Below are positions 1 to 64,000 of a DNA stretch of 64,000 nt, one piece after another. The stretch lies in the NCBI RefSeq assembly GCF_900105395.1, contig NZ_LT629775.1, positions 7,405,501-7,469,500 of the forward strand. The letters are read 5' to 3'. A program made the translations under genes and the position numbers. The first letter of the stretch is position 1, and each line of letters starts with the position of its first letter. Below the pieces are notes generated by a model, which saw only the letters and a program-made list of their open reading frames with translations, ran no database searches and was not told where the DNA came from. Source of the DNA: Streptomyces sp. TLI_053. GTDB lineage: Bacteria; Actinomycetota; Actinomycetes; Streptomycetales; Streptomycetaceae.

Positions 1-197
1 CCGCCTGCCGCCTGGTCGACTCGGTGAACGGGGACCTCGCCCGGCTCGACGTCGACCCGGGCGTCTGTACCGACCAGTACGACCCCTACACCGCCACCGC
101 CTCCGGCACCTACCGGGGCCACCCGCTCTCCTTCCGGCACACCTACGGCAACCACTGCGTCCTGCTCCGCACCACCGGGGCGGTCTTCGACTTCTGA
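1..197 (+). CDS. Subtilisin inhibitor-like (SSI family) protein, C-terminal part
   Basis: The last 64 codons of a gene that begins before the window, read from base 3 to a TGA at 195-197. The fragment carries the end of the Streptomyces subtilisin inhibitor fold: two cysteines (CTDQYDPYTATASGTY and NHCVLL) in the usual spacing, the family pattern of a YDP after the first of them, and the closing TGAVFDF, where family members end in VFxF. SSI proteins are secreted inhibitors of serine proteases. The reactive-site loop may lie partly upstream, so the target protease cannot be judged. A strong hairpin follows the stop. Confidence 0.8.
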   Translation, partial: ACRLVDSVNGDLARLDVDPGVCTDQYDPYTATASGTYRGHPLSFRHTYGNHCVLLRTTGAVFDF

Positions 198-210
198 ACT
201 CCCTGCCCCT

Positions 211-272
211 GAGGCCCCGGATCCCGGATCCCGGATCCCGGACCCCGGACGTCCACCGGCGTCCGGGGCCTC
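211..272 (+). terminator. Hairpin terminator after the SSI gene
   Basis: Perfect 11-bp inverted repeat GAGGCCCCGGA (211-221) and TCCGGGGCCTC (262-272), 14 bases past the SSI stop. The 40-base loop is made of repeated GGATCCC units, which allow alternative pairings. There is no long T-run, as is common in actinomycetes. Confidence 0.6.
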
Positions 273-384
273 TCGAATACTCGTGCGCGAAGCAAGTGAT
301 CGTTCTGCTTCAATGTCTCGTCCCCGTCGAGGCGTGCGCGATTCCCGCCCGTCCGGGTCGGGGGTTCGACGAGACGGGGGAAGC

Positions 385-3267
385 ATGTTCACGCGACGAC
401 CGGGTTCCGGGCCCGGCGGGAGGTCAGGCCGCTGGGCGGTTCTCGCCGTGGCGGCCGGCCTGACGCTGTTTCCCGGCCTGGCCACGGCGGCAGCGGCCGC
501 CGGCCCCGCGCCGGCTCCGGTGACCACAGCAGCTGCACCGGCGGTGCCGGAGGAGACCACGGCCAAGCTCGCCGGCGGAACGCTGCCGTATCAGCAGGAC
601 CTCGCCGGTGCCTTCGTCCCCAGCGGCCCGACCCGGCTGCTGGACACCCGCGACGGCACCGGCACCGGCGGCGACGTACGGCCCGTCGGGCAGAGCCCGT
701 TGGTCCTGGACGTCTCCGAGGTGTCCGGCAACCCCTCGGTCCGGCCGACCGCGGTGGTCCTCAATGTCACCGTCACCAACCCGACCGGTGACAGCTATCT
801 GGCCGTCTACCCGACCGGCAGCACCCGCCCCACCACCTCCAACCTGAACTTCTCGCCCGGCCAGACCGTGCCCAACCAGGTCACCGTCCCGGTCGGCTCC
901 GACGGCCGGGTGGCCTTCTTCAACCACGTCGGCACCACCGACGTCATCGCCGACCTCGCCGGCTACTTCACCCTCGACAAGGCCGCCTCGACCTTCGTCG
1001 CCAACGGCCCGACCCGGCTGCTGGACACCCGTGACGGCACCGGCACCGGTGGCGTGCGGGCCCAGGTGGGCGAGGACGCGAGCATCGGCCTGCAGGTCGC
1101 GGGCGTCGCGGGCGTGCCCGCCCGGAACGTCACCGCCGTGGTCCTGAACGTCACGGTCACCGGGCCGACCGGCGAGAGCTTCCTGACGGTGTACCCGAGC
1201 GGCAACGCCGTCCCCTCGGCGTCCAACCTGAACTTCTCGGCCGGGCAGACGGTGCCGAACCTGGTCACGGTGCCGGTCGGTGCGGACGGCAAGGTGGCGT
1301 TCTACAACCACGTCGGCTCCACCGACGTCGTAGCCGACCTCGCCGGCTACTACGTCTCCGGCGAGCCCCGGACCGGCGGCGTGCTCCGGACGCTGGGGAC
1401 GCCGAAGCGGCTGCTGGACACCCGCGACGGCACCGGCACCGGCGGTGTGAAGGCCCAGGTGGGCGAGGACGCGAGCATCGGCCTCCAGGTCGCGGGCGTT
1501 TCGGAGGTCCCGGCCCGGAGCGTCACCGCGGTGGTCCTCAACGTCACGGTGACCGAGCCGACCGCCGAGAGCTTCCTCTCCGTCTACCCGAGCGGCAGGA
1601 ACGTTCCTTCCGCCTCCAACCTGAACTTCTCGGCCGGTCAGACGGTGCCGAACCTGGTCACGGTGCCGGTCGGTGCGGACGGCAAGGTGGCGTTCTACAA
1701 CCACGTCGGCTCCACCGACGTCGTCGCGGACGTCTTCGGCTACTTCAGCGCGGGCGACCGGCTCGGTCTGTCCGCCCTGAGCTTCTCCCAGCCGACCGTC
1801 GACGCCTCCACCGGGACCGCCGCGGTCACCCTCACCTGGACCGTGACCGACTCCGACCCGCAGGCCCGCCAGAACGGCGGCACGATCGTCATCCGCCAGC
1901 AGGGCGACGCGCCGGACACCTATGTCGGCCAGAGCCGGGTGGTCTCCTTCCTCCAGGAGAACAACGTCTACGGCGGGGCCTCGTTCGTCTCCGGCAACGC
2001 GGCGAGCGCCACCTACTCCTACCGCTTCGCCGTGCCCCGCTACGCGGGCGCCGCCACCGCGAAGTGGGCGGTCTCGCTGGTGACCCTCCACGAGATCCAG
2101 AGCCAGCAGCGCCAGGTGCTCGCCGGATCCGCCCTGGCCGGCTTCGGCAACGTGCTCACCGCCACCTCGCAGGTCTCGACGACGACGGCGCTCCAGCCGA
2201 CCGTGTCGACCGTCTACACCGGCCGCCCCGCCTACGTGTACGCGGGCAACAACGCCTATGTGGTCTACAACCTCGGCATCCAGGAGCAGCAGTCGGGCTT
2301 CTGGAAGGGCACGGTCAAGCTGGTCGGCCCCGGTGGGGCGACGCTCACGGGGTCGTTCGAGAACTCCACCTACGACGGGCAGCTCTACTCGACCTGCCAG
2401 TCCGACGCCAACCACCCGTACTGCTCCGCCGTGGTGCTGATCCCCTCCACGGCACCGGCCGGGACGTGGAGCGTCGCCTCGGTGACGCTCACCAACAACG
2501 CGGGCCAGGCCAAGTCCTTCAACGGCCTCAACGCCCCGCTGATCACGGTCACCTCCAACGGGACCGTCCAGGCCGACGGGTTCACCGCGACGCCGAACGA
2601 ACTCAACACCTGGACGGGACCCGCCCCGTTCAAGGTGTCGATGAACGTCCGGGGCGCGCAGGGCGGCGTCCGCTCGATCCAGCTGTTCTGGACGGGCCCG
2701 TGCGGTTCCTCGTCGACGACCCCGACCGCGGAGCCGGACGGCAGCTACTCGGTCCCGGCCGGACTCGGGCAGTCCAACAACGGTTCGCCGTCCGGCTGCG
2801 CCCTCACCGGGGCCGCCATCACGGACGGCGCCGGGAACGTGGCCGTCTACGGCTCGGACTTCTGGGCGCCCGGTATCGGCGTGCAGGTCCGGGGTCTCCC
2901 GAACACCACGCCGCCGACGGTGACCTCGGCCGCTCTGAACGTCACCAGCATCCCGAAGAGCCAGGCGCCCAACCGGTCCTTCGTCGTCTACGCGCAGGTA
3001 GTCGCCCCCGTCGCTCCCGTCAACGGCTTCTCGAGCTACCTGTACGACAGTGCGGGCACGGTCGTCGGCCAGGTCAGCGGCGGAACGACCGTCGGCGCCG
3101 ACGGGAAGGCCGTTCTCTCGGTCTCCGTCCCGTACGGGATCGCGGCGGGTACCTACACCGTCGGTTTCGAGATCGTCGACGCCAGTTGGCTTCGTACCGG
3201 CTACGGCACCCCGGGCGGGCAGCCGGTGCCCGGTGGACCGCTCACGCTGGAGATCACCGAGGGGTGA
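385..3267 (+). CDS. Secreted protein with three repeated beta-rich modules
   Basis: A 960-residue exported protein. The ATG at 385 is chosen because GGGGGAAG precedes it and because it places an Arg-rich n-region and a hydrophobic stretch (AVLAVAAGLTLFPGLATA) at the N-terminus, with likely cleavage near residue 35. Three modules of about 120 residues start near residues 81, 208 and 339, each opening with RLLDTRDGTGTGG and ending with a DVxAD-GY motif; modules 2 and 3 are nearly identical even in DNA. Such modules occur in actinobacterial cell-surface proteins, often next to hydrolase domains, but none is seen here. Residues 470-960 look like several Ig-like beta domains, with a few cysteines (TCQSD, PYCSA, GPCGS, SGCAL). 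The role is unknown; an extracellular adhesive or structural job is an inference. Confidence 0.75.
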   Translation: MFTRRPGSGPGGRSGRWAVLAVAAGLTLFPGLATAAAAAGPAPAPVTTAAAPAVPEETTAKLAGGTLPYQQDLAGAFVPSGPTRLLDTRDGTGTGGDVRPVGQSPLVLDVSEVSGNPSVRPTAVVLNVTVTNPTGDSYLAVYPTGSTRPTTSNLNFSPGQTVPNQVTVPVGSDGRVAFFNHVGTTDVIADLAGYFTLDKAASTFVANGPTRLLDTRDGTGTGGVRAQVGEDASIGLQVAGVAGVPARNVTAVVLNVTVTGPTGESFLTVYPSGNAVPSASNLNFSAGQTVPNLVTVPVGADGKVAFYNHVGSTDVVADLAGYYVSGEPRTGGVLRTLGTPKRLLDTRDGTGTGGVKAQVGEDASIGLQVAGVSEVPARSVTAVVLNVTVTEPTAESFLSVYPSGRNVPSASNLNFSAGQTVPNLVTVPVGADGKVAFYNHVGSTDVVADVFGYFSAGDRLGLSALSFSQPTVDASTGTAAVTLTWTVTDSDPQARQNGGTIVIRQQGDAPDTYVGQSRVVSFLQENNVYGGASFVSGNAASATYSYRFAVPRYAGAATAKWAVSLVTLHEIQSQQRQVLAGSALAGFGNVLTATSQVSTTTALQPTVSTVYTGRPAYVYAGNNAYVVYNLGIQEQQSGFWKGTVKLVGPGGATLTGSFENSTYDGQLYSTCQSDANHPYCSAVVLIPSTAPAGTWSVASVTLTNNAGQAKSFNGLNAPLITVTSNGTVQADGFTATPNELNTWTGPAPFKVSMNVRGAQGGVRSIQLFWTGPCGSSSTTPTAEPDGSYSVPAGLGQSNNGSPSGCALTGAAITDGAGNVAVYGSDFWAPGIGVQVRGLPNTTPPTVTSAALNVTSIPKSQAPNRSFVVYAQVVAPVAPVNGFSSYLYDSAGTVVGQVSGGTTVGADGKAVLSVSVPYGIAAGTYTVGFEIVDASWLRTGYGTPGGQPVPGGPLTLEITEG

Positions 3268-3288
3268 TCCCCGCCGAAAGATGAGTCC

Positions 3289-3322
3289 CGCTGCCCGCTA
3301 CGACGCGTCGTAGCGGGCAGCG
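3289..3322. terminator. 34-bp perfect palindrome, bidirectional terminator
   Basis: The two 17-base halves are exact reverse complements, and an outer 7-bp pair (CCGAAAG 3274-3280, CTTTCGG 3325-3331) extends the stem. It sits between two converging genes and overlaps the last codons and stop of the WYL regulator, so it can end transcription from both sides. Confidence 0.75.
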
Positions 3323-4239
3323 AGCTTTCGGACGGTGCCGGCGATGCGTTCCCGGAGCTCCGCCGGCGCCAGCACCTCGACGTCCGCGCCCAGACGGAGG
3401 AACTCCCCGTGCGCGTGCTCGACCGACTCGATCGGCACCCGGGCCTCCGTCCATTCATCACCACCCGAACGTGTGAGGCCCAGACGCCGCGCGCCCTCCG
3501 CCGTCACCCGGACGAGTGCCTCCCCGGTGTGCAGCCGGGCCCGGAAGTCGGCCACGTGCGCGTGCCAGTGGGCGGCCAGGTCGAAGCCGGCGGGGGCGTC
3601 GCTGTGTTCGTCCAGCAGGCGCAGCCCGAGGATCTGGTCCACCCGGTACGTCCGCAGCCCCGACGCCCCGCCCGCGACCAGGTACCAGCGCCCGGCCTTC
3701 AGGACCAGCCCGTACGGCTCGATCCGCCGCTCGATCTCCTCCGGCGCCCGCCAGCGCCGGTAGCGCAGCAGCACCGCCCGCTGCTCCCACACGGCGGTGG
3801 CGACGGCCGCGAGGTGCGGGCGCGGAGCACGGTCGGCGTCGCCGTACCAGCCGGGCGCGTCGAGCAGGAAGCGCTGCCGGATCAGCCCGGCGTGCTCGCG
3901 CAGGGCCGCAGGCAGCGCCGCGTCCAGCTTCAGCCGGGCGGTCGCGAGGGCCTCCCCGAGTCCGAGCTGGGCGGCGGCCTCCGGCAGCGCGGCGAGGAAG
4001 ACGGCCTGTGCCTCGTCCCCGGTGAGCCCGGTCAGGCGGGTCCGGTAGCCGTCGAGCAGCCGGTAGCCGCCCGCGTGCCCGGCGTCCCCGTACAGCGGGA
4101 TGCCGGCGGCGGCGAGGGCCTCGACGTCCCGGTAGACGGTGCGGACGGAGACCTCCAGCTCCTCGGCTAGCTGCCGGGCGGTCATCCGGCCCCGGTTCTG
4201 GAGCAGGAGCAGCAGGGTGACGAGTCGGCTCGCGCGCAT
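3298..4239 (-). CDS. WYL-domain transcriptional regulator (YafY type)
   Basis: 313 residues. The N-terminus is a DeoR-like winged helix-turn-helix (ASRLVTLLLLLQNRGRMTARQLAEEL then SVRTVYRDVEALAAAGIPLYG), followed by a WYL sensor domain with the family pattern of Arg/Tyr/His residues (EERRIEPYGLVLKAGRWYLVA). WYL regulators bind DNA and sense ligands, sometimes nucleic acid. The ATG at 4239 (MRASRL) is preferred over an upstream one at 4272 because the family normally starts right at this motif. It diverges from two small genes, and a perfect palindrome lies between them, so it probably controls itself and its neighbours. Confidence 0.85.
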   Translation of the reverse strand: MRASRLVTLLLLLQNRGRMTARQLAEELEVSVRTVYRDVEALAAAGIPLYGDAGHAGGYRLLDGYRTRLTGLTGDEAQAVFLAALPEAAAQLGLGEALATARLKLDAALPAALREHAGLIRQRFLLDAPGWYGDADRAPRPHLAAVATAVWEQRAVLLRYRRWRAPEEIERRIEPYGLVLKAGRWYLVAGGASGLRTYRVDQILGLRLLDEHSDAPAGFDLAAHWHAHVADFRARLHTGEALVRVTAEGARRLGLTRSGGDEWTEARVPIESVEHAHGEFLRLGADVEVLAPAELRERIAGTVRKLAARYDAS

Positions 4240-4270
4240 GGCGCCGAGTATCCGGCACTCCACCGACTTC

Positions 4271-4289
4271 ACTGACAGGAGGTGTCAGT
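4271..4289. promoter_or_regulatory. Palindromic operator between WYL regulator and DUF1579-like gene
   Basis: ACTGACA-GGAGG-TGTCAGT, a perfect 7-5-7 inverted repeat. It lies 31 bp upstream of the regulator start and 24 bp upstream of the divergent ATG at 4313, so it overlaps the core promoters of both. A match of this kind is expected for a dimeric YafY/WYL regulator; the assignment is an inference from position. Confidence 0.65.
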
Positions 4290-4312
4290 GGAACGCCCCT
4301 AGCCTGCGGCGC

Positions 4313-4789
4313 ATGAACGATTTCGACTTCCTCCACGGCTCCTGGGACGTGGCCAACCGCCGTTCCACCACCCCGCTCGACCCCGCATCCGGCCGCTGGG
4401 AGGAGTTCCCGGGCCGGTCGGTGGTCCGGCCGCTGTTCGAGGGCGCCGGCAACATCGACGAGATCACTTTCCCCACTCTCGACGGCCGCCGGGGCGTGAC
4501 CCTGCGGCTGTTCGACCGGGAGGCCGGGCAGTGGTCGATCCACTGGTCCAGCAGCCGGACCGGCCGACTCGACCCGCCGGTGACCGGCGGCTTCACGGGG
4601 GACCGGGGCGACTTCTACGGCGACGACACCTACGAGGGACGGCCGATCCGGGTCCACTTCACCTGGCACCGGCTCGGCCCGGACGCGGCGCGCTGGGAGC
4701 AGGAGTTCTCGGCCGACGGGGGAGTGACCTGGGAACTCAACTGGGTCATGGACTTCACCCGCACCGGCCCGGCGACGGCCGGCCTGTGA
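4313..4789 (+). CDS. DUF1579-like small protein
   Basis: 158 residues beginning NDFDFLHGSWDVANRR, a pattern typical of DUF1579/lipocalin-like proteins of unknown substrate (FDFLxGxW, then a beta-rich body ending in WVMDFTR). The ATG at 4313 has no ribosome site; a TAGCCT -10-like box at 4300-4305 would put the transcript start at or next to the ATG, so the mRNA may be leaderless. The GTG of the next gene overlaps the stop (GTGA), so the two are coupled. Probably regulated by the adjacent WYL protein. Confidence 0.7.
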   Translation: MNDFDFLHGSWDVANRRSTTPLDPASGRWEEFPGRSVVRPLFEGAGNIDEITFPTLDGRRGVTLRLFDREAGQWSIHWSSSRTGRLDPPVTGGFTGDRGDFYGDDTYEGRPIRVHFTWHRLGPDAARWEQEFSADGGVTWELNWVMDFTRTGPATAGL

Positions 4790-5334
4790 GCACGTCGCTG
4801 ATCGTCGAGCTGCGGCAGTACACCCTGCACCCGGGGGCGCGGGACACCCTGATCGAGCTGTTCGAGCGGGAGTTCGTGACGGGACAGGAGGCGGTCGGGA
4901 TCGCGGTGGGCGGGCGCTTCCGGGACCTGGACGACCCGGACCGCTTCGTCTGGCTGCGGGCCTTCCCCGACATGGCGAGCCGTCGGCGCTCGCTGGAGGC
5001 CTTCTACGGCGGGCCGGTGTGGCGGGAGCACCGGGAGGCGGCGAACGCGACCATGGTCGACAGCGACAACGTGCTGCTGCTCCGGGGGCCGGGCTTCGAG
5101 GCCGTAAATGCGGAGGTGCTCGCCACCGTCTGCCACCCGCCGGACGCGGCGGCGTTCGACGCGTACGCCGCCCGGCACCTGGGCCCGGCTCAGGCCCTTC
5201 ACCGCACCGAACACGCGGTGAACGACTTCCCGGCGTTGCCGGTACGGGAGGGGGAGGACGTCAGGGTCTGGTTCAACGGTCCTGCGGAGCCGCCGCCGTG
5301 GCGGTCGCAGTGGCTGCGCCTGGCGCGGGTTTGA
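4786..5334 (+). CDS. NIPSNAP-family protein
   Basis: 182 residues with a GTG start overlapping the preceding stop by four bases. The N-terminal half (VELRQYTLHPGARDTLIELF, then FVWLRAFPDMASRRRSLEAF and a YGGPVWREHREAANATM helix) is a dimeric alpha-beta barrel of the NIPSNAP type, and a second, weaker copy of that fold follows. The family is found in small stress or catabolic operons, usually with no known substrate. Coupled translation suggests it works with the DUF1579-like protein. Confidence 0.75.
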   Translation: MSTSLIVELRQYTLHPGARDTLIELFEREFVTGQEAVGIAVGGRFRDLDDPDRFVWLRAFPDMASRRRSLEAFYGGPVWREHREAANATMVDSDNVLLLRGPGFEAVNAEVLATVCHPPDAAAFDAYAARHLGPAQALHRTEHAVNDFPALPVREGEDVRVWFNGPAEPPPWRSQWLRLARV

Positions 5335-5336
5335 CG

Positions 5337-5379
5337 CGGCGGAGTGGGAAGTCGGTGTATCCGACTTCCCACTCCGCCG
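5337..5379. terminator. 19-bp perfect stem, bidirectional terminator
   Basis: The arms 5337-5355 and 5361-5379 are exact reverse complements around a 5-base TGTAT loop. The hairpin separates the NIPSNAP gene from the converging DUF397 gene. Confidence 0.85.
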
Positions 5380-5391
5380 TGTGTTGCTTCG

Positions 5392-5625
5392 TCAGACCGT
5401 GAAGTTGGGAGCCTGCGCCTGGATCGCCTGGACGAAGGCCGTCCATTCGGCGCGGTCGAAGGCGAGGTGGGGCCGGCCGGGGTTCTTGTCGTCGCCGAGC
5501 CACACGTCCCCGTTGGGGAAGCGAGCGACGATCACACAGTTGCCGTTGGCCTCCCCGGAGAACGGGGACTTGGACCAGGCTGCCTCGATGGGATTGTGGT
5601 CGTAGGGGTCGTGTTTGGCAGTCAC
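5392..5625 (-). CDS. DUF397 protein, second copy
   Basis: 77 residues from a GTG at 5625, preceded by TAGGAG. It has the DUF397 signature: AAWSKSPFSGEANGNCVIVA, then VWLGDDKNPGRPHLAF and a C-terminal EWTAFVQAI helix. DUF397 proteins are small partners, probably antagonists, of XRE/DUF5753 regulators in actinomycetes. About 85% of residues match the upstream copy at 5681-5914, so this is a recent tandem duplication. A strong hairpin stands between the two copies. Confidence 0.85.
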   Translation of the reverse strand: MTAKHDPYDHNPIEAAWSKSPFSGEANGNCVIVARFPNGDVWLGDDKNPGRPHLAFDRAEWTAFVQAIQAQAPNFTV

Positions 5626-5645
5626 GTGGTCTCCTACGGATCGGA

Positions 5646-5675
5646 GAGGGCCCTGCCCGAGGGGGCAGGGCCCTC
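5646..5675. terminator. Hairpin between the two DUF397 copies
   Basis: Perfect 13-bp arms, GAGGGCCCTGCCC (5646-5658) and its complement (5663-5675), with a 4-base loop. It would attenuate read-through from the regulator operon into the second DUF397 gene. Confidence 0.75.
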
Positions 5676-5680
5676 GACGG

Positions 5681-5914
5681 TCAGGCGGTGAAGTTGGGAG
5701 CCTGCGTCTCGATCGCCTTGACGAAGGCGGCCCACTCGGTACGGTCGAAGGCGAGGTGGGGCCGGCCGGGGTTCTTGTCGTCGCCGAGCCAGACATCGCC
5801 GTTGGCAAAGCGGGCGACGATCACGCAATCCCCGTTGCCCTCGGCGGAGAACGGGGACTTGGACCACATCGCGTCGGCGGGACTGTGGTCGTAGGGGTCG
5901 TGCTTGTTGCTCAC
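5681..5914 (-). CDS. DUF397 protein, first copy
   Basis: 77 residues from a GTG at 5914 that overlaps the stop of the XRE regulator (GTGA), so the two are translationally coupled. It has the full DUF397 pattern (AMWSKSPFSAEGNGDCVIVA, VWLGDDKNPGRPHLAF). With the XRE/DUF5753 protein and the divergent ATPase it forms the three-gene regulatory set seen many times in Streptomyces genomes, where related sets (for example whiJ-type) influence development. Confidence 0.88.
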   Translation of the reverse strand: MSNKHDPYDHSPADAMWSKSPFSAEGNGDCVIVARFANGDVWLGDDKNPGRPHLAFDRTEWAAFVKAIETQAPNFTA

Positions 5915-6771
5915 GTCAGCTCTTCCAGCTTGCGTTCGAGTGCGGCGATGGTGTCTTCCGGCGACAACGCGAACTGCTCGACGCGCACGAAGGTCCTCTC
6001 GGCTCGCTTGACGTCGCGTCCCGTTCTCCTGGGGAGCATACCGCCGATGGCTTCGACGAAGACGAAGCCATCGGACTGGTCGTCAGGGAAGTGCATGAGG
6101 GTAATTCCCGAGGCCAGGACGCCTGGCCGACCTGCACTCAGCGGCACCATGCGCAGTGTCACATTGGGGTAGTCGGCGACCTTGATCGCATGCCGGATCT
6201 GCTCGGCGAGGACGCTCAGGTCGCCCGCGATGAGCAGGGCCACCTCGCCGAAGTACGCCTTGAACTCAAGCCGGGGGTCTTCGGTCAGCCTGCGTTGGCG
6301 GAGGATCCGCACCTCGGCTCCCGCTTCTACCAACTCGTCGTTGGGTGCGTCGACGCCTGCTGCGATCATCTCGCGGGCGTAGCCCTCGGTCTGCACAAGG
6401 CCCGGGAATGCGGACGGGAAGTAGTTCAGTATGCGGGACGCGTCGGCTTCCAGTGCCAGATACTCGGCGAAGGCCGGCGTGATCGTCTCGGAGTAGTCCA
6501 GGTCGCGCCACCACTGCTTGGGCGGGCTGTCGCCGAGCAGGCTCTCCAAATCGTCCCGGTCCTGCCCGATGACGCCGGCGTGGTCGAGGAGCTTGGCGAG
6601 GTCGGCTCGGCTGATCGGCTGCTGGGCGCGTTCGATTCTGCTCAGCCGACCGGGGCTCCAGCCCTTCAGACCGGCCGTCATGTCGACGAGGGTCTTGTTG
6701 TTCTCCAGCCGCCAGGCGCGCAGTTCGTCGCCGAGTCGGATCTGCCTGATCGCCGACAGTTGCTTGCTCAA
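5911..6771 (-). CDS. XRE-family regulator with DUF5753 domain
   Basis: 286 residues from a TTG at 6771, chosen because GGGAGGGG precedes it and because family members start about 15 residues before the ELRxWR helix; a GTG at 6810 with no clear ribosome site is the alternative. The N-terminal helix-turn-helix spans roughly residues 15-75 (LGDELRAWRLENNKTLVDMT, WSPGRLSRIERAQQPIS). The rest is the DUF5753 sensor region (SAFPGLVQTEGYAREMI, VTLRMVPLSAGRPGV). It is co-translated with DUF397 and diverges from an ATPase gene. Confidence 0.88.
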   Translation of the reverse strand: MSKQLSAIRQIRLGDELRAWRLENNKTLVDMTAGLKGWSPGRLSRIERAQQPISRADLAKLLDHAGVIGQDRDDLESLLGDSPPKQWWRDLDYSETITPAFAEYLALEADASRILNYFPSAFPGLVQTEGYAREMIAAGVDAPNDELVEAGAEVRILRQRRLTEDPRLEFKAYFGEVALLIAGDLSVLAEQIRHAIKVADYPNVTLRMVPLSAGRPGVLASGITLMHFPDDQSDGFVFVEAIGGMLPRRTGRDVKRAERTFVRVEQFALSPEDTIAALERKLEELT

Positions 6772-6942
6772 GTGGCGCCCCTCCCATCGAGTATGGATGT
6801 CCAGTCTCACCAGATCGAGGCCGGGGTCTCAAGTCCGCTTCAAGATCAATTAATTTCTTCGAGCAATGCTGTTGCAGTTTCGATTTTGGATGCCCCACAC
6901 TCAACGTGACCGATCGGACACGCTCCTGAAGGGGCCTCCTCC

Positions 6943-7389
6943 ATGTCCACTCCGGGTATGCCTGCCTTCCGCACCTGGGAGGCCCAACTCGTCGATCACA
7001 GCACCTCGGTGCGTACCGCCCGCCGGGAGATCCGTGACCGACTGGCCTCCTGGGGCTGGTCCGGCGACCGGGTCGACGACCTCGTCCTCATCACCTCCGA
7101 ACTGGTCACCAACGCCGTCGTGCACGCCTGCGCCGGCGATGGGGAAGTCCGGCTCCACCTCCAGGAGTTCAACGGCGACTGCCGCCTCGAAGTGTGGGAC
7201 CCCCGGCACGACCTCCCGCTCCACTCCCGCGCACCGCGCCGCTTCAGCGAGTGCGGACGCGGCATCGACCTCGTCCGCCAACTCGCTTACGACTTCGGGG
7301 TGGTCACCCGCAAGGGGGCCGGAAAGCGGGTCTGGGTGCGGATGTTGCTCGATCCCTCCGCCGCCCCACCACCACCTCCCACCTCTTGA
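6943..7389 (+). CDS. RsbW/SpoIIAB-like ATP-binding protein
   Basis: 148 residues with a GHKL ATPase fold: N-box ELVTNAVVHA (around residues 51-60), G1-like box VWDPRHDLP and G2 box GRGIDLV. Proteins of this type can be anti-sigma-factor kinases, but many in Streptomyces are single-domain regulators whose partner is unknown. It stands divergent to the XRE/DUF397 pair. The C-terminus is proline-rich. AAGGGG lies 10 bases upstream of the ATG. Confidence 0.85.
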   Translation: MSTPGMPAFRTWEAQLVDHSTSVRTARREIRDRLASWGWSGDRVDDLVLITSELVTNAVVHACAGDGEVRLHLQEFNGDCRLEVWDPRHDLPLHSRAPRRFSECGRGIDLVRQLAYDFGVVTRKGAGKRVWVRMLLDPSAAPPPPPTS

Positions 7390-7409
7390 ACTCCTGAGGA
7401 CCAGGCCCC

Positions 7410-8132
7410 ATGCACCCCGCCGCCATCGCCTTCCAGGACCCCGCCCGCCTGCACGCGCGCTGCGAGATCTCCGGTGTCCGCCGTTTCACCCTCCGACCGG
7501 GGTACGAGACCACCGTCGCCGTCCCGGACGGCGGATGGGAACCGCTCCCGGACGGCTACCCGGAGCGGTTCGCGCCCAGCGTCTTCACCCGGGACAGCGG
7601 GCTCGTCGAACTCTTCCGGCTCCCGGAGACCGTCTTCGACGTCCCGACCGCCACCGCCCTCGTCGAAATGCTCGGCGATCCCTTTCCGATCACTCTCGGT
7701 GAAACCACCGACCCACCGGGGCTGTCCTCCACCCACACCCACCCCGACACCGGCCTCCGCCTCGGCCTGCACATCGACAACCACCAGCCCGTCCCGTACC
7801 CGACCCGCGAGACCGCCCGCCGACGCCTCTGCGTGAACCTCGGGCCGGGCAGCCGGTACCTCCTCCTCGCCACCACCGACATCAAGTCCGTCTGCCGCAC
7901 CGTCCACGCCGACTACGCGACCCACACCCCGACCACCGCCGACCTGCGCCTCTACGTCACCCTCCGCAGGCCGATCCACGCCCTCCGGCTGCGCATCGAC
8001 CCGGGGGAGGGGTGGCTCGCACCGACTGCCGTCCTCCCGTACGACGAGTCGACCGCCGGCCTGCCGCTCCCCTCCGTGACCGCCTCCTGGCTCGGCCACT
8101 GGGACCGCGGCCTCTTCCCGCCCCTGATCTGA
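7410..8132 (+). CDS. Protein of unknown function with an HxD motif
   Basis: 240 residues, ATG preceded by TGAGGA, 20 bases after the ATPase gene and probably co-transcribed with it. No known domain was recognised. The centre reads HTHPDTGLRLGLHIDNHQPV, and NLGPGSRYLLLA follows; a His-x-Asp before a beta-rich segment recalls metal-binding double-stranded beta-helix enzymes (2-oxoglutarate oxygenases or cupins), but a distal histidine and a binding arginine could not be assigned. The function is left open. Confidence 0.7.
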   Translation: MHPAAIAFQDPARLHARCEISGVRRFTLRPGYETTVAVPDGGWEPLPDGYPERFAPSVFTRDSGLVELFRLPETVFDVPTATALVEMLGDPFPITLGETTDPPGLSSTHTHPDTGLRLGLHIDNHQPVPYPTRETARRRLCVNLGPGSRYLLLATTDIKSVCRTVHADYATHTPTTADLRLYVTLRRPIHALRLRIDPGEGWLAPTAVLPYDESTAGLPLPSVTASWLGHWDRGLFPPLI

Positions 8133-8214
8133 TCCCCGCCCCTCCCTCCATCCCCTCCTCCACCCCCTTCTGTGTCAGGCTGGAGGGTGCACGACCGAGG
8201 TCGGGAGGCTCTCG

Positions 8215-9024
8215 ATGGCCGAGATCAGGGTGAACGGCGTGTCGCTCTACTACGAGACCCGGGGTGCCGGGCCGGGGGTGGTGCTGGTGCACGGCTCCTG
8301 GACGGACGCCGACAGCTGGGTCCGCGTACTGCCGGGCCTCGCCGAGGAGACCACCGTCGTCTCCTACGACCGCCGCGGACACAGCCGCAGCGAGGACCTG
8401 CTCACCCAGGGTTCCGTCTACGAGGACGCCGCCGACCTCGCCGGCCTGATCGTCGGACTCGGCCTGGCGCCCGCCTACGTCTGCGGCGACTCCTACGGCG
8501 GCCTGGTCGCCCTCCGCCTCGCCGCCGCCCGCCCGGACCTGCTGCGCGGCGTCACCGTCCACGAACCCCCGGCGACCGGCACCCTCCTCGCCGACCCGGA
8601 ACTCCGCCCCCTCGGCGTCGCCTTCTCCGAACGGATCTCCTCGGTCCGCGAACTTCTCGAACAGGCCGAATCAGCGGCCGCGGCCGAGCTCTACACCAAC
8701 ACCGTCGCCTTCGGCCCGGGCGCCTGGGACCAACTCCCGGCCCCGGTCCGCCACACCTACATCCGCAACGCCCCCACCTACCTCGACGAACTCCGAGACC
8801 CGGACGCCCTCGACCTCGACCTCACCGCCCTCAACCGCTTCACCGAACGCGTCCTCCTCACCCAGAGCGACGACAGCGCCCCCATGTACGGCGAGATCCT
8901 CGACCTGATCGACCTCTCCCTCCCCAAACCCGAACGCCACGTCTACCCCCACGCCGGCCACACCCCCCACCTCTCCGAACCCGAACGCTGGGTCCGCACC
9001 ACCCTCCCGCATGCCCTCGGGTGA
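8215..9024 (+). CDS. Alpha/beta hydrolase
   Basis: 269 residues with the canonical order: oxyanion-hole HGSW (26-29), nucleophile elbow CGDSYGG with Ser93, and the closing histidine in AGHTPH near residue 252. GGGAGG precedes the ATG. This fold covers esterases, lipases and haloperoxidase-like enzymes; the short sequence YDRRGHS after strand 4 fits the esterase/peroxidase group. Substrate unknown. It stands alone, converging with the next gene. Confidence 0.85.
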   Translation: MAEIRVNGVSLYYETRGAGPGVVLVHGSWTDADSWVRVLPGLAEETTVVSYDRRGHSRSEDLLTQGSVYEDAADLAGLIVGLGLAPAYVCGDSYGGLVALRLAAARPDLLRGVTVHEPPATGTLLADPELRPLGVAFSERISSVRELLEQAESAAAAELYTNTVAFGPGAWDQLPAPVRHTYIRNAPTYLDELRDPDALDLDLTALNRFTERVLLTQSDDSAPMYGEILDLIDLSLPKPERHVYPHAGHTPHLSEPERWVRTTLPHALG

Positions 9025-9151
9025 GCGTCCTGCTCCACCCGGGCGGTAACGGGACCGAGCCCGGGACCGGGCCGGAGGGGTGTGAGGCCGGCGCGGCGCC
9101 GGGCATCGGTCGCGAGAGGTGACGGATGGTCGAGGTGCCACCGGGCAGGAG

Positions 9152-10453
9152 TCAGCCGGCGGCGCGCTGGGCGGTGAAGCGCTCGGCGGCGTCCGCGAGT
9201 CCGCGCACGCGCCAGTCGTCCTCACCGCCGTGGTGGTCGGCGATGGCCCTCCGGGCGGTGTCGAGGTCGCCGCCGAGCAGCTCGCAGACGATGACCAGGG
9301 AGTCGGCGGTCCCCGTGTGCTGCTCGGAGGTGCGCCGCAGGACGGCGTCCAGGCCCTCCTCCGCCACCACCGCCCGCAGGTCACCGATCAGCGGTGCCAG
9401 CCACTGGGCGCGCAGCGCGTACTCGGTGCGTCCGGCGAAGGTGGCGCCGAGGGCGGCGAGCAATTGCGCCGGGTACTCCTCGACCGGCTCGGCGAACTGC
9501 GGGTGGTCCTTGGCGAACTCGTCCCAGTCGACCTCGAGTTCGCCGATGTGCTGCGGCAGCACCGGCGACCGTGACCACCAGGAGCCCTCGTCGGCCTGGG
9601 CGAAGACGGCGCGCAGCAGGTCGTAGGGCACCTCGGCGGTGCGGGAGAGCAGGACGGCGTCGTAGAGGTCCTTGCCCTGGGGGTGGTTGTCGGAGACCAG
9701 CCAGAGGATCTTCCAGGCCAGCGAGAGCTGGGGCGTCGCGGCGAGCAGCGGGCCGGTGACGCCGGGGAGCCGGTAGGACTGCGGTTCGACGGGCAGGTGC
9801 TCGGTGAAGACGAAGTCCAGCTGGACGGTGCCGCCCGGAACGTCGGGCGCCGTCCAGGGTATGACGAGCCGGCGGCCGGGGATGCGGCTGTAGGTCCAGA
9901 TCTCGTCGCTGAGCGCCCGGTCGGCGTGCAGGCGTACCCCTGTGTGCTGCTCGTCGCCGCCCGTGGTGGAGAAGTGGTCGGCGGCGGTGGCGAGTCCGTT
10001 CAGCATGCGGTCGGTGCGGGGGTCCTCCAGCTGCCAGTCGACGGGGCGGACCACGAAGTCCAGGTCCCCGGGCTCGCGGGCCTGCTCGCCGTACCAGGCG
10101 CGCAGCAGGACGCTGCCGCGCAGCACCAGGTGCTCGGCCCACGGGGAGGCGGCGACGGCGGAGAGCACCGTGTCGAGGGCGGTCCTGCGGGCGGCGAGCC
10201 AGCGCCCGGCGAGGTCCGGGTCGGTGAAGGCGGGTTCGCTCGGGCGCAGTGCGCGGCTGTACGAGGCGAGGGCGGGGTCGAAGACGGGCTGCTGGGTGAC
10301 CGCCTCGTCGTCGATGGGGTGGACGCTGCGGGGCAGGTCGCGGTCTTCGCGGACCTCCTCGCTCGGGGGCGTGCGGGGCAGCCGCACGCCCTGCCAGGGC
10401 CCGTACTCCAACTCTGCCCACTGGGTGGACGGCGCGGACAGGTCGTCGGTCAT
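9152..10453 (-). CDS. AbiEii-like nucleotidyltransferase
   Basis: 433 residues from an ATG preceded by AAGGAG. The core LVLRGSVLLRAWYGEQ with a DLDFVV at residues 130-135 is the nucleotidyltransferase GS...DxD motif of the AbiEii/AbiGii toxin family, and the later KDLYDAVLL matches its second conserved patch. AbiEii enzymes transfer nucleotides to RNA and act as toxins in abortive-infection pairs. The start overlaps the stop of the upstream gene by four bases (ATGA), so that gene is the likely partner. No classical AbiEi antitoxin is present. Confidence 0.75.
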   Translation of the reverse strand: MTDDLSAPSTQWAELEYGPWQGVRLPRTPPSEEVREDRDLPRSVHPIDDEAVTQQPVFDPALASYSRALRPSEPAFTDPDLAGRWLAARRTALDTVLSAVAASPWAEHLVLRGSVLLRAWYGEQAREPGDLDFVVRPVDWQLEDPRTDRMLNGLATAADHFSTTGGDEQHTGVRLHADRALSDEIWTYSRIPGRRLVIPWTAPDVPGGTVQLDFVFTEHLPVEPQSYRLPGVTGPLLAATPQLSLAWKILWLVSDNHPQGKDLYDAVLLSRTAEVPYDLLRAVFAQADEGSWWSRSPVLPQHIGELEVDWDEFAKDHPQFAEPVEEYPAQLLAALGATFAGRTEYALRAQWLAPLIGDLRAVVAEEGLDAVLRRTSEQHTGTADSLVIVCELLGGDLDTARRAIADHHGGEDDWRVRGLADAAERFTAQRAAG

Positions 10454-11253
10454 CGCGAGTCTCCTTCTCGTGCTGCTGCTTCTGGTTCTGCTGCTTCTGC
10501 TGGTCCGGTCGCTGCTTCGCGGGGCCCGGCCGGGTGGTCGTGCTCGGTGATCCAGCCCGCGTCCAGGGCCTCGTCGCTGTCGACGGCGACGAACTCGCGC
10601 TCCGCCGACAGCACCCGGTGCCCGGCGGTGGCGAGGTCCGCGAGCAGCGCGTCCAGGCGCCGGCCAGCGGTGGCCAGGCCGACGTGGCGGCACCGCTGGG
10701 TGACGAACCATTCGCGGTGGCCGTCCTCGCGCGTGCGGCGCGGGTTGTGCGAGAGGTGGGCGTCGTGCCGCACGGCGAGGGCGGCCAGGGGGGCCAGGGC
10801 TGCGAGAGCGGGGCTGTTGCCAGCGGCGGCGCCGACGGGTGTCGCGGGCGGCAGGAGCAGCTTGAGGTGGTGTTCGAAGTACCGGTGCGGCCCGTGCGCC
10901 GCGGCGTCGGCGTCCGTGGCAGGGACGCCCTCGGCCCACGGCGTGGCCTCGATCTTGGTGCGCAGGACGGCGAACCCGGACCGGGCCAGCCGCTCTGCGG
11001 TGCGGGCGGTCGCCGCAGCCGTCTCCTCCAGCGTGCCGCGGGCACGCAGGGTGAGCATCGGTTGGGAGGGCGCCGTGCCCCGGGCCAGCAGGATGTGGGT
11101 GAACTTCAGGCCGTGGTCGGCGGCCCACGCGGCCAGCGCCTCGGCGGCGCCCGGCCCCACGGTCAGGTGCACCTCGAAGTCACCTCGCAGGCCGGGCAGG
11201 TCCGACGGGTCGTTGCGGCGCTGGTCGGGACAGGTGGCGAGCATGGGCAGCAT
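10450..11253 (-). CDS. Unknown protein coupled to the AbiEii-like gene
   Basis: 267 residues, ATG at 11253 behind AGGGGAG. It begins MLPMLATCPDQRRNDPSDL and has a DFEVHLTV strand, then AAWAADHGLKFTHILLARG, and near the middle RYFEHHLKLLLP. The FEVHLTV and EHHLKL strands look like two halves of a duplicated alpha-beta fold. The C-terminal tail is Ala/Glu-rich and low complexity. Function not recognised; the ATGA overlap argues that it acts with the nucleotidyltransferase, perhaps as its control subunit. Confidence 0.7.
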   Translation of the reverse strand: MLPMLATCPDQRRNDPSDLPGLRGDFEVHLTVGPGAAEALAAWAADHGLKFTHILLARGTAPSQPMLTLRARGTLEETAAATARTAERLARSGFAVLRTKIEATPWAEGVPATDADAAAHGPHRYFEHHLKLLLPPATPVGAAAGNSPALAALAPLAALAVRHDAHLSHNPRRTREDGHREWFVTQRCRHVGLATAGRRLDALLADLATAGHRVLSAEREFVAVDSDEALDAGWITEHDHPAGPREAATGPAEAAEPEAAAREGDSR

Positions 11254-11609
11254 GCTGGCACTCCCCTGTGACAACGCCCCCGCCGGGGCCGCGAAGGTCC
11301 CGGAAAGTGCCCCCGAGTGAGGAGGGTCACCCGTCGGGGCGGTGCGGCGGGCCGAGGCGGTCCCGGGCCCGCCAGGACTGGACAGGGGCCGCGGCGGCAC
11401 GGGCGGAGGGCCCGTCCGCTTCGGGACCTTGGTCACGAATTCGCCCGACCTTCGGCCCGGTGGCGCCCCCTCCCGGCCCGGGCAACCGTGGACGGTCGCC
11501 TGCTCACACCGGGCGACGGCACCACCCGCCGGGCGGTGCCGATCCCTGCCGTCTACCCGGCGCACACCGTGCGGAAGTACACCGTGCGCTCCGGAGGACC
11601 CGAAGACCC
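11254..11609. other. Divergent intergenic region
   Basis: 356 GC-rich bases between the diverging AbiEii-partner and MFS genes. No gene is supported. It holds an inverted repeat (CGGCACC 11517-11523, GGTGCCG 11535-11541) and a 10-base direct repeat just before the MFS gene. Confidence 0.5.
11564..11588 (+). repeat. Direct repeat upstream of MFS gene
   Basis: ACACCGTGCG occurs at 11564-11573 and 11579-11588, 15 bp apart and on the same strand, 21 bases before the ATG at 11610. It may be a tandem protein-binding site, but no regulator is adjacent. Confidence 0.35.
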
Positions 11610-13013
11610 ATGTCCAGCACCATCGACAACGCCCCGTATACCGCCTTCCACCGCAGACTGGCCCTGGCCTGCTCCGGTGGGCCGCTGCTCGACGGCTACA
11701 TCCTGAGCATCGTCGGCGTCGCCCTCATCGGGATGCGCCCCGAACTCGGCCTCTCCACCGCCGAGGTCAGCCTGATCGGCGCCGCCGCGCTGGTCGGCAT
11801 GTTCGTCGGCGGCGCGCTCTTCGGCGTGCTGACCGACCGCATCGGCCGGGAGGTGATGTACACCGCCGACCTGCTCGTCATGGTCGCCTGCTCGGTGCTC
11901 TCCTTCTGGGTGGACACGGTGTGGGCGATCGCCCTGCTGCGCTTCGTGCTCGGCATGGCCGTGGCCGCCGACTACCCCATCGCGACCTCGCTGCTCGCCG
12001 AGTGGCTGCCGGCCAAGCACCGCGGGCGGCTGCTCGGTCAGCAGATCGTCGCCTGGTACGCCGGCTCCGTCCTCGCCTACGTGACCGGCTACGCCTTCCT
12101 GCGCTTGGCCGGCCCCGGCAGCTGGCGCTGGATGCTGGCCAGCTCCACCGTGCTGTGCGTCGTCTTCCTGGTGATCCGCCGCGGCTCGCCGGAGTCCCCG
12201 CGCTGGCTGGCCGCCAACGGGCGGGTCGGTGACGCCGTGCGCGTGGTCGAGAAGCACCTCGGCGTGCGGGTCGACGGCCGGGAACTGATGCCCGACCCCG
12301 CACAGGCCGCCGGGCCCGGCGGGCTGCGCCTGCTGATGACCCCGCCCTACCGGCGCCGCACCCTGTTCTGCGGCCTGTTCTTCCTCTGCCAGGTCGGCCC
12401 GCTCTTCGCGATGCTCACCTTCGGCCCGCAGATCCTCTCGTCCTTCGGCATGCCGGGCGGCACGGTGATGGAGACCCTGGGCACCGGCCTGATCAGCCTG
12501 GTCTTCCTGCTCGGCTGCTACCCCGCGCTGCGCCTGATCGACACCCGGGGCCGACGGCCGGTGATCATCTGGTCGTTCGCCCTGATGACCGTCCCGCTCG
12601 CCCTGCTCGGCGTGTGGCCCACCGCCCCCGCCGCCGTCGCGCTCACCGCGCTGTGCGCCTACGCCTTCCTCTGCGGCGGACCGAACGTGCTCGACTGGAC
12701 CTACCCCAACGAGCTGTTCCCCACCGAGATCCGGGCCACCGCCGTCGGCGTCGCCACCTCGGTGAGCCGGATCGGCGCCGCCGTCGGCACCTACCTGCTG
12801 CCACTCTCCCTGACCGGCCTCGGCACCGGTCCGACGATGCTGATCGCGGCCGGCACGACGGCCCTCGGCCTGCTGGTGTGCGTCCTGTGGGCCGAAGAGA
12901 CCCGCGGCACCGCCCTGGGCGCGGCCCCGGCCGCCGCCGAGCCGGCGCCCGCCGGGGCGACGGGCGCACGCAAGGGCGTCCCGGCCCAGCGCGTGGCGCA
13001 GTCGGTGCGCTGA
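11610..13013 (+). CDS. MFS transporter, sugar/metabolite-porter type
   Basis: 467 residues with about 12 predicted membrane segments. GGAGGA precedes the ATG. The loop after segment 2 reads GVLTDRIGREVMY and segment 4 is followed by PAKHRGRLLGQ, both hallmarks of the sugar-porter and metabolite:H+ symporter branch (GxLxDRxGR and PxxxRG). A PESPRWLAANGR in the central loop also matches this branch. Substrate unknown. The polar C-terminal tail is Ala/Pro-rich. Confidence 0.85.
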   Translation: MSSTIDNAPYTAFHRRLALACSGGPLLDGYILSIVGVALIGMRPELGLSTAEVSLIGAAALVGMFVGGALFGVLTDRIGREVMYTADLLVMVACSVLSFWVDTVWAIALLRFVLGMAVAADYPIATSLLAEWLPAKHRGRLLGQQIVAWYAGSVLAYVTGYAFLRLAGPGSWRWMLASSTVLCVVFLVIRRGSPESPRWLAANGRVGDAVRVVEKHLGVRVDGRELMPDPAQAAGPGGLRLLMTPPYRRRTLFCGLFFLCQVGPLFAMLTFGPQILSSFGMPGGTVMETLGTGLISLVFLLGCYPALRLIDTRGRRPVIIWSFALMTVPLALLGVWPTAPAAVALTALCAYAFLCGGPNVLDWTYPNELFPTEIRATAVGVATSVSRIGAAVGTYLLPLSLTGLGTGPTMLIAAGTTALGLLVCVLWAEETRGTALGAAPAAAEPAPAGATGARKGVPAQRVAQSVR

Positions 13014-13064
13014 CCTTCCCGCTCCGCGCGCAGACGTCCGAGCCTGCGGCCCTGCCGGAGGAGC

Positions 13065-13111
13065 CCCCGCTCCCGGTGTCCGTCCGCCGTGGACGGACAC
13101 CGGGAGCGGGG
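13065..13111 (+). terminator. 21-bp perfect stem terminator after the MFS gene
   Basis: Arms 13065-13085 and 13091-13111 are exact reverse complements with a GCCGT loop, followed by CTTTC. Confidence 0.85.
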
Positions 13112-13203
13112 CTTTCAGCTGGCCCTCGAGTCCCGGGCCCGCCCGGCGACGCTGGCACCCGGGTGGCCCCGCCAGCTGGAGATATCAGCAAAGATTGCTG
13201 CTG

Positions 13204-14116
13204 ATGAGTGTCCGAGTCCGGCCGGTGGCCGTCCGTCGTACCGGCACCGCCGCGCATCAGTACCTCGGCGAACTGCGGGCCGACCTGACGAAGGCCCAGG
13301 CCGTGGCCACCGGAGCGGAGGCCGGCGAACCCGCCTTTCTGCTCGGCGAGATCGATACCCAGCTCGCCGGGACCGGCGTCCGCTGCACGGTCTCCCGCGC
13401 TGAACTGCGCCAGGTCGTCGCGGCCACCCAGTGGCCGACCACCGACCGGACGGTCCACCCGCGCGACGCCGCGTCCACCTGGTCACCCGAATTCGGCGGT
13501 TTCGTCGACCAGGTAACCGGCGGACCACTGCCCACCTGGGACGAAGCCCTCGACGGCATCGACGACGACCCCGAAGCCCAGCCCGTGCACGTGATCCGCT
13601 TCGGCCCCAGCTCGACGCCCAGGGCGTCCTGGTCGGCTCACCGCAGGCGGCCCGATGCGTCGGTTGCCTGACCAAGTCCGTCGCCGAGTGCCACACCCCG
13701 ACCGGCACGACCGAGAGCGACCACGTCGACCGCCTCGCCGCCGAACTCCGCCACGGCATCCAGCCCAAGAACGCACACCCCGCCCTGCGCCCCGGCGCCT
13801 GCCGCTCCCGCGCTCACAAGCGCGAACACATCGGCCATGACGGTCGGCGGGTGCTGGTATCCCGCAAGTGGTCTGGCAAGACCCTCGCCGACCACCGCAC
13901 CGGCCGCCGGACCTGGGTCCTCGACATCCTCGCGACACCGCCGCCCGCACCGAACCCCACCGCTACCTCTGGGAACCCGTGCGCCGCGGCGACCCCGACA
14001 TGTCGCCCCTCACCACCCGCCTCCGGCGGGCCGTCGCCGAACGCGTCCGCTGCCGTGCCGCCCTCGACCAGGCCCTCGAACGAGCAGGAGGCGAGCGGTG
14101 TCCGACGACGACCTGA
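13204..14116 (+). pseudogene. RepSA-like replication initiator, frameshifted
   Basis: Three reading frames together give a RepSA-like product. The first frame ends its homology with PTWDEALDGIDDDPEAQPVH near 13605; a one-base loss in a C-run then moves the match to the second frame, which reads LDAQGVLVGSPQAARC, LTKSVAECHTP, GIQPKNAHPALRPG, HKREHIGH and SRKWSGKTLADHR. Near 13935 a further shift leads to EPHRYLWEPVRRGDPD and the C-terminus ending at 14116. The usual YLTKYLTKSV motif is shortened to GCLTKSV, and the segment before GIQPKNA is missing. RepSA drives rolling-circle replication of integrative elements; this copy cannot do so. Confidence 0.75.
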
Positions 14117-14280
14117 TTGCCGTCCCCGAGGTCACGGGCCGGCTGCGGCTCGGCCGTTCGGCAGTCTACGACCTGATCTGGACCAATCGACTGCGTTCGA
14201 TCACCATCGGCCGGGCCCGCCGCATCCCGTACGGCTCGTACCGCTCGTTCGTGGCCTCCCGACTGCAGGAGGCAGCCTGA
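14098..14280 (+). CDS. xis: Excisionase (Xis), MerR-like helix-turn-helix
   Basis: 60 residues from a GTG behind AGGAGG. DLIAVPEVTGRLRLGRSAVYDLI then RIPYGSYRSFVASRL is the winged-helix pattern of AICE excisionases, which bend DNA at the attachment site and direct integrase towards excision. It appears intact, unlike its neighbours. Its start lies inside the RepSA remnant and its TGA shares a base with the integrase ATG (TGATG). Confidence 0.8.
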   Translation: MSDDDLIAVPEVTGRLRLGRSAVYDLIWTNRLRSITIGRARRIPYGSYRSFVASRLQEAA

Positions 14281-14320
14281 TGGCAGCCCAGAAGAAGAAC
14301 CGAGCCAACGGCGAGGGAAG
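14280..14320 (+). pseudogene. Integrase N-terminal stub
   Basis: The first 13 or so codons, MAAQKKNRANGEG, match the start of AICE tyrosine integrases, which normally go on into GSxYxRKDGRW. Here the sequence turns into unrelated coding-like text. The catalytic half of the same gene is at 15642-16448. Confidence 0.6.
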
Positions 14321-15084
14321 GCTCACCCTGAGACGCTTGCGCTCGGCCTTGGCGGCCCCGGGAGCTTCCTGGTGCACCTCCGGGGGCGGGAGACAGGGAA
14401 CCCCTCCTGCGACCTCTCCACCCATCACCACGACGGATCCGCACCGGCACTCGGCCTCCCCAGAGAAAGGGTCGGGGCCTGGGGCGGAGCCCTAAAGCAA
14501 TCTCCGCTGGTGATGTTGCGCGCCCGGGCAACATCAGCGGGCTGCCTTGATCAAGTATGGCGACTCTGAACACCTCGACTGCGATGTCCCTTCTGCGCCC
14601 TCTCGTTCGGCTCCGCCTTCAGTGTGAAGTCGTTGCCCTGCTCAGCTGCACGCTTGACAACCCCATCGAGAGTGCCAATCGCTTGCGACGCCCAGGCACA
14701 CATGTACCGCCACCGGTAGCCATGTCGATGGCGGTGCATCTGTTCATTATGGATAGCCATCAGAAAATTCGAAGAGATAGGGGTGTCCTGTGGCAGGCTG
14801 GATCGCTTCGGCGCGGCGCTCATCGTGGGAGGGTGTACTCACTATGCGGCGACAAGCTCAGTGCGTGCTCGCCGTCTGCATCGTTGGTGGTCCGCTGAGG
14901 ATCTCCGACAATTACCTCACCCGCTCGTGTAGGCGACGGTGCTTCAGGTCAGTATGCATGTTGAACACGCCGCCCTCTTGGTGCGACGAAGATGCCGACG
15001 GGGCCGTCGCATTCATCGGCGAACGCGACGGCCCCTGCCGCAGCCAGCGTGAAATCACCTACAGGCCTTCCCGGCAACCCCATC
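14321..15084. other. Insert inside the integrase, left part
   Basis: 764 bases of visibly lower GC separating the integrase halves. No reliable gene is seen. A minus-strand frame at 14551-14760 could give 69 residues (CAWASQAIGTLDGVVKRAAE) but has no support beyond length. The motif GGGGCCTGGGGCGGAGCC near 14473-14491 resembles short GC-rich elements scattered in Streptomyces intergenic DNA. Confidence 0.4.
14512..14535. repeat. Short hairpin in the integrase insert
   Basis: GATGTTGC and GCAACATC are exact complements around an 8-base loop. The stem can be extended on both sides by CGCTG/AGCG with one bulge. It may mark the end of an inserted piece, or be an orphan terminator. Confidence 0.35.
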
Positions 15085-15477
15085 TCAGGGCACTGGGCAT
15101 CCCAGGGTGCTGAGCACAGCACTCTCGGACAGTGGTTCGCTCCGGGTGCGCCTGTTAACGATCCAGGAGCCGTCCCAGGTGACGTGCCACAGTTCGCCCT
15201 GGAAGTTTTCCCACTCCACGAAACTACTCACAGCTCCCTCCAGCAGCGTCAACTCCCTGAGCAGCACATCAATCGTGGTGAAGCCACGCGACACTCCGAG
15301 ACTTCCGCTGCCGGTCCTGGTGTTTTCGTACCGCATCCGGAGATACGGTGCCACCGGCCGCCCGAGTACTGTCGGGCGGAGCATCCGCTTGAAACGGTGA
15401 GTCGCCTCCTCAAGTGTCTCGCGCCCGGAGAATTCACAGCTGTACGTCGGGAAGACTCCAGTGATCTGATCTCCCAT
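15085..15477 (-). CDS. Small protein, possible immunity protein
   Basis: 130 residues (MGDQITGVFPTYSC...TLGCPVP) with compact alpha-beta text, such as TIDVLLRELTLLEGAVSSFV and GELWHVTWDGSWIVN. GC content and codon use are less extreme than in housekeeping genes here. It lies between the two integrase halves and 1.5 kb from an orphan toxin/immunity cassette on the same strand. Size and context suggest an immunity protein of the polymorphic-toxin kind, but no family was recognised and the ribosome site is weak. Confidence 0.45.
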   Translation of the reverse strand: MGDQITGVFPTYSCEFSGRETLEEATHRFKRMLRPTVLGRPVAPYLRMRYENTRTGSGSLGVSRGFTTIDVLLRELTLLEGAVSSFVEWENFQGELWHVTWDGSWIVNRRTRSEPLSESAVLSTLGCPVP

Positions 15478-15641
15478 CGTGTTGTCCCGACGTGTCGATA
15501 TTGGGAAGCCTTGCCGTGATCACTGCGCCATTTCCAGATTTGCCGCTGATCGCCCTTTGATAGGCAAGGTCGGGTGACGTGGTCCAGCTGACGTACGGGC
15601 TGTCAGTTTGACCGCCGTGATGGTCCTCGGCTGAGAAATTT

Positions 15642-16448
15642 CCACCTCGGGGCTTTGTCGCCTACATCCACTCCGTGCTCAAGACCACGCTGGAGCAAGC
15701 GGTACGCGAGGAATAGATCCCGCGCAACGTCGTCCGAAACGTCCGCACCGGCACACCCCGACCGCGCCGCTTCGAACCCCTCACCACCGACGAAGCCCGC
15801 ACCTTCCTCTTCGCCATGCAGGGTCACCGCCTGCACGCCCTGTTCGAACTCGCCCTCCGCGCCGGACTCCGCAAGGGCGAACTCCTCGGCCTGCGCTGGG
15901 AAGACCTCAACCTGACGGCCAGCACCGCCAGCATCCGACGCACCCTCCAGCGCACCAGCACCGGCGGCCTGACCACCCTTTCCACCAAGACCGTCAGCTC
16001 CGAACGTCGCATGGCTCGGCCCGCTCCCTGCCTGCGTTCACTGCGCGACCACCGCGACAAGCAGGCCCGGGAACGGGAGAAGGCCGGCCGGAACTGGAAG
16101 GAGAGCGGTCACGTCTTCACCCGGCCTGACGGCCACCCGATCGAACCCGCCACCCTCGCCCGACACTTCAAGGCACTCCTCCGCCGAGCCGGACTCCGTC
16201 AGATCCGCTTCCACGACCTCCGAGACTCGACCGCAACCCTTCTCCTGGAACAGGGCGTCGAACTCGTCGTCATCAAGGAAATCCTCGGCCACGCCCACAT
16301 AGGCGTCACCGCCAGCGTCTACGCGCACGTCCGCCTCCAGCGCGATGCTGTCGATCTCCTCGGACGCGCCCTTCACAACCCCGCCGGGACCACCACCCAG
16401 CCCGACGATGGCGACGACTCGCCTCTTTGTGCGGCCCACGTCCGCTGA
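15642..16448 (+). pseudogene. Tyrosine integrase, catalytic part, with internal stop
   Basis: The frame resumes at YIHSVLKTTLEQAVREE, is stopped by TAG at 15714-15716 exactly where family members read ELVPRN or similar, and continues with IPRNVVRNVRTGTPRPRRFE. Catalytic residues are present: Arg in AGLRKGELLGLRWED, HDLR in RFHDLRDSTATLLLEQG, a HAHIGVTASVYAHV with the nucleophilic Tyr. An internal ATG at 15816 could still give a shorter protein. With the N-terminal stub 1.3 kb upstream, the gene is dead. Confidence 0.8.
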
Positions 16449-16480
16449 CGTTGCCGTCAACTACTGCCCGTCAGACGCCA

Positions 16481-16518
16481 CAGAGGCCCCGCAGGAATCA
16501 AATCCAGCGGGGCCTCTG
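16481..16518 (+). terminator. Terminator after the integrase
   Basis: CAGAGGCCCCGC (16481-16492) and its exact complement (16507-16518) with a 14-base loop, 32 bases after the integrase stop and between converging genes. Confidence 0.75.
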
Positions 16519-16545
16519 CAAGCTCCTCAATAAACTGACCAGAAC

Positions 16546-17016
16546 TTACAGCACCCAGGCCCCTATAAGCTGCGGTCTGGTTCCATCTGCTAGCTTCGCA
16601 AAGAATTCGTCAGCAGAGCCAGAATATGCGAATACCGAGGCGTCCATCCCGGCGAAGAACTTGCCGGAAGGCGAAATGTACACAGTGAGGTGGAATCCGT
16701 CAATTCCCACTGGGCACAGTGATTCACCGGCCACCTCAGAGCACAGGGTCGCAGTTCTCGCATCGCGCTCCGTGCATATCCGAGTCGGATCGAATTCTGT
16801 CCAGCAGAATATGTCTTTTCCATCTATGTTGATGCTTGGCTGATGCTCGATCCGCAGGCGCCAGAACTCTTCTAGGAAATTGTGGGCCGCAGTTGATACA
16901 TCGAAGCCAACGTGCCTCATCTCATGGACAAGTCCAGAGATATCGACCGCGCGCTCTGGGCTCCAGCCTGCTGCTTCAGCCAGACTGCGACCTCGGCCAC
17001 GGATAGCGAAGTCCAT
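16546..17016 (-). CDS. SUKH-3 family immunity protein
   Basis: 156 residues. The ATG at 17016 is chosen over a GTG at 17022 because GAGAGGG is correctly spaced for it. The text follows the SUKH-3 layout: AGWSPERAVDI, AAHNFLEEFWRL, FDP, then SLCPVGIDGFHLTVYISPSG and FFAGMDASVFAYSGSADEF. SUKH proteins bind and neutralise diverse polymorphic toxins, often nucleases and deaminases. The gene starts two bases after the toxin stop, so the pair is co-translated. Confidence 0.85.
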   Translation of the reverse strand: MDFAIRGRGRSLAEAAGWSPERAVDISGLVHEMRHVGFDVSTAAHNFLEEFWRLRIEHQPSINIDGKDIFCWTEFDPTRICTERDARTATLCSEVAGESLCPVGIDGFHLTVYISPSGKFFAGMDASVFAYSGSADEFFAKLADGTRPQLIGAWVL

Positions 17017-17018
17017 GC

Positions 17019-17360
17019 TCACCCTCTCGACAGATCAGTCGCGCCACGCCGCACAAGCGCGCTCTGACAGGATAGGCATGCCGCCTCTGGTGCGCCAGTA
17101 GCGCTTCTGACCGTCAGAAATTCGATGTCGCTGAGTTGCAGCGGGCGCCCGAACGTTTCCTCGAAGTCTGCTGCATGATTAGCAAACAAGGCATTGCATG
17201 CGCGCATCTCCGCGCAGTTTGCCGCGTCACCCCCGAACATCTGACCGCCGTCGGCGGCGGCCTCCTCGATCTCGTGCTCAAGGAAGGCAGGGCGAGAGGA
17301 GGGTCCGGAGTAGCCAATTTCCGTGATGTTCGTACCTCTGATATTCGCAACGGAAGTCAT
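17019..17360 (-). CDS. Orphan deaminase toxin domain (YwqJ-like)
   Basis: 113 residues from an ATG at 17360 with CAGGA upstream. It carries a deaminase zinc signature: Cys49-Ala-Glu51 in NCAEMRACNALF and Cys95-x-x-Cys98 in ACLSCQ, with SDIEFLTVRS between them, as in YwqJ-related deaminases found at toxin C-termini. There is no delivery domain. Immediately upstream, another frame keeps a Hint-to-toxin junction (see 17370-17475), so this is a displaced RHS tip rather than a complete gene. Whether it is expressed is unknown. Confidence 0.75.
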   Translation of the reverse strand: MTSVANIRGTNITEIGYSGPSSRPAFLEHEIEEAAADGGQMFGGDAANCAEMRACNALFANHAADFEETFGRPLQLSDIEFLTVRSATGAPEAACLSCQSALVRRGATDLSRG

Positions 17361-17369
17361 TGTTGCGTC

Positions 17370-17475
17370 CTGAGGCGCGTTTTTGCGGCTGCACGGGCAG
17401 CTGCTCCCATATCTGGCCCGCAGGAATTGTGAACCAAGATCGGGACTCCACCCGCCACAACATAGTATGTGTGGT
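17370..17475 (-). pseudogene. Relic of an RHS Hint/toxin junction
   Basis: The minus strand reads AAYHTYYVVAGGVPILVHN and then a short linker, matching the Hint end NLHTYYVLAGTTPVLVHN of the large RHS protein 1.1 kb away. The frame is closed upstream by TAG, has no start codon and ends at a TGA that overlaps the ATG of the deaminase frame. It marks where an RHS tip was once joined. Confidence 0.75.
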
Positions 17476-17734
17476 AGGCGGCACCTTCCGGCCTGCGTTC
17501 TCGCAGGCGGGCGGAAACCTACCCGTGCGTAGAGGTGCATGGAAGTGCATTGTTATACGGGCTTGTTGCCGCCGACGTTGCTGTCAGAGGCATACGCAAC
17601 GACGGGCCGTCAGGTGCGTGCGTCGGTGGTGTAGCGGTTTTGGTCGATACCCTGTCTGGTCTGGGATCGGGCATGATCGGGGAAGTCGTAAGCTGCTGCG
17701 ATTCGAAGGGGGCAAAGGAAAATAATCAAGCAAT

Positions 17735-17770
17735 GCAGGGCCCCGTCGGAGCAATCCGACGAGGCCCTGC
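17735..17770 (-). terminator. Terminator of the RHS operon
   Basis: 16-bp stem with one mismatch (arms 17735-17750 and 17755-17770, GCAA loop). On the minus strand it is followed by a T-rich tract (TTGATTATTTTCC), a classic intrinsic terminator 18 bases after the immunity stop. Confidence 0.85.
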
Positions 17771-17787
17771 TGATTCAAAGAATTCGC

Positions 17788-18186
17788 CTAGCGGAGTTCA
17801 TATCCATCCAGAATTGGCTCTGCCCATGCTGCATGAGCAAGAACTGGCCGCCAGGTGAGATGGCCGGTAGAGTCGTCTGCCATGTCCTGGCGAACGTGCA
17901 ATCCGTAATGGATCCTGTATTTCAGGCCCTCCAGGGACACAATGCCACAGGCAGTGCCCTTATCGGCTGCCGAATATCCCGGGTCGTCGATGACGTCCCA
18001 GCCGGCCTTTCGGGCGAGATGCACCCAGACGTCAAAAGCTCGCTCGCTCCCTCCGACATCGGGTCGCACGCCACCGACTCTCGCGATGATCTCCACGGGG
18101 TCAATGCGCTGGCCGCTCAATGCGTTTCTCCTCTGGATTTTCCTGGGTTCACTGGAGATGTCAATTAGCCTGCCCTGCTTTGCCAT
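17788..18186 (-). CDS. Candidate immunity protein of the RHS toxin
   Basis: 132 residues. The ATG at 18186 lies inside the last codons of the RHS gene (22-base overlap), the normal position for an immunity gene. Text such as ERAFDVWVHLARKAGWDVID and LKYRIHYGLHVRQDMADDS shows a soluble alpha-beta protein. No immunity family was recognised. It ends just before the operon terminator. Function is inferred from position only. Confidence 0.6.
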   Translation of the reverse strand: MAKQGRLIDISSEPRKIQRRNALSGQRIDPVEIIARVGGVRPDVGGSERAFDVWVHLARKAGWDVIDDPGYSAADKGTACGIVSLEGLKYRIHYGLHVRQDMADDSTGHLTWRPVLAHAAWAEPILDGYELR

Positions 18187-21100
18187 GAATTGAGCCCGCC
18201 GGATCCACTCGGCCATGTGTAGACGAACGTGGAGCCGGTATCCTCGGCGGCGCGTCCCATGGCTCCCCTGCAGCTGGAGCAAGGGGAGGAGGTTCCGTTG
18301 ATGACAACGTATCCATCGAGCGGGACAGGCTTTTCCAGAAAGAACTCGTCGTCGCGGATGATCCGCCTGCCGTAGCTAGGCACCCCGCCCGCCATCCGTG
18401 CTGCGCGATTTTCTGTGTGGCTAAGGATGTCGCCGCCTCGGGGCCCCATTGCAGCCTCCGGGGGAGTTTGAGCTCCACTCCGAATTGGATACTCATGTAC
18501 TACGTTTCCTTGCCCATCGAGAACTGTCACGTCCGCAAAGTGGGTTGATGAAGTTGTTGGGCACGCATTCAACTTCCCAAGGTCGATGTTATGCACAAGG
18601 ACCGGCGTGGTTCCTGCCAGCACATAGTACGTGTGGAGGTTGGCGACGGTGAGGTCGCGGGCCTCGGTAGGGGCCAGTTCGTAGTTGCGGATGGACTGGA
18701 TGGTGACAGGGGTGCCGTCGGCGCTGAGGAGGGTGTCGCCGGACTGGAGGTCGGCGGCCTGAGTCCAACGGGCGGTGGTGATGTTCCAGTAGGGGTGGTG
18801 CTGGGTGGAGGTCAGGGTGCTGGGGGAGGCGGTGGTGGAAGTGAGGGTGAGGTCGGTGAAGAGGGTGTCGTCGGGGGTGACGATGGTGTTGACGACGGCT
18901 TCGCCGGAGGTGGTGTTGGTCTGGGGGTCGGTGGCCAGGACCTGGTCGCCGACGGCGATGTCACCGATGGGCTTGGCGCTGCCGTCGGCGAGTAGGACGG
19001 GTGTGGTCGGTGGGAAGCTGTGGCGACGGATCGGGCAGGCTGCGGCGATTGTGTCTTCCGCTTCCTTGGCGGCCTTGGATTCCTTGCGCCAGACTTTCAG
19101 ACCGTCGAAGAGTTCGCCGGCGAGTGTCTTGATGGTCTTGGCGAGTTCGTAGGCCTTGTTCCAGCGGAAGGCGTACTTGGCCAGGAGCTTGGTGAGAGGG
19201 CCGCCGCTGAACATGCTGCTCACGACGTTGAGTGCGGTCTCGCCGCAGGATCCGAGGTTCCCGGTCGTGACGCAGTCGATGGCGTCGGTGATGCCCAACT
19301 CGTCGGCGACGATCTTGGCGAGCTTCTTGCCGGCGTCGACGACCTTGTTCTTGGCCGTTTCGGCCTTCTTGGCGCTTGCGTTCACTGGCGTGGAGACTGG
19401 ACCACCGCCGCTACCGGATCCGGGTCCGGGAACGTTAGCGGTGGTGAACGGAGTGAGGTCCGCCGTCGGGGGCACGACACCAGGCATGTAGTTCGCGGTG
19501 GTTTCCGCCGCATTGCTCATGGTGATGGTGCCGGCCGGTCCACAGGCGTAGAGGGTGCCGCACTCCTCCGAGCGGAGGCCGCTCGGGTCGGACTTGTTGA
19601 CCGGGTCGTTCTCGGAGTACGCGTAGCCGTTCCACTGTTGTGGGTCGCCGGCGTCGAGGACGGGGTCGAGGCTGAGGAAGCGGCCCGTAGTGGGTTGGTA
19701 CTGGCGGGCGCCTAGGTTGGTGAGGCCGGTGATGTCGTCCTTGGTGCCGCCGACGAAGCCGTGGTCGCCCGCCCAGATGGAGGGCTGGCTGCCACGGGGG
19801 TTGCCGAACGGGTCGGTGGGGCGCCGGTTCTCCGCCAGTGTCCGGGCGTTGATGGCCAGGGAGTTGCTGCCGTGGTGGTCGGCGAACTGGTAGGTGAGGA
19901 CGTTGCCGCCCTGACGCACCAGGGTGATGCCGCCGGGGATGTTGTAGTAGCGCGAGGCGGTCAGCGACTTGGTGACGGTGTCGTAGATCAGCTCGTCGCC
20001 GTTGGCGAGGTTGATGGTCGTCTTGCCGGGGTTGCGCCGGACGAGCTGGCTGCCGTCGGCGTCGTACACATAGGTGGTGGCGCCGCTGCCGGTCTTGTTG
20101 ACCGACTCCAGGCGGTCCTCGCCGTTCCAGGTGAGGGTGGTGGTGCCGGCGGTGTCCGTCACGGCGGTGGTGTGTCCGGCCGCGTCGTACTGGGAGGTGC
20201 TGGTGGTCGGGTTGTCACTGCCCACGCGGTTGGTGGAGGTGAGCAGCGCGTGCGGCCCGCCGGTTCCGCCGCCGCTTCCGGGAGCGGTCGTCGGGGTGTT
20301 ACGAGTGCCCGCGTTCGGGAACGTCTGGGTGGTGGTGATGTCCCGGGAGGTGTCGCCGCCGGGGTCGTGGGCGACCATGCCGGTGCGGTTGCCGGTCAGG
20401 TCGTACTGGTAGCTCTGCCAGTAGGGTGCGGAGCCGCCGACGGTGGTCTGGGCCGGCACCTGCGCGCCGCTGGTCGGGGTGTCGTTGGTGCAGCGGCCCC
20501 GGCCGCCGACCGCGGGGGCGGGCTCCTGGTGGAGGCGCCCGGTGTCGCTCCAGGCGGTGCTGAGGCGACCGAGGTAGTCGTAGCTGAAGCACTGCAGGTC
20601 GGTCGCGGACGGCGTGTTGTTGGGGATGCTGCGGATCGCCGTGATCCGGCCGACCTGGTTGTACGCGTAGGTGGTCTGCTGGACCGAGCCGGTGGTCGCG
20701 GTCTGCTTGTCGACGAACTGGCTGATCGGGCGCCCGGTCGACTCGTCGAAGGTGTTGGTCGCGACGATCTGGGTGCCGTACGGGTTCATCGTGGAGCGGA
20801 TGTTGCGGCCGTAGGCGTCGTAGTCGGACTGGACGTCGTAGGCGATGCCGCCGAGTCCGCCGATGTCGTGCAGGAGACCGTAGGCCTCGTAGTTGTAGGT
20901 GACGGACTCCGCGAACAGGTCGCCGACCGCGGGCAGGCCCGTCTTGGTGAGCGCACCGGTGACAGGGTTGTAGACGGCCTGGTACGTGAAGGTGAGCGGG
21001 TTGGTCTGCCCGACCTCGCTACCGGGAATGGTGACGGTGGTCTTCGTCGGCCGGTAGGCGGTGTCCATCGCGGTGACCGCGGTGGTGTACGCCGCGCCGC

Positions 21101-24100
21101 TCTGGCCGCCGACGTAGCGGGTCGAGCTGGCCGGCTTGCCCTTGGCCACGGTGTCGTACGTGCGGCCGGTGAGCCGGTTGGCGGGGCTGACGGAGTCCTT
21201 GTAGGTACCCGTCGGCCGGCCGAGCAGGTCGTAGGTGGAGACGATGCTCTGACCGCGGGCGTCCGTGGAGCCGGCCACCCTGCCAGCTGTGTCGTAGGTG
21301 ACGGTGCTGGTGCCGGCGTCGGGATCACTGGTGCCGGTACGGCGGCCGCGCTGGTCGTAGCTGTACGTCCAGGTGTTGCCGGCGGCATCCGTGCGGGAAG
21401 CCTCAGTGCCCACCTGGGAGTAGCTGTAGGAGGTGACGTCCGCGTCGCCCGGGTTCCCGGTCGGGGCCGGGGTGCGGTACTGCCACAGCTGCAGAGTGCG
21501 CCCACGTGCGTCGGAGATCGTGGTCGTGGCCCGGCCGTCGGTCGGCGGGGTGACGTCGACCCGGCCCGGTGCGGGGTACGAGGTCACCATGGTGGTCTGC
21601 AGGACGCCGTACGCCAGCGACTGGCTGGCGACCACGCGGCCCATGCCGTCGAAGGAGGTCTTGGACTGGCTGGGGACCTTGGCGTTGTCGGGCTCGAACC
21701 GGACGGTGCTGGGCGGGTTGAGGTTGTTGTAGTACGTGTTGTTGGTGGCGGCCGCGCGGCCGTGCGAGTCGTAGAAGGTGTCGGTGATCAGTCGGCCCGC
21801 GTAGGCCGAGATCGCCGGGTCGGTCTGCGTCTGCACGACGCGGGCGAGTCCGTCCAGGATCTGGACGGACTGCTGGTACCTCGACGTGGCCCGGAGCGTC
21901 TGGGTCGTGATCGAGGACGGACCGTCGTTCCTGAGCTGATAGGTGAACTTGTAGTCGGCGGGCGAGCTGGTGGCGCGCCCGGCCTGCCAGACCTCCTTCA
22001 GTCGGCCGAGGGCGTCGTAGGTCTGGGTGACGGTACGGCCGTTGACGTCCGTGGTGGTCAGGGGAAGGGACCGGGTGGGGTCGAGGGTGACGGTGGAGGT
22101 CCAGCCGGTAGCTGCCTCGGGGGTACCGGCGGGCGCGGGCGCGACGACGGTGTTCTTGTTGGGCAGTTCGCCCGGCGCGGCGGAGCTGTAGACGGTGGTG
22201 GTGGCGGCACCGTTCGGGTGCGCGCTGTCGGTCGTGGTGGGGTCGGTGACGGTGGTCGGACGGCCGTAGGCGTCGTAGGTGCTGTTGCCGGTGGTGGTCC
22301 ACTGGGCGGTGCCGTTGGCGTCGTACTTCTCCAGCACCTGGAGACCGGTGGCGGACGCGGTGGTGCCCAGGCCGCCGTGGGGCTGGTTGTCGTAGAGCGT
22401 GCGACCGCCGGTGACGGTGTTGGCCGCCGTGGGGGTCGCGTCGCAGGCGTTCGGGCCGGAGACGGTGAGCGTCTGGGAGACGGCGTTGACGATCGGCGAG
22501 GACGGGTTGGCCGCGTAGTCCGTGCGGATGCAGACGTCCGGGGTGCCGTCGGCCTGCTGCAGGACCTTCGAGGGGCGGTAGGGCGCGCTCGCTTCGACGA
22601 ACGTGGTGTCCGTCGTTGTGCGCCAGTCGTCGCCCGAGATCCTGGCCTTCGCGGTCACCGTGCTCCAGGACGGCGAGGCGTACCGGGCCTCGAGCGGGGG
22701 CAGGGACGGGCCCCGGCTGTGGGTGGCCACCACCGCGGGCTCGGCGCTGGAGTTGACACTGGTGGCGGACGGGTCGGTGGCGGCGGCGGTGGCATCGGCG
22801 TAGGTGGCCGATTCGAGGACCTGGCCGGAGAGCCAGTCGTGGTCGGGGACGGAACCGGCGGTCGGACCCCAGGTCTTGGCGTCGTTCCGCGATGCGCCGG
22901 CGGCGTCGTGGTCGCCCTTCATGCCCTGGTGGTAGAACGTGGCGGTCTTGCTCTGCGGCCCGTCGCCCTCCGTACCGCTCACGGCGGTGACCGAGGCGTA
23001 GCCGCGGAACTGGTCCCAGGTGCGGACGGCACTGTCGACGCCCGCGGCGTCGTTGCGGTGCCAGGCGGCGTCGCCGTAGGTGTAGGTGGTGGTCTGGGGG
23101 AGAACACCGCGAACGAGGTCGGAGCGTGGATCGACCGTCATCGTGTGGACGGGGTAGCGCAGGAACCAGTCGTCGACGGGACTGTCAGTCGGTGTGGCGT
23201 TGGGCTCGTACCACTTGACGTTGAAGCAGGGCAGCTTGTTGCCGTCGGGTGAGGGCGGCATGACGTTGGCGGTGCGTGAGCACTGTTCCCTGTAGTAGTC
23301 GACGCTGACGGTGCCGCCGGTCTCGGTGGTGATCTTCTCCATCCGGTAGCGGATGAAGTCCGACCTCGAAGGGGTGAGACCGTCGACGCGGTTGCGCAGC
23401 GCCATGCCCTGGAAGGTGATGGGGTTGAGGACCGTGTCGCTCTGACCGCTGCTGTGCCCCGTGCGCTGGACGGATTCGAGCCAGGGGATCTGTGGGTCGC
23501 CCGTGTTCTGGGCGGGTGAACCCGGGTTGTTGCTGGTGTCGTGCGGATCCTTGAACGAGTGCGTGAGCTTGTAGGAGTCGACGGTCCGGAACTCGCCGTT
23601 GACGCGGACCTGGGTGGTGATGGTGTTGAGCCAGCGGCTGGTCCAGAAGCTGGGGCCGGCGTTGGCACAGGCTCCCTCTGCGGCGCACTGCTGGTCCACC
23701 GGGACGTCGGGCCAGTTGCCCGCGTTCTCGGGGGTGCGGTTCTCTTCCTTGCAGGGAGTCTCTCCGGCGAGGCAGCGCTCACCGCTCTCGAAGACGACCT
23801 GGGAGGCGGGCTGGTGGGTGCCGTTGCTGTTCAGCTGGTCGGAGAGGAGCTGGCCGTAGCCGATGACGTGCAGAGCGCCGGCCCGGGTGTATGCGGGGTT
23901 GTCTCCGTTGCCGCCGTGGTTCTGGCCGGCACCGAGCGCGTAGTGGTTCGTCTCGGGGTCGTAGGTGAAGGTGGTCAGGTTGCCGTGGGGGTCGACGATG
24001 TAGTCGAGGTTCCAGCGCCAAGCGCTTCGGCACCAGGACGCATTGCCCTTGGCGGCGTCGTAGCAGGGGTCACCGGGCTTCGGGGAGAACACCGGGACGG

Positions 24101-25592
24101 TCCAGGCCGACTGGCTGGCAGGGCCGGTGCTGGTCGGAGTCCCCTGTGCCGAGGGCAGGTGGTTGAGACCGAAGTAGTAGACGGTGCCGCTGGTGTCCGT
24201 GACCTTGAGGAATGAACCGTTCCAGGTGCCGTTGTCGGCGCCGGTGAGGAACTCGACTTTGGTGCCGTCGTCGGACTGCAGCCGCCAGGTGCACTTGGAC
24301 TGCTCGTCCCGCGGGTTGGAGGTGTCGCAGGACCCGTCGTTGGGGATCAGCTGCCCGGAGTGGCCCGCCAGGGAGAGCGTCAGATTGGCACTGTCCCAGC
24401 ACTGGTCGCCGGAGCCGGTGATGCCGGCCTTCGAGCACGGCTGGTAGGAGCGCTCGACGAAGCCCGAGCCCAGGTCCCAGCCCTCACCGATCCAGGAGGC
24501 CTGGGAGTTGGTCGCGGAGGTCTTGCCGTCGACGGACGCCGAGTCGTAGGAGAGGCCGATCTGCGGGACGCCACCGCCGAGGCTGGGCGGCATCTGGACC
24601 GGGTAGTTGTAGGTGAACGAGCCGGAGGATCCACCGGCGGCCCAGCCCTGGCTGGGGTTCAGGCTGGTCGCGCTGTAGGTGCCGGAGCCGCTGCTCGGTG
24701 CTCCCTGCAGGGCGAGGACCATGGCGGGCGCCGCGGCGGGCGCCCCGGCTGCCGCAGATGCGGTCAAGCCCTTCGCGAACGGCGAGGCCACCGGCGCGGC
24801 GGCGGGCAGGTCGACATCGGCGACCAGCTTCTTCGTCTGCGGGTCGAGGTGGGAGGGGACCGGAGTGCGGGTCCGGCACTGCTCCGCGCCAGGGCTGGTG
24901 AGCGCGCACGCGGGCAGGGCGACCAGGGTGGCGCGGCTTGCCCAGTCGCCGCCGTAGGCGGGGGCGAGGGCCACGGGGTCCAGACTCACCCGGGCCTTGG
25001 TGGCGGTGTGCTGGTCCGCGAGGGAGAGGGAGACCAGCGCGCCGCTGACGCCAGCGGCCTTTGCAGTGGCGGTGTCGGCGACCGTGACACTGACCTTGGT
25101 GTTCGTCTCGGATCCGGCGCCGTCGGCCCGGCGGGCGGGTGACGGGTTGTCGCCGCCGGCCACGGACGACACCCAGACCGGGAGATCGCCGGCCTTCTTC
25201 GCGGCTGCCGCGGCCGGCTCCTGGACCGTGTTGCCGCGGCCGTCTGAGCGGGCGGTGGTCGTACCGGCCGCCGGCGCCTGGGCGAGTTCGACCGCGGCGG
25301 CCCCGGCGGGAGCGTTCTTTCCGCTCCTGTCCTGGGCGGGCTTGGCGGGCTCGGTCTTGGCCCGGGCCGTCGCCGGACCGGGAGCGTCCTTGCCGGCGAC
25401 CGACTCCGTGCCCGGAATCGGTGTCTGCGGCGGTGACCAGACGCGGTGGTAGTCCGGCGCCGCCGCGAAGGCTATGCCTCCGGCCGGAACCATGAGGGAG
25501 GCGACGACCGCGAGGGTACTGACCAGGGCGGTCCGTGATCGTCGTGAGTAGGAGGCCCGAGACCGGGCCGAGCGTGCACGGTGAAAGAGCAC
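18165..25592 (-). CDS. RHS polymorphic toxin with Hint protease and deaminase tip
   Basis: 2475 residues. The GTG at 25592 is preferred over one at 25598 because GGAGGGG is properly spaced for it. Order of parts: signal peptide (to about residue 45), long Ala/Pro segment, SpvB-like entry domain (YPVQMPPSLGGGVPQIGLSY, near 330), YD repeats (about 1100-1960), RHS core ending PVNKSDPSGL near 2000, a Hint domain from CPIRRHSFPPTTPVLLADGS (about 2185) to TYYVLAGTTPVLVHN (about 2335), then a 140-residue tip. The tip has H2392-T-E2394 and C2438-S-S-C2441, the zinc site of deaminase toxins. The RHS shell would cage the tip and Hint would cut it free. Confidence 0.88.
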   Translation of the reverse strand: MLFHRARSARSRASYSRRSRTALVSTLAVVASLMVPAGGIAFAAAPDYHRVWSPPQTPIPGTESVAGKDAPGPATARAKTEPAKPAQDRSGKNAPAGAAAVELAQAPAAGTTTARSDGRGNTVQEPAAAAAKKAGDLPVWVSSVAGGDNPSPARRADGAGSETNTKVSVTVADTATAKAAGVSGALVSLSLADQHTATKARVSLDPVALAPAYGGDWASRATLVALPACALTSPGAEQCRTRTPVPSHLDPQTKKLVADVDLPAAAPVASPFAKGLTASAAAGAPAAAPAMVLALQGAPSSGSGTYSATSLNPSQGWAAGGSSGSFTYNYPVQMPPSLGGGVPQIGLSYDSASVDGKTSATNSQASWIGEGWDLGSGFVERSYQPCSKAGITGSGDQCWDSANLTLSLAGHSGQLIPNDGSCDTSNPRDEQSKCTWRLQSDDGTKVEFLTGADNGTWNGSFLKVTDTSGTVYYFGLNHLPSAQGTPTSTGPASQSAWTVPVFSPKPGDPCYDAAKGNASWCRSAWRWNLDYIVDPHGNLTTFTYDPETNHYALGAGQNHGGNGDNPAYTRAGALHVIGYGQLLSDQLNSNGTHQPASQVVFESGERCLAGETPCKEENRTPENAGNWPDVPVDQQCAAEGACANAGPSFWTSRWLNTITTQVRVNGEFRTVDSYKLTHSFKDPHDTSNNPGSPAQNTGDPQIPWLESVQRTGHSSGQSDTVLNPITFQGMALRNRVDGLTPSRSDFIRYRMEKITTETGGTVSVDYYREQCSRTANVMPPSPDGNKLPCFNVKWYEPNATPTDSPVDDWFLRYPVHTMTVDPRSDLVRGVLPQTTTYTYGDAAWHRNDAAGVDSAVRTWDQFRGYASVTAVSGTEGDGPQSKTATFYHQGMKGDHDAAGASRNDAKTWGPTAGSVPDHDWLSGQVLESATYADATAAATDPSATSVNSSAEPAVVATHSRGPSLPPLEARYASPSWSTVTAKARISGDDWRTTTDTTFVEASAPYRPSKVLQQADGTPDVCIRTDYAANPSSPIVNAVSQTLTVSGPNACDATPTAANTVTGGRTLYDNQPHGGLGTTASATGLQVLEKYDANGTAQWTTTGNSTYDAYGRPTTVTDPTTTDSAHPNGAATTTVYSSAAPGELPNKNTVVAPAPAGTPEAATGWTSTVTLDPTRSLPLTTTDVNGRTVTQTYDALGRLKEVWQAGRATSSPADYKFTYQLRNDGPSSITTQTLRATSRYQQSVQILDGLARVVQTQTDPAISAYAGRLITDTFYDSHGRAAATNNTYYNNLNPPSTVRFEPDNAKVPSQSKTSFDGMGRVVASQSLAYGVLQTTMVTSYPAPGRVDVTPPTDGRATTTISDARGRTLQLWQYRTPAPTGNPGDADVTSYSYSQVGTEASRTDAAGNTWTYSYDQRGRRTGTSDPDAGTSTVTYDTAGRVAGSTDARGQSIVSTYDLLGRPTGTYKDSVSPANRLTGRTYDTVAKGKPASSTRYVGGQSGAAYTTAVTAMDTAYRPTKTTVTIPGSEVGQTNPLTFTYQAVYNPVTGALTKTGLPAVGDLFAESVTYNYEAYGLLHDIGGLGGIAYDVQSDYDAYGRNIRSTMNPYGTQIVATNTFDESTGRPISQFVDKQTATTGSVQQTTYAYNQVGRITAIRSIPNNTPSATDLQCFSYDYLGRLSTAWSDTGRLHQEPAPAVGGRGRCTNDTPTSGAQVPAQTTVGGSAPYWQSYQYDLTGNRTGMVAHDPGGDTSRDITTTQTFPNAGTRNTPTTAPGSGGGTGGPHALLTSTNRVGSDNPTTSTSQYDAAGHTTAVTDTAGTTTLTWNGEDRLESVNKTGSGATTYVYDADGSQLVRRNPGKTTINLANGDELIYDTVTKSLTASRYYNIPGGITLVRQGGNVLTYQFADHHGSNSLAINARTLAENRRPTDPFGNPRGSQPSIWAGDHGFVGGTKDDITGLTNLGARQYQPTTGRFLSLDPVLDAGDPQQWNGYAYSENDPVNKSDPSGLRSEECGTLYACGPAGTITMSNAAETTANYMPGVVPPTADLTPFTTANVPGPGSGSGGGPVSTPVNASAKKAETAKNKVVDAGKKLAKIVADELGITDAIDCVTTGNLGSCGETALNVVSSMFSGGPLTKLLAKYAFRWNKAYELAKTIKTLAGELFDGLKVWRKESKAAKEAEDTIAAACPIRRHSFPPTTPVLLADGSAKPIGDIAVGDQVLATDPQTNTTSGEAVVNTIVTPDDTLFTDLTLTSTTASPSTLTSTQHHPYWNITTARWTQAADLQSGDTLLSADGTPVTIQSIRNYELAPTEARDLTVANLHTYYVLAGTTPVLVHNIDLGKLNACPTTSSTHFADVTVLDGQGNVVHEYPIRSGAQTPPEAAMGPRGGDILSHTENRAARMAGGVPSYGRRIIRDDEFFLEKPVPLDGYVVINGTSSPCSSCRGAMGRAAEDTGSTFVYTWPSGSGGLNSWQSRAG

Positions 25593-25776
25593 CGTCACCC
25601 CTCCGTTGGTGACCGTGCCCGTGGGAACGGCCAGGTGATCAAGAGTCAGCCGACTTTATGGGTTGCTTACATTCCATGTCGAGGAGTCGACAAAGATCGC
25701 CTACGGTGATTCAAATCACCTCGGGTGCGAATGGTGCGAAGCACTGCCAAACCGGCCCTTGGGCACGGAAATAGCG

Positions 25777-25806
25777 TTGACGGAGTGTCGCGGGCGTGAG
25801 CAGGTT
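25777..25806 (+). promoter_or_regulatory. Promoter of the LamG/ricin gene
   Basis: TTGACG at 25777-25782 and CAGGTT at 25801-25806 with an 18-base spacer, giving a leader of about 60 bases before the GTG at 25874. A housekeeping-type promoter; only moderately convincing. Confidence 0.35.
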
Positions 25807-25873
25807 TCGTCTGTCCTGTGCGCAGTGCCGGTCGGCAGCATCCGCACGAATCTCCTCTCGGGAAGGCTTCGCC

Positions 25874-28800
25874 GTGCCCACGTCCCCCAGATCACGCCCT
25901 ATTCGGCGCCGCGACGGCACCCTGGCGCTACGTGTGCCCGTATTCGGCCTCGGGCTCGCCCTGTGCGCCGTTCTCCCGGCGCCGGCGGCGATGGCCGCGC
26001 CGCAGCCGGGAGCCAAGAGCCTGGCCCAGGTGATGGCGGAGGCCGACGCCGCACACGCGAAGATGCGGCCGCCCGCGACCGAGGCGGAGAAGGCGATCGC
26101 CCAGGCCAAGAGCACGGGCGTGGCTGTGCCCGTGCCCTCGCTCACCGACGACTACAGCGAGACGGTCGCCACCCCCGAGGGACATCTCCAGAAGACGCAG
26201 CATGTGGAACGGCAGCGGGTCAAGCAGAACGGCGCGTGGGCGGATCTCGATGCCACGCTGGTGGCCGATCCCAAGGGCGGTTTCCGTCCGAAGGCTTCGG
26301 GCGCCGGTGTCCACCTGTCGGCCGGTGGATCCGGCGCGCTCGCCACCCTCACCAGTACGGACGGGAAGCAGCTCACGCTCAACTCGCCGTTCGCGCTGAC
26401 ACAAGGTCATGTGGACGAGGACGGCGACGGTGTGCTCTACCCCGAGGTCGCGCCTGGAATCGACCTGAAGGCCACCGCCACCAAGTTCGGCGGCTTGAGT
26501 ACCGTCCTGGTGGTGAAGAACGCCGAGGCTGCTGCGAACCCGGCGCTGAAAGCCGTCACATTCCCCGTGACGACCGCGGGTGTGACGGTGAAGGCGGAGG
26601 TCGACTACAGTCTCTCGGCCGCCGCTGAGGACGGTACCGTGCGTTGGCACGCCCCCGCTCCCCGGATGTGGGACAGCAGCACGGCTGCTCAGGCCCCGTC
26701 CACGCCGTCCAGTCCTGCCCCGTCGACGTCGTCCGCTCCTGTCCCGGGCCCGTCCGCGTCATCCACCCCGGCCCCGGTCGCCCCGGTCCTGGCGAAGATC
26801 GGTTTCGCGGCCCTCGGTTCGACCGCTGCTGAAGCGGGCGCCGCCGGCGGTGATCCCGAGGGTCCCGCGACAAGTAGCATCGACGGCCCCGGCAACAGCG
26901 CCAAGGTGTCGGTGATGCCCACCACCGCCGGCAGCGGCGGCATCACCCTGAGCCCCGACCAGGACCTGCTCGCCCACGGGGAGGGGCCCTGGTTCATCGA
27001 CCCGGGCTGGATCTACGACGACCGCACCGGCAACGGCTGGACCTGGACCCAGTCCGCCTACCCGGGACAGAACAACTTCCTGAAGACCGCTACGCCCCAG
27101 GAGCCGTACAACCGGCCCGGCGTCGGTGCTCAGGAGTACGTCCAGAGAACGGGAATCGAACGGTCCTTCTTCCAGATCGACTCTGCCGGCTTCAGCGGCA
27201 CGATCATCAACAAGGCTGTTATGACGATGTGGCAGGCCAAGTCGTCCAACTGGGACTGCAAAAAGGCATATCCTCTTAACCTCTTCGTCGTCAACAAGCC
27301 AATTGACAGAAGTACGACCTGGCAGGACGCTCCCACCCACCTCGGCGGCCGGGTCGGGGATCCCGCTTGGGTCCCCGGGTCCGGGAATCCGGGCTGCACC
27401 AACGGCATCGACTTCCGCTTCGACGTGACGTCGGCCTACCAGCAGTGGGCGTGGCAGACCAATGCCATGACGTTCACCGTCGAGGGTGACGAGAACGACA
27501 AGCTCGCCTTCAAGCGCCTCGACTACCGGCCGATCGTGGTGGTCGAGTACGACCGTGCTCCCAACACCCCTACCGATCCCTACACCTACCCCGTTCCGCG
27601 GACCGTCTCGCCGGACCGGAGCGTGCCGGGCTGTGACGGAAGCGGTTGGGGCTGGCTGGGAGCCGGAGCCGACCTGAACGGCGTCACGCTCAACGCGACC
27701 GTCAGCAGCCCCGTCCAGCAGACCCTGTACTCATGGAGCCACATCTGGGACTACACCCTTCCCGGTGTTCCTGACGTCGCCTCGGACTACACCGGCCCCG
27801 TGGGCAACGGCAGCAACGCGGCGTACCGGGTGCCCAACGGCGTGATCCAGGACGGTCACGTCTACGGCTACAGCATCATGGCCAGCGACCAGTTGGTCGG
27901 CATGTCGGGATCCACGCCCGCCTGCCACTTCGGCGTCGACCAGACCCCGCCGACCGTGCAGGTCCCGTCGCTCTACGACCAGCTGTCCGACGAGGCGCTG
28001 GCGACCCAGTTTCCCCCGTCGGGCAACGGACAGGGCAGCAGGCTGCGTTCCGGCGAATGGGGCAACATCCCCTACACCCCCGTCGACCCGAACCCTTCGG
28101 GCGGCCAGACCTCCGGCGTCGTCTGCGCGCGCTGGAGCTTCGACCCGCAGTTCGAGGGAGCCTCCTGGCAGTGCGGAGACTCGCTGCCCTCGGGCGGGCT
28201 GCCCGTCTTCCCCACAGCCTGGGGAACCAACATCGCCTACATCCAGGTCGAGGACAACGCGGGCAATGTCTCGCCCGTCACCCAGTACGCCTTCTACGTG
28301 CCCTGGAACCCGGACGGCCCGCAGCCGGTGTTCGGTGACGTGACCGGTGACGGCGCGGCCGACATCCTCACCGCCGACCAGGCCGGCAATCTCCGCACCT
28401 ACAGCATCCCGGGCAACACGGTGGCCAAGAGCCCGACCGCCGCGCTCGCGGCGGTACCGGCGGATACTCCGGACAGCAGCACCTGGTCCGGAAACGCGGT
28501 TCAATTCAGCCACCGCGGCGCGCTCACCGGTGGCAAGCATGTCGATGACCTGTTCGTGCATGTCAAGGACGACCCTGACCTCTACGTCTATGGCAACCCC
28601 GGCAACAGTCGTTCCACCGGCCGGTACAACAGCAAGGTCGCGCTGGCGCGACCGGCCTGTGTGACGCCGCCCAACGACTCCGCCTACTGCAACGGCTACT
28701 CGGCGGACTGGTCGCGCACTCTGCGTGTGGCGGCGCTCGGGGACCCGGCCCACACCGATCTCGACATCAAGCTGGAGTTCAAGAACAAGACCGGCCTGGT

Positions 28801-30394
28801 CACGGTGGAGTCGAACGTCGACGGCAGTGACGGCGAACTGTGGTTCTTCCCGGCCACGAGCACCAATGCGCTCGGCCAGCCCGTCCGCCTCGCCTCCGGC
28901 GGCTGGAAGGACATGGAACTCATCACCCCGGGCGACTGGGCCGGCCAGGGGCACCCCGGCATCTGGGCACGCAACATGCGCCCGGCGGACGTGGATCAGT
29001 GGTCGGGCCAGCTGACCGCCTACACCCTCACCACCGGCAACCTCGACGTCGTCGACCCCGACTTCGGGGACCCGATCATGGACGAGAACGGGAACCCGCT
29101 GGTCGTCCCGACCGTGACCGGGATCTCCGGTCCGGCCTTCATCGGCAGTGTGCCCGTCGCCACCTGGCCCGTGCTCGGCTCCGACGGAGACCTGCTCGGC
29201 AACGGGGCCCCCGGCCTGTGGGGCCGCAACGCCGACACCGGCGACATCCAGATCTGGTGGGGCCACCGCTCGGGCGACGCCGCCAACCCCGGCATGGACT
29301 GGGACGCGGGCCCGCAGACGGTCGCCAACATCCGGGTTACCCCGGACTGGTACACCCTGGACCGCCAGAACACGCTCCACGCCGACGCCACCGTGCCCGT
29401 GGTCGACAGCAACGCGACCAACGCGCTGGTCGGGATCGGCCATGTCGGGTTCACGGCCGACCGCAACGGCGTCGCTGACAGCGCCGCCACGTTCGGCGGC
29501 GCCAACTACTACCGCAGCTCCCAGGCGCCCGGCATCGACACCCGTCGCAGCTACAGCATCGCCGCCTGGGTCAAGCTCGACACCGCCGAGGGCTACGGAA
29601 CGGTGCTCGCGCTGAACGGGAACGACCGCAGCCCGTTCTACCTCCAGTACTCGGCCTCGGTCGGTACCTGGGCCTTCGTCGCCCCGCACGAGGACTGGCG
29701 GTTCACCACCACCTACTACCTCGCCGGTGGTACGGAGCAGGCCCGCCCGCAGGTCGGCCAATGGACCCATCTGGTGGGCAGCTACAACGCAGACACCGCC
29801 ACCATGACGCTCTACGTCAACGGCCGGGCCGTCGGTTCCGCCAGGAACCCCCACCCCTGGTTCAGTGGCGGAACACTCGCCATCGGCGCGGCCACCACGG
29901 TCTACTACCCGGCCGAGGACCACTTCCGCGGCGCCATCGGCGACGTCCGGGCCTACCCCTACGCCCTCACCGACCCCCAGGTCAGCAACCTCGCCATCAG
30001 CGCCACCACGATCTCCGTGCGCAGCGCCCTCGACAGCGGCAAGTGCCTTGACAACATCGGTGGCGGCATGGACATCGGCATCTGGAACTGCTGGAACGGT
30101 CCCAACCAGCAGTTCAAGTTCAACACCGACAACCACGCCCTCATCATCCAGGGCAAGTGCGTGACCGTGCAGGACGAGGCCACCAGGAACGGTGCGCCGG
30201 TCGTCCTGGCCGACTGCGACAACCTCAAGGGCGGCCAGAAGTGGCTGCGCCGTGCCGACAACAGCCTCTACAACCCGAACTCGGGCCGTTGTCTCGAACT
30301 GCCGGACTGGGTGACCGAGAACGGTACCCGCCTCGGCATCTGGGACTGCCACGCCGGCGCGAACCAGCGCTGGTACCTCAATCCCGCGACCTGA
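25874..30394 (+). CDS. Large secreted protein with LamG and ricin-type lectin domains
   Basis: 1506 residues from a GTG behind GGAAGG. A signal peptide ends near AMAAPQ (about residue 42). Then come a beta-rich domain, a Ser/Pro linker (about 270-310), a central part with cysteine pairs, an FG-GAP-like stretch (FGDVTGDGAADILTADQAG, near 820), a LamG jelly roll (RRSYSIAAWVKLD to AIGDVRAYPYALTDPQV, about 1206-1365) and a ricin-type beta-trefoil (about 1380-1506) with NQQFKF, GQKWLR and NQRWYL repeats. It probably binds carbohydrate outside the cell. Its gene diverges from the RHS toxin gene, a pairing often seen in streptomycetes; joint function is inferred. Confidence 0.85.
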   Translation: MPTSPRSRPIRRRDGTLALRVPVFGLGLALCAVLPAPAAMAAPQPGAKSLAQVMAEADAAHAKMRPPATEAEKAIAQAKSTGVAVPVPSLTDDYSETVATPEGHLQKTQHVERQRVKQNGAWADLDATLVADPKGGFRPKASGAGVHLSAGGSGALATLTSTDGKQLTLNSPFALTQGHVDEDGDGVLYPEVAPGIDLKATATKFGGLSTVLVVKNAEAAANPALKAVTFPVTTAGVTVKAEVDYSLSAAAEDGTVRWHAPAPRMWDSSTAAQAPSTPSSPAPSTSSAPVPGPSASSTPAPVAPVLAKIGFAALGSTAAEAGAAGGDPEGPATSSIDGPGNSAKVSVMPTTAGSGGITLSPDQDLLAHGEGPWFIDPGWIYDDRTGNGWTWTQSAYPGQNNFLKTATPQEPYNRPGVGAQEYVQRTGIERSFFQIDSAGFSGTIINKAVMTMWQAKSSNWDCKKAYPLNLFVVNKPIDRSTTWQDAPTHLGGRVGDPAWVPGSGNPGCTNGIDFRFDVTSAYQQWAWQTNAMTFTVEGDENDKLAFKRLDYRPIVVVEYDRAPNTPTDPYTYPVPRTVSPDRSVPGCDGSGWGWLGAGADLNGVTLNATVSSPVQQTLYSWSHIWDYTLPGVPDVASDYTGPVGNGSNAAYRVPNGVIQDGHVYGYSIMASDQLVGMSGSTPACHFGVDQTPPTVQVPSLYDQLSDEALATQFPPSGNGQGSRLRSGEWGNIPYTPVDPNPSGGQTSGVVCARWSFDPQFEGASWQCGDSLPSGGLPVFPTAWGTNIAYIQVEDNAGNVSPVTQYAFYVPWNPDGPQPVFGDVTGDGAADILTADQAGNLRTYSIPGNTVAKSPTAALAAVPADTPDSSTWSGNAVQFSHRGALTGGKHVDDLFVHVKDDPDLYVYGNPGNSRSTGRYNSKVALARPACVTPPNDSAYCNGYSADWSRTLRVAALGDPAHTDLDIKLEFKNKTGLVTVESNVDGSDGELWFFPATSTNALGQPVRLASGGWKDMELITPGDWAGQGHPGIWARNMRPADVDQWSGQLTAYTLTTGNLDVVDPDFGDPIMDENGNPLVVPTVTGISGPAFIGSVPVATWPVLGSDGDLLGNGAPGLWGRNADTGDIQIWWGHRSGDAANPGMDWDAGPQTVANIRVTPDWYTLDRQNTLHADATVPVVDSNATNALVGIGHVGFTADRNGVADSAATFGGANYYRSSQAPGIDTRRSYSIAAWVKLDTAEGYGTVLALNGNDRSPFYLQYSASVGTWAFVAPHEDWRFTTTYYLAGGTEQARPQVGQWTHLVGSYNADTATMTLYVNGRAVGSARNPHPWFSGGTLAIGAATTVYYPAEDHFRGAIGDVRAYPYALTDPQVSNLAISATTISVRSALDSGKCLDNIGGGMDIGIWNCWNGPNQQFKFNTDNHALIIQGKCVTVQDEATRNGAPVVLADCDNLKGGQKWLRRADNSLYNPNSGRCLELPDWVTENGTRLGIWDCHAGANQRWYLNPAT

Positions 30395-30419
30395 CCCGCG
30401 GTACGTCAGGTCACCCTCC

Positions 30420-30449
30420 GGCCCCCGTCGCAGTCCTGCGGCGGGGGCC
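30420..30449 (+). terminator. Terminator after the LamG/ricin gene
   Basis: Arms GGCCCCCGTCGCAG and CTGCGGCGGGGGCC pair along 14 positions with one G-T wobble, 25 bases after the stop and followed by TTCGG; it faces a converging gene. Confidence 0.7.
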
Positions 30450-30469
30450 TTCGGCTGTCCGTTCGGCCG

Positions 30470-31618
30470 TCAAGGGCGGGGCAGGGCCGCCACGAGGTTG
30501 TCGGCGCGGGGGTCGGCGTGGCCGATCATGCGGTTGGTGGTGTAGGCGAAGGTGAGGGAGGCGGTGGGGTCGGCGAAGGTGAACTGGCCGCCGGCGCCGT
30601 CGTTGCCGAAGCTGGTGGGGGTGAGCATGGGGCGGAAGGCGGGGGAGGGGAGGAGGAAGCCGGAGCCCCAGCGGGCGCCCATGTCGAAGCCCAGGTGGCC
30701 GGGGCCGGAGGTGAGTTCGCGGGTGGCGTCGGCGACGGTGGCGGGGGTGAGGAGTGGCGGGGTGCCGTCGAGGCCGGTGACGGCGGCGGCGAGGGTGGCG
30801 GAGAGGCCGGTGGCGGTGGCGACGGCGCCCGCGCCGGGGAGTTCGATCGTGTGCAGGGCGGGGTCGTTCCAGCCGTGCGGTTCGTCGAGGCCGGGGAAGA
30901 CCAGGGTGCCGTTCATGGTGACGATGCGGGTGAGCAGGTGCTCGGGGCCGGGCATCGGGCGGCGGCCCTCGGCCTCGGCGAGGCGGGCCAGGCGGGGGAG
31001 TTCGGTGACGGGGAGGCCCAGGTGGGCGTCCAGGCCGAGGGGTTCGGCGAGGGTGGCGCGGAACCATGCGCCCGGGGTGAGGCCGGTGATGCGGCGGATC
31101 ACCTCGCCGATCGCGAAACCGAAGACGTGGCCGTGGTACTCGTGGGCGGTGCCGGGCTCCCAGAGGGGCTTCTGGTCCTCGATGGCGCGGACGACGGGGG
31201 TCCAGGCGGCGATCTCCTCGAAGGTCGGGGAGGCGTCGAGGACGGGGATGCCGGCGCGGTGGGAGAGCACCATGCGGGTGGTGATCGCCTCCTTGCCGTG
31301 GCGCGCGAACTCGGGCCAGTAGGTGGCGATCGGCGCGTCCAGGTCGAGGCGGCCCTGCTGGGCGAGCAGGTGGGCGGAGAGGGAGACCAGGGCCTTGGCG
31401 CAGGAGAAGACCGGGACCAGGGTGTCCGACTGCCAGGGCCGGCCGGTGCGTTCGTCGGCGACGCCGCCCCACAGTTCGACCACCTTGCGGCCGCCGACGT
31501 GGACGGTGACGGCCGAGCCGAGCTCCGGGAAGTCGGCGTAGTTGCGGGCGAAGGCGTCGGCGACCGCGCCGTAGCCCTCGTCGGCCCAGCCGTGGTGGTC
31601 GGGGTGAGCGTGGTCCAT
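30470..31618 (-). CDS. Serine hydrolase of the beta-lactamase (class C/EstB) family
   Basis: 382 residues. Active-site SCAK gives Ser72 and Lys75; a tyrosine motif follows in AHEYHGHVFGFA. There is no signal peptide, so it is cytoplasmic, which fits an esterase or peptidase rather than an antibiotic-degrading beta-lactamase. The ending TSFGNDGAGGQFTFADPTASL matches EstB-type enzymes. A perfect palindrome sits 31 bases upstream of the ATG. Divergent from the kinase gene. Confidence 0.85.
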   Translation of the reverse strand: MDHAHPDHHGWADEGYGAVADAFARNYADFPELGSAVTVHVGGRKVVELWGGVADERTGRPWQSDTLVPVFSCAKALVSLSAHLLAQQGRLDLDAPIATYWPEFARHGKEAITTRMVLSHRAGIPVLDASPTFEEIAAWTPVVRAIEDQKPLWEPGTAHEYHGHVFGFAIGEVIRRITGLTPGAWFRATLAEPLGLDAHLGLPVTELPRLARLAEAEGRRPMPGPEHLLTRIVTMNGTLVFPGLDEPHGWNDPALHTIELPGAGAVATATGLSATLAAAVTGLDGTPPLLTPATVADATRELTSGPGHLGFDMGARWGSGFLLPSPAFRPMLTPTSFGNDGAGGQFTFADPTASLTFAYTTNRMIGHADPRADNLVAALPRP

Positions 31619-31648
31619 GGGGTGGTTCCGTCTCCGAGGTGCAGGATT

Positions 31649-31662
31649 GTTGGCGCGCCAAC
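31649..31662. promoter_or_regulatory. 14-bp perfect palindrome in the hydrolase promoter
   Basis: GTTGGCGCGCCAAC, self-complementary over its whole length, in the divergent region between hydrolase and kinase. Compact palindromes of this kind are typical TetR-type operators; no TetR gene is directly next to it, so the regulator is unknown. Confidence 0.45.
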
Positions 31663-31744
31663 GGTAGGCGGAGGCCGGGGGCCGGGGGAAACGATTTGTT
31701 GATCCGCCGTCAGCGGGGGGTGGGGGGAGCGCTAGGGTTTGCGC

Positions 31745-33226
<1,482 letters not shown>

Positions 33227-33289
33227 GGCACCGGGCGCCGGGGCCAAATGTGCTGGACAGTACGGCCGGTGCGGCGGAGGGTGGGGCGC

Positions 33290-34276
33290 ATGGAGTTCAC
33301 CCACCTCGGCCGCACCGGCCTCACCGTTTCCCGACTCTGCCTGGGCACCATGAACTTCGGCCCGCACACCGAGGAGTCGGATGCCCACCTGATCATGGAC
33401 AGCGCCCACGAACGGGGCATCAACTTCTTCGACACCTCGAACAGTTACGGCCGCGACTCCGAGGGCAACCACAAGGGTCGCACCGAGGAGATCATCGGCC
33501 GCTGGCTCGCCAAGGGCGACGGCCGCCGCGAGCGGACCGTGCTCGCCACCAAGGCGTACGCGCCGATGGGCGACTGGCCGAACGAGGGGCGGCTCTCCGC
33601 CCTCGCGATCCGCCGCTCCGTCGAGGCCAGCCTGCGCCGGCTGGGCACCGACCACATCGACCTCTACCAGATGCACCACATCGACCGGGACACGCCCTGG
33701 GAGGAGATCTGGCAGGCGATGGAGGTCCTGGTCGCCCAGGGCAAGATCATCTACGTCGGCTCCAGCAACTTCGCCGGCTGGCACCTCGCCCAGGCCCAGG
33801 AGGCCGCCAGGGCGCGGCACTTCCTCGGCCTGGTCAGCGAGCAGTCCCTCTACAACCTGCTGGACCGGACGATCGAACTGGAGGTGATCCCCGCCGTCGA
33901 GCACTACGGGCTCGGCCTGCTGCCGTGGTCCCCGCTGCGCAGCGGCGTGCTGGGCGGCGTGCTGCGCAAGGAGCGGGAGGGCACCCGGGTCCGGGGCGGC
34001 CTCCCGCACGCGGGCGAGATCCTGGCGGCCAACCGGGACCGCATCCAGGCGTACGAGGACCTCGCCGACGAACTCGGCGAGCACCCCGCCGACCTCGCCC
34101 TCGCGTGGCTGCTCTCGCGTCCCGTCGTGACCGCCCCGATCGTCGGCCCGCGTACCCTCGATCACCTCGACGCGGCGGTGCACGCGCTGGACATCAAGCT
34201 CGACGACGACCTGCTCGCGCGCCTGGACGTTCTCTTCCCGGGGCGGAAGCCGGCTCCGGAGGACTACGCCTGGTAG
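33290..34276 (+). CDS. Aldo/keto reductase
   Basis: 328 residues with the AKR tetrad: Asp48 and Tyr53 in FFDTSNSYG, Lys88 in LATKAY and the His of YQMHHID near 129. The family shape (LGRTGLTVSRLCLGTMNFG at the start, VGSSNFAGWHLAQAQ in the centre, PIVGPRTLDHLDAAVHAL at the end) fits the YhdN/voltage-channel-beta branch, which reduces aldehydes with NADPH. The ATG follows GGAGG. A terminator ends the gene. Confidence 0.9.
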   Translation: MEFTHLGRTGLTVSRLCLGTMNFGPHTEESDAHLIMDSAHERGINFFDTSNSYGRDSEGNHKGRTEEIIGRWLAKGDGRRERTVLATKAYAPMGDWPNEGRLSALAIRRSVEASLRRLGTDHIDLYQMHHIDRDTPWEEIWQAMEVLVAQGKIIYVGSSNFAGWHLAQAQEAARARHFLGLVSEQSLYNLLDRTIELEVIPAVEHYGLGLLPWSPLRSGVLGGVLRKEREGTRVRGGLPHAGEILAANRDRIQAYEDLADELGEHPADLALAWLLSRPVVTAPIVGPRTLDHLDAAVHALDIKLDDDLLARLDVLFPGRKPAPEDYAW

Positions 34277-34288
34277 GGGAGTTGTCCG

Positions 34289-34328
34289 CCGGCCCCTCCC
34301 CTGCCGTCGCCGGTGGGGGAGGGGCCGG
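34289..34328 (+). terminator. Terminator after the aldo/keto reductase gene
   Basis: CCGGCCCCTCCCC (34289-34301) and its exact complement (34316-34328) with a 14-base loop, 13 bases after the stop. Confidence 0.75.
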
Positions 34329-34340
34329 GGCAAGAACAAA

Positions 34341-34368
34341 GGCAACGAGGAAAACCCCACTCGTTGCC
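34341..34368. repeat. 9-10-9 inverted repeat upstream of rox
   Basis: GGCAACGAG (34341-34349) and CTCGTTGCC (34360-34368), exact complements around an A-rich spacer, just before an AT-rich stretch (ACTCTTAACTTATAG). It may be a regulator site for rox or a second terminator. Confidence 0.5.
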
Positions 34369-34390
34369 ACTCTTAACTTATAGCGGGTGG

Positions 34391-34410
34391 GGGGCCTTGC
34401 CGCAAGGGGG
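34391..34410. promoter_or_regulatory. Rifamycin-associated element (RAE)-like palindrome
   Basis: GGGGCCTTGCCGCAAGGGGG with the perfect core CCTTGC-C-GCAAGG. Rifamycin-inactivation genes of actinomycetes carry a conserved ~19-bp inverted repeat of this form (the RAE), which makes them inducible by rifamycins. Its position before a rox-like gene supports the call. The TTGCCG inside could serve as a -35, with CAGAAT at 34422-34427 as a loosely spaced -10. Confidence 0.75.
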
Positions 34411-34463
34411 TGGGGGTGGCGCAGAATGACCGACCTGAACCGGGCGACGATGAAAACGGCTGA

Positions 34464-37660
<3,197 letters not shown>

Positions 37661-37673
37661 TAGCACTGCCCGC

Positions 37674-38315
37674 ATGACGGAGAGGCCCGCGGAGCGCGGT
37701 AGTTACCACCACGGGGCGCTGCCCGAGGCGTTGGTCGCGGTGGCGTTCGAGCTGCTGGACGAGGCGGGCCAGGAGAGCGTCACCATGCGGGAGGTGGCAC
37801 GGCGGGCGGGGGTGTCGGCGGGGGCGCCGTTCCGGCACTTCGCGGACCGGCGGGCGCTGCTGACGGCGGTGGCGGACCGGGTGCTGGCGGACTTCGAGAG
37901 CTGGCAACGGGCCGGGATCGCAGCGGCGACGGGGGCCGGGGACGGAGCCGCCGACGGGGCGGGGGACCAGCGGGCGGTGCTGCGGGCGCTGGGGCTGGGC
38001 TTCGTCCGGTACGCCGTCCGGCACCCGCACCGGTTCGCGCTGGTGCGGTCCCGGGTGTTCGCGCCGGCCCCGCAGCCGGAGCTGCGGGAGCGGCTGTCGG
38101 GGATCGACCGCGCGTACACCGAGGTGATCGTCGCCGACCAGGAGGCCGGCCTGTTGCGGCCCGGTGATCCGGAGCTGGTGGGCTTCGCGGGGCAGGCGCT
38201 GGTGTACGGGCTGGCGCAGATGGTCCTGGACGGGTACCTGCCGGCGGAGAAGGCGGAGGAGGTGGCCGCGCAGGTGCTCGACACCCTCGGCCGGGGAATC
38301 GCCAACCCCCGCTGA
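37674..38315 (+). CDS. TetR-family regulator (WHG-type C-terminal domain)
   Basis: 213 residues. The N-terminal HTH reads YHHGALPEALVAVAFELLDE, then SVTMREVARRAGVSAGAPFRHFADRRALL. The C-terminal part (FVRYAVRHPHRFALVRSRVF) matches the TetR_C_33/WHG group. TAGCAC at 37661-37666 and no ribosome site suggest a leaderless transcript. A perfect 9-3-9 operator 50 bases downstream of the stop makes the DUF4188 gene its likely target. Confidence 0.88.
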   Translation: MTERPAERGSYHHGALPEALVAVAFELLDEAGQESVTMREVARRAGVSAGAPFRHFADRRALLTAVADRVLADFESWQRAGIAAATGAGDGAADGAGDQRAVLRALGLGFVRYAVRHPHRFALVRSRVFAPAPQPELRERLSGIDRAYTEVIVADQEAGLLRPGDPELVGFAGQALVYGLAQMVLDGYLPAEKAEEVAAQVLDTLGRGIANPR

Positions 38316-38364
38316 CAGGAGGGAACTTCGTGTGCGCGGAGGGTTGACCGGGTCGGTGCACGCT

Positions 38365-38385
38365 GATGTAATCGCCGATTACATC
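38365..38385. promoter_or_regulatory. TetR operator in front of the DUF4188 gene
   Basis: GATGTAATC-GCC-GATTACATC, a perfect inverted repeat that stands out as AT-rich. It lies between the TetR stop (38315) and the GTG at 38452. Perfect dyads of this length are typical TetR sites. Confidence 0.75.
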
Positions 38386-38451
38386 GACCTCTACCCGCGA
38401 GTAGCCCAAGGGGCGGGAGGGTCGGAAGAGCCGACAGGGCTGGGGGCAGAC

Positions 38452-38994
38452 GTGTTCGCGAAACCGACTCCGGGCTTCACCACCGCGGCCGCCACCGGGG
38501 AGACCGTCGTCCTGCTGATCGGGATGCGGATCAACCGGTTCTGGGCCGTCCACCAGTGGTTCCCGATGCTGCTGGCGATGTTCCGGATGCTGCACGAGCT
38601 GGGCCGGCAACCGGAACGCGGCCTGCGCGGGAAGGTCCTGCTGACCGCCTCGCCGCGCACCTACTACGCGGTCCAGTACTGGGAGTCCGAGGAGAAGCTC
38701 TACGCGTACGCGACCGCGCCGGACGCCTTCCACCACCGGGTCTGGAAGATCGCCAACAACAAGCTCAAGAAGGGCAGCATGCGCGGACACGTCGGCCTCT
38801 GGCACGAGGCGTACATCGTGCCGGAGGGCGGCTACGAGTCCGTGTACTTCGACATGCCGCCGTTCGGGCTCGCGGGCGCGAGCGGCGTGCTGCCGGTGGA
38901 GAGCCGGGGGCGCGGCGCCAGGCAGCGGCTGGCCTTCCGCTCGGACCCGGAGGGGAAGGGGCCCGACGCGACCCCGGCGGACACGTCGGAGTGA
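38452..38994 (+). CDS. DUF4188 protein (monooxygenase-like)
   Basis: 180 residues from a GTG behind GGGGGCAGAC. The longer frame that starts further upstream would run through the operator and is not used. The family pattern is clear: TVVLLIGMRINRFWAVHQWF, MLLAMFRMLHEL, YYAVQYWESEEKLYAYA, HHRVWKIAN and GHVGLWHEAYIV. DUF4188 has a dimeric alpha-beta barrel fold close to haem-type monooxygenases and aldoxime dehydratases; the reaction is not known. Its expression is probably repressed by the adjacent TetR protein. Confidence 0.85.
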   Translation: MFAKPTPGFTTAAATGETVVLLIGMRINRFWAVHQWFPMLLAMFRMLHELGRQPERGLRGKVLLTASPRTYYAVQYWESEEKLYAYATAPDAFHHRVWKIANNKLKKGSMRGHVGLWHEAYIVPEGGYESVYFDMPPFGLAGASGVLPVESRGRGARQRLAFRSDPEGKGPDATPADTSE

Positions 38995-39007
38995 GGAGCG
39001 AACGGCG

Positions 39008-39040
39008 GCCGCCCCCGCGGACTCCCTCCGCGGGGGCGGC
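39008..39040. terminator. 14-bp perfect stem, bidirectional terminator
   Basis: GCCGCCCCCGCGGA (39008-39021) and its exact complement (39027-39040) with a CTCCC loop, between converging genes. Confidence 0.85.
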
Positions 39041-39058
39041 GTGCCGTCGGGAGACGGC

Positions 39059-39919
39059 TCAGGCGGTGGTGGCCGCCGGGAGGCCGATCGGGTTGATCGG
39101 GGGCAGTGCGGCGCGACAGAGGGCCGAGATCGGCTTGAGCGCCGCCGCGAGCCGGTCGAGCTCGGCCCGCGGGTGGTGCTCCCAGACCCGGGCCGCGGCG
39201 AGGTCGGTGGCGGCCTCCAGCGCCTGGTGCCGGATCCGGCCGCACTCGGTGATGGTGCCGCGCTCGGTGATCCAGCCGCGCTCGACCAGCCGGGCCGCCG
39301 CCGCGTCCCACTCGGCGTCCGTCCAGCCGCGGAACGGCTGCAGCGCCTCGCGCCGCACGTCCAGGGCGCAGCGCACCACCAGCGCCTCGCAGCCGTCCAG
39401 GCCGGCGGCGACCAGGGCGGCGACGTGGCCGTCGCCCCGGTGCTCGCGCATCACCGTGGCGGCCTGCCAGAGCCGCCCGTGCGGGTCGGACGGCACGGGG
39501 AGGGCGGCGTTGGCGGCGGCCAGCACCCGTCCGGCGCAGTCCAACCGGGTGACCGCGTCCGCCAGCAGGTCCGCCGCCAGCTCGATCCGCGCCGGGTCGA
39601 CGTGCTCCAGCAGCCGCTCCAGGGCCGCCGAGGCGCCGCTGATCCGGGCGGCGAGCGCGGCCTCCGGGGCGGCCAGCTTCCAGATCGCCGGGAGGGCGCG
39701 CTCGATCGGGGCGGGCGCGAAGTTGAAGAACGCGGCGATCACCGGCGGGGCGTCCACCGCGCCGAGCGGGGCGGCCCGGCCGCCGAAGTAGCTGCGGGCG
39801 ACGCCGCGCAGACCGGCCTCCTCGAAGGCGGCGAGGCCCTCGGGGGTGAAGTAGGTGACGGCGTGCACGGGTTCGAACAGCCACCACAGGGCGCGGGCGG
39901 GGTGGACCAGATCGGCCAA
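39059..39919 (-). CDS. SCO6745-family protein
   Basis: 286 residues from a TTG at 39919 behind GAGGAAGG. ARALWWLFEPVHAVTYF, EAGLRGVARSYFGGRAAPLG, FFNFAPAPIERALPAIW and WTDAEWDAAAARLVERGW match the SCO6745 family, all-helical proteins with a winged-helix-like C-terminal part. The family is common in actinobacteria and has no proven function. It is transcribed alone and diverges from rpe. Confidence 0.85.
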   Translation of the reverse strand: MADLVHPARALWWLFEPVHAVTYFTPEGLAAFEEAGLRGVARSYFGGRAAPLGAVDAPPVIAAFFNFAPAPIERALPAIWKLAAPEAALAARISGASAALERLLEHVDPARIELAADLLADAVTRLDCAGRVLAAANAALPVPSDPHGRLWQAATVMREHRGDGHVAALVAAGLDGCEALVVRCALDVRREALQPFRGWTDAEWDAAAARLVERGWITERGTITECGRIRHQALEAATDLAAARVWEHHPRAELDRLAAALKPISALCRAALPPINPIGLPAATTA

Positions 39920-40107
39920 CGGAGGACCTTCCTCGAGGGAGCGCGGGGAGCGCGAGGGGGAGGGGTGCGGTGTCGTACAGGCCTGATGACCACGGTGGCG
40001 GTCACGATAACCCCGCCCCCGGTGTGATGACGGTCACGGGGAGGTCTCACCGGTGACACGCCTCCGACGGCGCGGGGGATGATGGGCACGGGCGCGCCCC
40101 GCGCGCG

Positions 40108-40141
40108 CCCCGGACCCGGTGGTCCGGACCCCAGGGTCCGG
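40108..40141. repeat. GC-rich nested hairpin in the rpe leader
   Basis: CCCGGACCC (40108-40116) pairs exactly with GGGTCCGGG (40133-40141), and the loop holds its own 10-bp palindrome GGTCCGGACC. The 298-base gap 39920-40217 otherwise shows only the promoter areas of the two divergent genes. Confidence 0.4.
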
Positions 40142-40217
40142 GCCCCGACCGCCGGGCCCCGGACCCCCGGGGCTCCGAACACCCTCGGCACGCAGGCAAG
40201 AAGAGGTAACAGGCCCC

Positions 40218-40901
40218 ATGGCGCAGATCAACCCCAGCATCCTGTCCGCGGACTTCGCCCGCCTCGCCCAGGAGGCCGAGGCGGTGCGCGGCTCGGACTG
40301 GCTGCACGTCGACGTGATGGACAACCACTTCGTGCCGAACCTGACCCTCGGCGTCCCGATCGTCGAATCGCTCGCCCGGGCCACCGACATCCCGCTCGAC
40401 TGCCACCTCATGATCGAGGACCCGGACCGCTGGGCGCCCCAGTACGTCGAGGCGGGCGCCGGCTCGGTCACCTTCCACGCCGAGGCCGCCGCCGCCCCCG
40501 TCCGCCTCGCCCGCGAGATCCGCGCCAAGGGCGCCCGGGCGTCGATGGCGCTCAAGCCGGCCACGCCGATCGAGCCCTACGAGGACCTGCTGCCGGAACT
40601 CGACATGCTGCTGATCATGACCGTCGAGCCCGGCTTCGGCGGCCAGTCGTTCCTCGACATCATGCTGCCGAAGATCCGCCGGACCAGGGAGCTCATCGCC
40701 AAGCACGGCCTCGAGCTGTGGCTCCAGGTCGACGGCGGCGTGTCGGCGAGCACCGTCGAGCGCTGCGCCGAGGCTGGCGCGGACGTCTTCGTCGCCGGCT
40801 CCGCCGTCTACGGCGCCGAGGACCCGGCCGCCGCGGTCGCCAAGCTGCGCACCCTCGCGGAGGGCGCCACCACCGACGCCTGGTGGGCCTGCGCGCACTG
40901 A
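40218..40901 (+). CDS. rpe: Ribulose-phosphate 3-epimerase
   Basis: 227 residues, full length for the family. It interconverts D-ribulose 5-phosphate and D-xylulose 5-phosphate in the pentose phosphate pathway. Signatures: [12 protein letters not shown], the metal ligands in [17 protein letters not shown] and [18 protein letters not shown], and [13 protein letters not shown] near the C-terminus. AAGAGG lies upstream of the ATG. Transcribed alone; it would supply ribulose 5-phosphate, the RibB substrate, though the two genes are 20 kb apart. Confidence 0.95.
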
Positions 40902-41482
40902 GGCGGCCGGCGCCGCCGTCGCGGACCGTTCCGAGCGGGTGTTCGGCCGGACGATCGTTGCGACGGCTCCTTCGGCCGGGGCGCGGTGGCCCGTTCGGCC
41001 GGGCACGGCGGCCCGCGGTACCGGTACCGGGGGCCGCCGCGCCGGTCCGACGCGTGCGGTGGTGAGCCTGCAGTGGGCAACCCCGCTGCCCGGGACCGGT
41101 TCGCAGCCTGACGACCGCAGCCTGAGAACCGCGGCCTGACGACCAGAGCCTGACAACTGCGGCCTGACGACCGGAGCCTGACAACCGCGGCCCGCTCTCC
41201 GTCGGCGGACTCGCCGAGGTCGAGCTGACCTGCCGCCCTGCCGCCCCCGCCGGTCCGGGCAAGGAGTCCGGAGCCGCCGGTCCCGGGCGGATCCTCGGGG
41301 CTCGGGGGACCGGTCCCGTGCACGTCCGTCCTCGCCACGGTGCTGGTCGGAGCCGGTGCTGGTCGGAGACGTACGGCGGCCGCGGCCCCCCGGAGGCGTC
41401 CGGCCGAACTCGGCGGCGCTGTCGCCTGCAGTCCGTACAGTGGACGAAGCACTGTGCAGACGTTTCGGGGGAGTGCAGATTC
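40902..41482. other. Intergenic region with minisatellite
   Basis: 581 bases between rpe and the helicase gene. A weak hairpin GGCGGC/GCCGCC (40902-40917) may end rpe. The centre holds six 14-base tandem repeats. No gene is supported; the promoter of the helicase gene should lie in 41190-41460. Confidence 0.5.
41104..41187 (+). repeat. 14-bp minisatellite, six copies
   Basis: Units start every 14 bases at 41104, with the form CAGCCTGACGACCG and variants such as GAGCCTGACAACCG. From the third unit on they alternate CGG and GAG starts, giving a 28-base higher-order repeat. It lies 300 bases upstream of the helicase/nuclease gene. Confidence 0.8.
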
Positions 41483-44400
41483 ATGACGCAGGCCGAGCAG
41501 CCCTATCCGGTTCCCGAACTCCTGGCCGCCGTGCAGGCGGAGATCCGGGCGGAACGCCGCGACGAGGCGAAGGACGCGGAGAAGGCGGCGCTCTCGGACG
41601 GGCGGCCGGTGTCCGCCTCGGAGGGTCGTTACGAGTACCTCTTCGGGTGCGACAGGTGGCCGGGGTCCTTCGACGGCGGCCCCGTCCTCGTGCGTCCCGC
41701 CCAGGCACGTGGCGCCTGGATCCCCGCCGAGGCCTCCCCGATGCCGGACGGGAGGGTCCGGCTGGTGGTGAGCGAGGGGCTGCCGCCCGGGGCGCGCAAC
41801 GTGCAGGTGCGGAAGGACGATTCGGCGGGGCTGCTGGTACTCGCCGAGCGGCTGGAAGCCGCGGGTGCGGAGGACGGCGGCATCCGGGTCGAGAGCGCCG
41901 GTTGGGTCGTCGGGCAGGGCGCGCCGACGGTGGCGCTGGCGGCGGACCCCGAGAGGTGGGTCGCCGGCTGGCACGGGCTGAAGCTCAACCCGCGTCAGCG
42001 GACCGCGGTCGCCCAGGCCCTGGCGAGCGAGGTGCTGTTCCTCTGGGGGCCGCCGGGGACGGGGAAGACCGATGTCGTCGGCCACATCGTGGAGGGCAAC
42101 GTCCGGCAGGGGCACACCGTTCTCTTCCTGGCACCGACCAAGGTCGCCGTCGATCAGGCGCTGGAGCGGATATGCGACCTGCTGGAGGCCGAGCAGGGCT
42201 TCGCCGAGGGCCTCGTCCAGCGGGCCGGGGAGATCGAACTGCCGTCGCTCCGCGAGCGGTACGGGGACTTCGTCGACCCGGCCCGGGTCGCCGGCCGGGT
42301 CTCGGCGCAGCTGGACGGAGCGGCGCGGGAGGCGCGGGAGGCGCTGCGGCACCTCCGGGCGGGCGTTGCGCTGTACGACGAGGTCCGGGAGCTGGAGCAG
42401 CGTCTCGACAGGGACCGGAGCGCCCGCCAGGAGGCGGCCGGATCCGCCGGGACCGCGGAACGCGACGCACTGCGGGCCGAGGCCGAGGCGGCCCGGCTGC
42501 GGCTGGCCGTCAGTGAGGTGGGGGACCCGAGAGGTCTCTTCGCCGCGCGGAGGGAGCAGCGGCTCACCGCGCTGAGGGCGGACCTGACGCGGGCGACCGA
42601 GGCCGCCTCCACGTCCCAGTACGTCGGAGCGGCCGCCCGGAAGCAGGCGGAGGAGCTCGCGGCCCGGATCGGCGCGACGAGCGGGACCCTCGCGGGCCTG
42701 CGGCCCCGGCTCGTCGGCCTTCCCGCGTACACGACGCTCGTCCGCGAGGCCGGCACTCTTCAGGAGCGCATCCAGGACCTCGACCGGCAGCTTTCCCGCA
42801 TCAAGCAGACCGTCCGGTCCCGGTGCCGGGTCATGGGGGCCACGGTCGCCAAGGCGGTGCAGTCGCGCAAGCTGCTCGACCGGGTGGACGTCGTGGTGGT
42901 GGACGAGGCGGGCATGGTGGACCTGCCCTCGGCCTGGCTGGCGGCCGGTCTGGCGGGGAAGCGGCTCGTCGTGGCAGGCGACTTCCGGCAGCTGCCCGCC
43001 GTCACCAAGGGGGACGGCGACCGGAGGGCCACCGAGGAGGAGCGTGCGCACGCCCGGGACTGGACCGCGCGCGACGCCTTCCACGCGGCCGGCCTGGTGA
43101 GCGGGAACGGCTCCGTGCGCCAGGACCCGCGCCTGGTGGCACTGGACACCCAGTACCGCATGCGTGAGGCGATCTGTCGGGTGGTCAACGTCGTGGCGTA
43201 CCCGGACGCGCCGCTCGCGACAGGGCGCGCCGACGGCAGCCGCATCCCGGCCAACCCGCTGGTGGATGCCCCCGTGATCCTCGTCGACACTTCCAAGCAG
43301 CGGATCCCGGGCCCCGACTACCGCGCGAACACCGTGAACGAGGCCGTCGTCCACGAACTCGTCCGCGGCCTCCAGTACGAGGGAGTGCTCCCCGGCCGCA
43401 AGTGGGGGAGCGCGGAGACCGCACCGGGGGAGCGCGCGACGGACCGGCTGGCGGTCATCGCGCCCTACCGGGCACAGGTCAGGGCACTCAAGGGGAGCCT
43501 GAAGTACCGGTTCGGGGAGGACTACGAGGGTCTGGTGGACACCATCCACCGGTTCCAGGGCAGTCAGCGCCCGATCGTCGTCTTCGACACCGCGGTCGGC
43601 GCCGGAAAGGACCCCGGCATCTTCTACGCCGGAACCGGTCTCTCCTCCCAGACCTGCCGCCTGCTGAACGTCGCGCTCAGCCGGGCCCAGGACCACCTGA
43701 TCGTGGTGGCCGACGTCGAGCACCTGCGCAAGCACCTCAGCCCGCACAGCGAGGCCCGGGCCATGCTCGACCATCTGGAGAGCCGTGCCCAGGTGATCTC
43801 GGCCGACCAGTTGATCCCGACCCGTGACGCGGCTCAGCTGTCGGTCCTGTCGGACGAGGAGCTGGCACGGCCTGCCTTCTTCCCCGCCGACGAGGTGCAG
43901 AAGGCCGTGGAGTGGGACATCGCCCGCGCCCGGACCAGCATCGAGGTCCACTGCGCCTTCCTCGATCCGACGCCGGTGCGCCACTGGTCGGCGCTGCTGG
44001 GCGCCCGTGCGGCCGACGGAGTGAGGGTCGTCGTCCACACCCGGTCGCCGGAGGAGCAGCGGGAGGAGGCCGGGGCGGCCCGTCACCGGAAGCAGATCGA
44101 CATCCTCAGGGCGGCCGGCTGTCAGGTGGGCTTCCGTGACCGCATGCACGAGAAGGTGCTCATCCTCGACGACTCCGTGCTCTGGCACGGCTCGCTCAAC
44201 CTGCTCGCGAGCAGTGGACCGACCGACCTGATGATGCGCTTCACCGACCCCGCGTCCTGCGAACGGGTCGCCCGGGTCATCGACCGGGCCCGCAAGGAGC
44301 GGCCCGCGTGGAACCCGCGGGCGGCGGGGGACGCGGCGAGCGGCGTGAGGGTTGCTCCGTCCCCGCGCGCCGCTACCGGTGCGGCGGGCATACGCCCGGG

Positions 44401-44557
44401 GGACGTCGTCGACGGGCGGCTCTATCTCAATGTCCCGTACGGCGAGAAGGACGACGCGAAGAGGCTCCTCAAAGCCGGCTGGGACAAGCCGAACAGGCTC
44501 TGGTACGTCGATGCCGCGCGAGTGACCAGGGAGCAGGCCGCCCGCTGGCTCCCCTGA
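41483..44557 (+). CDS. SF1 helicase-PLD nuclease-DUF5710 fusion (Mokosh type II-like)
   Basis: 1024 residues, ATG after GGGGGAG. The N-terminal two thirds is a DNA2/NAM7/Upf1-type SF1 helicase: Walker A GPPGTGKT (189-196), a coiled-coil-rich insert (about 280-440), Walker B DEAGM (474-478), GDFRQLPA, ALDTQYRMRE and VDTIHRFQGSQ plus LNVALSRAQDHLI. A phospholipase-D domain follows with one HKD motif, H889-x-K891 and D896 in MHEKVLILDD, plus the usual GSLNLL. The last 45 residues (LYLNVPYGEKDDAKRLLKAG, then LWYVDA) are a DUF5710 module. MkoC, the single protein of type II Mokosh phage defence, joins the same helicase and PLD parts; the DUF5710 tail is extra. Confidence 0.85.
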   Translation: MTQAEQPYPVPELLAAVQAEIRAERRDEAKDAEKAALSDGRPVSASEGRYEYLFGCDRWPGSFDGGPVLVRPAQARGAWIPAEASPMPDGRVRLVVSEGLPPGARNVQVRKDDSAGLLVLAERLEAAGAEDGGIRVESAGWVVGQGAPTVALAADPERWVAGWHGLKLNPRQRTAVAQALASEVLFLWGPPGTGKTDVVGHIVEGNVRQGHTVLFLAPTKVAVDQALERICDLLEAEQGFAEGLVQRAGEIELPSLRERYGDFVDPARVAGRVSAQLDGAAREAREALRHLRAGVALYDEVRELEQRLDRDRSARQEAAGSAGTAERDALRAEAEAARLRLAVSEVGDPRGLFAARREQRLTALRADLTRATEAASTSQYVGAAARKQAEELAARIGATSGTLAGLRPRLVGLPAYTTLVREAGTLQERIQDLDRQLSRIKQTVRSRCRVMGATVAKAVQSRKLLDRVDVVVVDEAGMVDLPSAWLAAGLAGKRLVVAGDFRQLPAVTKGDGDRRATEEERAHARDWTARDAFHAAGLVSGNGSVRQDPRLVALDTQYRMREAICRVVNVVAYPDAPLATGRADGSRIPANPLVDAPVILVDTSKQRIPGPDYRANTVNEAVVHELVRGLQYEGVLPGRKWGSAETAPGERATDRLAVIAPYRAQVRALKGSLKYRFGEDYEGLVDTIHRFQGSQRPIVVFDTAVGAGKDPGIFYAGTGLSSQTCRLLNVALSRAQDHLIVVADVEHLRKHLSPHSEARAMLDHLESRAQVISADQLIPTRDAAQLSVLSDEELARPAFFPADEVQKAVEWDIARARTSIEVHCAFLDPTPVRHWSALLGARAADGVRVVVHTRSPEEQREEAGAARHRKQIDILRAAGCQVGFRDRMHEKVLILDDSVLWHGSLNLLASSGPTDLMMRFTDPASCERVARVIDRARKERPAWNPRAAGDAASGVRVAPSPRAATGAAGIRPGDVVDGRLYLNVPYGEKDDAKRLLKAGWDKPNRLWYVDAARVTREQAARWLP

Positions 44558-44588
44558 GGGGGAAGATCGCGATGGTGCTGACGATATG

Positions 44589-45254
44589 TCAGATCATCTG
44601 GGCGGAGGTGATCGTGGAGGGGTCCGCCGGGGGGAGGGCGAAGGCGACCATGTCCCGGTAGCGGGGGTGGGGGGTGTCGGTGGGGGAGTACCAGTCGCTC
44701 GGGCCGGTGCGGTCCTCCCAGGAGAGTTGGGCCTCGGCGAGGGCGTCGACGAGGTCGGTGGCGAGGCGGGCGGCCTCGAAGAGGTCCTGGTCGGTGGACT
44801 GGGAGCTGGCGCCGACGATCTGTCCGCGGATCTCGGCGGAGTGGCCGTAGCGGAAGGCGCCGCCGCCGCACAGGTGGGGGTCGGTCAGGACCGCCTCGCC
44901 GTAGTTGCGGCCGAGCCGGCGGTGGCCCGCGGCCTTGGCCGCCGCCTTGGGGAGGAAGCGGTGGGCGTCCTCGCCGACGGTGATCACCGCCATCACCGAC
45001 TCGGGGTCGGGGACCCAGGGGCCGGCCGTCGGGTCGAGGAGGACGAAGCCCATGCTCGCCCGGGGGTACGGGTCGCGGGGGGCGGTGCCGGCGGCGGCGG
45101 TGTGGTTGCGCCAGATGCTGGCTGCCCGCCGCAGTCCGAGGTCGATCAGCAGTCCGGCGAAGCCCGCGTCGTCGAAGAGGTGGTCGTACGGGTTGTGCCG
45201 GTGCTGGGCGCGGACGGTCAGGCCGTGCTCCGAAACGCTCTCCCGGGTGGTCAC
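44589..45254 (-). CDS. Protein of unknown function
   Basis: 221 residues from a GTG at 45254 behind AAGGAG. It starts TTRESVSEHGLTVRAQHRHN and has the core FVLLDPTAGPWVPDPESVMA-VITVGEDAHRFLPKAAAKA, then HRRLGRNYGEAVLTDPHL. No family was recognised. The many His/Arg/Gly residues do not form a known metal or catalytic motif. It converges on the helicase gene with only 31 bases between the stops and no obvious terminator. Confidence 0.7.
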   Translation of the reverse strand: MTTRESVSEHGLTVRAQHRHNPYDHLFDDAGFAGLLIDLGLRRAASIWRNHTAAAGTAPRDPYPRASMGFVLLDPTAGPWVPDPESVMAVITVGEDAHRFLPKAAAKAAGHRRLGRNYGEAVLTDPHLCGGGAFRYGHSAEIRGQIVGASSQSTDQDLFEAARLATDLVDALAEAQLSWEDRTGPSDWYSPTDTPHPRYRDMVAFALPPADPSTITSAQMI

Positions 45255-45657
45255 GTCGGCTCCTTCGGTGGTGTGTGGTGTCCTGGCCTCCCCGGTGGGG
45301 GCCGGAGCGGTGCGATTGTGGCCACGGGGGTGGGTGGGTCGCCAGATCCGTGGTCCGGGGGAGCGGGCGGCGGGGGGCCGGGTTTCCGGTTCCGGGGCGG
45401 CCGAACCGGGTCTGGTCTGCGGTTTCTGACGCGGCCATGTCTCGCCGGCGGGACGGCGGGCGGGACGGCGAGTGGGACGGCGGGCCGTGCGAGGGGGTGC
45501 GGCGCGCGGTGCGGCCGGCCGGACGGCGGGCGGTGGGGGAAGTGCCCGGGGCGCGGTGGGGGTGCGGCGGGGGATTCCGAAGGCTGGTCTAGACCTTGAA
45601 GCGGTGCGGTTCGTTCCCCAAAATGATCGACTGTTGCTGAACAACGGGGAGGACAGC
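45255..45657. other. Divergent intergenic region before the LmbU gene
   Basis: 403 very GC-rich bases containing short GGGACGGCG repeats (about 45450-45490). It must hold both promoters, but none is clear. No gene is supported. Confidence 0.45.
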
Positions 45658-46296
45658 ATGCGAAGGGCGGATCGGCCGGACGACGTGAGGATTCTGGGAA
45701 GGCGTACCGGGAGAGGGTCGGAACTCTCCAGGGACCAGACCTCGCTCGCCCTCCCGGCCAGGCTCCCGATCGACGCGTGGATGCGCATCGGGCAGGATCT
45801 CGGAACCGCGGCGGATTCCGCGACCTGGTGGCTCGGCGACTGGCTGGTCTACGGCCAGGACCGATATCCCGAACGCTACCGACGGGCCATTGACGAAACC
45901 GCGCTGGATTACCAGACGCTGCGGAACTACGCCTGGGTCGCCCGGAAATTCCCGCCGGGCCGCCGCAGGCCGGTGCTGAGCATGCAGCACCACGCCGAGG
46001 TCGCCTCGCTGGATCCCGAGGTGCAGGACAACTGGCTCGACCGGGCGCAGCAGGGCCGTTGGTCCCGCAATGAACTCCGCCGCCGGATCCGCACCGCCAC
46101 CACGCCCGGCGCGGGCGCTCGCCCCATCGCGGTCGAACTCCGGCTCGCTGTCACCCAGGCCCGCCACGGCCTCTGGGAGGACGCCGCCGACCGGGCCAAC
46201 CGCGATCTCTCCGCCTGGGTGCTGGAGGTGCTCGACGCCGCCGCGCGCCGGGCCACCGAGGACCGTGAGCGGATGCGGATCGCCGAGGCGGGCTGA
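45658..46296 (+). CDS. LmbU-family transcriptional regulator
   Basis: 212 residues, ATG behind GGGGAGGA. It follows LmbU/NovE throughout: LALPARLPIDAWMRIGQDLG, TWWLGDWLVYGQDRYPERYR, AIDETALDYQTLRNYAWVARKFP and SMQHHAEVASLDPEVQDNWL, then WSRNELRRRIR. LmbU proteins are DNA-binding activators found almost only in antibiotic gene clusters (lincomycin, novobiocin, hormaomycin). A strong terminator after it shows it is its own unit. Its presence marks the following genes as a probable biosynthetic cluster. Confidence 0.88.
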   Translation: MRRADRPDDVRILGRRTGRGSELSRDQTSLALPARLPIDAWMRIGQDLGTAADSATWWLGDWLVYGQDRYPERYRRAIDETALDYQTLRNYAWVARKFPPGRRRPVLSMQHHAEVASLDPEVQDNWLDRAQQGRWSRNELRRRIRTATTPGAGARPIAVELRLAVTQARHGLWEDAADRANRDLSAWVLEVLDAAARRATEDRERMRIAEAG

Positions 46297-46316
46297 CCGG
46301 CCCGGGGCCCGGGGTC

Positions 46317-46348
46317 CCCGCCCCCCGGTCGGCGGACCGGGGGGCGGG
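46317..46348 (+). terminator. Terminator after the LmbU gene
   Basis: Perfect 14-bp arms (46317-46330, 46335-46348) with a GGCG loop, 20 bases after the stop. Confidence 0.8.
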
Positions 46349-46366
46349 TGGACGGAACGACGGACG

Positions 46367-46393
46367 TTGACGCGCCGAATTACCGGCTATTTG
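46367..46393 (+). promoter_or_regulatory. Possible promoter of the PhyH operon
   Basis: TTGACG (46367-46372) and TATTTG (46388-46393), spaced by 15 bases, shorter than ideal, in the AT-richer part of the 284-base gap before the PhyH gene. A LmbU site may lie here, but its motif was not identified. Confidence 0.3.
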
Positions 46394-46580
46394 ATGACCG
46401 GGGTCGGGAAACGCCGGAACGGCGAACACCCGATCCGCCATCGGGCCGCGCACCAGGAATCGCGAATCGCGACCGCGGAATGAAGCGACGGAACGAATCC
46501 ACGGCGTTCCGCCGTGCCCGCGCCGATCGGACGCGGCGAATTCCACCGGCCCCGGACCGTACACGGGAAAGGATCAAGTC

Positions 46581-47417
46581 ATGACCGTCAGCGCGAACCC
46601 CGACCTGGTCGGCGTATTCCGGGAGGACGGATTCGTCTTCGCCGGAACCCTGCTCTCCGCCGACGACGTCGACGCGTACCGGGCGATCTACGACCGCTTC
46701 CTCAGCGGTGAGATCGAGAGCGGCGACAAGCGCTCCGACCTCGGCTCGCACGCGCCGCGGGCCGAGGGCGCCGAGGCCGGCGTCGAGAACATCACCCAGA
46801 TCATGTGGCCCTCCGCGCTCCACCCGCCGATCCTCGACCTGCCGCTGCACGAACGCGGACTCGCCCTCGCCCGCGAGCTGATCGGCGACGACGCGATGCT
46901 CGACTTCGACATGCTGATCCACAAGGCCCCGCACACCGCGGTGCCCACCCCCTGGCACCAGGACGCCGCGTACTGGATCGACCTGCCGGACACCCGGGCC
47001 GTCTCGCTCTGGGTGGCCCTCGACGACACCGGGCCGGACAACGGCTGCATGTGGTACGTGAAGGGCTCGCACACCCGGCCGCTGCGCCCGCACCGCCCCA
47101 CCAGCGACGGCAAGAACATCGAGTGCGACTGCTCGGAGGACGAGCCCGGGGCCACCGCGGTGCCGGTGACGGCCGGTCAGGGCATCGCGCACTCCGGCAC
47201 CACCCTGCACTACTCCCGCGGCAACACCAGCGACCGCGTGCGGCGGGCGTACATCCTCAACTACCGCCCCGCGGCGATGATCCGGCTGGAGCGCGAGCAG
47301 GGGTCGGACCACGGCCTGAACGACAACGAGCGCAAGGTCCGCAACGCCGGCGCGGACGGCACCGACAGCGTGGACGGGAGCGCCGGAAACGGCGGGACCG
47401 CCGGCGCCACCCGCTGA
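46581..47417 (+). CDS. PhyH-family Fe(II)/2-oxoglutarate dioxygenase
   Basis: 278 residues, ATG behind AAAGGA. Iron ligands: H126 and D128 in PTPWHQDAAYW and the distal His of GIAHSGTTLHYS; the oxoglutarate-binding Arg is in RRAYILNYRP. NGCMWYVKGSHTRPL is typical of PhyH enzymes that hydroxylate small natural-product substrates. The last 30 residues are Gly/Ala/Asp-rich. It is probably the first gene of an operon with the next five + strand genes; the substrate is unknown. Confidence 0.88.
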   Translation: MTVSANPDLVGVFREDGFVFAGTLLSADDVDAYRAIYDRFLSGEIESGDKRSDLGSHAPRAEGAEAGVENITQIMWPSALHPPILDLPLHERGLALARELIGDDAMLDFDMLIHKAPHTAVPTPWHQDAAYWIDLPDTRAVSLWVALDDTGPDNGCMWYVKGSHTRPLRPHRPTSDGKNIECDCSEDEPGATAVPVTAGQGIAHSGTTLHYSRGNTSDRVRRAYILNYRPAAMIRLEREQGSDHGLNDNERKVRNAGADGTDSVDGSAGNGGTAGATR

Positions 47418-47461
47418 TCCGACCCCGACGGACCCCCACCCCCCCACAGCGAGGTACTTCG

Positions 47462-49477
47462 ATGGATGCCAGTACGGACAGCAGTAAGGACAGCCGCACG
47501 GACGCCCGTGGCGACTCGGCCCGGGTACGGCTGAGCGGCGCGGTGATGAGCCACCCCAAGCGTGCGGAGGAGGCGCGGCGGCTCGCCGACGCCGACCCCC
47601 GGGGCCGCGTCCTCGTGATCATGGACCCCGAGCCGGACGGCCGTCCGACCGCGCTCCGGGTGGCGCCGCTCTCCTGGTCCTGCGTGGCGCCCGACGCCAC
47701 CCACCACCTGGTGCTGCAGGACGACGTGGTGCTCGCCGAGGGCTTCTACGAGCACGCCGAGCGCGCCGCCGCGGCGGCCCCCGGCGAGGCGATCGCCCTC
47801 TACGCGGGCTGGGAGGCCCGCAACGGTGCCGTCGCCCGGCTCGCCGCGCTCGCCGGCGCGCCCTGGGCGTACACCCTCCAGGAGCACGTGCCCTGCCAGG
47901 CGCTGATGCTGCCCGCCGAGGCCGCCCGCGGCTACGAGGCGTACCAGCGGGAGCACGGCGGCGGCTGGCCCTACGACGTGGTGGTGCAGCGCTACCTGAA
48001 CGCGATCGGCATGCCGGTGCGCTTCTGCACCCCCAGTACGGTGCAGCACGACGACCTGCCCAGCCTCGCCGGCAACACCTACCACGGCTTCCGGCAGGCG
48101 ACCCTGTTCACCGGCGCGGCCGGTCCGGCGGAAGCCGACGGGCCGTGCCCGCGCTTCCCGGTGGTGCCCTTCTACCAGTACGGCGAGGCCCGCTGCGCCG
48201 TCCTGCGGGGCACCGAGTGGGAGTACCTGGAGACCGAGCGGCAGCTCGCCCGCACCGGCCTGCTGGACGCCTGCCTGGCCGCCCTCGCGGCCGCCGGCCC
48301 GGACGCCGCGGCAGGTCTGCCGGACGGCGCCGGCCGGGCCGTGTGGCTGACCGCGTTCGCCCTCGGCGCCGTCACCGCGGACCTGCCGGAGCCGGACCCG
48401 GGGATCGCCGCCGCGGTCATGGAGACGCTCGGATCGGGCGGTCTGTGCGAGGAGTTCACCGCCGCCGAACTGCTCGCGGCGGCCCCGGCGGTGCGCGACC
48501 TCGCGCTGACCGCGCTCGCCGCAGGCCGCCGCGCCGGAGCCGACCCGGCCGCCCGCACGCCCCGCCCGGCCCCGCTCGCCCGGGTGGCCGTCACCGGTGG
48601 CGACCCCGCCTTCGCCCGGCAGCTGGCCCGGCTGCTCGCCGACGCAGGACACGGCACCGGCGAGGGCGCAGGACACGGCACCGGCCGGGGCGCGGGCCAC
48701 GACGCGGTGCAGCCGGCCGGGCGCCCGTCCGCCGGGGACCTCGACGGCGTCCGGTACGTGGTGCACCTGGGCCGCCCCGAGGACGACGGCCTGCTGGCCG
48801 ACGTGCTCGCCGCCGCCGCCAAGGCCGGGGTGGAGCGGGTGGTCTACGCCGGGTCCTCCGCCGTCTACCGGGGCATCCGCGAACGGACCGTCACCGAGGA
48901 ACTCCCGGCCGCCGCCCCGGCCGATCCGGTGGCCCTGGCCTGGTGGCGGGAGGAGCAGGCCGTCCTGGCCTGGGGCGCGGAACACGGCGTCGCCGTGCAG
49001 CTCCTGCGCCTCGCCGACCCGGTCGGCCGGTACGCGCCGCAGGACAGCCCGCTGGTGCGGTGGGTGAACCTGGCCTGGACCCGGCGACCGCTGGCCCTGA
49101 ACCCGCTGGGCCGCCACCAGGTGCTGGACCACCGCGACCTCGCGGACGCGCTGCGCGCCGTGCTGGCGGCGCCGCCCGCCCGGCCGGTGTTCAACGTGGC
49201 TTCGGCGGCCTTCGACGAGCAGGAGCTCGCCGGGTTCCTGGCCGACGTCTCGCGCCGTACGCCCTGGGAGTGGGTCCAGGACCCGACGGTCGACCGCTGG
49301 ACCATGGCGACCGACCTGATCGGGGCCGAACTCCACTGGCAGCCCTCGGCCGAGCTGCGCGAGAGCATGCGCGCCCTCGCCCAGTGGTGGGCCTGCGACA
49401 TCCACGGCGACTACACCGTCGCCGCCTCCGTACCCGCCGTCCCCGGCGCCCCGAACGGGCCCGACGCGCGGGCGTGA
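47462..49477 (+). CDS. Glycosyltransferase-like / degenerate SDR fusion
   Basis: 671 residues, ATG behind GCGAGG. Residues 25-250 look like a small glycosyltransferase of the GT25 type: VMSHPKRAEEARRLAD, then HLVLQDDVVLAEGF with a possible metal-binding DD, and QEHVPCQALMLP. After an Ala/Pro/Gly linker, residues 365-660 follow the extended-SDR (nucleotide-sugar epimerase) fold: VAVTGGDPAFARQLARLLAD, then VERVVYAGSSAVYRG. The catalytic YxxxK is absent (LAWWREEQAVL stands in its place) and the Rossmann glycines are altered, so this half is probably non-catalytic. Likely a tailoring or assembly protein. Confidence 0.7.
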   Translation: MDASTDSSKDSRTDARGDSARVRLSGAVMSHPKRAEEARRLADADPRGRVLVIMDPEPDGRPTALRVAPLSWSCVAPDATHHLVLQDDVVLAEGFYEHAERAAAAAPGEAIALYAGWEARNGAVARLAALAGAPWAYTLQEHVPCQALMLPAEAARGYEAYQREHGGGWPYDVVVQRYLNAIGMPVRFCTPSTVQHDDLPSLAGNTYHGFRQATLFTGAAGPAEADGPCPRFPVVPFYQYGEARCAVLRGTEWEYLETERQLARTGLLDACLAALAAAGPDAAAGLPDGAGRAVWLTAFALGAVTADLPEPDPGIAAAVMETLGSGGLCEEFTAAELLAAAPAVRDLALTALAAGRRAGADPAARTPRPAPLARVAVTGGDPAFARQLARLLADAGHGTGEGAGHGTGRGAGHDAVQPAGRPSAGDLDGVRYVVHLGRPEDDGLLADVLAAAAKAGVERVVYAGSSAVYRGIRERTVTEELPAAAPADPVALAWWREEQAVLAWGAEHGVAVQLLRLADPVGRYAPQDSPLVRWVNLAWTRRPLALNPLGRHQVLDHRDLADALRAVLAAPPARPVFNVASAAFDEQELAGFLADVSRRTPWEWVQDPTVDRWTMATDLIGAELHWQPSAELRESMRALAQWWACDIHGDYTVAASVPAVPGAPNGPDARA

Positions 49478-49606
49478 CCGTACCGGCCGGCGGCGCCCCG
49501 TCCGGTGCCGCCGGCCACCCCGCCCCGCCCCGCCCCCACCGCGTCCCCTCCCCGCACGCTGCCGCCAGCGCAACGAGCCCGCCACCGCCCACCCCTGGAG
49601 TACCGC

Positions 49607-51466
49607 ATGTCCGCCATAGCCGGCTGGGTCGACTTCTCCCACGCCACCCCCTCCCACGACCCCGCGGATCCCGCGGACGGGCAGGACGTCGTCCGGGCCA
49701 TGACCACCGCACTGGCCGGGCGCGGGCCCGACGGCGAGGGGCTGTGGAGCTCCGCGCACGCCGCCCTCGGGCACCGCCGCACCGCCCGCGACCCGCACCC
49801 CCAGCCGGTCACCGCCCCCGGCGACACCGGCCCGCTCGCCGTGCTCTCCTTCGCCGGCCATCTCACCAACGCCCGCGCGCTGCGCGACCGCCTCACCGCC
49901 GCCGGGCACCGCGCCGTCACCGGCGGCGAGGCCGAGGCCGTGCTCCAGGCGTACCTGGCCTGGGGCGAGGACTTCGTCACCCGGATCGAGGGCAGCTACG
50001 CGCTCGCCCTCTGGGACCCGCGCCGGGAGGAACTGCTGCTGGTCCGCGACCGGATGGGCGTCAAGCCGCTCTTCTGGGCGGCCACCCCGGACGGCGTGCT
50101 GTTCGGCTCCGAGCCCAAGGCCGTGCTCGCCCACCCCGGCTTCCGGCGCGTCCTCGACGCCGACGGCCTGCGGGACATCCTCTCCGTCGCCCGGGTCCCG
50201 GGCCACGCGATCTTCCGCGGCCTGCGCGAGGTCCTGCCCGGCGCGCTGCTGCGGGTCGGCCGCACGGGCGCGACCGAGCGCCGCTACTGGCAGTTGCGGG
50301 TCGCCGGCCACTCCGACGACCTGGCCACCACCGTCGACACCGTCCGCACGCTGCTGGAGGACGCCGTCGCCCCGCACCTGGACGGCGAGGAACTGCCCCT
50401 CTCGCTGCTCTCCGGCGGCCTCGACTCCAGCACCCTCACCGCGCTGGCCGCCGACCTCGCCCACCGCCAGGGCCGCGGTCCGATCCGCTCGCTCGCCGTC
50501 AACGACCAGGAGCCGGGCGCCGACGGCGTGGCGGCGCAGGGCAACGAGGACCACCACTACGCCCGGCTGATGGCCGAGCACGCCGGCACCGAGCACGGTG
50601 AGATCTCGCTCGCCGGCCTGGACCTGCTCGACCCCGCGCTGCGCGCCTCGGTGCTCGCCGCCTACGACATCCCGATCAACAAGGGCGACCAGTACGCCTC
50701 GCTGCGGCTGCTGTTCGGCGAGGCGCGCCGGCACGCCGCCGTCGCGCTGTCCGGCGAGTGCGGCGACGACGTCTTCGGCGGCTACAACTGGAACCGGCTG
50801 CCCGAGTGGATCGCCCGGCCGACCTTCCCGTGGGTGGCGGAGGGCCGTCCGCGCTTCCTCGGCACCGACGTCGTCTTCGACGCCGGACTGCTCGGCAAGC
50901 TCGACCTGGCCGGCTACGAGGAGGACTGCCACCGGGACGCCGTCGCCGAACTCGCCGCCGCCGACGCGCTCGCCGACCCGGTCGAGGCCCGTTACCGCGA
51001 GGTCACCTACCTCGCGCACACCCGCCACACCCGGGTGCTGTTCGACCGGCTGGACCGCCTCGGCAGCGCGGCCGGGCTCGACATCCGGGTGCCGTTCGCC
51101 GACCCCCGGCTGGTCGAGTACACCTTCAACATCCCCTGGGAGATGAAGGCGTTCGACGGCCGGGAGAAGAGCCTGCTGCGGGCGGCGATGAAGGACCTGC
51201 TGCCCGAACCGGTGGCGATGCGGATCAAGACGCCCTACCCCAACCTGCGGGACGCCGGCTACGACCGGGTGCTGCGGGAGCGGCTGGCCGGGGTCGTGCT
51301 GGACCCGGACAGCCCGGTCGCTCCGCTGCTCGCGCCCGGGCTCCGGGCGGCGGTGGCCCGGGACGGCGCGGACGCCCTGGTGAAGGGGGTCGGCCGGGCC
51401 GCGCTCGAGACCGCCCTGCAGACTGACGCCTGGCTGCGCGCGTACGGGGTCGAACTCGCGCTCTGA
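49607..51466 (+). CDS. Asparagine-synthetase-like amidotransferase lacking the glutaminase Cys
   Basis: 619 residues. Both AsnB domains are present: an N-terminal Ntn-like domain (AGRGPDGEGLW, LGHRR, GDRMGVKPL-like RDRMGVKPLFWA) and a C-terminal ATP-pyrophosphatase domain with the PP-loop SGGLDSS (269-275), SGECGDDVFGGYN and IRVPFADPRLVE. The protein starts MSAIAGW; family members start MCGIAG, and that Cys2 is the glutaminase nucleophile. Its loss means no ammonia from glutamine; the same loss is known in beta-lactam synthetase, which makes an intramolecular amide. The real acceptor here is unknown. Confidence 0.88.
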   Translation: MSAIAGWVDFSHATPSHDPADPADGQDVVRAMTTALAGRGPDGEGLWSSAHAALGHRRTARDPHPQPVTAPGDTGPLAVLSFAGHLTNARALRDRLTAAGHRAVTGGEAEAVLQAYLAWGEDFVTRIEGSYALALWDPRREELLLVRDRMGVKPLFWAATPDGVLFGSEPKAVLAHPGFRRVLDADGLRDILSVARVPGHAIFRGLREVLPGALLRVGRTGATERRYWQLRVAGHSDDLATTVDTVRTLLEDAVAPHLDGEELPLSLLSGGLDSSTLTALAADLAHRQGRGPIRSLAVNDQEPGADGVAAQGNEDHHYARLMAEHAGTEHGEISLAGLDLLDPALRASVLAAYDIPINKGDQYASLRLLFGEARRHAAVALSGECGDDVFGGYNWNRLPEWIARPTFPWVAEGRPRFLGTDVVFDAGLLGKLDLAGYEEDCHRDAVAELAAADALADPVEARYREVTYLAHTRHTRVLFDRLDRLGSAAGLDIRVPFADPRLVEYTFNIPWEMKAFDGREKSLLRAAMKDLLPEPVAMRIKTPYPNLRDAGYDRVLRERLAGVVLDPDSPVAPLLAPGLRAAVARDGADALVKGVGRAALETALQTDAWLRAYGVELAL

Positions 51467-51493
51467 ACCGGCGCCGACACCGGCGCCGACGCA

Positions 51494-51573
51494 CGCAGCC
51501 TCCCGACCCGCAGCCTCCCGACCCGCAGCCTCCCGACACACGCAGCCTCCCGACACAAGCAGCCTCCCCGCGC
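51494..51573 (+). repeat. 15- to 17-bp minisatellite, four copies plus a partial
   Basis: CGCAGCCTCCCGACC at 51494 and 51509, then two 17-base variants ending ACACA at 51524 and 51541, then a partial unit. The unit resembles the 14-base repeat at 41104-41187 (CAGCCTGACGACCG), 10 kb away. It fills most of the gap before the MFS gene. Confidence 0.75.
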
Positions 51574-51659
51574 ACGCCGCCCCTCGAAGCAGCGCACCCG
51601 CCCGTCCCCGAGCACCCGCCCGCCCCGGCGGACGTCCGAACCTCCCTCGAAGGAGCCCC

Positions 51660-52883
51660 ATGGCCGCGACCCTGGCCGCGCCGCCCGCCCCGCCGGCCCG
51701 CCTGTGGACCCGCAACTTCGGGTTCTACTTCACCGCCCGCACCATGGCGGTGCTGGGCGACACCATGATCCCCGTCGCGACGGCCGTGGCGATGCTCTCG
51801 CTCGGCTTCGGGGTGGGCGCCGTCGGCGTCGCGCTGGGCGCCTGGATGGGGGCGTTCGCCCTGTTCGTGGTGTTCGGCGGGGTGTTCGCCGACCGGTTCC
51901 ACCCCCGGCCGCAGATGATCGCCGCCGACGGGGCGCGCTGCGCGATCCAGGCCGGTCTGGCGCTCTGCCTCTGGCTCGGCCACCCGCCGCTGTGGCTGCT
52001 GGTCCTCGCGTCGGTGCTCGGCGGGCTCGCCACCGCGATGTTCCAGCCGGGGCTGACCAGCCTCGTGCCCCAGGTCGCCACCGACCCGCAGCAGGCCAAC
52101 GGCGTGCTGCGGGTCAGCCAGGGCGTCGCCACGATGGCCGGCCCGGCCCTCGCCGGCACCCTGGTCGCCGTGGTCTCCCCGGCCTCGGTCTTCGCCGCGA
52201 CGGCGATCACCTTCGTGGTCAGCGGGCTCTGCCTGACGGCCCTGCGACTGCCCCACGTCGAGCCCGACCGCAGCGCCTCGACCCTGCAGAACCTGCGCGA
52301 GGGCTGGACGGAGTTCCGCTCCCGCTCCTGGCTGTGGTCGGTGATCCTGATCTGGTGGGTCCTCGGCGTCGCGGTCTGGGGCCCGATCACACCGGTCGGC
52401 GCGGTCTCCATCATCGACGCCCACGGCAAGGCGGCCTTCGGCTGGGCGGAGAGCGCCTTCGGCGTCGGCTGCGTGCTCGGCGGCCTGGTCGCGATCCGGC
52501 TGCGCCCGGCCCGGCCGCTGTTCGGCGGGGCGGTGGCGATGCTGCTCTTCCCGCTGATGCCGCTGTCCGCCGCGCTGGTGCCGCCGGTGCCGCTGCTGAT
52601 GGCGGGCTACCTGGTCAGTGGCATCGGGTGGGCGTTCTGGGGCGTCCAGTGGGCGACCTCGGTGCAGACCCGGATTCCGGAGGACAAGCTGAACCGGGTC
52701 GCGGCCTACGAGATCGCCGGTTCCATCCTGGCCGTGCCGCTCGGTCAGGCGGTGGCCGGTCCGGTCAGCGGCCTGGTCGGCGTGCACCGGCTGCTGTTCC
52801 TCGGCGCCGTGGTCGGGCTGGGCTGCGCGCTCGCGCTGCTCGCCGTCCGGCCCGTGCGCCGGCTGACCCGGGCCGTCGACTGA
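51660..52883 (+). CDS. MFS exporter (EntS-like)
   Basis: 407 residues with about 12 membrane segments, ATG behind AAGGAG. NFGFYFTARTMAVLGDTMIP, GGVFADRFHPRPQMIAAD and WVLGVAVWGPITPVG fit the enterobactin-exporter-like (MFS_3) branch, which exports siderophores and antibiotics. It probably exports the product of this cluster or confers self-resistance. Confidence 0.85.
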   Translation: MAATLAAPPAPPARLWTRNFGFYFTARTMAVLGDTMIPVATAVAMLSLGFGVGAVGVALGAWMGAFALFVVFGGVFADRFHPRPQMIAADGARCAIQAGLALCLWLGHPPLWLLVLASVLGGLATAMFQPGLTSLVPQVATDPQQANGVLRVSQGVATMAGPALAGTLVAVVSPASVFAATAITFVVSGLCLTALRLPHVEPDRSASTLQNLREGWTEFRSRSWLWSVILIWWVLGVAVWGPITPVGAVSIIDAHGKAAFGWAESAFGVGCVLGGLVAIRLRPARPLFGGAVAMLLFPLMPLSAALVPPVPLLMAGYLVSGIGWAFWGVQWATSVQTRIPEDKLNRVAAYEIAGSILAVPLGQAVAGPVSGLVGVHRLLFLGAVVGLGCALALLAVRPVRRLTRAVD

Positions 52884-52996
52884 CCTCGCCGTCTCCCCCC
52901 GGCCGCCCCTCCGTTCCCCGGCCGGTCCCTCCGCCGGCCGGTCTCCCTGCCCCGTCCGGCAATGCCACGCACCCCCACAACGACAGGAGACCGACC

Positions 52997-54310
52997 GTGC
53001 GCCACCGCCTGACGGTGATCGGCAGCGGCTACCTCGGCATCACCCACGCCGCCTGCATGGCCGAACTCGGCCACGACGTCCTCGGAACCGACATCGACGA
53101 GGACCGGGTCCGCTCCCTCAATCAGGGTGAACTGCCCATCCACGAGCAGGGGTTGGGGGAGCTGCTGCGCCGCAACCTGGCCGCCGGGCGGCTGCGCTTC
53201 GGCACCGACCCGCAGGAGGCCGCCGCCTTCGGCGACCTGCACTTCCTCTGCCTCGGCACGCCACAGCGCAAGGACTCCGGGGCCGCCGATCTCTCCCAAC
53301 TCGACGCCGCCGTAACGGCCCTGGCCCCGCACCTGGACCGGCCCTGCCTGGTCGTCGGCAAGTCCACCGTCCCGGTCGGCACGGCCGAGCGGCTGGCCGC
53401 CCGGATCGCCGCACTGGCGCCCGCCGGGGAGGCCGCCGAACTCGCCTGGAACCCCGAGTTCCTGCGGGAGGGCCACGCGGTGGAGGACACCCTGTCGCCC
53501 GACCGGATCGTGCTCGGGGTGCGCCCCGGACGCGCCGAGGGCCTGCTGCGAGACCTGTACGGACCGCTGGGCGACATTCCGACCGTCGTCACCGACTACG
53601 CCACCGCCGAGCTGGTCAAGACGGCCGCGAACGCCTTCCTGGCGACCAAGATCTCGTACATCAACGCGATCGCCGAGGTGTGCGAGGCGGCCGGAGCCGA
53701 CGTGGTGCGGCTGGCCGAGGCGCTCGGCCACGACGAGCGGATCGGCCGGCGCTTCCTCGCCGCCGGACTCGGTTTCGGCGGCGGCTGTCTGCCCAAGGAC
53801 ATCCGGGCGTTCGTGGCCCGCGCCGAGGAGTTGGGCGCGGGCGAGTCGCTGGAGTTCCTGCGGCAGGTGGACGCGATCAACCTGCGCCGCCGCACCCGCG
53901 CGGTCGACCACGCCCGGGAGCTGGTGGCCGGGTCCTTCGCCGGACGGAAGGTCGCCGTGCTCGGCGCCGCCTTCAAGCCCGAGTCGGACGACATCCGCGA
54001 CTCGCCCGCGCTCGGCGTCGCGGCGGCGGTCGCGCGCGAGGGCGGGCAGGTCTCGGTGTACGACCCGGCGGCCCTGGACAACGCCCGCAAGGCCTTCCCC
54101 GAGCTGTCCTACGCGGCCTCGGCCGCGGCGGCCGCCCGCGGGGCCGAGGTGGTGCTGCTGCTGACCGAGTGGCGGGAGTTCGTGGAGCTCGACCCGGTGG
54201 CCCTGGGCGAGGAGGTCGCCGTCCGGGCCGTCGTCGACGGCCGCAACGTGCTGGACCCGCAGGCGTGGCGCGCGGCCGGCTGGACGTACCGCTCCCTCGG
54301 CCGCCGCTGA
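52997..54310 (+). CDS. UDP-glucose 6-dehydrogenase
   Basis: 437 residues, GTG behind AGGAGA. NAD site VIGSGYLGITHAACMAELGH, LGTPQRKDSG (usual LGTPxxxDG), STVPVGTAERL, NPEFLREGHAVEDTLSPDRI, catalytic Cys264 in GFGGGCLPKD, and VLGAAFKPESDDIRDSPAL. It oxidises UDP-glucose, or a related NDP-sugar, to the uronic acid. In this cluster it may make a sugar donor for the glycosyltransferase-like protein. Confidence 0.92.
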   Translation: MRHRLTVIGSGYLGITHAACMAELGHDVLGTDIDEDRVRSLNQGELPIHEQGLGELLRRNLAAGRLRFGTDPQEAAAFGDLHFLCLGTPQRKDSGAADLSQLDAAVTALAPHLDRPCLVVGKSTVPVGTAERLAARIAALAPAGEAAELAWNPEFLREGHAVEDTLSPDRIVLGVRPGRAEGLLRDLYGPLGDIPTVVTDYATAELVKTAANAFLATKISYINAIAEVCEAAGADVVRLAEALGHDERIGRRFLAAGLGFGGGCLPKDIRAFVARAEELGAGESLEFLRQVDAINLRRRTRAVDHARELVAGSFAGRKVAVLGAAFKPESDDIRDSPALGVAAAVAREGGQVSVYDPAALDNARKAFPELSYAASAAAAARGAEVVLLLTEWREFVELDPVALGEEVAVRAVVDGRNVLDPQAWRAAGWTYRSLGRR

Positions 54311-54324
54311 CCGGGGGCCGAGGG

Positions 54325-54350
54325 TGGGGGCCGGACCCGGCCGGCCCCCA
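54325..54350. terminator. Bidirectional terminator
   Basis: TGGGGGCCGG (54325-54334) and CCGGCCCCCA (54341-54350), perfect 10-bp arms between two converging operons. Confidence 0.7.
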
Positions 54351-54372
54351 CTGCGTCCGAAGCGCCCGCAGC

Positions 54373-55404
54373 TTACGGGAGGTACTCGTTGCTGAAGGCC
54401 TCGGCCGGGGCGGCGGGCTTCTCGATCAGGCCCTGCTCCTGCATGAACGCGGCCATCCGGTCCCAGGTGGCCGGGTCGTTGAGGCCCGGCTTCCCGGTGG
54501 CGGGCGGCTGCATCAGCGGGGCGGTGGCCCGCAGGACGGCGAGCGCGGAGTCCTGCTGCTTCTGGTCGTTCATGCCCGGGATGTAGCTCTTGCTGAGGGT
54601 CACCGCCTCGTCCGGGTGGTCGACGGTGTACTGCACGCCGCGCAGCGTGGCCGCCACGAACTTGCGGATGTCGTCGCCGCGCTTGTCCAGGGTGGTCCTG
54701 GTGGCGCCGAGGCCCGCCGCGACCAGGGGCAGGGCCGAGGCGTCGCCGGTGCCCTCGACGGCGCGGACGGCCAGGCCGGCCTGCTGGAACTGGACGGCGT
54801 CGTTGTTGAGGTAGCCCATCACGGCGTCGACCTTCTTGCCGACCAGGGCGGCCTGCTGGGTGAAGCCGATGTGCTGGACGTCGACGTCCTTGGTGGTCAG
54901 TCCGCCGGCCTTCAGCTGGGCCAGCAGACCGAAGTAGGTCTCGCCGTAGGGGCCGGGGGTGCCGACGCTGTGACCGCGCAGGTCCGCGATGGTGCGGATC
55001 GGGGAGTCCTGCGGCACCAGCATCGCGACCGGGTAGGTGTGGTACAGGGTGGCGATGTCCACCACCGGCACGTCCTTGGCCCGGGCCTGCAGCATCTCGT
55101 CGCCGCCGGCGTAGACCACGTCCTCCTGGCCGGCCGTCATGGCGCCGAACAGGTCGTCGGTGAAGCTGTGGTGACGAAGTGTCACCTTGAGTCCGGCCTC
55201 CTTGTAGAAGCCCTTGCTCTCCGCCACGTAGAAGGGGGCGAACTGGATGTTCGGGATGTAGGTGAGGCCGACGGTGACGGCGCCGCCGGTCTTGCCGTCC
55301 GAGGACTCGGCGGCGGTCGGGTCGGAGGCGCAGGCCGAGAGCGTGGCGCTGCCCGCGAGGAGGAGGGCGAGCGCCCCGGCGGCGCGGGCGGTGGTCTTGG
55401 GCAT
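54373..55404 (-). CDS. ABC-transporter substrate-binding lipoprotein (NMT1/ThiY/RibY-like)
   Basis: 343 residues, ATG behind AAGGAC. Lipobox LSAC with Cys25 after a hydrophobic signal. VGLTYIPNIQFAPFYVAESK, then GFYKEAGLKVTLRHHSFTDD and VVYAGGDEMLQARA match the NMT1/THI5 fold that binds thiamine precursors, and the RibY group that binds riboflavin. The ligand cannot be fixed from sequence by eye. It is the last gene of the minus-strand operon; no ABC ATPase gene is in the window. Confidence 0.85.
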   Translation of the reverse strand: MPKTTARAAGALALLLAGSATLSACASDPTAAESSDGKTGGAVTVGLTYIPNIQFAPFYVAESKGFYKEAGLKVTLRHHSFTDDLFGAMTAGQEDVVYAGGDEMLQARAKDVPVVDIATLYHTYPVAMLVPQDSPIRTIADLRGHSVGTPGPYGETYFGLLAQLKAGGLTTKDVDVQHIGFTQQAALVGKKVDAVMGYLNNDAVQFQQAGLAVRAVEGTGDASALPLVAAGLGATRTTLDKRGDDIRKFVAATLRGVQYTVDHPDEAVTLSKSYIPGMNDQKQQDSALAVLRATAPLMQPPATGKPGLNDPATWDRMAAFMQEQGLIEKPAAPAEAFSNEYLP

Positions 55405-55538
55405 GCGACAGTCCTTGTTCGTAGGGATTTCGACGGGTACGGGCGCGAGTACGGGCACGGGCACGGGGAAAGGCAGGGTGCGGGAGAGCCGACGGGAACG
55501 GGAACGGGCAGGGAGCGGGAGGAGCGGGGAGCCCGTGC

Positions 55539-56375
55539 TCAGCGGTCCACGGTCAGCTCGACCAGCCGGACGGCTCCGTAGGTGGCGGCGGCCAGCAGGG
55601 TGAGGGTCAGCAGCGAGACGAACAGGCCGGTGGAGTCGGCCTGGCCGCGCTGGACGGCCAGCAACTGGCCGAGGCCCTCGCCGCCCATCACGAACTCGCC
55701 GACCACCGCGCCGGTGATGGAGAGCGTGCACCCGGTGCGCACCCCGGCGAGGATGCTCGGCAGCGCCAGCGGGAACTCGATGTGGCGCAGCATGCCCCAC
55801 CGGCCCACCCCGTCGACCCGGGCGGCGTTGAGCACCTCGCGGTCGAGCTCGCGCAGGCCGAGCATGGTGTTGACCAGCATCGGGAAGAACACCAGCAGCG
55901 CGCAGAGGATGGCGATCGGCAGCAGCCCGTAGCCGATCCACAGGGCGAGCAGCGGCGCGAGCGCCACCGCCGGTACGGCCTGGGAGGCGGCGAGGTAGGG
56001 CTGCAGGGCGCGGGCGGCGACGGTGCTGCGGGCCATCAGGTAGCCGAGCGGCAGGGCCGCCGCGATGCCCAGGCCGCTGCCGGCGGCGCTCTCCACGACG
56101 GTCTGCCAGGCGTAGCCGAGCAGTCCGCCGTCCGTGATCGCGTCCACGAAGGCCCGGGCGACGGTGCCGGGGGAGGGCAGGAAGAACGCCGAGACGGCCT
56201 TGGTCCGGGTGACGAGGTCCCAGGTGCCCACCAGGAGGAGGCCGAACACCAGCGGCGGCAGTACCGTCGCCAGCCGGCCGGTGGTCCGTGCGGACCGGCC
56301 GGGGGCGTCGGTCCGGGACACCGGGGTGGTGGCCGGTGCCGACGGTGTCCGGTGGGCGGTCTTCAGCTCTGACAC
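55539..56375 (-). CDS. ABC-transporter permease (ThiX/RibX-like)
   Basis: 278 residues from a GTG at 56375 behind GGAG; an ATG at 56453 that overlaps the MFS stop (ATGA) is the alternative. About six membrane segments and the BPD_transp_1 loop EVLNAARVDGVGRWGMLRHI-EFPLALPSILAGVR. It pairs with the NMT1-type lipoprotein encoded next. A shared or unlinked ATPase would be needed. Confidence 0.88.
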   Translation of the reverse strand: MSELKTAHRTPSAPATTPVSRTDAPGRSARTTGRLATVLPPLVFGLLLVGTWDLVTRTKAVSAFFLPSPGTVARAFVDAITDGGLLGYAWQTVVESAAGSGLGIAAALPLGYLMARSTVAARALQPYLAASQAVPAVALAPLLALWIGYGLLPIAILCALLVFFPMLVNTMLGLRELDREVLNAARVDGVGRWGMLRHIEFPLALPSILAGVRTGCTLSITGAVVGEFVMGGEGLGQLLAVQRGQADSTGLFVSLLTLTLLAAATYGAVRLVELTVDR

Positions 56376-56449
56376 GGAAGCTCCGTTCGTCTCCCCGTAC
56401 GCAGGGTGGGTGGTTCTGGCGCCGGGCTGCGGCCGGCTCGGTGCGCTCC

Positions 56450-57712
56450 TCATCGGGCCGCGTGGCGCAGCAGGAGGGTGACGGCCAGGACCGCCGCGGC
56501 GCCCGCGGCGAGCGCGAGCCAGCCCGTGCCGGTGCCGGTGGCCGTCACGACCGCGATGCCCAGCGGTGGCCCGACGGCCGTCCCCGTGCTCCAGGCCAGC
56601 GAGGACAGCGCACTGCCCCGGCCGAGCGAGGCGGGGCCCGAGAACCGTACCAGCAGCGGAAAGAACGCCGAGGAGTAGGCGATCTCGCCGATCGCGAACA
56701 GCGCGGCGAAGCCGGCCAGCAGGGCGGTCCTGGCGGCGCCGTCGGTCGCCGTGGCGAGGGCGCCGGCGCCGAACGCGGCGCACCACAGCAGTGGCGCCGC
56801 GATCAGGGCGGCCTCCTCGGCCAGCCCCTCGAGGCGCCGGGCGACGGGGCGCTGGAGCAGCAGCAGGACGAGGGCGTTGCCGGCGGTGACGGCGCTGACG
56901 CCGGCCAGGCCGATGCCCATGCCGTGGTGCAGCAGCAGCGGGACGGTCGCCTCGATCTGGGTGAATCCGGCGGTCGCGAAGAGCGCCTGGGCGAGCATCA
57001 GCAGGGCGATCGGACGGCTGCGCAGCAGTGCCCGGTAGCCCGGCGGGTCCGGTTCCCGGTCCGGAGCGACGCCGCCGGGCACGTCGGGCACGCCGGGCAC
57101 GCCGGGCACCGCGGGCACGGCCGGGCGGCGCCGGTGGACCAGGAGGAAGAGCACGGCGAGCGGTACCGAGGCGGCGGCCGCCGCCTCGTACAGCCAGGGC
57201 AGGGTGCCCGCCGGGTGCCCGGCGGCGAGCAGCAGCCCGCCACCGGTGGCACCGAGGCCCATGCCCGCGTTGGTCATCACATGGCGCAGCACGAAGGCAC
57301 GGCGTTGCTGCGCGGCCGGGACCAGGGCGGTGACCACCCCGGTGATCGCCGCGTACTGCAGGCCGTAGCCGACGCCCGCGAGCAGGCCGGAGGCCGTCAC
57401 GGGCAGGCTGCCGCCCGCCGCGCCGAGCAGCGCGTACGAGAGCACCAGCGAGGTGGTGCCGACCGCGCCGACCGCCGCCGCGCTGCCCCGGTCGGCCCGG
57501 GGGCCGCCGAGGACCGCGGCGGCGCACCCGGCGGCCGCCATCGCCACGAAGTAGGTGCCGGCGCCGGTTCCGCCCAGCCCGAGCCGGTCGCTGATGTAGA
57601 TGCTGGTCAGCGGGAAGACCAGTCCGATCCCGGCGCTGGACGCCAGCAGGGCGGCCATCAGGCCGTGGAACCCGGCGCCGGGACGCCCGCCCGGCTGCCC
57701 GGATCCGGTCAT
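56450..57712 (-). CDS. MFS transporter
   Basis: 420 residues with about 12 membrane segments; the ATG overlaps the stop of the LLM gene (ATGA). ASSAGIGLVFPLTSIYISDR, ATVPLLLHHGMGIG, and a long Pro/Gly/Val-rich central loop with PGVPGVPDVPGG repeats. It belongs to the DHA-like drug-efflux group. Product export or resistance is likely. Confidence 0.85.
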   Translation of the reverse strand: MTGSGQPGGRPGAGFHGLMAALLASSAGIGLVFPLTSIYISDRLGLGGTGAGTYFVAMAAAGCAAAVLGGPRADRGSAAAVGAVGTTSLVLSYALLGAAGGSLPVTASGLLAGVGYGLQYAAITGVVTALVPAAQQRRAFVLRHVMTNAGMGLGATGGGLLLAAGHPAGTLPWLYEAAAAASVPLAVLFLLVHRRRPAVPAVPGVPGVPDVPGGVAPDREPDPPGYRALLRSRPIALLMLAQALFATAGFTQIEATVPLLLHHGMGIGLAGVSAVTAGNALVLLLLQRPVARRLEGLAEEAALIAAPLLWCAAFGAGALATATDGAARTALLAGFAALFAIGEIAYSSAFFPLLVRFSGPASLGRGSALSSLAWSTGTAVGPPLGIAVVTATGTGTGWLALAAGAAAVLAVTLLLRHAAR

Positions 57713-58521
57713 CGGCCGGCCAGGCCGTCGCGCAGCGCGAGCAGTTCGCGGACCGGGGCGAGGTCGAACGGGCCGGGGACGGAGACGATGATCTCGGTGG
57801 CGCCGGCCGCCGCGAACGCCTCGGCCAGGCCGGTCTGCGGGGCGTCGATCATCACGGTGCGGCCGATCTCGCGCGGGTCGCGGCCGACCTTGGCGCACCA
57901 GTCGTCGAGCACTCCGCTGCGGCGGGCGAACTCGGCGACCGGGTCGGTGGAGTCCCAGCCGTACCAGTTCCACAGGTCGGCGTAGCGGGCGACGGCCTGG
58001 AGGGTGCGCTTCTCGCCGCCGCCGCCGATGAGGATCGGCAGCGGGCCGGCGGGCGCGGGGTTGAGCTTGGTGAGGCGGTCGCGGATCGCGGTGACGGCCT
58101 CCTCGAAGGCGTCGATCCGGCCGCCGGGGCCGGGGAAGGGGTAGCCGTACTCGCGGTGCTCCTGCTCGAACCAGCCGGCGCCGACGCCGAGGACGACCCG
58201 GCCGCCGCTGAGCAGGTCGACGGTGCGGGCCTGGTCGGCGAGCAGGTGCGGGTTGCGGTAGGCGGTGCAGGTCACCAGGGTGCCGATGGTGGCCCGGCTG
58301 GTCTCGACGGCCATCGCGGCCATCAGCGACCAGCACTCGTAGTGGCGGCCGTTCTGGTCGCCGGTCTGCGGCATGAAGTGGTCCCACGTCCACAGCGAGT
58401 CGACGCCGAGCTCGTCGGCGGCACGCCAGGCGGCCCGCAGGTCGACCAGGTCGCAGTGCTGGGGGTGGAGCTGGGCGCCGATCCGCAGGGTGGGGCGGGT
58501 GGCGTCGGGGGTGGTGCTCAT
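57709..58521 (-). CDS. LLM-class F420-dependent oxidoreductase
   Basis: 270 residues, ATG behind AGGAGACC. Bacterial-luciferase TIM barrel: GVDSLWTWDHFMP, MAVETSRATIGTLVTCTAYR, GRVVLGVGAGWFEQEHREYG, LPILIGGGGEKRTLQAVARY. Family members use F420 or FMN for hydride transfer or monooxygenation of small molecules. Coupled to the next gene by an ATGA overlap. Cofactor choice is not visible, which matters here because FMN controls a neighbouring operon. Confidence 0.88.
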   Translation of the reverse strand: MSTTPDATRPTLRIGAQLHPQHCDLVDLRAAWRAADELGVDSLWTWDHFMPQTGDQNGRHYECWSLMAAMAVETSRATIGTLVTCTAYRNPHLLADQARTVDLLSGGRVVLGVGAGWFEQEHREYGYPFPGPGGRIDAFEEAVTAIRDRLTKLNPAPAGPLPILIGGGGEKRTLQAVARYADLWNWYGWDSTDPVAEFARRSGVLDDWCAKVGRDPREIGRTVMIDAPQTGLAEAFAAAGATEIIVSVPGPFDLAPVRELLALRDGLAGR

Positions 58522-58609
58522 GGGGGTCTCCTGGTGGTGCGGGTGCGGGTGGGTGTCCGACGCCTGGCGGGCGCCCGACGGGGTGTCAGGAGGGTGTGGG
58601 GGTGCGGAG

Positions 58610-59629
58610 TCAGCGGGGTTCGACGAAGACCCGGAACACCGGGGAGCCGGAGCTCTCGGTCAGCGCCTCGCCGGTGTCGGCCAGTTCGTGGCGGGAGGTG
58701 ACCAGCGGGGCCAGGCCGGCGGCGAGAGCTCCGCCGCGCAGCAGGGCGGCGGCGGCACGCCAGTCGGCGGGCTCCTGGCTGTACGAGCCGGTGACGGTGA
58801 GCTGGCGGCGGTGCACCTCGTAGCCGGGCAGGACGGCGTCGGGGGTGTCGTGGGAGCCGCCGAAGAGGACCAGCCGGGCGCCGTCGGCCGCGGCGCGGAA
58901 GCCGGCGGCGATCGCCTCGCGGGAGGCGATGGTGACGAACACCACGTCGGCCTTGGGGAGTTCCGCGAGCTCCTCGGGCGTCACGGCGTGGTCGGCGCCG
59001 GCCGCCAGGGCCGCGGTGCGGCGGGTGCCGTCGGTCTCGACCACGGTGACCGAGCGGGCCTGGTGGTGCTGGGCGAGCAGCAGGTGCAGTCGGCCCATGA
59101 AGCCGCCGCCGATCACCGCGACCCGGTCGCCGGGCTGGAAGGAGCCGCGCCGGAACGAGTGCACCACGCAGGCCAGCGGCTCGCCCATGGCGGCGTGCAG
59201 CGGGTCGGCGTCGCCGACCGGCCAGGCGTGGGCGGCCGGCACCCGCACGTACTCGGCGAGCCCGGCGCCCATGCTGATGCTGCCGTCCGGCAGCAGACTG
59301 CCCTGCGGCGAGGCGCAGATGGCGCTGTTGCCGGAGCGGCAGTGGCGGCAGGTGCCGCAGCGGGTCAGCAGGTCCACGGTGACCAGATCGCCGACGGCGG
59401 GGGCGTCCTCCAGTGCGGCGGCGCGCGCACCTACCTGCTCGACCCGGCCGGAGACCTCGTGGCCGGCGGCCACGGGGTAGACGGGCATGGCGCCGGTGTA
59501 GAGCTTGGCCTCCATGGTGCACAGCCCGCAGGCGGCGATCCGGACGAGCACGTCGTCCTCGCCGATCTCGGGGCGCGGGGTCTCGCGGATCTCGACGGAG
59601 CCGGGGGAGGTCACCAGGGCTATGCGCAT
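58610..59629 (-). CDS. Zinc-dependent alcohol dehydrogenase (MDR family)
   Basis: 339 residues, ATG behind AAAGGA. Catalytic-zinc motif ACGLCTMEAK (Cys34, Cys37) and AGHEVSGRVEQVG, structural-zinc motif CGTCRHCRSGNSAIC, NAD(P) site AVIGGGFMGRLHLLLAQ. The form resembles threonine/sorbitol dehydrogenase-like enzymes. It may oxidise or reduce an intermediate of this cluster. Second gene of the minus-strand operon. Confidence 0.9.
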   Translation of the reverse strand: MRIALVTSPGSVEIRETPRPEIGEDDVLVRIAACGLCTMEAKLYTGAMPVYPVAAGHEVSGRVEQVGARAAALEDAPAVGDLVTVDLLTRCGTCRHCRSGNSAICASPQGSLLPDGSISMGAGLAEYVRVPAAHAWPVGDADPLHAAMGEPLACVVHSFRRGSFQPGDRVAVIGGGFMGRLHLLLAQHHQARSVTVVETDGTRRTAALAAGADHAVTPEELAELPKADVVFVTIASREAIAAGFRAAADGARLVLFGGSHDTPDAVLPGYEVHRRQLTVTGSYSQEPADWRAAAALLRGGALAAGLAPLVTSRHELADTGEALTESSGSPVFRVFVEPR

Positions 59630-59843
59630 CGGTCGTTCCTTTCGCGGTGCTGTGGTGCTGCGGTGCGGTACTGCGGTGGTGCAGCGGTGTCGGCTGCTGC
59701 GGTGCGACTGCCGCGGTGCGGGCCGCCGCGGGCACGGGGGTGCCGCGGTGCGGGTGGCGCCGTGCGGTCGCGCCGCCGGGGCACGGGTGGCGCCCCGACG
59801 GGCCGGTCGGTCGGGTGGACCGCCCGGACGGCGGGGGGTCGGC

Positions 59844-60566
59844 TCAGGCCGGGGGAGGGGGAGCGGTCCACTGCGCGGCGGGTCGCCAGTGCGTCCACCG
59901 CTCGGTCCACCAGGTGTCGCCGCGGTCGATCCGGGCGGCGAGCGCCGCGGCCTCGGCACGGACGGCGGCGGCCTGTTCGGGAGTGAAGCCGCCGGTGCGG
60001 GCGCGCTCCTCGAAGGCCTCGACGTCCTTCCAGCGGTACGGGCCGCCGTCGGCCGGGATCCAGAGGTCGAGCTCGTGGTCGAGGGTGTCGACGCCCTCGT
60101 CGGTGATCCGGTACGGGTCCTGGAAGTTGACGTACCAGCCGGAGAGCTCGTCGGTCTCCGGGTCGCGGAAGGCCCAGACGGCGTAGGCCTCGCCGGGGCG
60201 CTGCAGCTGCAGGACACCGGGGCTGCGCCAGCGGTCGGCGACGGTGCTCCAGCCGTGCGGTCCCCAGCTGAACTCGCCCTCGCCGAAGGAGAGCCGGGTG
60301 TCGTGGGCCAGGTACACGGCGAGCAGGTCGGGTTCGTGGGCGACGACCCGGACGGGGTGGCTCAGCCAGACCCGTCCGTCGAGGATCTCCCGCCGCAGCA
60401 CCACCTGACCCGGCGTCAACAAGGTGCCTGCGGAGACGGGTTCGGAGACCGGGACGGCCGTCGGAACGGCTGCGCCGAGGTCGTTCGCCGGCCCGGCCGC
60501 GCCTGCGCCGGGTTCGTCGCCGACGGACACGGCGGAGCGCCCCGGACTCCTCGAAGGATCGTGCAT
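59844..60566 (-). CDS. DUF402 hydrolase, FomD-like
   Basis: 240 residues from the ATG at 60566. The core HDTRLSFGEGEFSWGPHGW, AVWAFRDPETDELSGWYVNF, DPYRITDEGVDTLDHELDL is the DUF402 fold with its acidic metal-binding residues. FomD, the closest well-known member, cuts a CMP-linked intermediate in fosfomycin biosynthesis; other DUF402 proteins hydrolyse nucleoside diphosphates. No phosphonate genes are seen here, so the substrate is probably a different nucleotide-linked intermediate. First gene of the operon. Confidence 0.85.
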   Translation of the reverse strand: MHDPSRSPGRSAVSVGDEPGAGAAGPANDLGAAVPTAVPVSEPVSAGTLLTPGQVVLRREILDGRVWLSHPVRVVAHEPDLLAVYLAHDTRLSFGEGEFSWGPHGWSTVADRWRSPGVLQLQRPGEAYAVWAFRDPETDELSGWYVNFQDPYRITDEGVDTLDHELDLWIPADGGPYRWKDVEAFEERARTGGFTPEQAAAVRAEAAALAARIDRGDTWWTERWTHWRPAAQWTAPPPPA

Positions 60567-60888
60567 GAACGTCTTGCCCCCGTTTCGCAATGCCGCCCCC
60601 GGAACGCGGGCGGCGAGACTCCGGCCCCCGCCGGAGTGCCGAACGCCCGCCCCTCGGACCCCGTCCCCAGTGGTTCGACGCAGGTCGAACGGGGGTCACT
60701 ACTCGTGGGTAGGCATCGGCGGTCCGGATCTTAAGCACGCTCGGACGGCATTGGCAATGCCCGCCGAACGGCGGGGTCGGGAACCCCCGGTTCGGCGTGT
60801 GATGCAGCCCACGGCTCCACCCGTTCACCGACGTCTTGTCAAGATCGCGGCAAGTGTGCGAGGTTGACGGGCGTTGTTCAAGACGTTT
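60567..60888. other. Divergent region between DUF402 and the riboswitch
   Basis: 322 bases holding the two promoters and a palindrome at 60673-60690. TTGTCA (60836-60841) and GAGGTT (60860-60865), 18 bases apart, could start the riboswitch transcript near 60872. No gene is supported. Confidence 0.45.
60673..60690. promoter_or_regulatory. Palindrome in the divergent promoter region
   Basis: GTTCGAC-GCAG-GTCGAAC, a perfect 7-4-7 inverted repeat about 110 bases upstream of the DUF402 start and 200 bases before the riboswitch. A candidate site for a cluster regulator, possibly LmbU, which is not proven. Confidence 0.45.
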
Positions 60889-61015
60889 GCGCACTCCGGG
60901 GTCGGTGAAATTCCGAACCGGCGGTTACAGTCCGCGACCCGTCCGCCGCCAGCGGCCGGTTGACCAGGTGAAACTCCTGGACCGACGGTTAAAGTCCGGA
61001 AGGGAGGCAGTGCGC
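60889..61015 (+). ncRNA. FMN riboswitch (RFN element)
   Basis: The conserved blocks follow in order: CCGGGGTCGGTGAAATTCCG, ACCGGCGGTTACAGTCCGCG, then TTGACCAGGTGAAACTCCTG, ACCGACGGTTAAAGTCCGGA and AGGGAGG. The closing helix P1 is GCGCACT (60889-60895) with AGTGCGC (61009-61015). In bacteria FMN binding turns off the downstream riboflavin gene. It lies 150 bases before ribB. Confidence 0.95.
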
Positions 61016-61030
61016 GGCGGGCAGGTTTTT

Positions 61031-61056
61031 CCGACGGCCGGGGGGATTCCCGTCGG
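61031..61056 (+). promoter_or_regulatory. Hairpin in the riboswitch expression platform
   Basis: CCGACGG (61031-61037) and CCGTCGG (61050-61056) form a 7-bp stem 15 bases after the aptamer; TTTTT precedes rather than follows it. It could take part in a terminator or in masking of the ribosome site, but the mechanism is not clear. Confidence 0.4.
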
Positions 61057-61164
61057 CCGGTCGGTCGCGGGCCGCTTCCACCGGAATGCGGTCGACGACC
61101 GCCCCTGCACGCCCATGCTCCAGCAGCCCCGGAAGTCCGCGCCCCGAGCGCGAGGAGAGTTCCG

Positions 61165-61929
61165 ATGGGCCACACCACGGGCACGACCACCGCCGACGCG
61201 ACCTCGTACGCGGCCGGCGACACCGAGCAGCCGTTCGACTCCGTCGAGTACGCGGTCGCGCAGATCGCGGCCGGCCGGGCGGTCGTCGTCGTCGACGACG
61301 AGAGCCGCGAGAACGAGGGCGACCTGGTCTTCGCCGCCGAGCTCGCCACCACCGAGCTGGTCGCCTTCGCCATGACCGAATGCCGCGGACTGCTCTGCGC
61401 CCCGATGACCGGCGCCGACCTCGACCGGCTGGAACTGGACCAGATGGTCCGTGAAAACACCGAGCACCACCGCACCGCCTTCACCGTCTCGGTCGACGCC
61501 GCGGCCGGCATCAGCACCGGCATCTCGGCGGCCGACCGGGCGCTGACCCTGCGGCTGCTGGCCGAGCCGGGCACCCGCCCGGCCGAGCTGGTGCGCCCGG
61601 GCCACGTCTTTCCGCTGCGGGCGGTCGACGGCGGTGTGCCGGCGCGGGCCGGTCACACCGAGGCCGGGGTGGACCTGTGCCGGCTGGCCGGCCTGCGTCC
61701 GGCGGCGGCGATCTGCGAGATCGCGATGGCCGACGGTGCCATGGCCAGACTGCCGGAGCTGCGCGAGTTCGCCGGCCGGCACGGCCTGGCGCTGATCTCC
61801 ATCGCCGACCTGATCGAGTACCTGCGCACCGCGGGCGGTGCGGCCGGGGCGGCGGTCCCGGAGGGTGCGGCCGGGGCGGCGGTCCCGGCCGGAGCGGCAC
61901 GGACGGCGGTCGCGGTGGCCGCCGGCTGA
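61165..61929 (+). CDS. ribB: 3,4-dihydroxy-2-butanone-4-phosphate synthase, monofunctional
   Basis: 254 residues, ATG behind GAGGAGAG. It converts ribulose 5-phosphate to formate and DHBP, the C4 donor of riboflavin. Signature [10 protein letters not shown] (44-53), [15 protein letters not shown], the segment [17 protein letters not shown], and [13 protein letters not shown]. There is no GTP cyclohydrolase II domain. The C-terminal 35 residues are Ala/Gly/Val repeats not needed for catalysis. Unlike normal Streptomyces rib operons, no ribA, ribE or ribH follows; a carrier protein and an ATP-grasp enzyme do. Confidence 0.92.
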
Positions 61930-62123
61930 TTCCGCCGGGAAACCGGCCGCAGGGGGGCGGTTCCGCCGGGAATTCCATTTCCGGGGCGGTGCCGTGATTC
62001 GCCCTGCCCGCAGGAATTCCGGCACCGGCTCCGGTTAACCGGCTGTTTTCCCGGAATTGACAGTTCCGCAACCCTGCTCCAATAATCGATTCACGGATGC
62101 ACGCCGACGGGGAGAGGCCTGGT

Positions 62124-62366
62124 ATGTCCGACACCAGCACCACGGAAACACTCAGAATTATTTGGGAAGAAGTCCTCGGCACGCCGGTCGACGACCTGGA
62201 CGCCGATTTCTTCGATCTCGGCGGGGATTCCCTGCTGGCCCTCGCGATTTCCACCCGGGCCATCGAGTCCGGTCTGGACATGCCCCGGTCGGCGGTGCTG
62301 CGCCGCAGCACCCTCCGGCAGCTCGCCGAGGCCGTCGAGGACCCACGACTCTTCGATCGCGCCTGA
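62124..62366 (+). CDS. Type II acyl/peptidyl carrier protein
   Basis: 80 residues, ATG behind GGGGAGAGG. The 4'-phosphopantetheine site is Ser36 in FDLGGDSLLAL. WEEVLGTPVDDLDADFF and the LGGDSL form (rather than LGxDSL of fatty-acid ACPs) resemble peptidyl carriers and D-alanyl-type carriers. It is free-standing, so it must be loaded by a separate enzyme; the ATP-grasp ligase three bases downstream is a candidate. Confidence 0.92.
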   Translation: MSDTSTTETLRIIWEEVLGTPVDDLDADFFDLGGDSLLALAISTRAIESGLDMPRSAVLRRSTLRQLAEAVEDPRLFDRA

Positions 62367-62369
62367 GCG

Positions 62370-63623
62370 ATGGCCATCGTCGTCGTCTACGACCAGGGCT
62401 CGGCCTCGCCGCGCGAGGTGATCGCCCTGGGGCGCACGGCTCCGGTACTGGTCGCGCTGGCCGACTCCGACCACGCCCGGCAGGTCGGCCCGCTGTTCGA
62501 GGAGAACTGCGCGGGCGTCGTCACGCTGGCCGAAGGTGACGGGGCCGCCGCCGCCCGGCTGCGCGAGTACGGGGCCGCGGGCATCCTGACGTTCAGCGAA
62601 CGGATGCTCGCCGACACCGCCCGGCTCGCCGGACTGCTCGGCCTGCCGTTCAACACCCCGGAGACCGTCCGGGTGTTGACCGACAAGGCGGCGCAGCGCC
62701 GACGGCTGCGGGAGGCGGGGGTGGACAGTGTGCGCAGCGCGCTGCTCACCGACGCCGAGGGCTGGCGCGCCGCGCTGACCGAGGTGGGCCTGCCCGCCGT
62801 GGTCAAGCCGGTCCGCGGGGAGGGCAGCCGGAACACCGTCCTGGTGACGGATCCGGACCGCGGCGCCGCCGTGGTCGAGGAGTTCCTGCGGTCCGAACCG
62901 GCGCTGGTGGTCGAGGAGTTCCTGCGGGGCGCGGACTGCGCGCCGTTCGGGGACTACGTGTCGGTGGAGAGTGCCGTCACACCCGCCGGGATCCGCCACT
63001 TCGCCGTCACCGGAAAGCTGCCGCTGGCGCCGCCGTTCCGGGAGTCCGGGCAGTTCTGGCCCTCGCAGCTGGCCCCCGGGCCGGAGGCGGAGGTGGTCGG
63101 GCTGGCCGACCGGGCGCTCCGGGCGCTCGGGGTCACGCACGGTCTGGTGCACACCGAGATCAAGCTGACGGCCGCCGGGCCCCGGCTGATCGAGGTCAAC
63201 GGCCGCCTCGGCGGGGACCAGACCGATCTGGCCGGACGGTCCGTCGGGCTCGATCTGGTCGCGCTGGCCGGTGAGTTGGCGCTCGGACGCGAGCCCGGGC
63301 CGCTCCCGGCCCGTCCGGACCGGGTGCACTTCCAGTACTACACCCCCGGCCCCACCGGGGGCGGCCGGCTGACCCGGGTCGACGGCCAGGCCGCCGTCCG
63401 GGCGCTGCCCGGGGTCGAGTCGTACCGGCTCGCGGTGCGGCCCGGCACCGAGCTGGCCGCCGGGACCTCCACCACCCTGCTCGACATGCTGTGCGGCTCG
63501 GCCGCCGACCACCGGGGCATGACCGCGCTGGTGGAGCAGGCGGTCGCCCTGCTGGCCTACGAGTTCGACGTCGACGGCCGGCCGGTCAGACGCACCGCCC
63601 GGGACCTGCTCGACCACGTCTGA
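62370..63623 (+). CDS. ATP-grasp ligase
   Basis: 417 residues, starting 3 bases after the carrier stop. ATP-grasp layout: N-terminal pre-ATP domain, LTDKAAQRRRLREAGVDSVR, GLPAVVKPVRGEGSRNTVLV (ATP-binding Lys and glycine loop), LVVEEFLRGADC, and the metal site TEIKLTAAGPRLIEVNGRLG. Enzymes of this group make amide or thioester-type bonds through an acyl phosphate, for instance dipeptide ligases of the BacD/RimK kind. Alone with a carrier protein it may join an amino acid or other acid to the growing product. Confidence 0.9.
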   Translation: MAIVVVYDQGSASPREVIALGRTAPVLVALADSDHARQVGPLFEENCAGVVTLAEGDGAAAARLREYGAAGILTFSERMLADTARLAGLLGLPFNTPETVRVLTDKAAQRRRLREAGVDSVRSALLTDAEGWRAALTEVGLPAVVKPVRGEGSRNTVLVTDPDRGAAVVEEFLRSEPALVVEEFLRGADCAPFGDYVSVESAVTPAGIRHFAVTGKLPLAPPFRESGQFWPSQLAPGPEAEVVGLADRALRALGVTHGLVHTEIKLTAAGPRLIEVNGRLGGDQTDLAGRSVGLDLVALAGELALGREPGPLPARPDRVHFQYYTPGPTGGGRLTRVDGQAAVRALPGVESYRLAVRPGTELAAGTSTTLLDMLCGSAADHRGMTALVEQAVALLAYEFDVDGRPVRRTARDLLDHV

Positions 63624-63788
63624 GGCGTCCCGTCCGGGGACGCCCGGTGGGCCGTCGGCGCCGCCCGGACCGCCCGGACTGCCCGGACCGCCGGGTTCGG
63701 AGGGCCGCGGCCCGGCCCCGGTCGCGTCCACCCCCGCGAACCACGCCCCGGACGTGCCCACCTCCGCGAACCACCCCCTGGATGACTC

Positions 63789-64000
63789 ATGCCTACCATC
63801 GGCTCGGCCGCCGCCGGGTTCCTGAGGGAACTCGTCCCGGCGCCCGGGGCCGAGCGCCGCATGGGTGTGCTCACGCTCACCCAGTCGCTCGGCACCGGCC
63901 TCTTCCTGACCTCCAGTGCCATCTTCTTCACCAGGACCGTCGGGCTGTCCGCCGAGAGCGTCTCGGTGGCCATGTCGGCGGCCGGGCTGTGCGGGTTCCT
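63789..64000 (+). CDS. MFS transporter, N-terminal part
   Basis: The first 70 codons of a gene cut by the window end. It starts MPTIGSAAAGFLRELVPAPG and goes into the first membrane segments LTQSLGTGLFLTSSAIFFTR and VAMSAAGLCGF, typical of MFS exporters. The ATG at 63789 is used because another ATG at 63782 lies in a different frame. No strong ribosome site. It is probably the fourth gene of the FMN-riboswitch operon. Confidence 0.7.
   Translation, partial: MPTIGSAAAGFLRELVPAPGAERRMGVLTLTQSLGTGLFLTSSAIFFTRTVGLSAESVSVAMSAAGLCGF

Follow-up and report, generated by a model that had tools for sequence, protein, structure and literature searches.

Among described defence systems, those closest to the gene considered here pair an SF1 helicase with a nuclease of the phospholipase D (PLD) class. 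In type I Mokosh these are separate proteins, the helicase MkoA and the PLD protein MkoB; in type II they form a single protein, MkoC, described as an RNA-helicase domain plus a C-terminal nuclease domain (PMC10740426). The Mokosh helicase-PLD pairing has been likened to the eukaryotic piRNA pathway in a paper on Asgard archaea (PMC11291487). A third system for comparison is CoCoNuT, whose helicase CnuH is reported to have a large insertion behind Walker A, helical and in part coiled-coil, and the McrB-like CnuB and CnuC as partners (PMC11090510).

The gene of interest lies within a stretch of 64,000 nucleotides from Streptomyces sp. TLI_053, the whole of which we call the window (Table 1). 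Its reading frame encodes 1024 amino acids plus a stop codon and has a strong coding score in our own GC-based gene caller, two versions of which differ in output. An alternative in-frame GTG start at 41318 would give a longer frame, yet several homologues align from residue 1 (41483). Nine of the 10 genus copies (window copy counted) align from residue 1, or from residue 3 or 4, through to residue 1024, the tenth being interrupted close to its end. The sequence-only reading had seen in this protein an SF1 helicase, a single-HKD PLD nuclease and a DUF5710 module joined in one chain, and both Pfam and the motifs bear this out. Pfam matches above cut-off include AAA_11 (residues 167-509), AAA_12 (551-745), PLDc_2 (813-933; 30.1 bits, cut-off 27) and DUF5710 (PF18974), the last two being the profile check that had been proposed. 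The residues originally named (Walker A, DEAG at 474-477, and H889, K891 and D896) are present exactly as given, and the helicase also carries GDFRQ (499-503), QYRM (557-560), HRFQGSQ (689-695) and ALSRAQ (731-736). In the PLD domain, H889-x-K891-x4-D896 is followed by HGSLN (902-906). All 16 alignment rows keep D896 and the eight helicase residues that were examined, and 15 of 16 keep H889, K891, S904 and N906. The long helical hairpin after Walker A and the beta-rich N-terminal domain are features that the sequence-only reading had not named.

Table 1. Position of the gene and of its domains in the window, with the extent or basis of each assignment
Feature	Position	Strand	Extent or basis
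Helicase-PLD-DUF5710 gene	41483..44557	+	1024 aa
N-terminal helix plus beta-rich domain, residues 10-165, ahead of helicase core	41510..41977	+	Secondary structure of predicted model
Helicase core part 1, residues 166-265, Walker A GPPGTGKT 189-196	41978..42277	+	Pfam AAA_11, motif positions
Long helical hairpin, residues 266-447, after Walker A and ahead of motif II	42278..42823	+	Model helices; dN/dS
Helicase core part 2, residues 448-775	42824..43807	+	Pfam, motif positions
Single-HKD PLD nuclease domain, residues 790-935	43850..44287	+	PLDc_2; Foldseek; profile match to 4ggj
Linker, residues 936-974, mostly disordered, weakly conserved	44288..44404	+	pLDDT <50 at 937-968
DUF5710 domain, residues 979-1024	44417..44554	+	58.8 bits, cut-off 26.5

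Structure prediction supports both the helicase and the PLD fold; a PLD segment lacking a nuclease fold, which would have counted against the sequence-only reading, is thus not what the prediction shows. Motifs and predicted fold alike fit an SF1 helicase of the UPF1/DNA2-like class: the best match among solved structures is IGHMBP2 (Z 26.2), followed by Dna2 (24.5), Senataxin (SETX, 23.8) and UPF1 (23.8), and the VIA-align rows to UPF1-like helicases start at model residues 1-6. To our knowledge, none of these four enzymes has a PLD domain. Because they serve eukaryotic housekeeping roles, a defence function cannot be read from the fold. The HxKx4D motif sits inside the predicted PLD fold, as expected of the PLD nuclease superfamily; the top Foldseek matches are Zucchini/PLD6 (4ggk) and Nuc (1byr), and a profile comparison of the segment matches Zucchini (4ggj, E 2e-5). 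Zucchini/PLD6 and Nuc share the single-HKD fold but are free-standing nucleases, unlike the PLD domain here, which is fused to a helicase; in Zucchini and Nuc, two PLD domains pair to build one active site from two HKD motifs.

The hairpin is modeled as helices 266-346, 354-410 and 416-447 (pLDDT of the block 77-95) and is the fastest-evolving structured part of the protein, with dN/dS of 0.25-0.68 in the seven of nine pairs that gave results. The corresponding values are 0.06-0.12 for residues 448-775, 0.11-0.25 for the PLD domain, and, for DUF5710, 0.11-0.37 in six pairs and 0.78 in one pair whose dS is only 0.06. Purifying selection thus acts on the helicase, the PLD domain and, in most pairs, DUF5710.

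DUF5710 had been taken for an extra domain on one protein, and this has to be revised: it recurs throughout the actinobacterial clade of helicase-PLD proteins as a conserved component, which rules out an accidental tail. Five of the six DUF5710 matches in 98 genomes of the class belong to this family, and the gene in Table 1 holds the sole match in the 9.9-Mb host genome. In a Nitrospirota relative, a Top1-type zinc ribbon takes its place at the C-terminus. Profile comparison of DUF5710 with solved structures gave five matches, none convincing (best E 0.34), and the Foldseek list for a PLD-DUF5710 model is headed by PLD-type matches; a possible likeness to the HARP domain found no support in this analysis.

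The gene is patchily distributed: within its genus 10 of 70 genomes carry it (own genome counted), within the family six of 41 (one copy broken) and within the phylum two of 100. Copies are broken in G075, G211, G019 and L022, and one homologue (L031) retains the helicase with a degenerate PLD domain (H and K absent) and no DUF5710. Nocardia copies nest among those of Streptomyces and Kitasatospora in the tree. The protein has no match in phage records; partial matches, mostly helicase-type, occur in 30 plasmid records, none reaching 80% coverage, and two viral contigs also match in part.

How close is this protein to Mokosh itself? In layout it is built as type II Mokosh is, one protein in which a PLD nuclease domain comes after a UPF1-like SF1 helicase, and the claim that it is a Mokosh II-like protein with an additional domain stands as far as the one-gene helicase-PLD architecture and the conserved PLD active site are concerned. 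Membership in MkoC is the part that finds no support. The PADLOC profile for MkoC gives 140 bits in three stretches (the best pairing residues 649-912 with profile positions 853-1103 of 1136), which is weak and unspecific, since two full-length matches score 1230 and 699 bits and short helicases that lack PLD reach 106-132. The tree (18 rows, 24 in an earlier version, with two rows dropped for want of a motif) places the actinobacterial clade with the Nitrospirota relative and a PLD-less helicase (L032), apart from MkoC; a joint clade is not rejected by the AU test (p 0.0585), and the branches are long. That the gene is nonetheless a true but divergent MkoC that has gained DUF5710 is, in our judgment, rather unlikely. 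It would explain the identical domain order, the BLASTP match to Yoonia MkoC across both domains (residues 461-910, 24% identity, E 7e-16), the detection of the Yoonia PLD by a PLD profile of the family (22.5 bits, with E 5e-8 for a set of 12) and the large insertion after Walker A in both proteins (285 and 402 residues between Walker A and motif II, versus 163 in four short Bacteroidota helicases). Besides the profile scores and the tree, it has against it that the PLD domain alone matches MkoC weakly (BLASTP E 0.019) and that the BLASTP segments give no convincing coverage of the first 248 residues of Yoonia MkoC. No DUF5710 was found in either of two MkoC proteins examined; of these, the Yoonia one has a PLD domain that is recognizable though below the Pfam cut-off, and the Marinobacter one none that is recognizable.

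The same helicase and PLD classes occur in type I Mokosh (MkoA 178 bits, MkoB 34 bits), but here both domains lie in one chain rather than in two genes, and Pfam finds no kinase. The MkoA score was set aside as evidence for Mokosh, because it is exceeded both by short Bacteroidota helicases (260-284) and by a helicase from an Acinetobacter plasmid (331), so that it indicates the helicase superfamily only. Going by the published description of CnuH, a UPF1-like SF1 helicase with an insertion after Walker A is common to both, whereas no genes like CnuB or CnuC were seen beside the window gene when translations were read by eye.

The gene had been said to stand alone, and it does: the upstream gene ends ~580 bp away, the downstream gene is convergent at ~30 bp, and there is no fixed partner. 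No neighbor family recurs in more than four of 20 loci, those found in four being, by eye, kinases, ATPase-type regulators and response regulators, and genomic positions vary across loci (L060/L061, e.g., lie near an apparent metG, by eye). The only Rfam match is an FMN riboswitch, far downstream. The 20 loci leave aside short contigs (L017, L027), masked stretches (L055), copies from the same species or site or duplicates (L019, L022, L023, L024, L031, L061, L104, L105), and broken copies (L082/L083, L101).

Known defence genes near close homologues, which the sequence-only reading had proposed to look for, were found for some of the relatives. At nine of the 20 loci there is a defence-gene match of at least 200 PADLOC bits within 9 kb: a type I methyltransferase (L015, 268 bits), a type I restriction endonuclease (L016, 804), DruE-type (L020, 286) and DrmD-type (L026, 618) proteins, a type III methyltransferase (L029, 415), HmaA (L030, 1186), a type IV restriction endonuclease (L058, 1311), Orf5 (L098, 585; GmrSD in Pfam) and DpdE (L102, 1629). 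The L015 methyltransferase was called by one version of the gene caller and missed by the other; this locus additionally has McrC adjoining an AAA_5 gene of McrB type. At the other 11 loci no strong defence neighbor was found, and none of the five window neighbors tested singly matched PADLOC. Across 14 control regions, one family (Cas3e, one protein) fell below E 1e-60; the comparison of 9/20 with 1/14 (Fisher one-sided p 0.019) is biased, given that singly scanned neighbors were picked by eye, case loci are richer in genes, the control regions all belong to the genus of the window, and bits are set against E-values. Own-genus neighbors alone are not much above control (37 PADLOC families from 54 proteins vs. 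31 from 97), in scans of an alignment that give families without telling which protein matched. Both the 97 case proteins and these 54 were assembled by hand (among the former, some genes were dropped and L015:8156-9850 was added), and the 97 control proteins are the first of 112 chosen, covering 14 of 16 control regions.

These neighborhoods also bear on three other explanations. Near the L015, L020 and L030 copies there is a gene for a UvrD/GajB-like helicase whose N-terminal part is RelE-like by eye, and a fusion of this type is described for ARMADA type II (PMC12458937); at L029 the gene is flanked by a UvrD-type helicase (by eye) 30 bp upstream and the type III methyltransferase 21 bp downstream. 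It might therefore be an accessory part of neighboring multigene systems (ARMADA type II, Hma, restriction-modification) rather than stand-alone, but we regard this as improbable, given that the UvrD gene occurs at three loci, that no partner family is more widespread than stated above, and that the five window neighbors tested lack a PADLOC match. About equally improbable is a role in housekeeping or repair, with R-loops or damaged DNA as substrate in the manner of Senataxin, IGHMBP2 or Dna2, as the fold matches and the ordinary-looking neighbors at L021, L028 and L060 (by eye) could suggest; the scarcity of the gene within its own genus, its broken copies, its varied positions and the nine loci with strong defence matches all speak against such a role. 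On the downstream side of the window copy, ~1 kb from it, a set of biosynthetic-type genes begins (by eye, an LmbU-like regulator, a dioxygenase and an asparagine-synthase-like gene), for which ours could be a self-protection gene. We give this very little credence: the 87% identical copy of Kitasatospora aureofaciens adjoins a McrBC pair and a methyltransferase instead, and the genes downstream of the window copy have no relatives at the other loci among the 20, apart from a transporter-like gene at a distance of 7 kb, whose relative lies at L021.

We therefore consider that the gene is probably a solitary antiviral helicase-nuclease of Mokosh II-like build, from a separate, mainly actinobacterial lineage with a conserved DUF5710. 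The observations behind this reading are the domain order, the conserved catalytic residues, the purifying selection described above, the patchy distribution with broken copies and the defence-type neighborhoods of some relatives; the helicase and PLD folds are predictions. By analogy with its family, the helicase would load on single-stranded phage nucleic acid (a transcript, an RNA-DNA hybrid or a replication intermediate) and travel 5' to 3' using ATP, while the fast-evolving hairpin and DUF5710 may contribute to recognizing or holding either the substrate or a trigger from the phage. Two PLD domains could pair into one active site, as in Zucchini and Nuc, and, judging from the fold, would cut the strand without metal, so that infection might be halted directly with no need for a fixed partner gene. 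That the substrate is RNA and not DNA is a guess, which could as easily go the other way.

A bolder version of the solitary antiviral reading, which we put forward tentatively and think somewhat doubtful, is that the actinobacterial proteins are an independently assembled helicase-PLD defence lineage, nearer to PLD-less helicases than to MkoC, with a swappable C-terminal nucleic-acid module (DUF5710 here, a Top1 zinc ribbon in Nitrospirota) and a fast-evolving helical arm as phage sensor. If so, a new one-gene system would be defined by its DUF5710, and antiviral defence would be the role of most DUF5710 domains of the class. The five papers found by a literature search for Mokosh together with Streptomyces carry neither word in title or abstract. 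The present gene suggests a second version of the Mokosh helicase-PLD pairing, divergent and matched only weakly by the MkoC profile. For Streptomyces and its relatives it offers a candidate system made up of one compact gene, and for DUF5710, which has no assigned function in Pfam, the helicase-PLD family provides a testable role.

The fusion of helicase, PLD and DUF5710 in the window protein is real and well conserved. AAA_11, AAA_12, PLDc_2 and DUF5710 all exceed their Pfam cut-offs, and a motif check places the catalytic residues (H889, K891, D896) where the sequence-only reading had put them. D896 and R919 are conserved in all 16 alignment rows, and H889, K891, S904 and N906 in 15. The exception, locus L031 of Actinokineospora auranticolor, keeps the helicase and lacks the catalytic H and K; a Pfam search of its protein gives neither a PLD nor a DUF5710 match, and the family's own PLD profile still detects the degenerate domain (64 bits). 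The genome carrying the window gene is 9.9 Mb in a single contig.

Structure prediction supports the helicase and PLD folds. In the full-length model (built on 16 homologues; mean pLDDT 83.9, pTM 0.63), residues to ~800 resemble UPF1-like helicases, with IGHMBP2 (Z 26.2, 533 residues aligned, rmsd 7.3) followed by Dna2 (Z 24.5), Senataxin and UPF1 (both Z 23.8). Modelled on their own, the C-terminal 247 residues (mean pLDDT 85.8) match PLD-fold proteins, Zucchini/PLD6 and Nuc first, so the objection that this segment might lack a nuclease fold falls away. Between Walker A and motif II, the model has a long helical hairpin (residues 266-447), which is the fastest-evolving structured part: Nei-Gojobori dN/dS over seven homologue pairs is 0.25-0.68 there, 0.06-0.18 and 0.06-0.12 in helicase residues 166-265 and 448-775, 0.11-0.25 in the PLD domain and 0.11-0.37 in DUF5710 (plus one pair at 0.78 whose dS is 0.06); the linker gives 0.28-0.45 in the five pairs where it is defined. 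Such fast evolution would fit a sensor under change; coiled coils also often evolve fast.

Counting the window's own genome, the family occurs in 10 of 70 genus genomes, 6 of 41 genomes sampled from the taxonomic family (one with a copy broken in two) and 2 of 100 sampled from the phylum, both belonging to the taxonomic family of the window. A scan of genome contigs returned 40 loci, of which 17 (L015-L031, some conspecific) reach E 1e-110 or better and are related over more than the common helicase core, the remainder being distant helicases; the window protein had no match in phage records. In trees, Nocardia copies nest inside those of Streptomyces/Kitasatospora, which suggests transfer. 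The window's DUF5710 is the sole match in its genome; 14 control genomes gave no match at all. Six matches were found in 5 of 98 class genomes. Five belong to this protein family, namely those of the window, G078, G265 contig 7, G280 and G211, where the copy is fragmented; the remaining one is a protein of 236 aa whose N-terminus carries DUF5710 and which has no other Pfam match. The Nitrospirota relative (L029) lacks DUF5710; its C-terminal part carries a Top1-type zinc ribbon. DUF5710 is also found fused to Rep_3 plasmid initiators, according to PMC11233732. Two copies (L010/L057 and L022) show, by eye, a transposase-like insertion at DUF5710.

The protein had been read as Mokosh II-like, a system whose original description is reportedly that of Millman et al. 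2022. The build is shared; membership of Mokosh II is not supported, the MkoC score being weak and non-specific and the tree placing the two families apart. PADLOC gives 178 bits for MkoA and 140 for MkoC, which are non-specific because helicases with no recognisable PLD domain score comparably: three from Bacteroidota (619-665 aa; MkoA 260-284 bits, MkoC 106-114) and two from plasmids (575 and 583 aa; MkoC 108 and 132). Plasmid proteins of Yoonia and Marinobacter, by comparison, match MkoC nearly end to end (1230 and 699 bits), neither with a DUF5710 match. The Yoonia protein has a recognisable PLD with H-x-K and GSYN motifs; the Marinobacter protein has no Pfam PLD match or H-x-K/GS-x-N pair. 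BLASTP aligns residues 461-910 of the window protein to the Yoonia protein (24% identity, E 7e-16), and the PLD alone at E 0.019. In the tree, the actinobacterial clade joins L029 and the PLD-less L032 (support 95/95), apart from MkoC; a tree constrained to hold the helicase-PLD rows and MkoC in one clade is 7.2 log units worse, and the AU test does not reject it (p 0.0585, with long branches). We found no helicase-PLD-DUF5710 protein in literature on Mokosh, its genes and DUF5710, in a search that reached a minority of subscription papers.

A defence context, which the earlier reading had proposed as a check, is seen among part of the relatives; at the window, none of the five neighbours scanned singly matched PADLOC. 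Within 9 kb of 20 loci (241 called genes), no neighbour family recurs in more than 4 loci, and at 9 loci a neighbour scores 200 PADLOC bits or more. With part of the genes scanned singly, the window, L018, L021, L025, L028, L056, L057, L059, L060, L099 and L103 added no strong match to this count. Weaker signs are a GmrSD N-domain gene (L018) and an McrC fragment (L056); own-genus neighbours also gave one DpdE/ZorD (E 3e-124) and one SoFic match (E 2e-42), source protein unspecified and both uncounted. At E 1e-10, control proteins (97 from 14 regions) matched 31 PADLOC families, of which a single one, Cas3e, went below 1e-60; case neighbours matched 235 (97 proteins, 11 loci), and those of the own genus 37 (54 proteins, 6 loci). 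The contrast of 9/20 loci with 1/14 control regions (Fisher one-sided p 0.019) is biased by single-scan picks made by eye, more genes per case locus, controls from the window genus only and bits (cases) set against E-values (controls). At L015, L020 and L030, UvrD genes whose N-termini look RelE-like by eye are consistent with the ARMADA type II helicase described in PMC12458937. The tight three-gene arrangement at L029 is operon-like.

Coordinates of the gene, nearby window features and features at related loci
Feature	Location	Strand	Details
Helicase-PLD-DUF5710 gene	window 41483-44557	+	ORF, 1024 aa
Tandem array	window 41103-41192		14-nt unit, intergenic, upstream of the gene
Biosynthetic-cluster-like genes	window 45634-51466		LmbU-like regulator, phytanoyl-CoA-dioxygenase-like, asparagine-synthase-like (by eye)
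FMN riboswitch	window 60887-61017		97.3 bits, upstream of riboflavin-synthesis-like gene at 61165 (by eye)
PLD-degenerate homologue	L031 9968-12661		A. auranticolor
MkoC-matching protein	L088 3337-6891		Marinobacter plasmid
Three-gene arrangement	L029 7017-14934		helicase-PLD gene 30 bp from UvrD-type helicase (by eye), 21 bp from type III methyltransferase
DpdE and adjoining gene	L102 168-9514		full-length DpdE match, 1629 bits; 2108-aa protein with kinase-type N-terminal and further DruE-type helicase matches, divergent from helicase-PLD gene
967-aa protein	L025 11308-14208		Streptomyces odonnellii, near helicase-PLD gene, zero Pfam matches

Mokosh degrades viral transcripts, according to PMC11291487. 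For the window protein we infer the antiviral function, the substrate and the role of DUF5710 alike; most likely, it is a one-gene antiviral helicase-nuclease that shares the Mokosh II build and belongs to a separate lineage.
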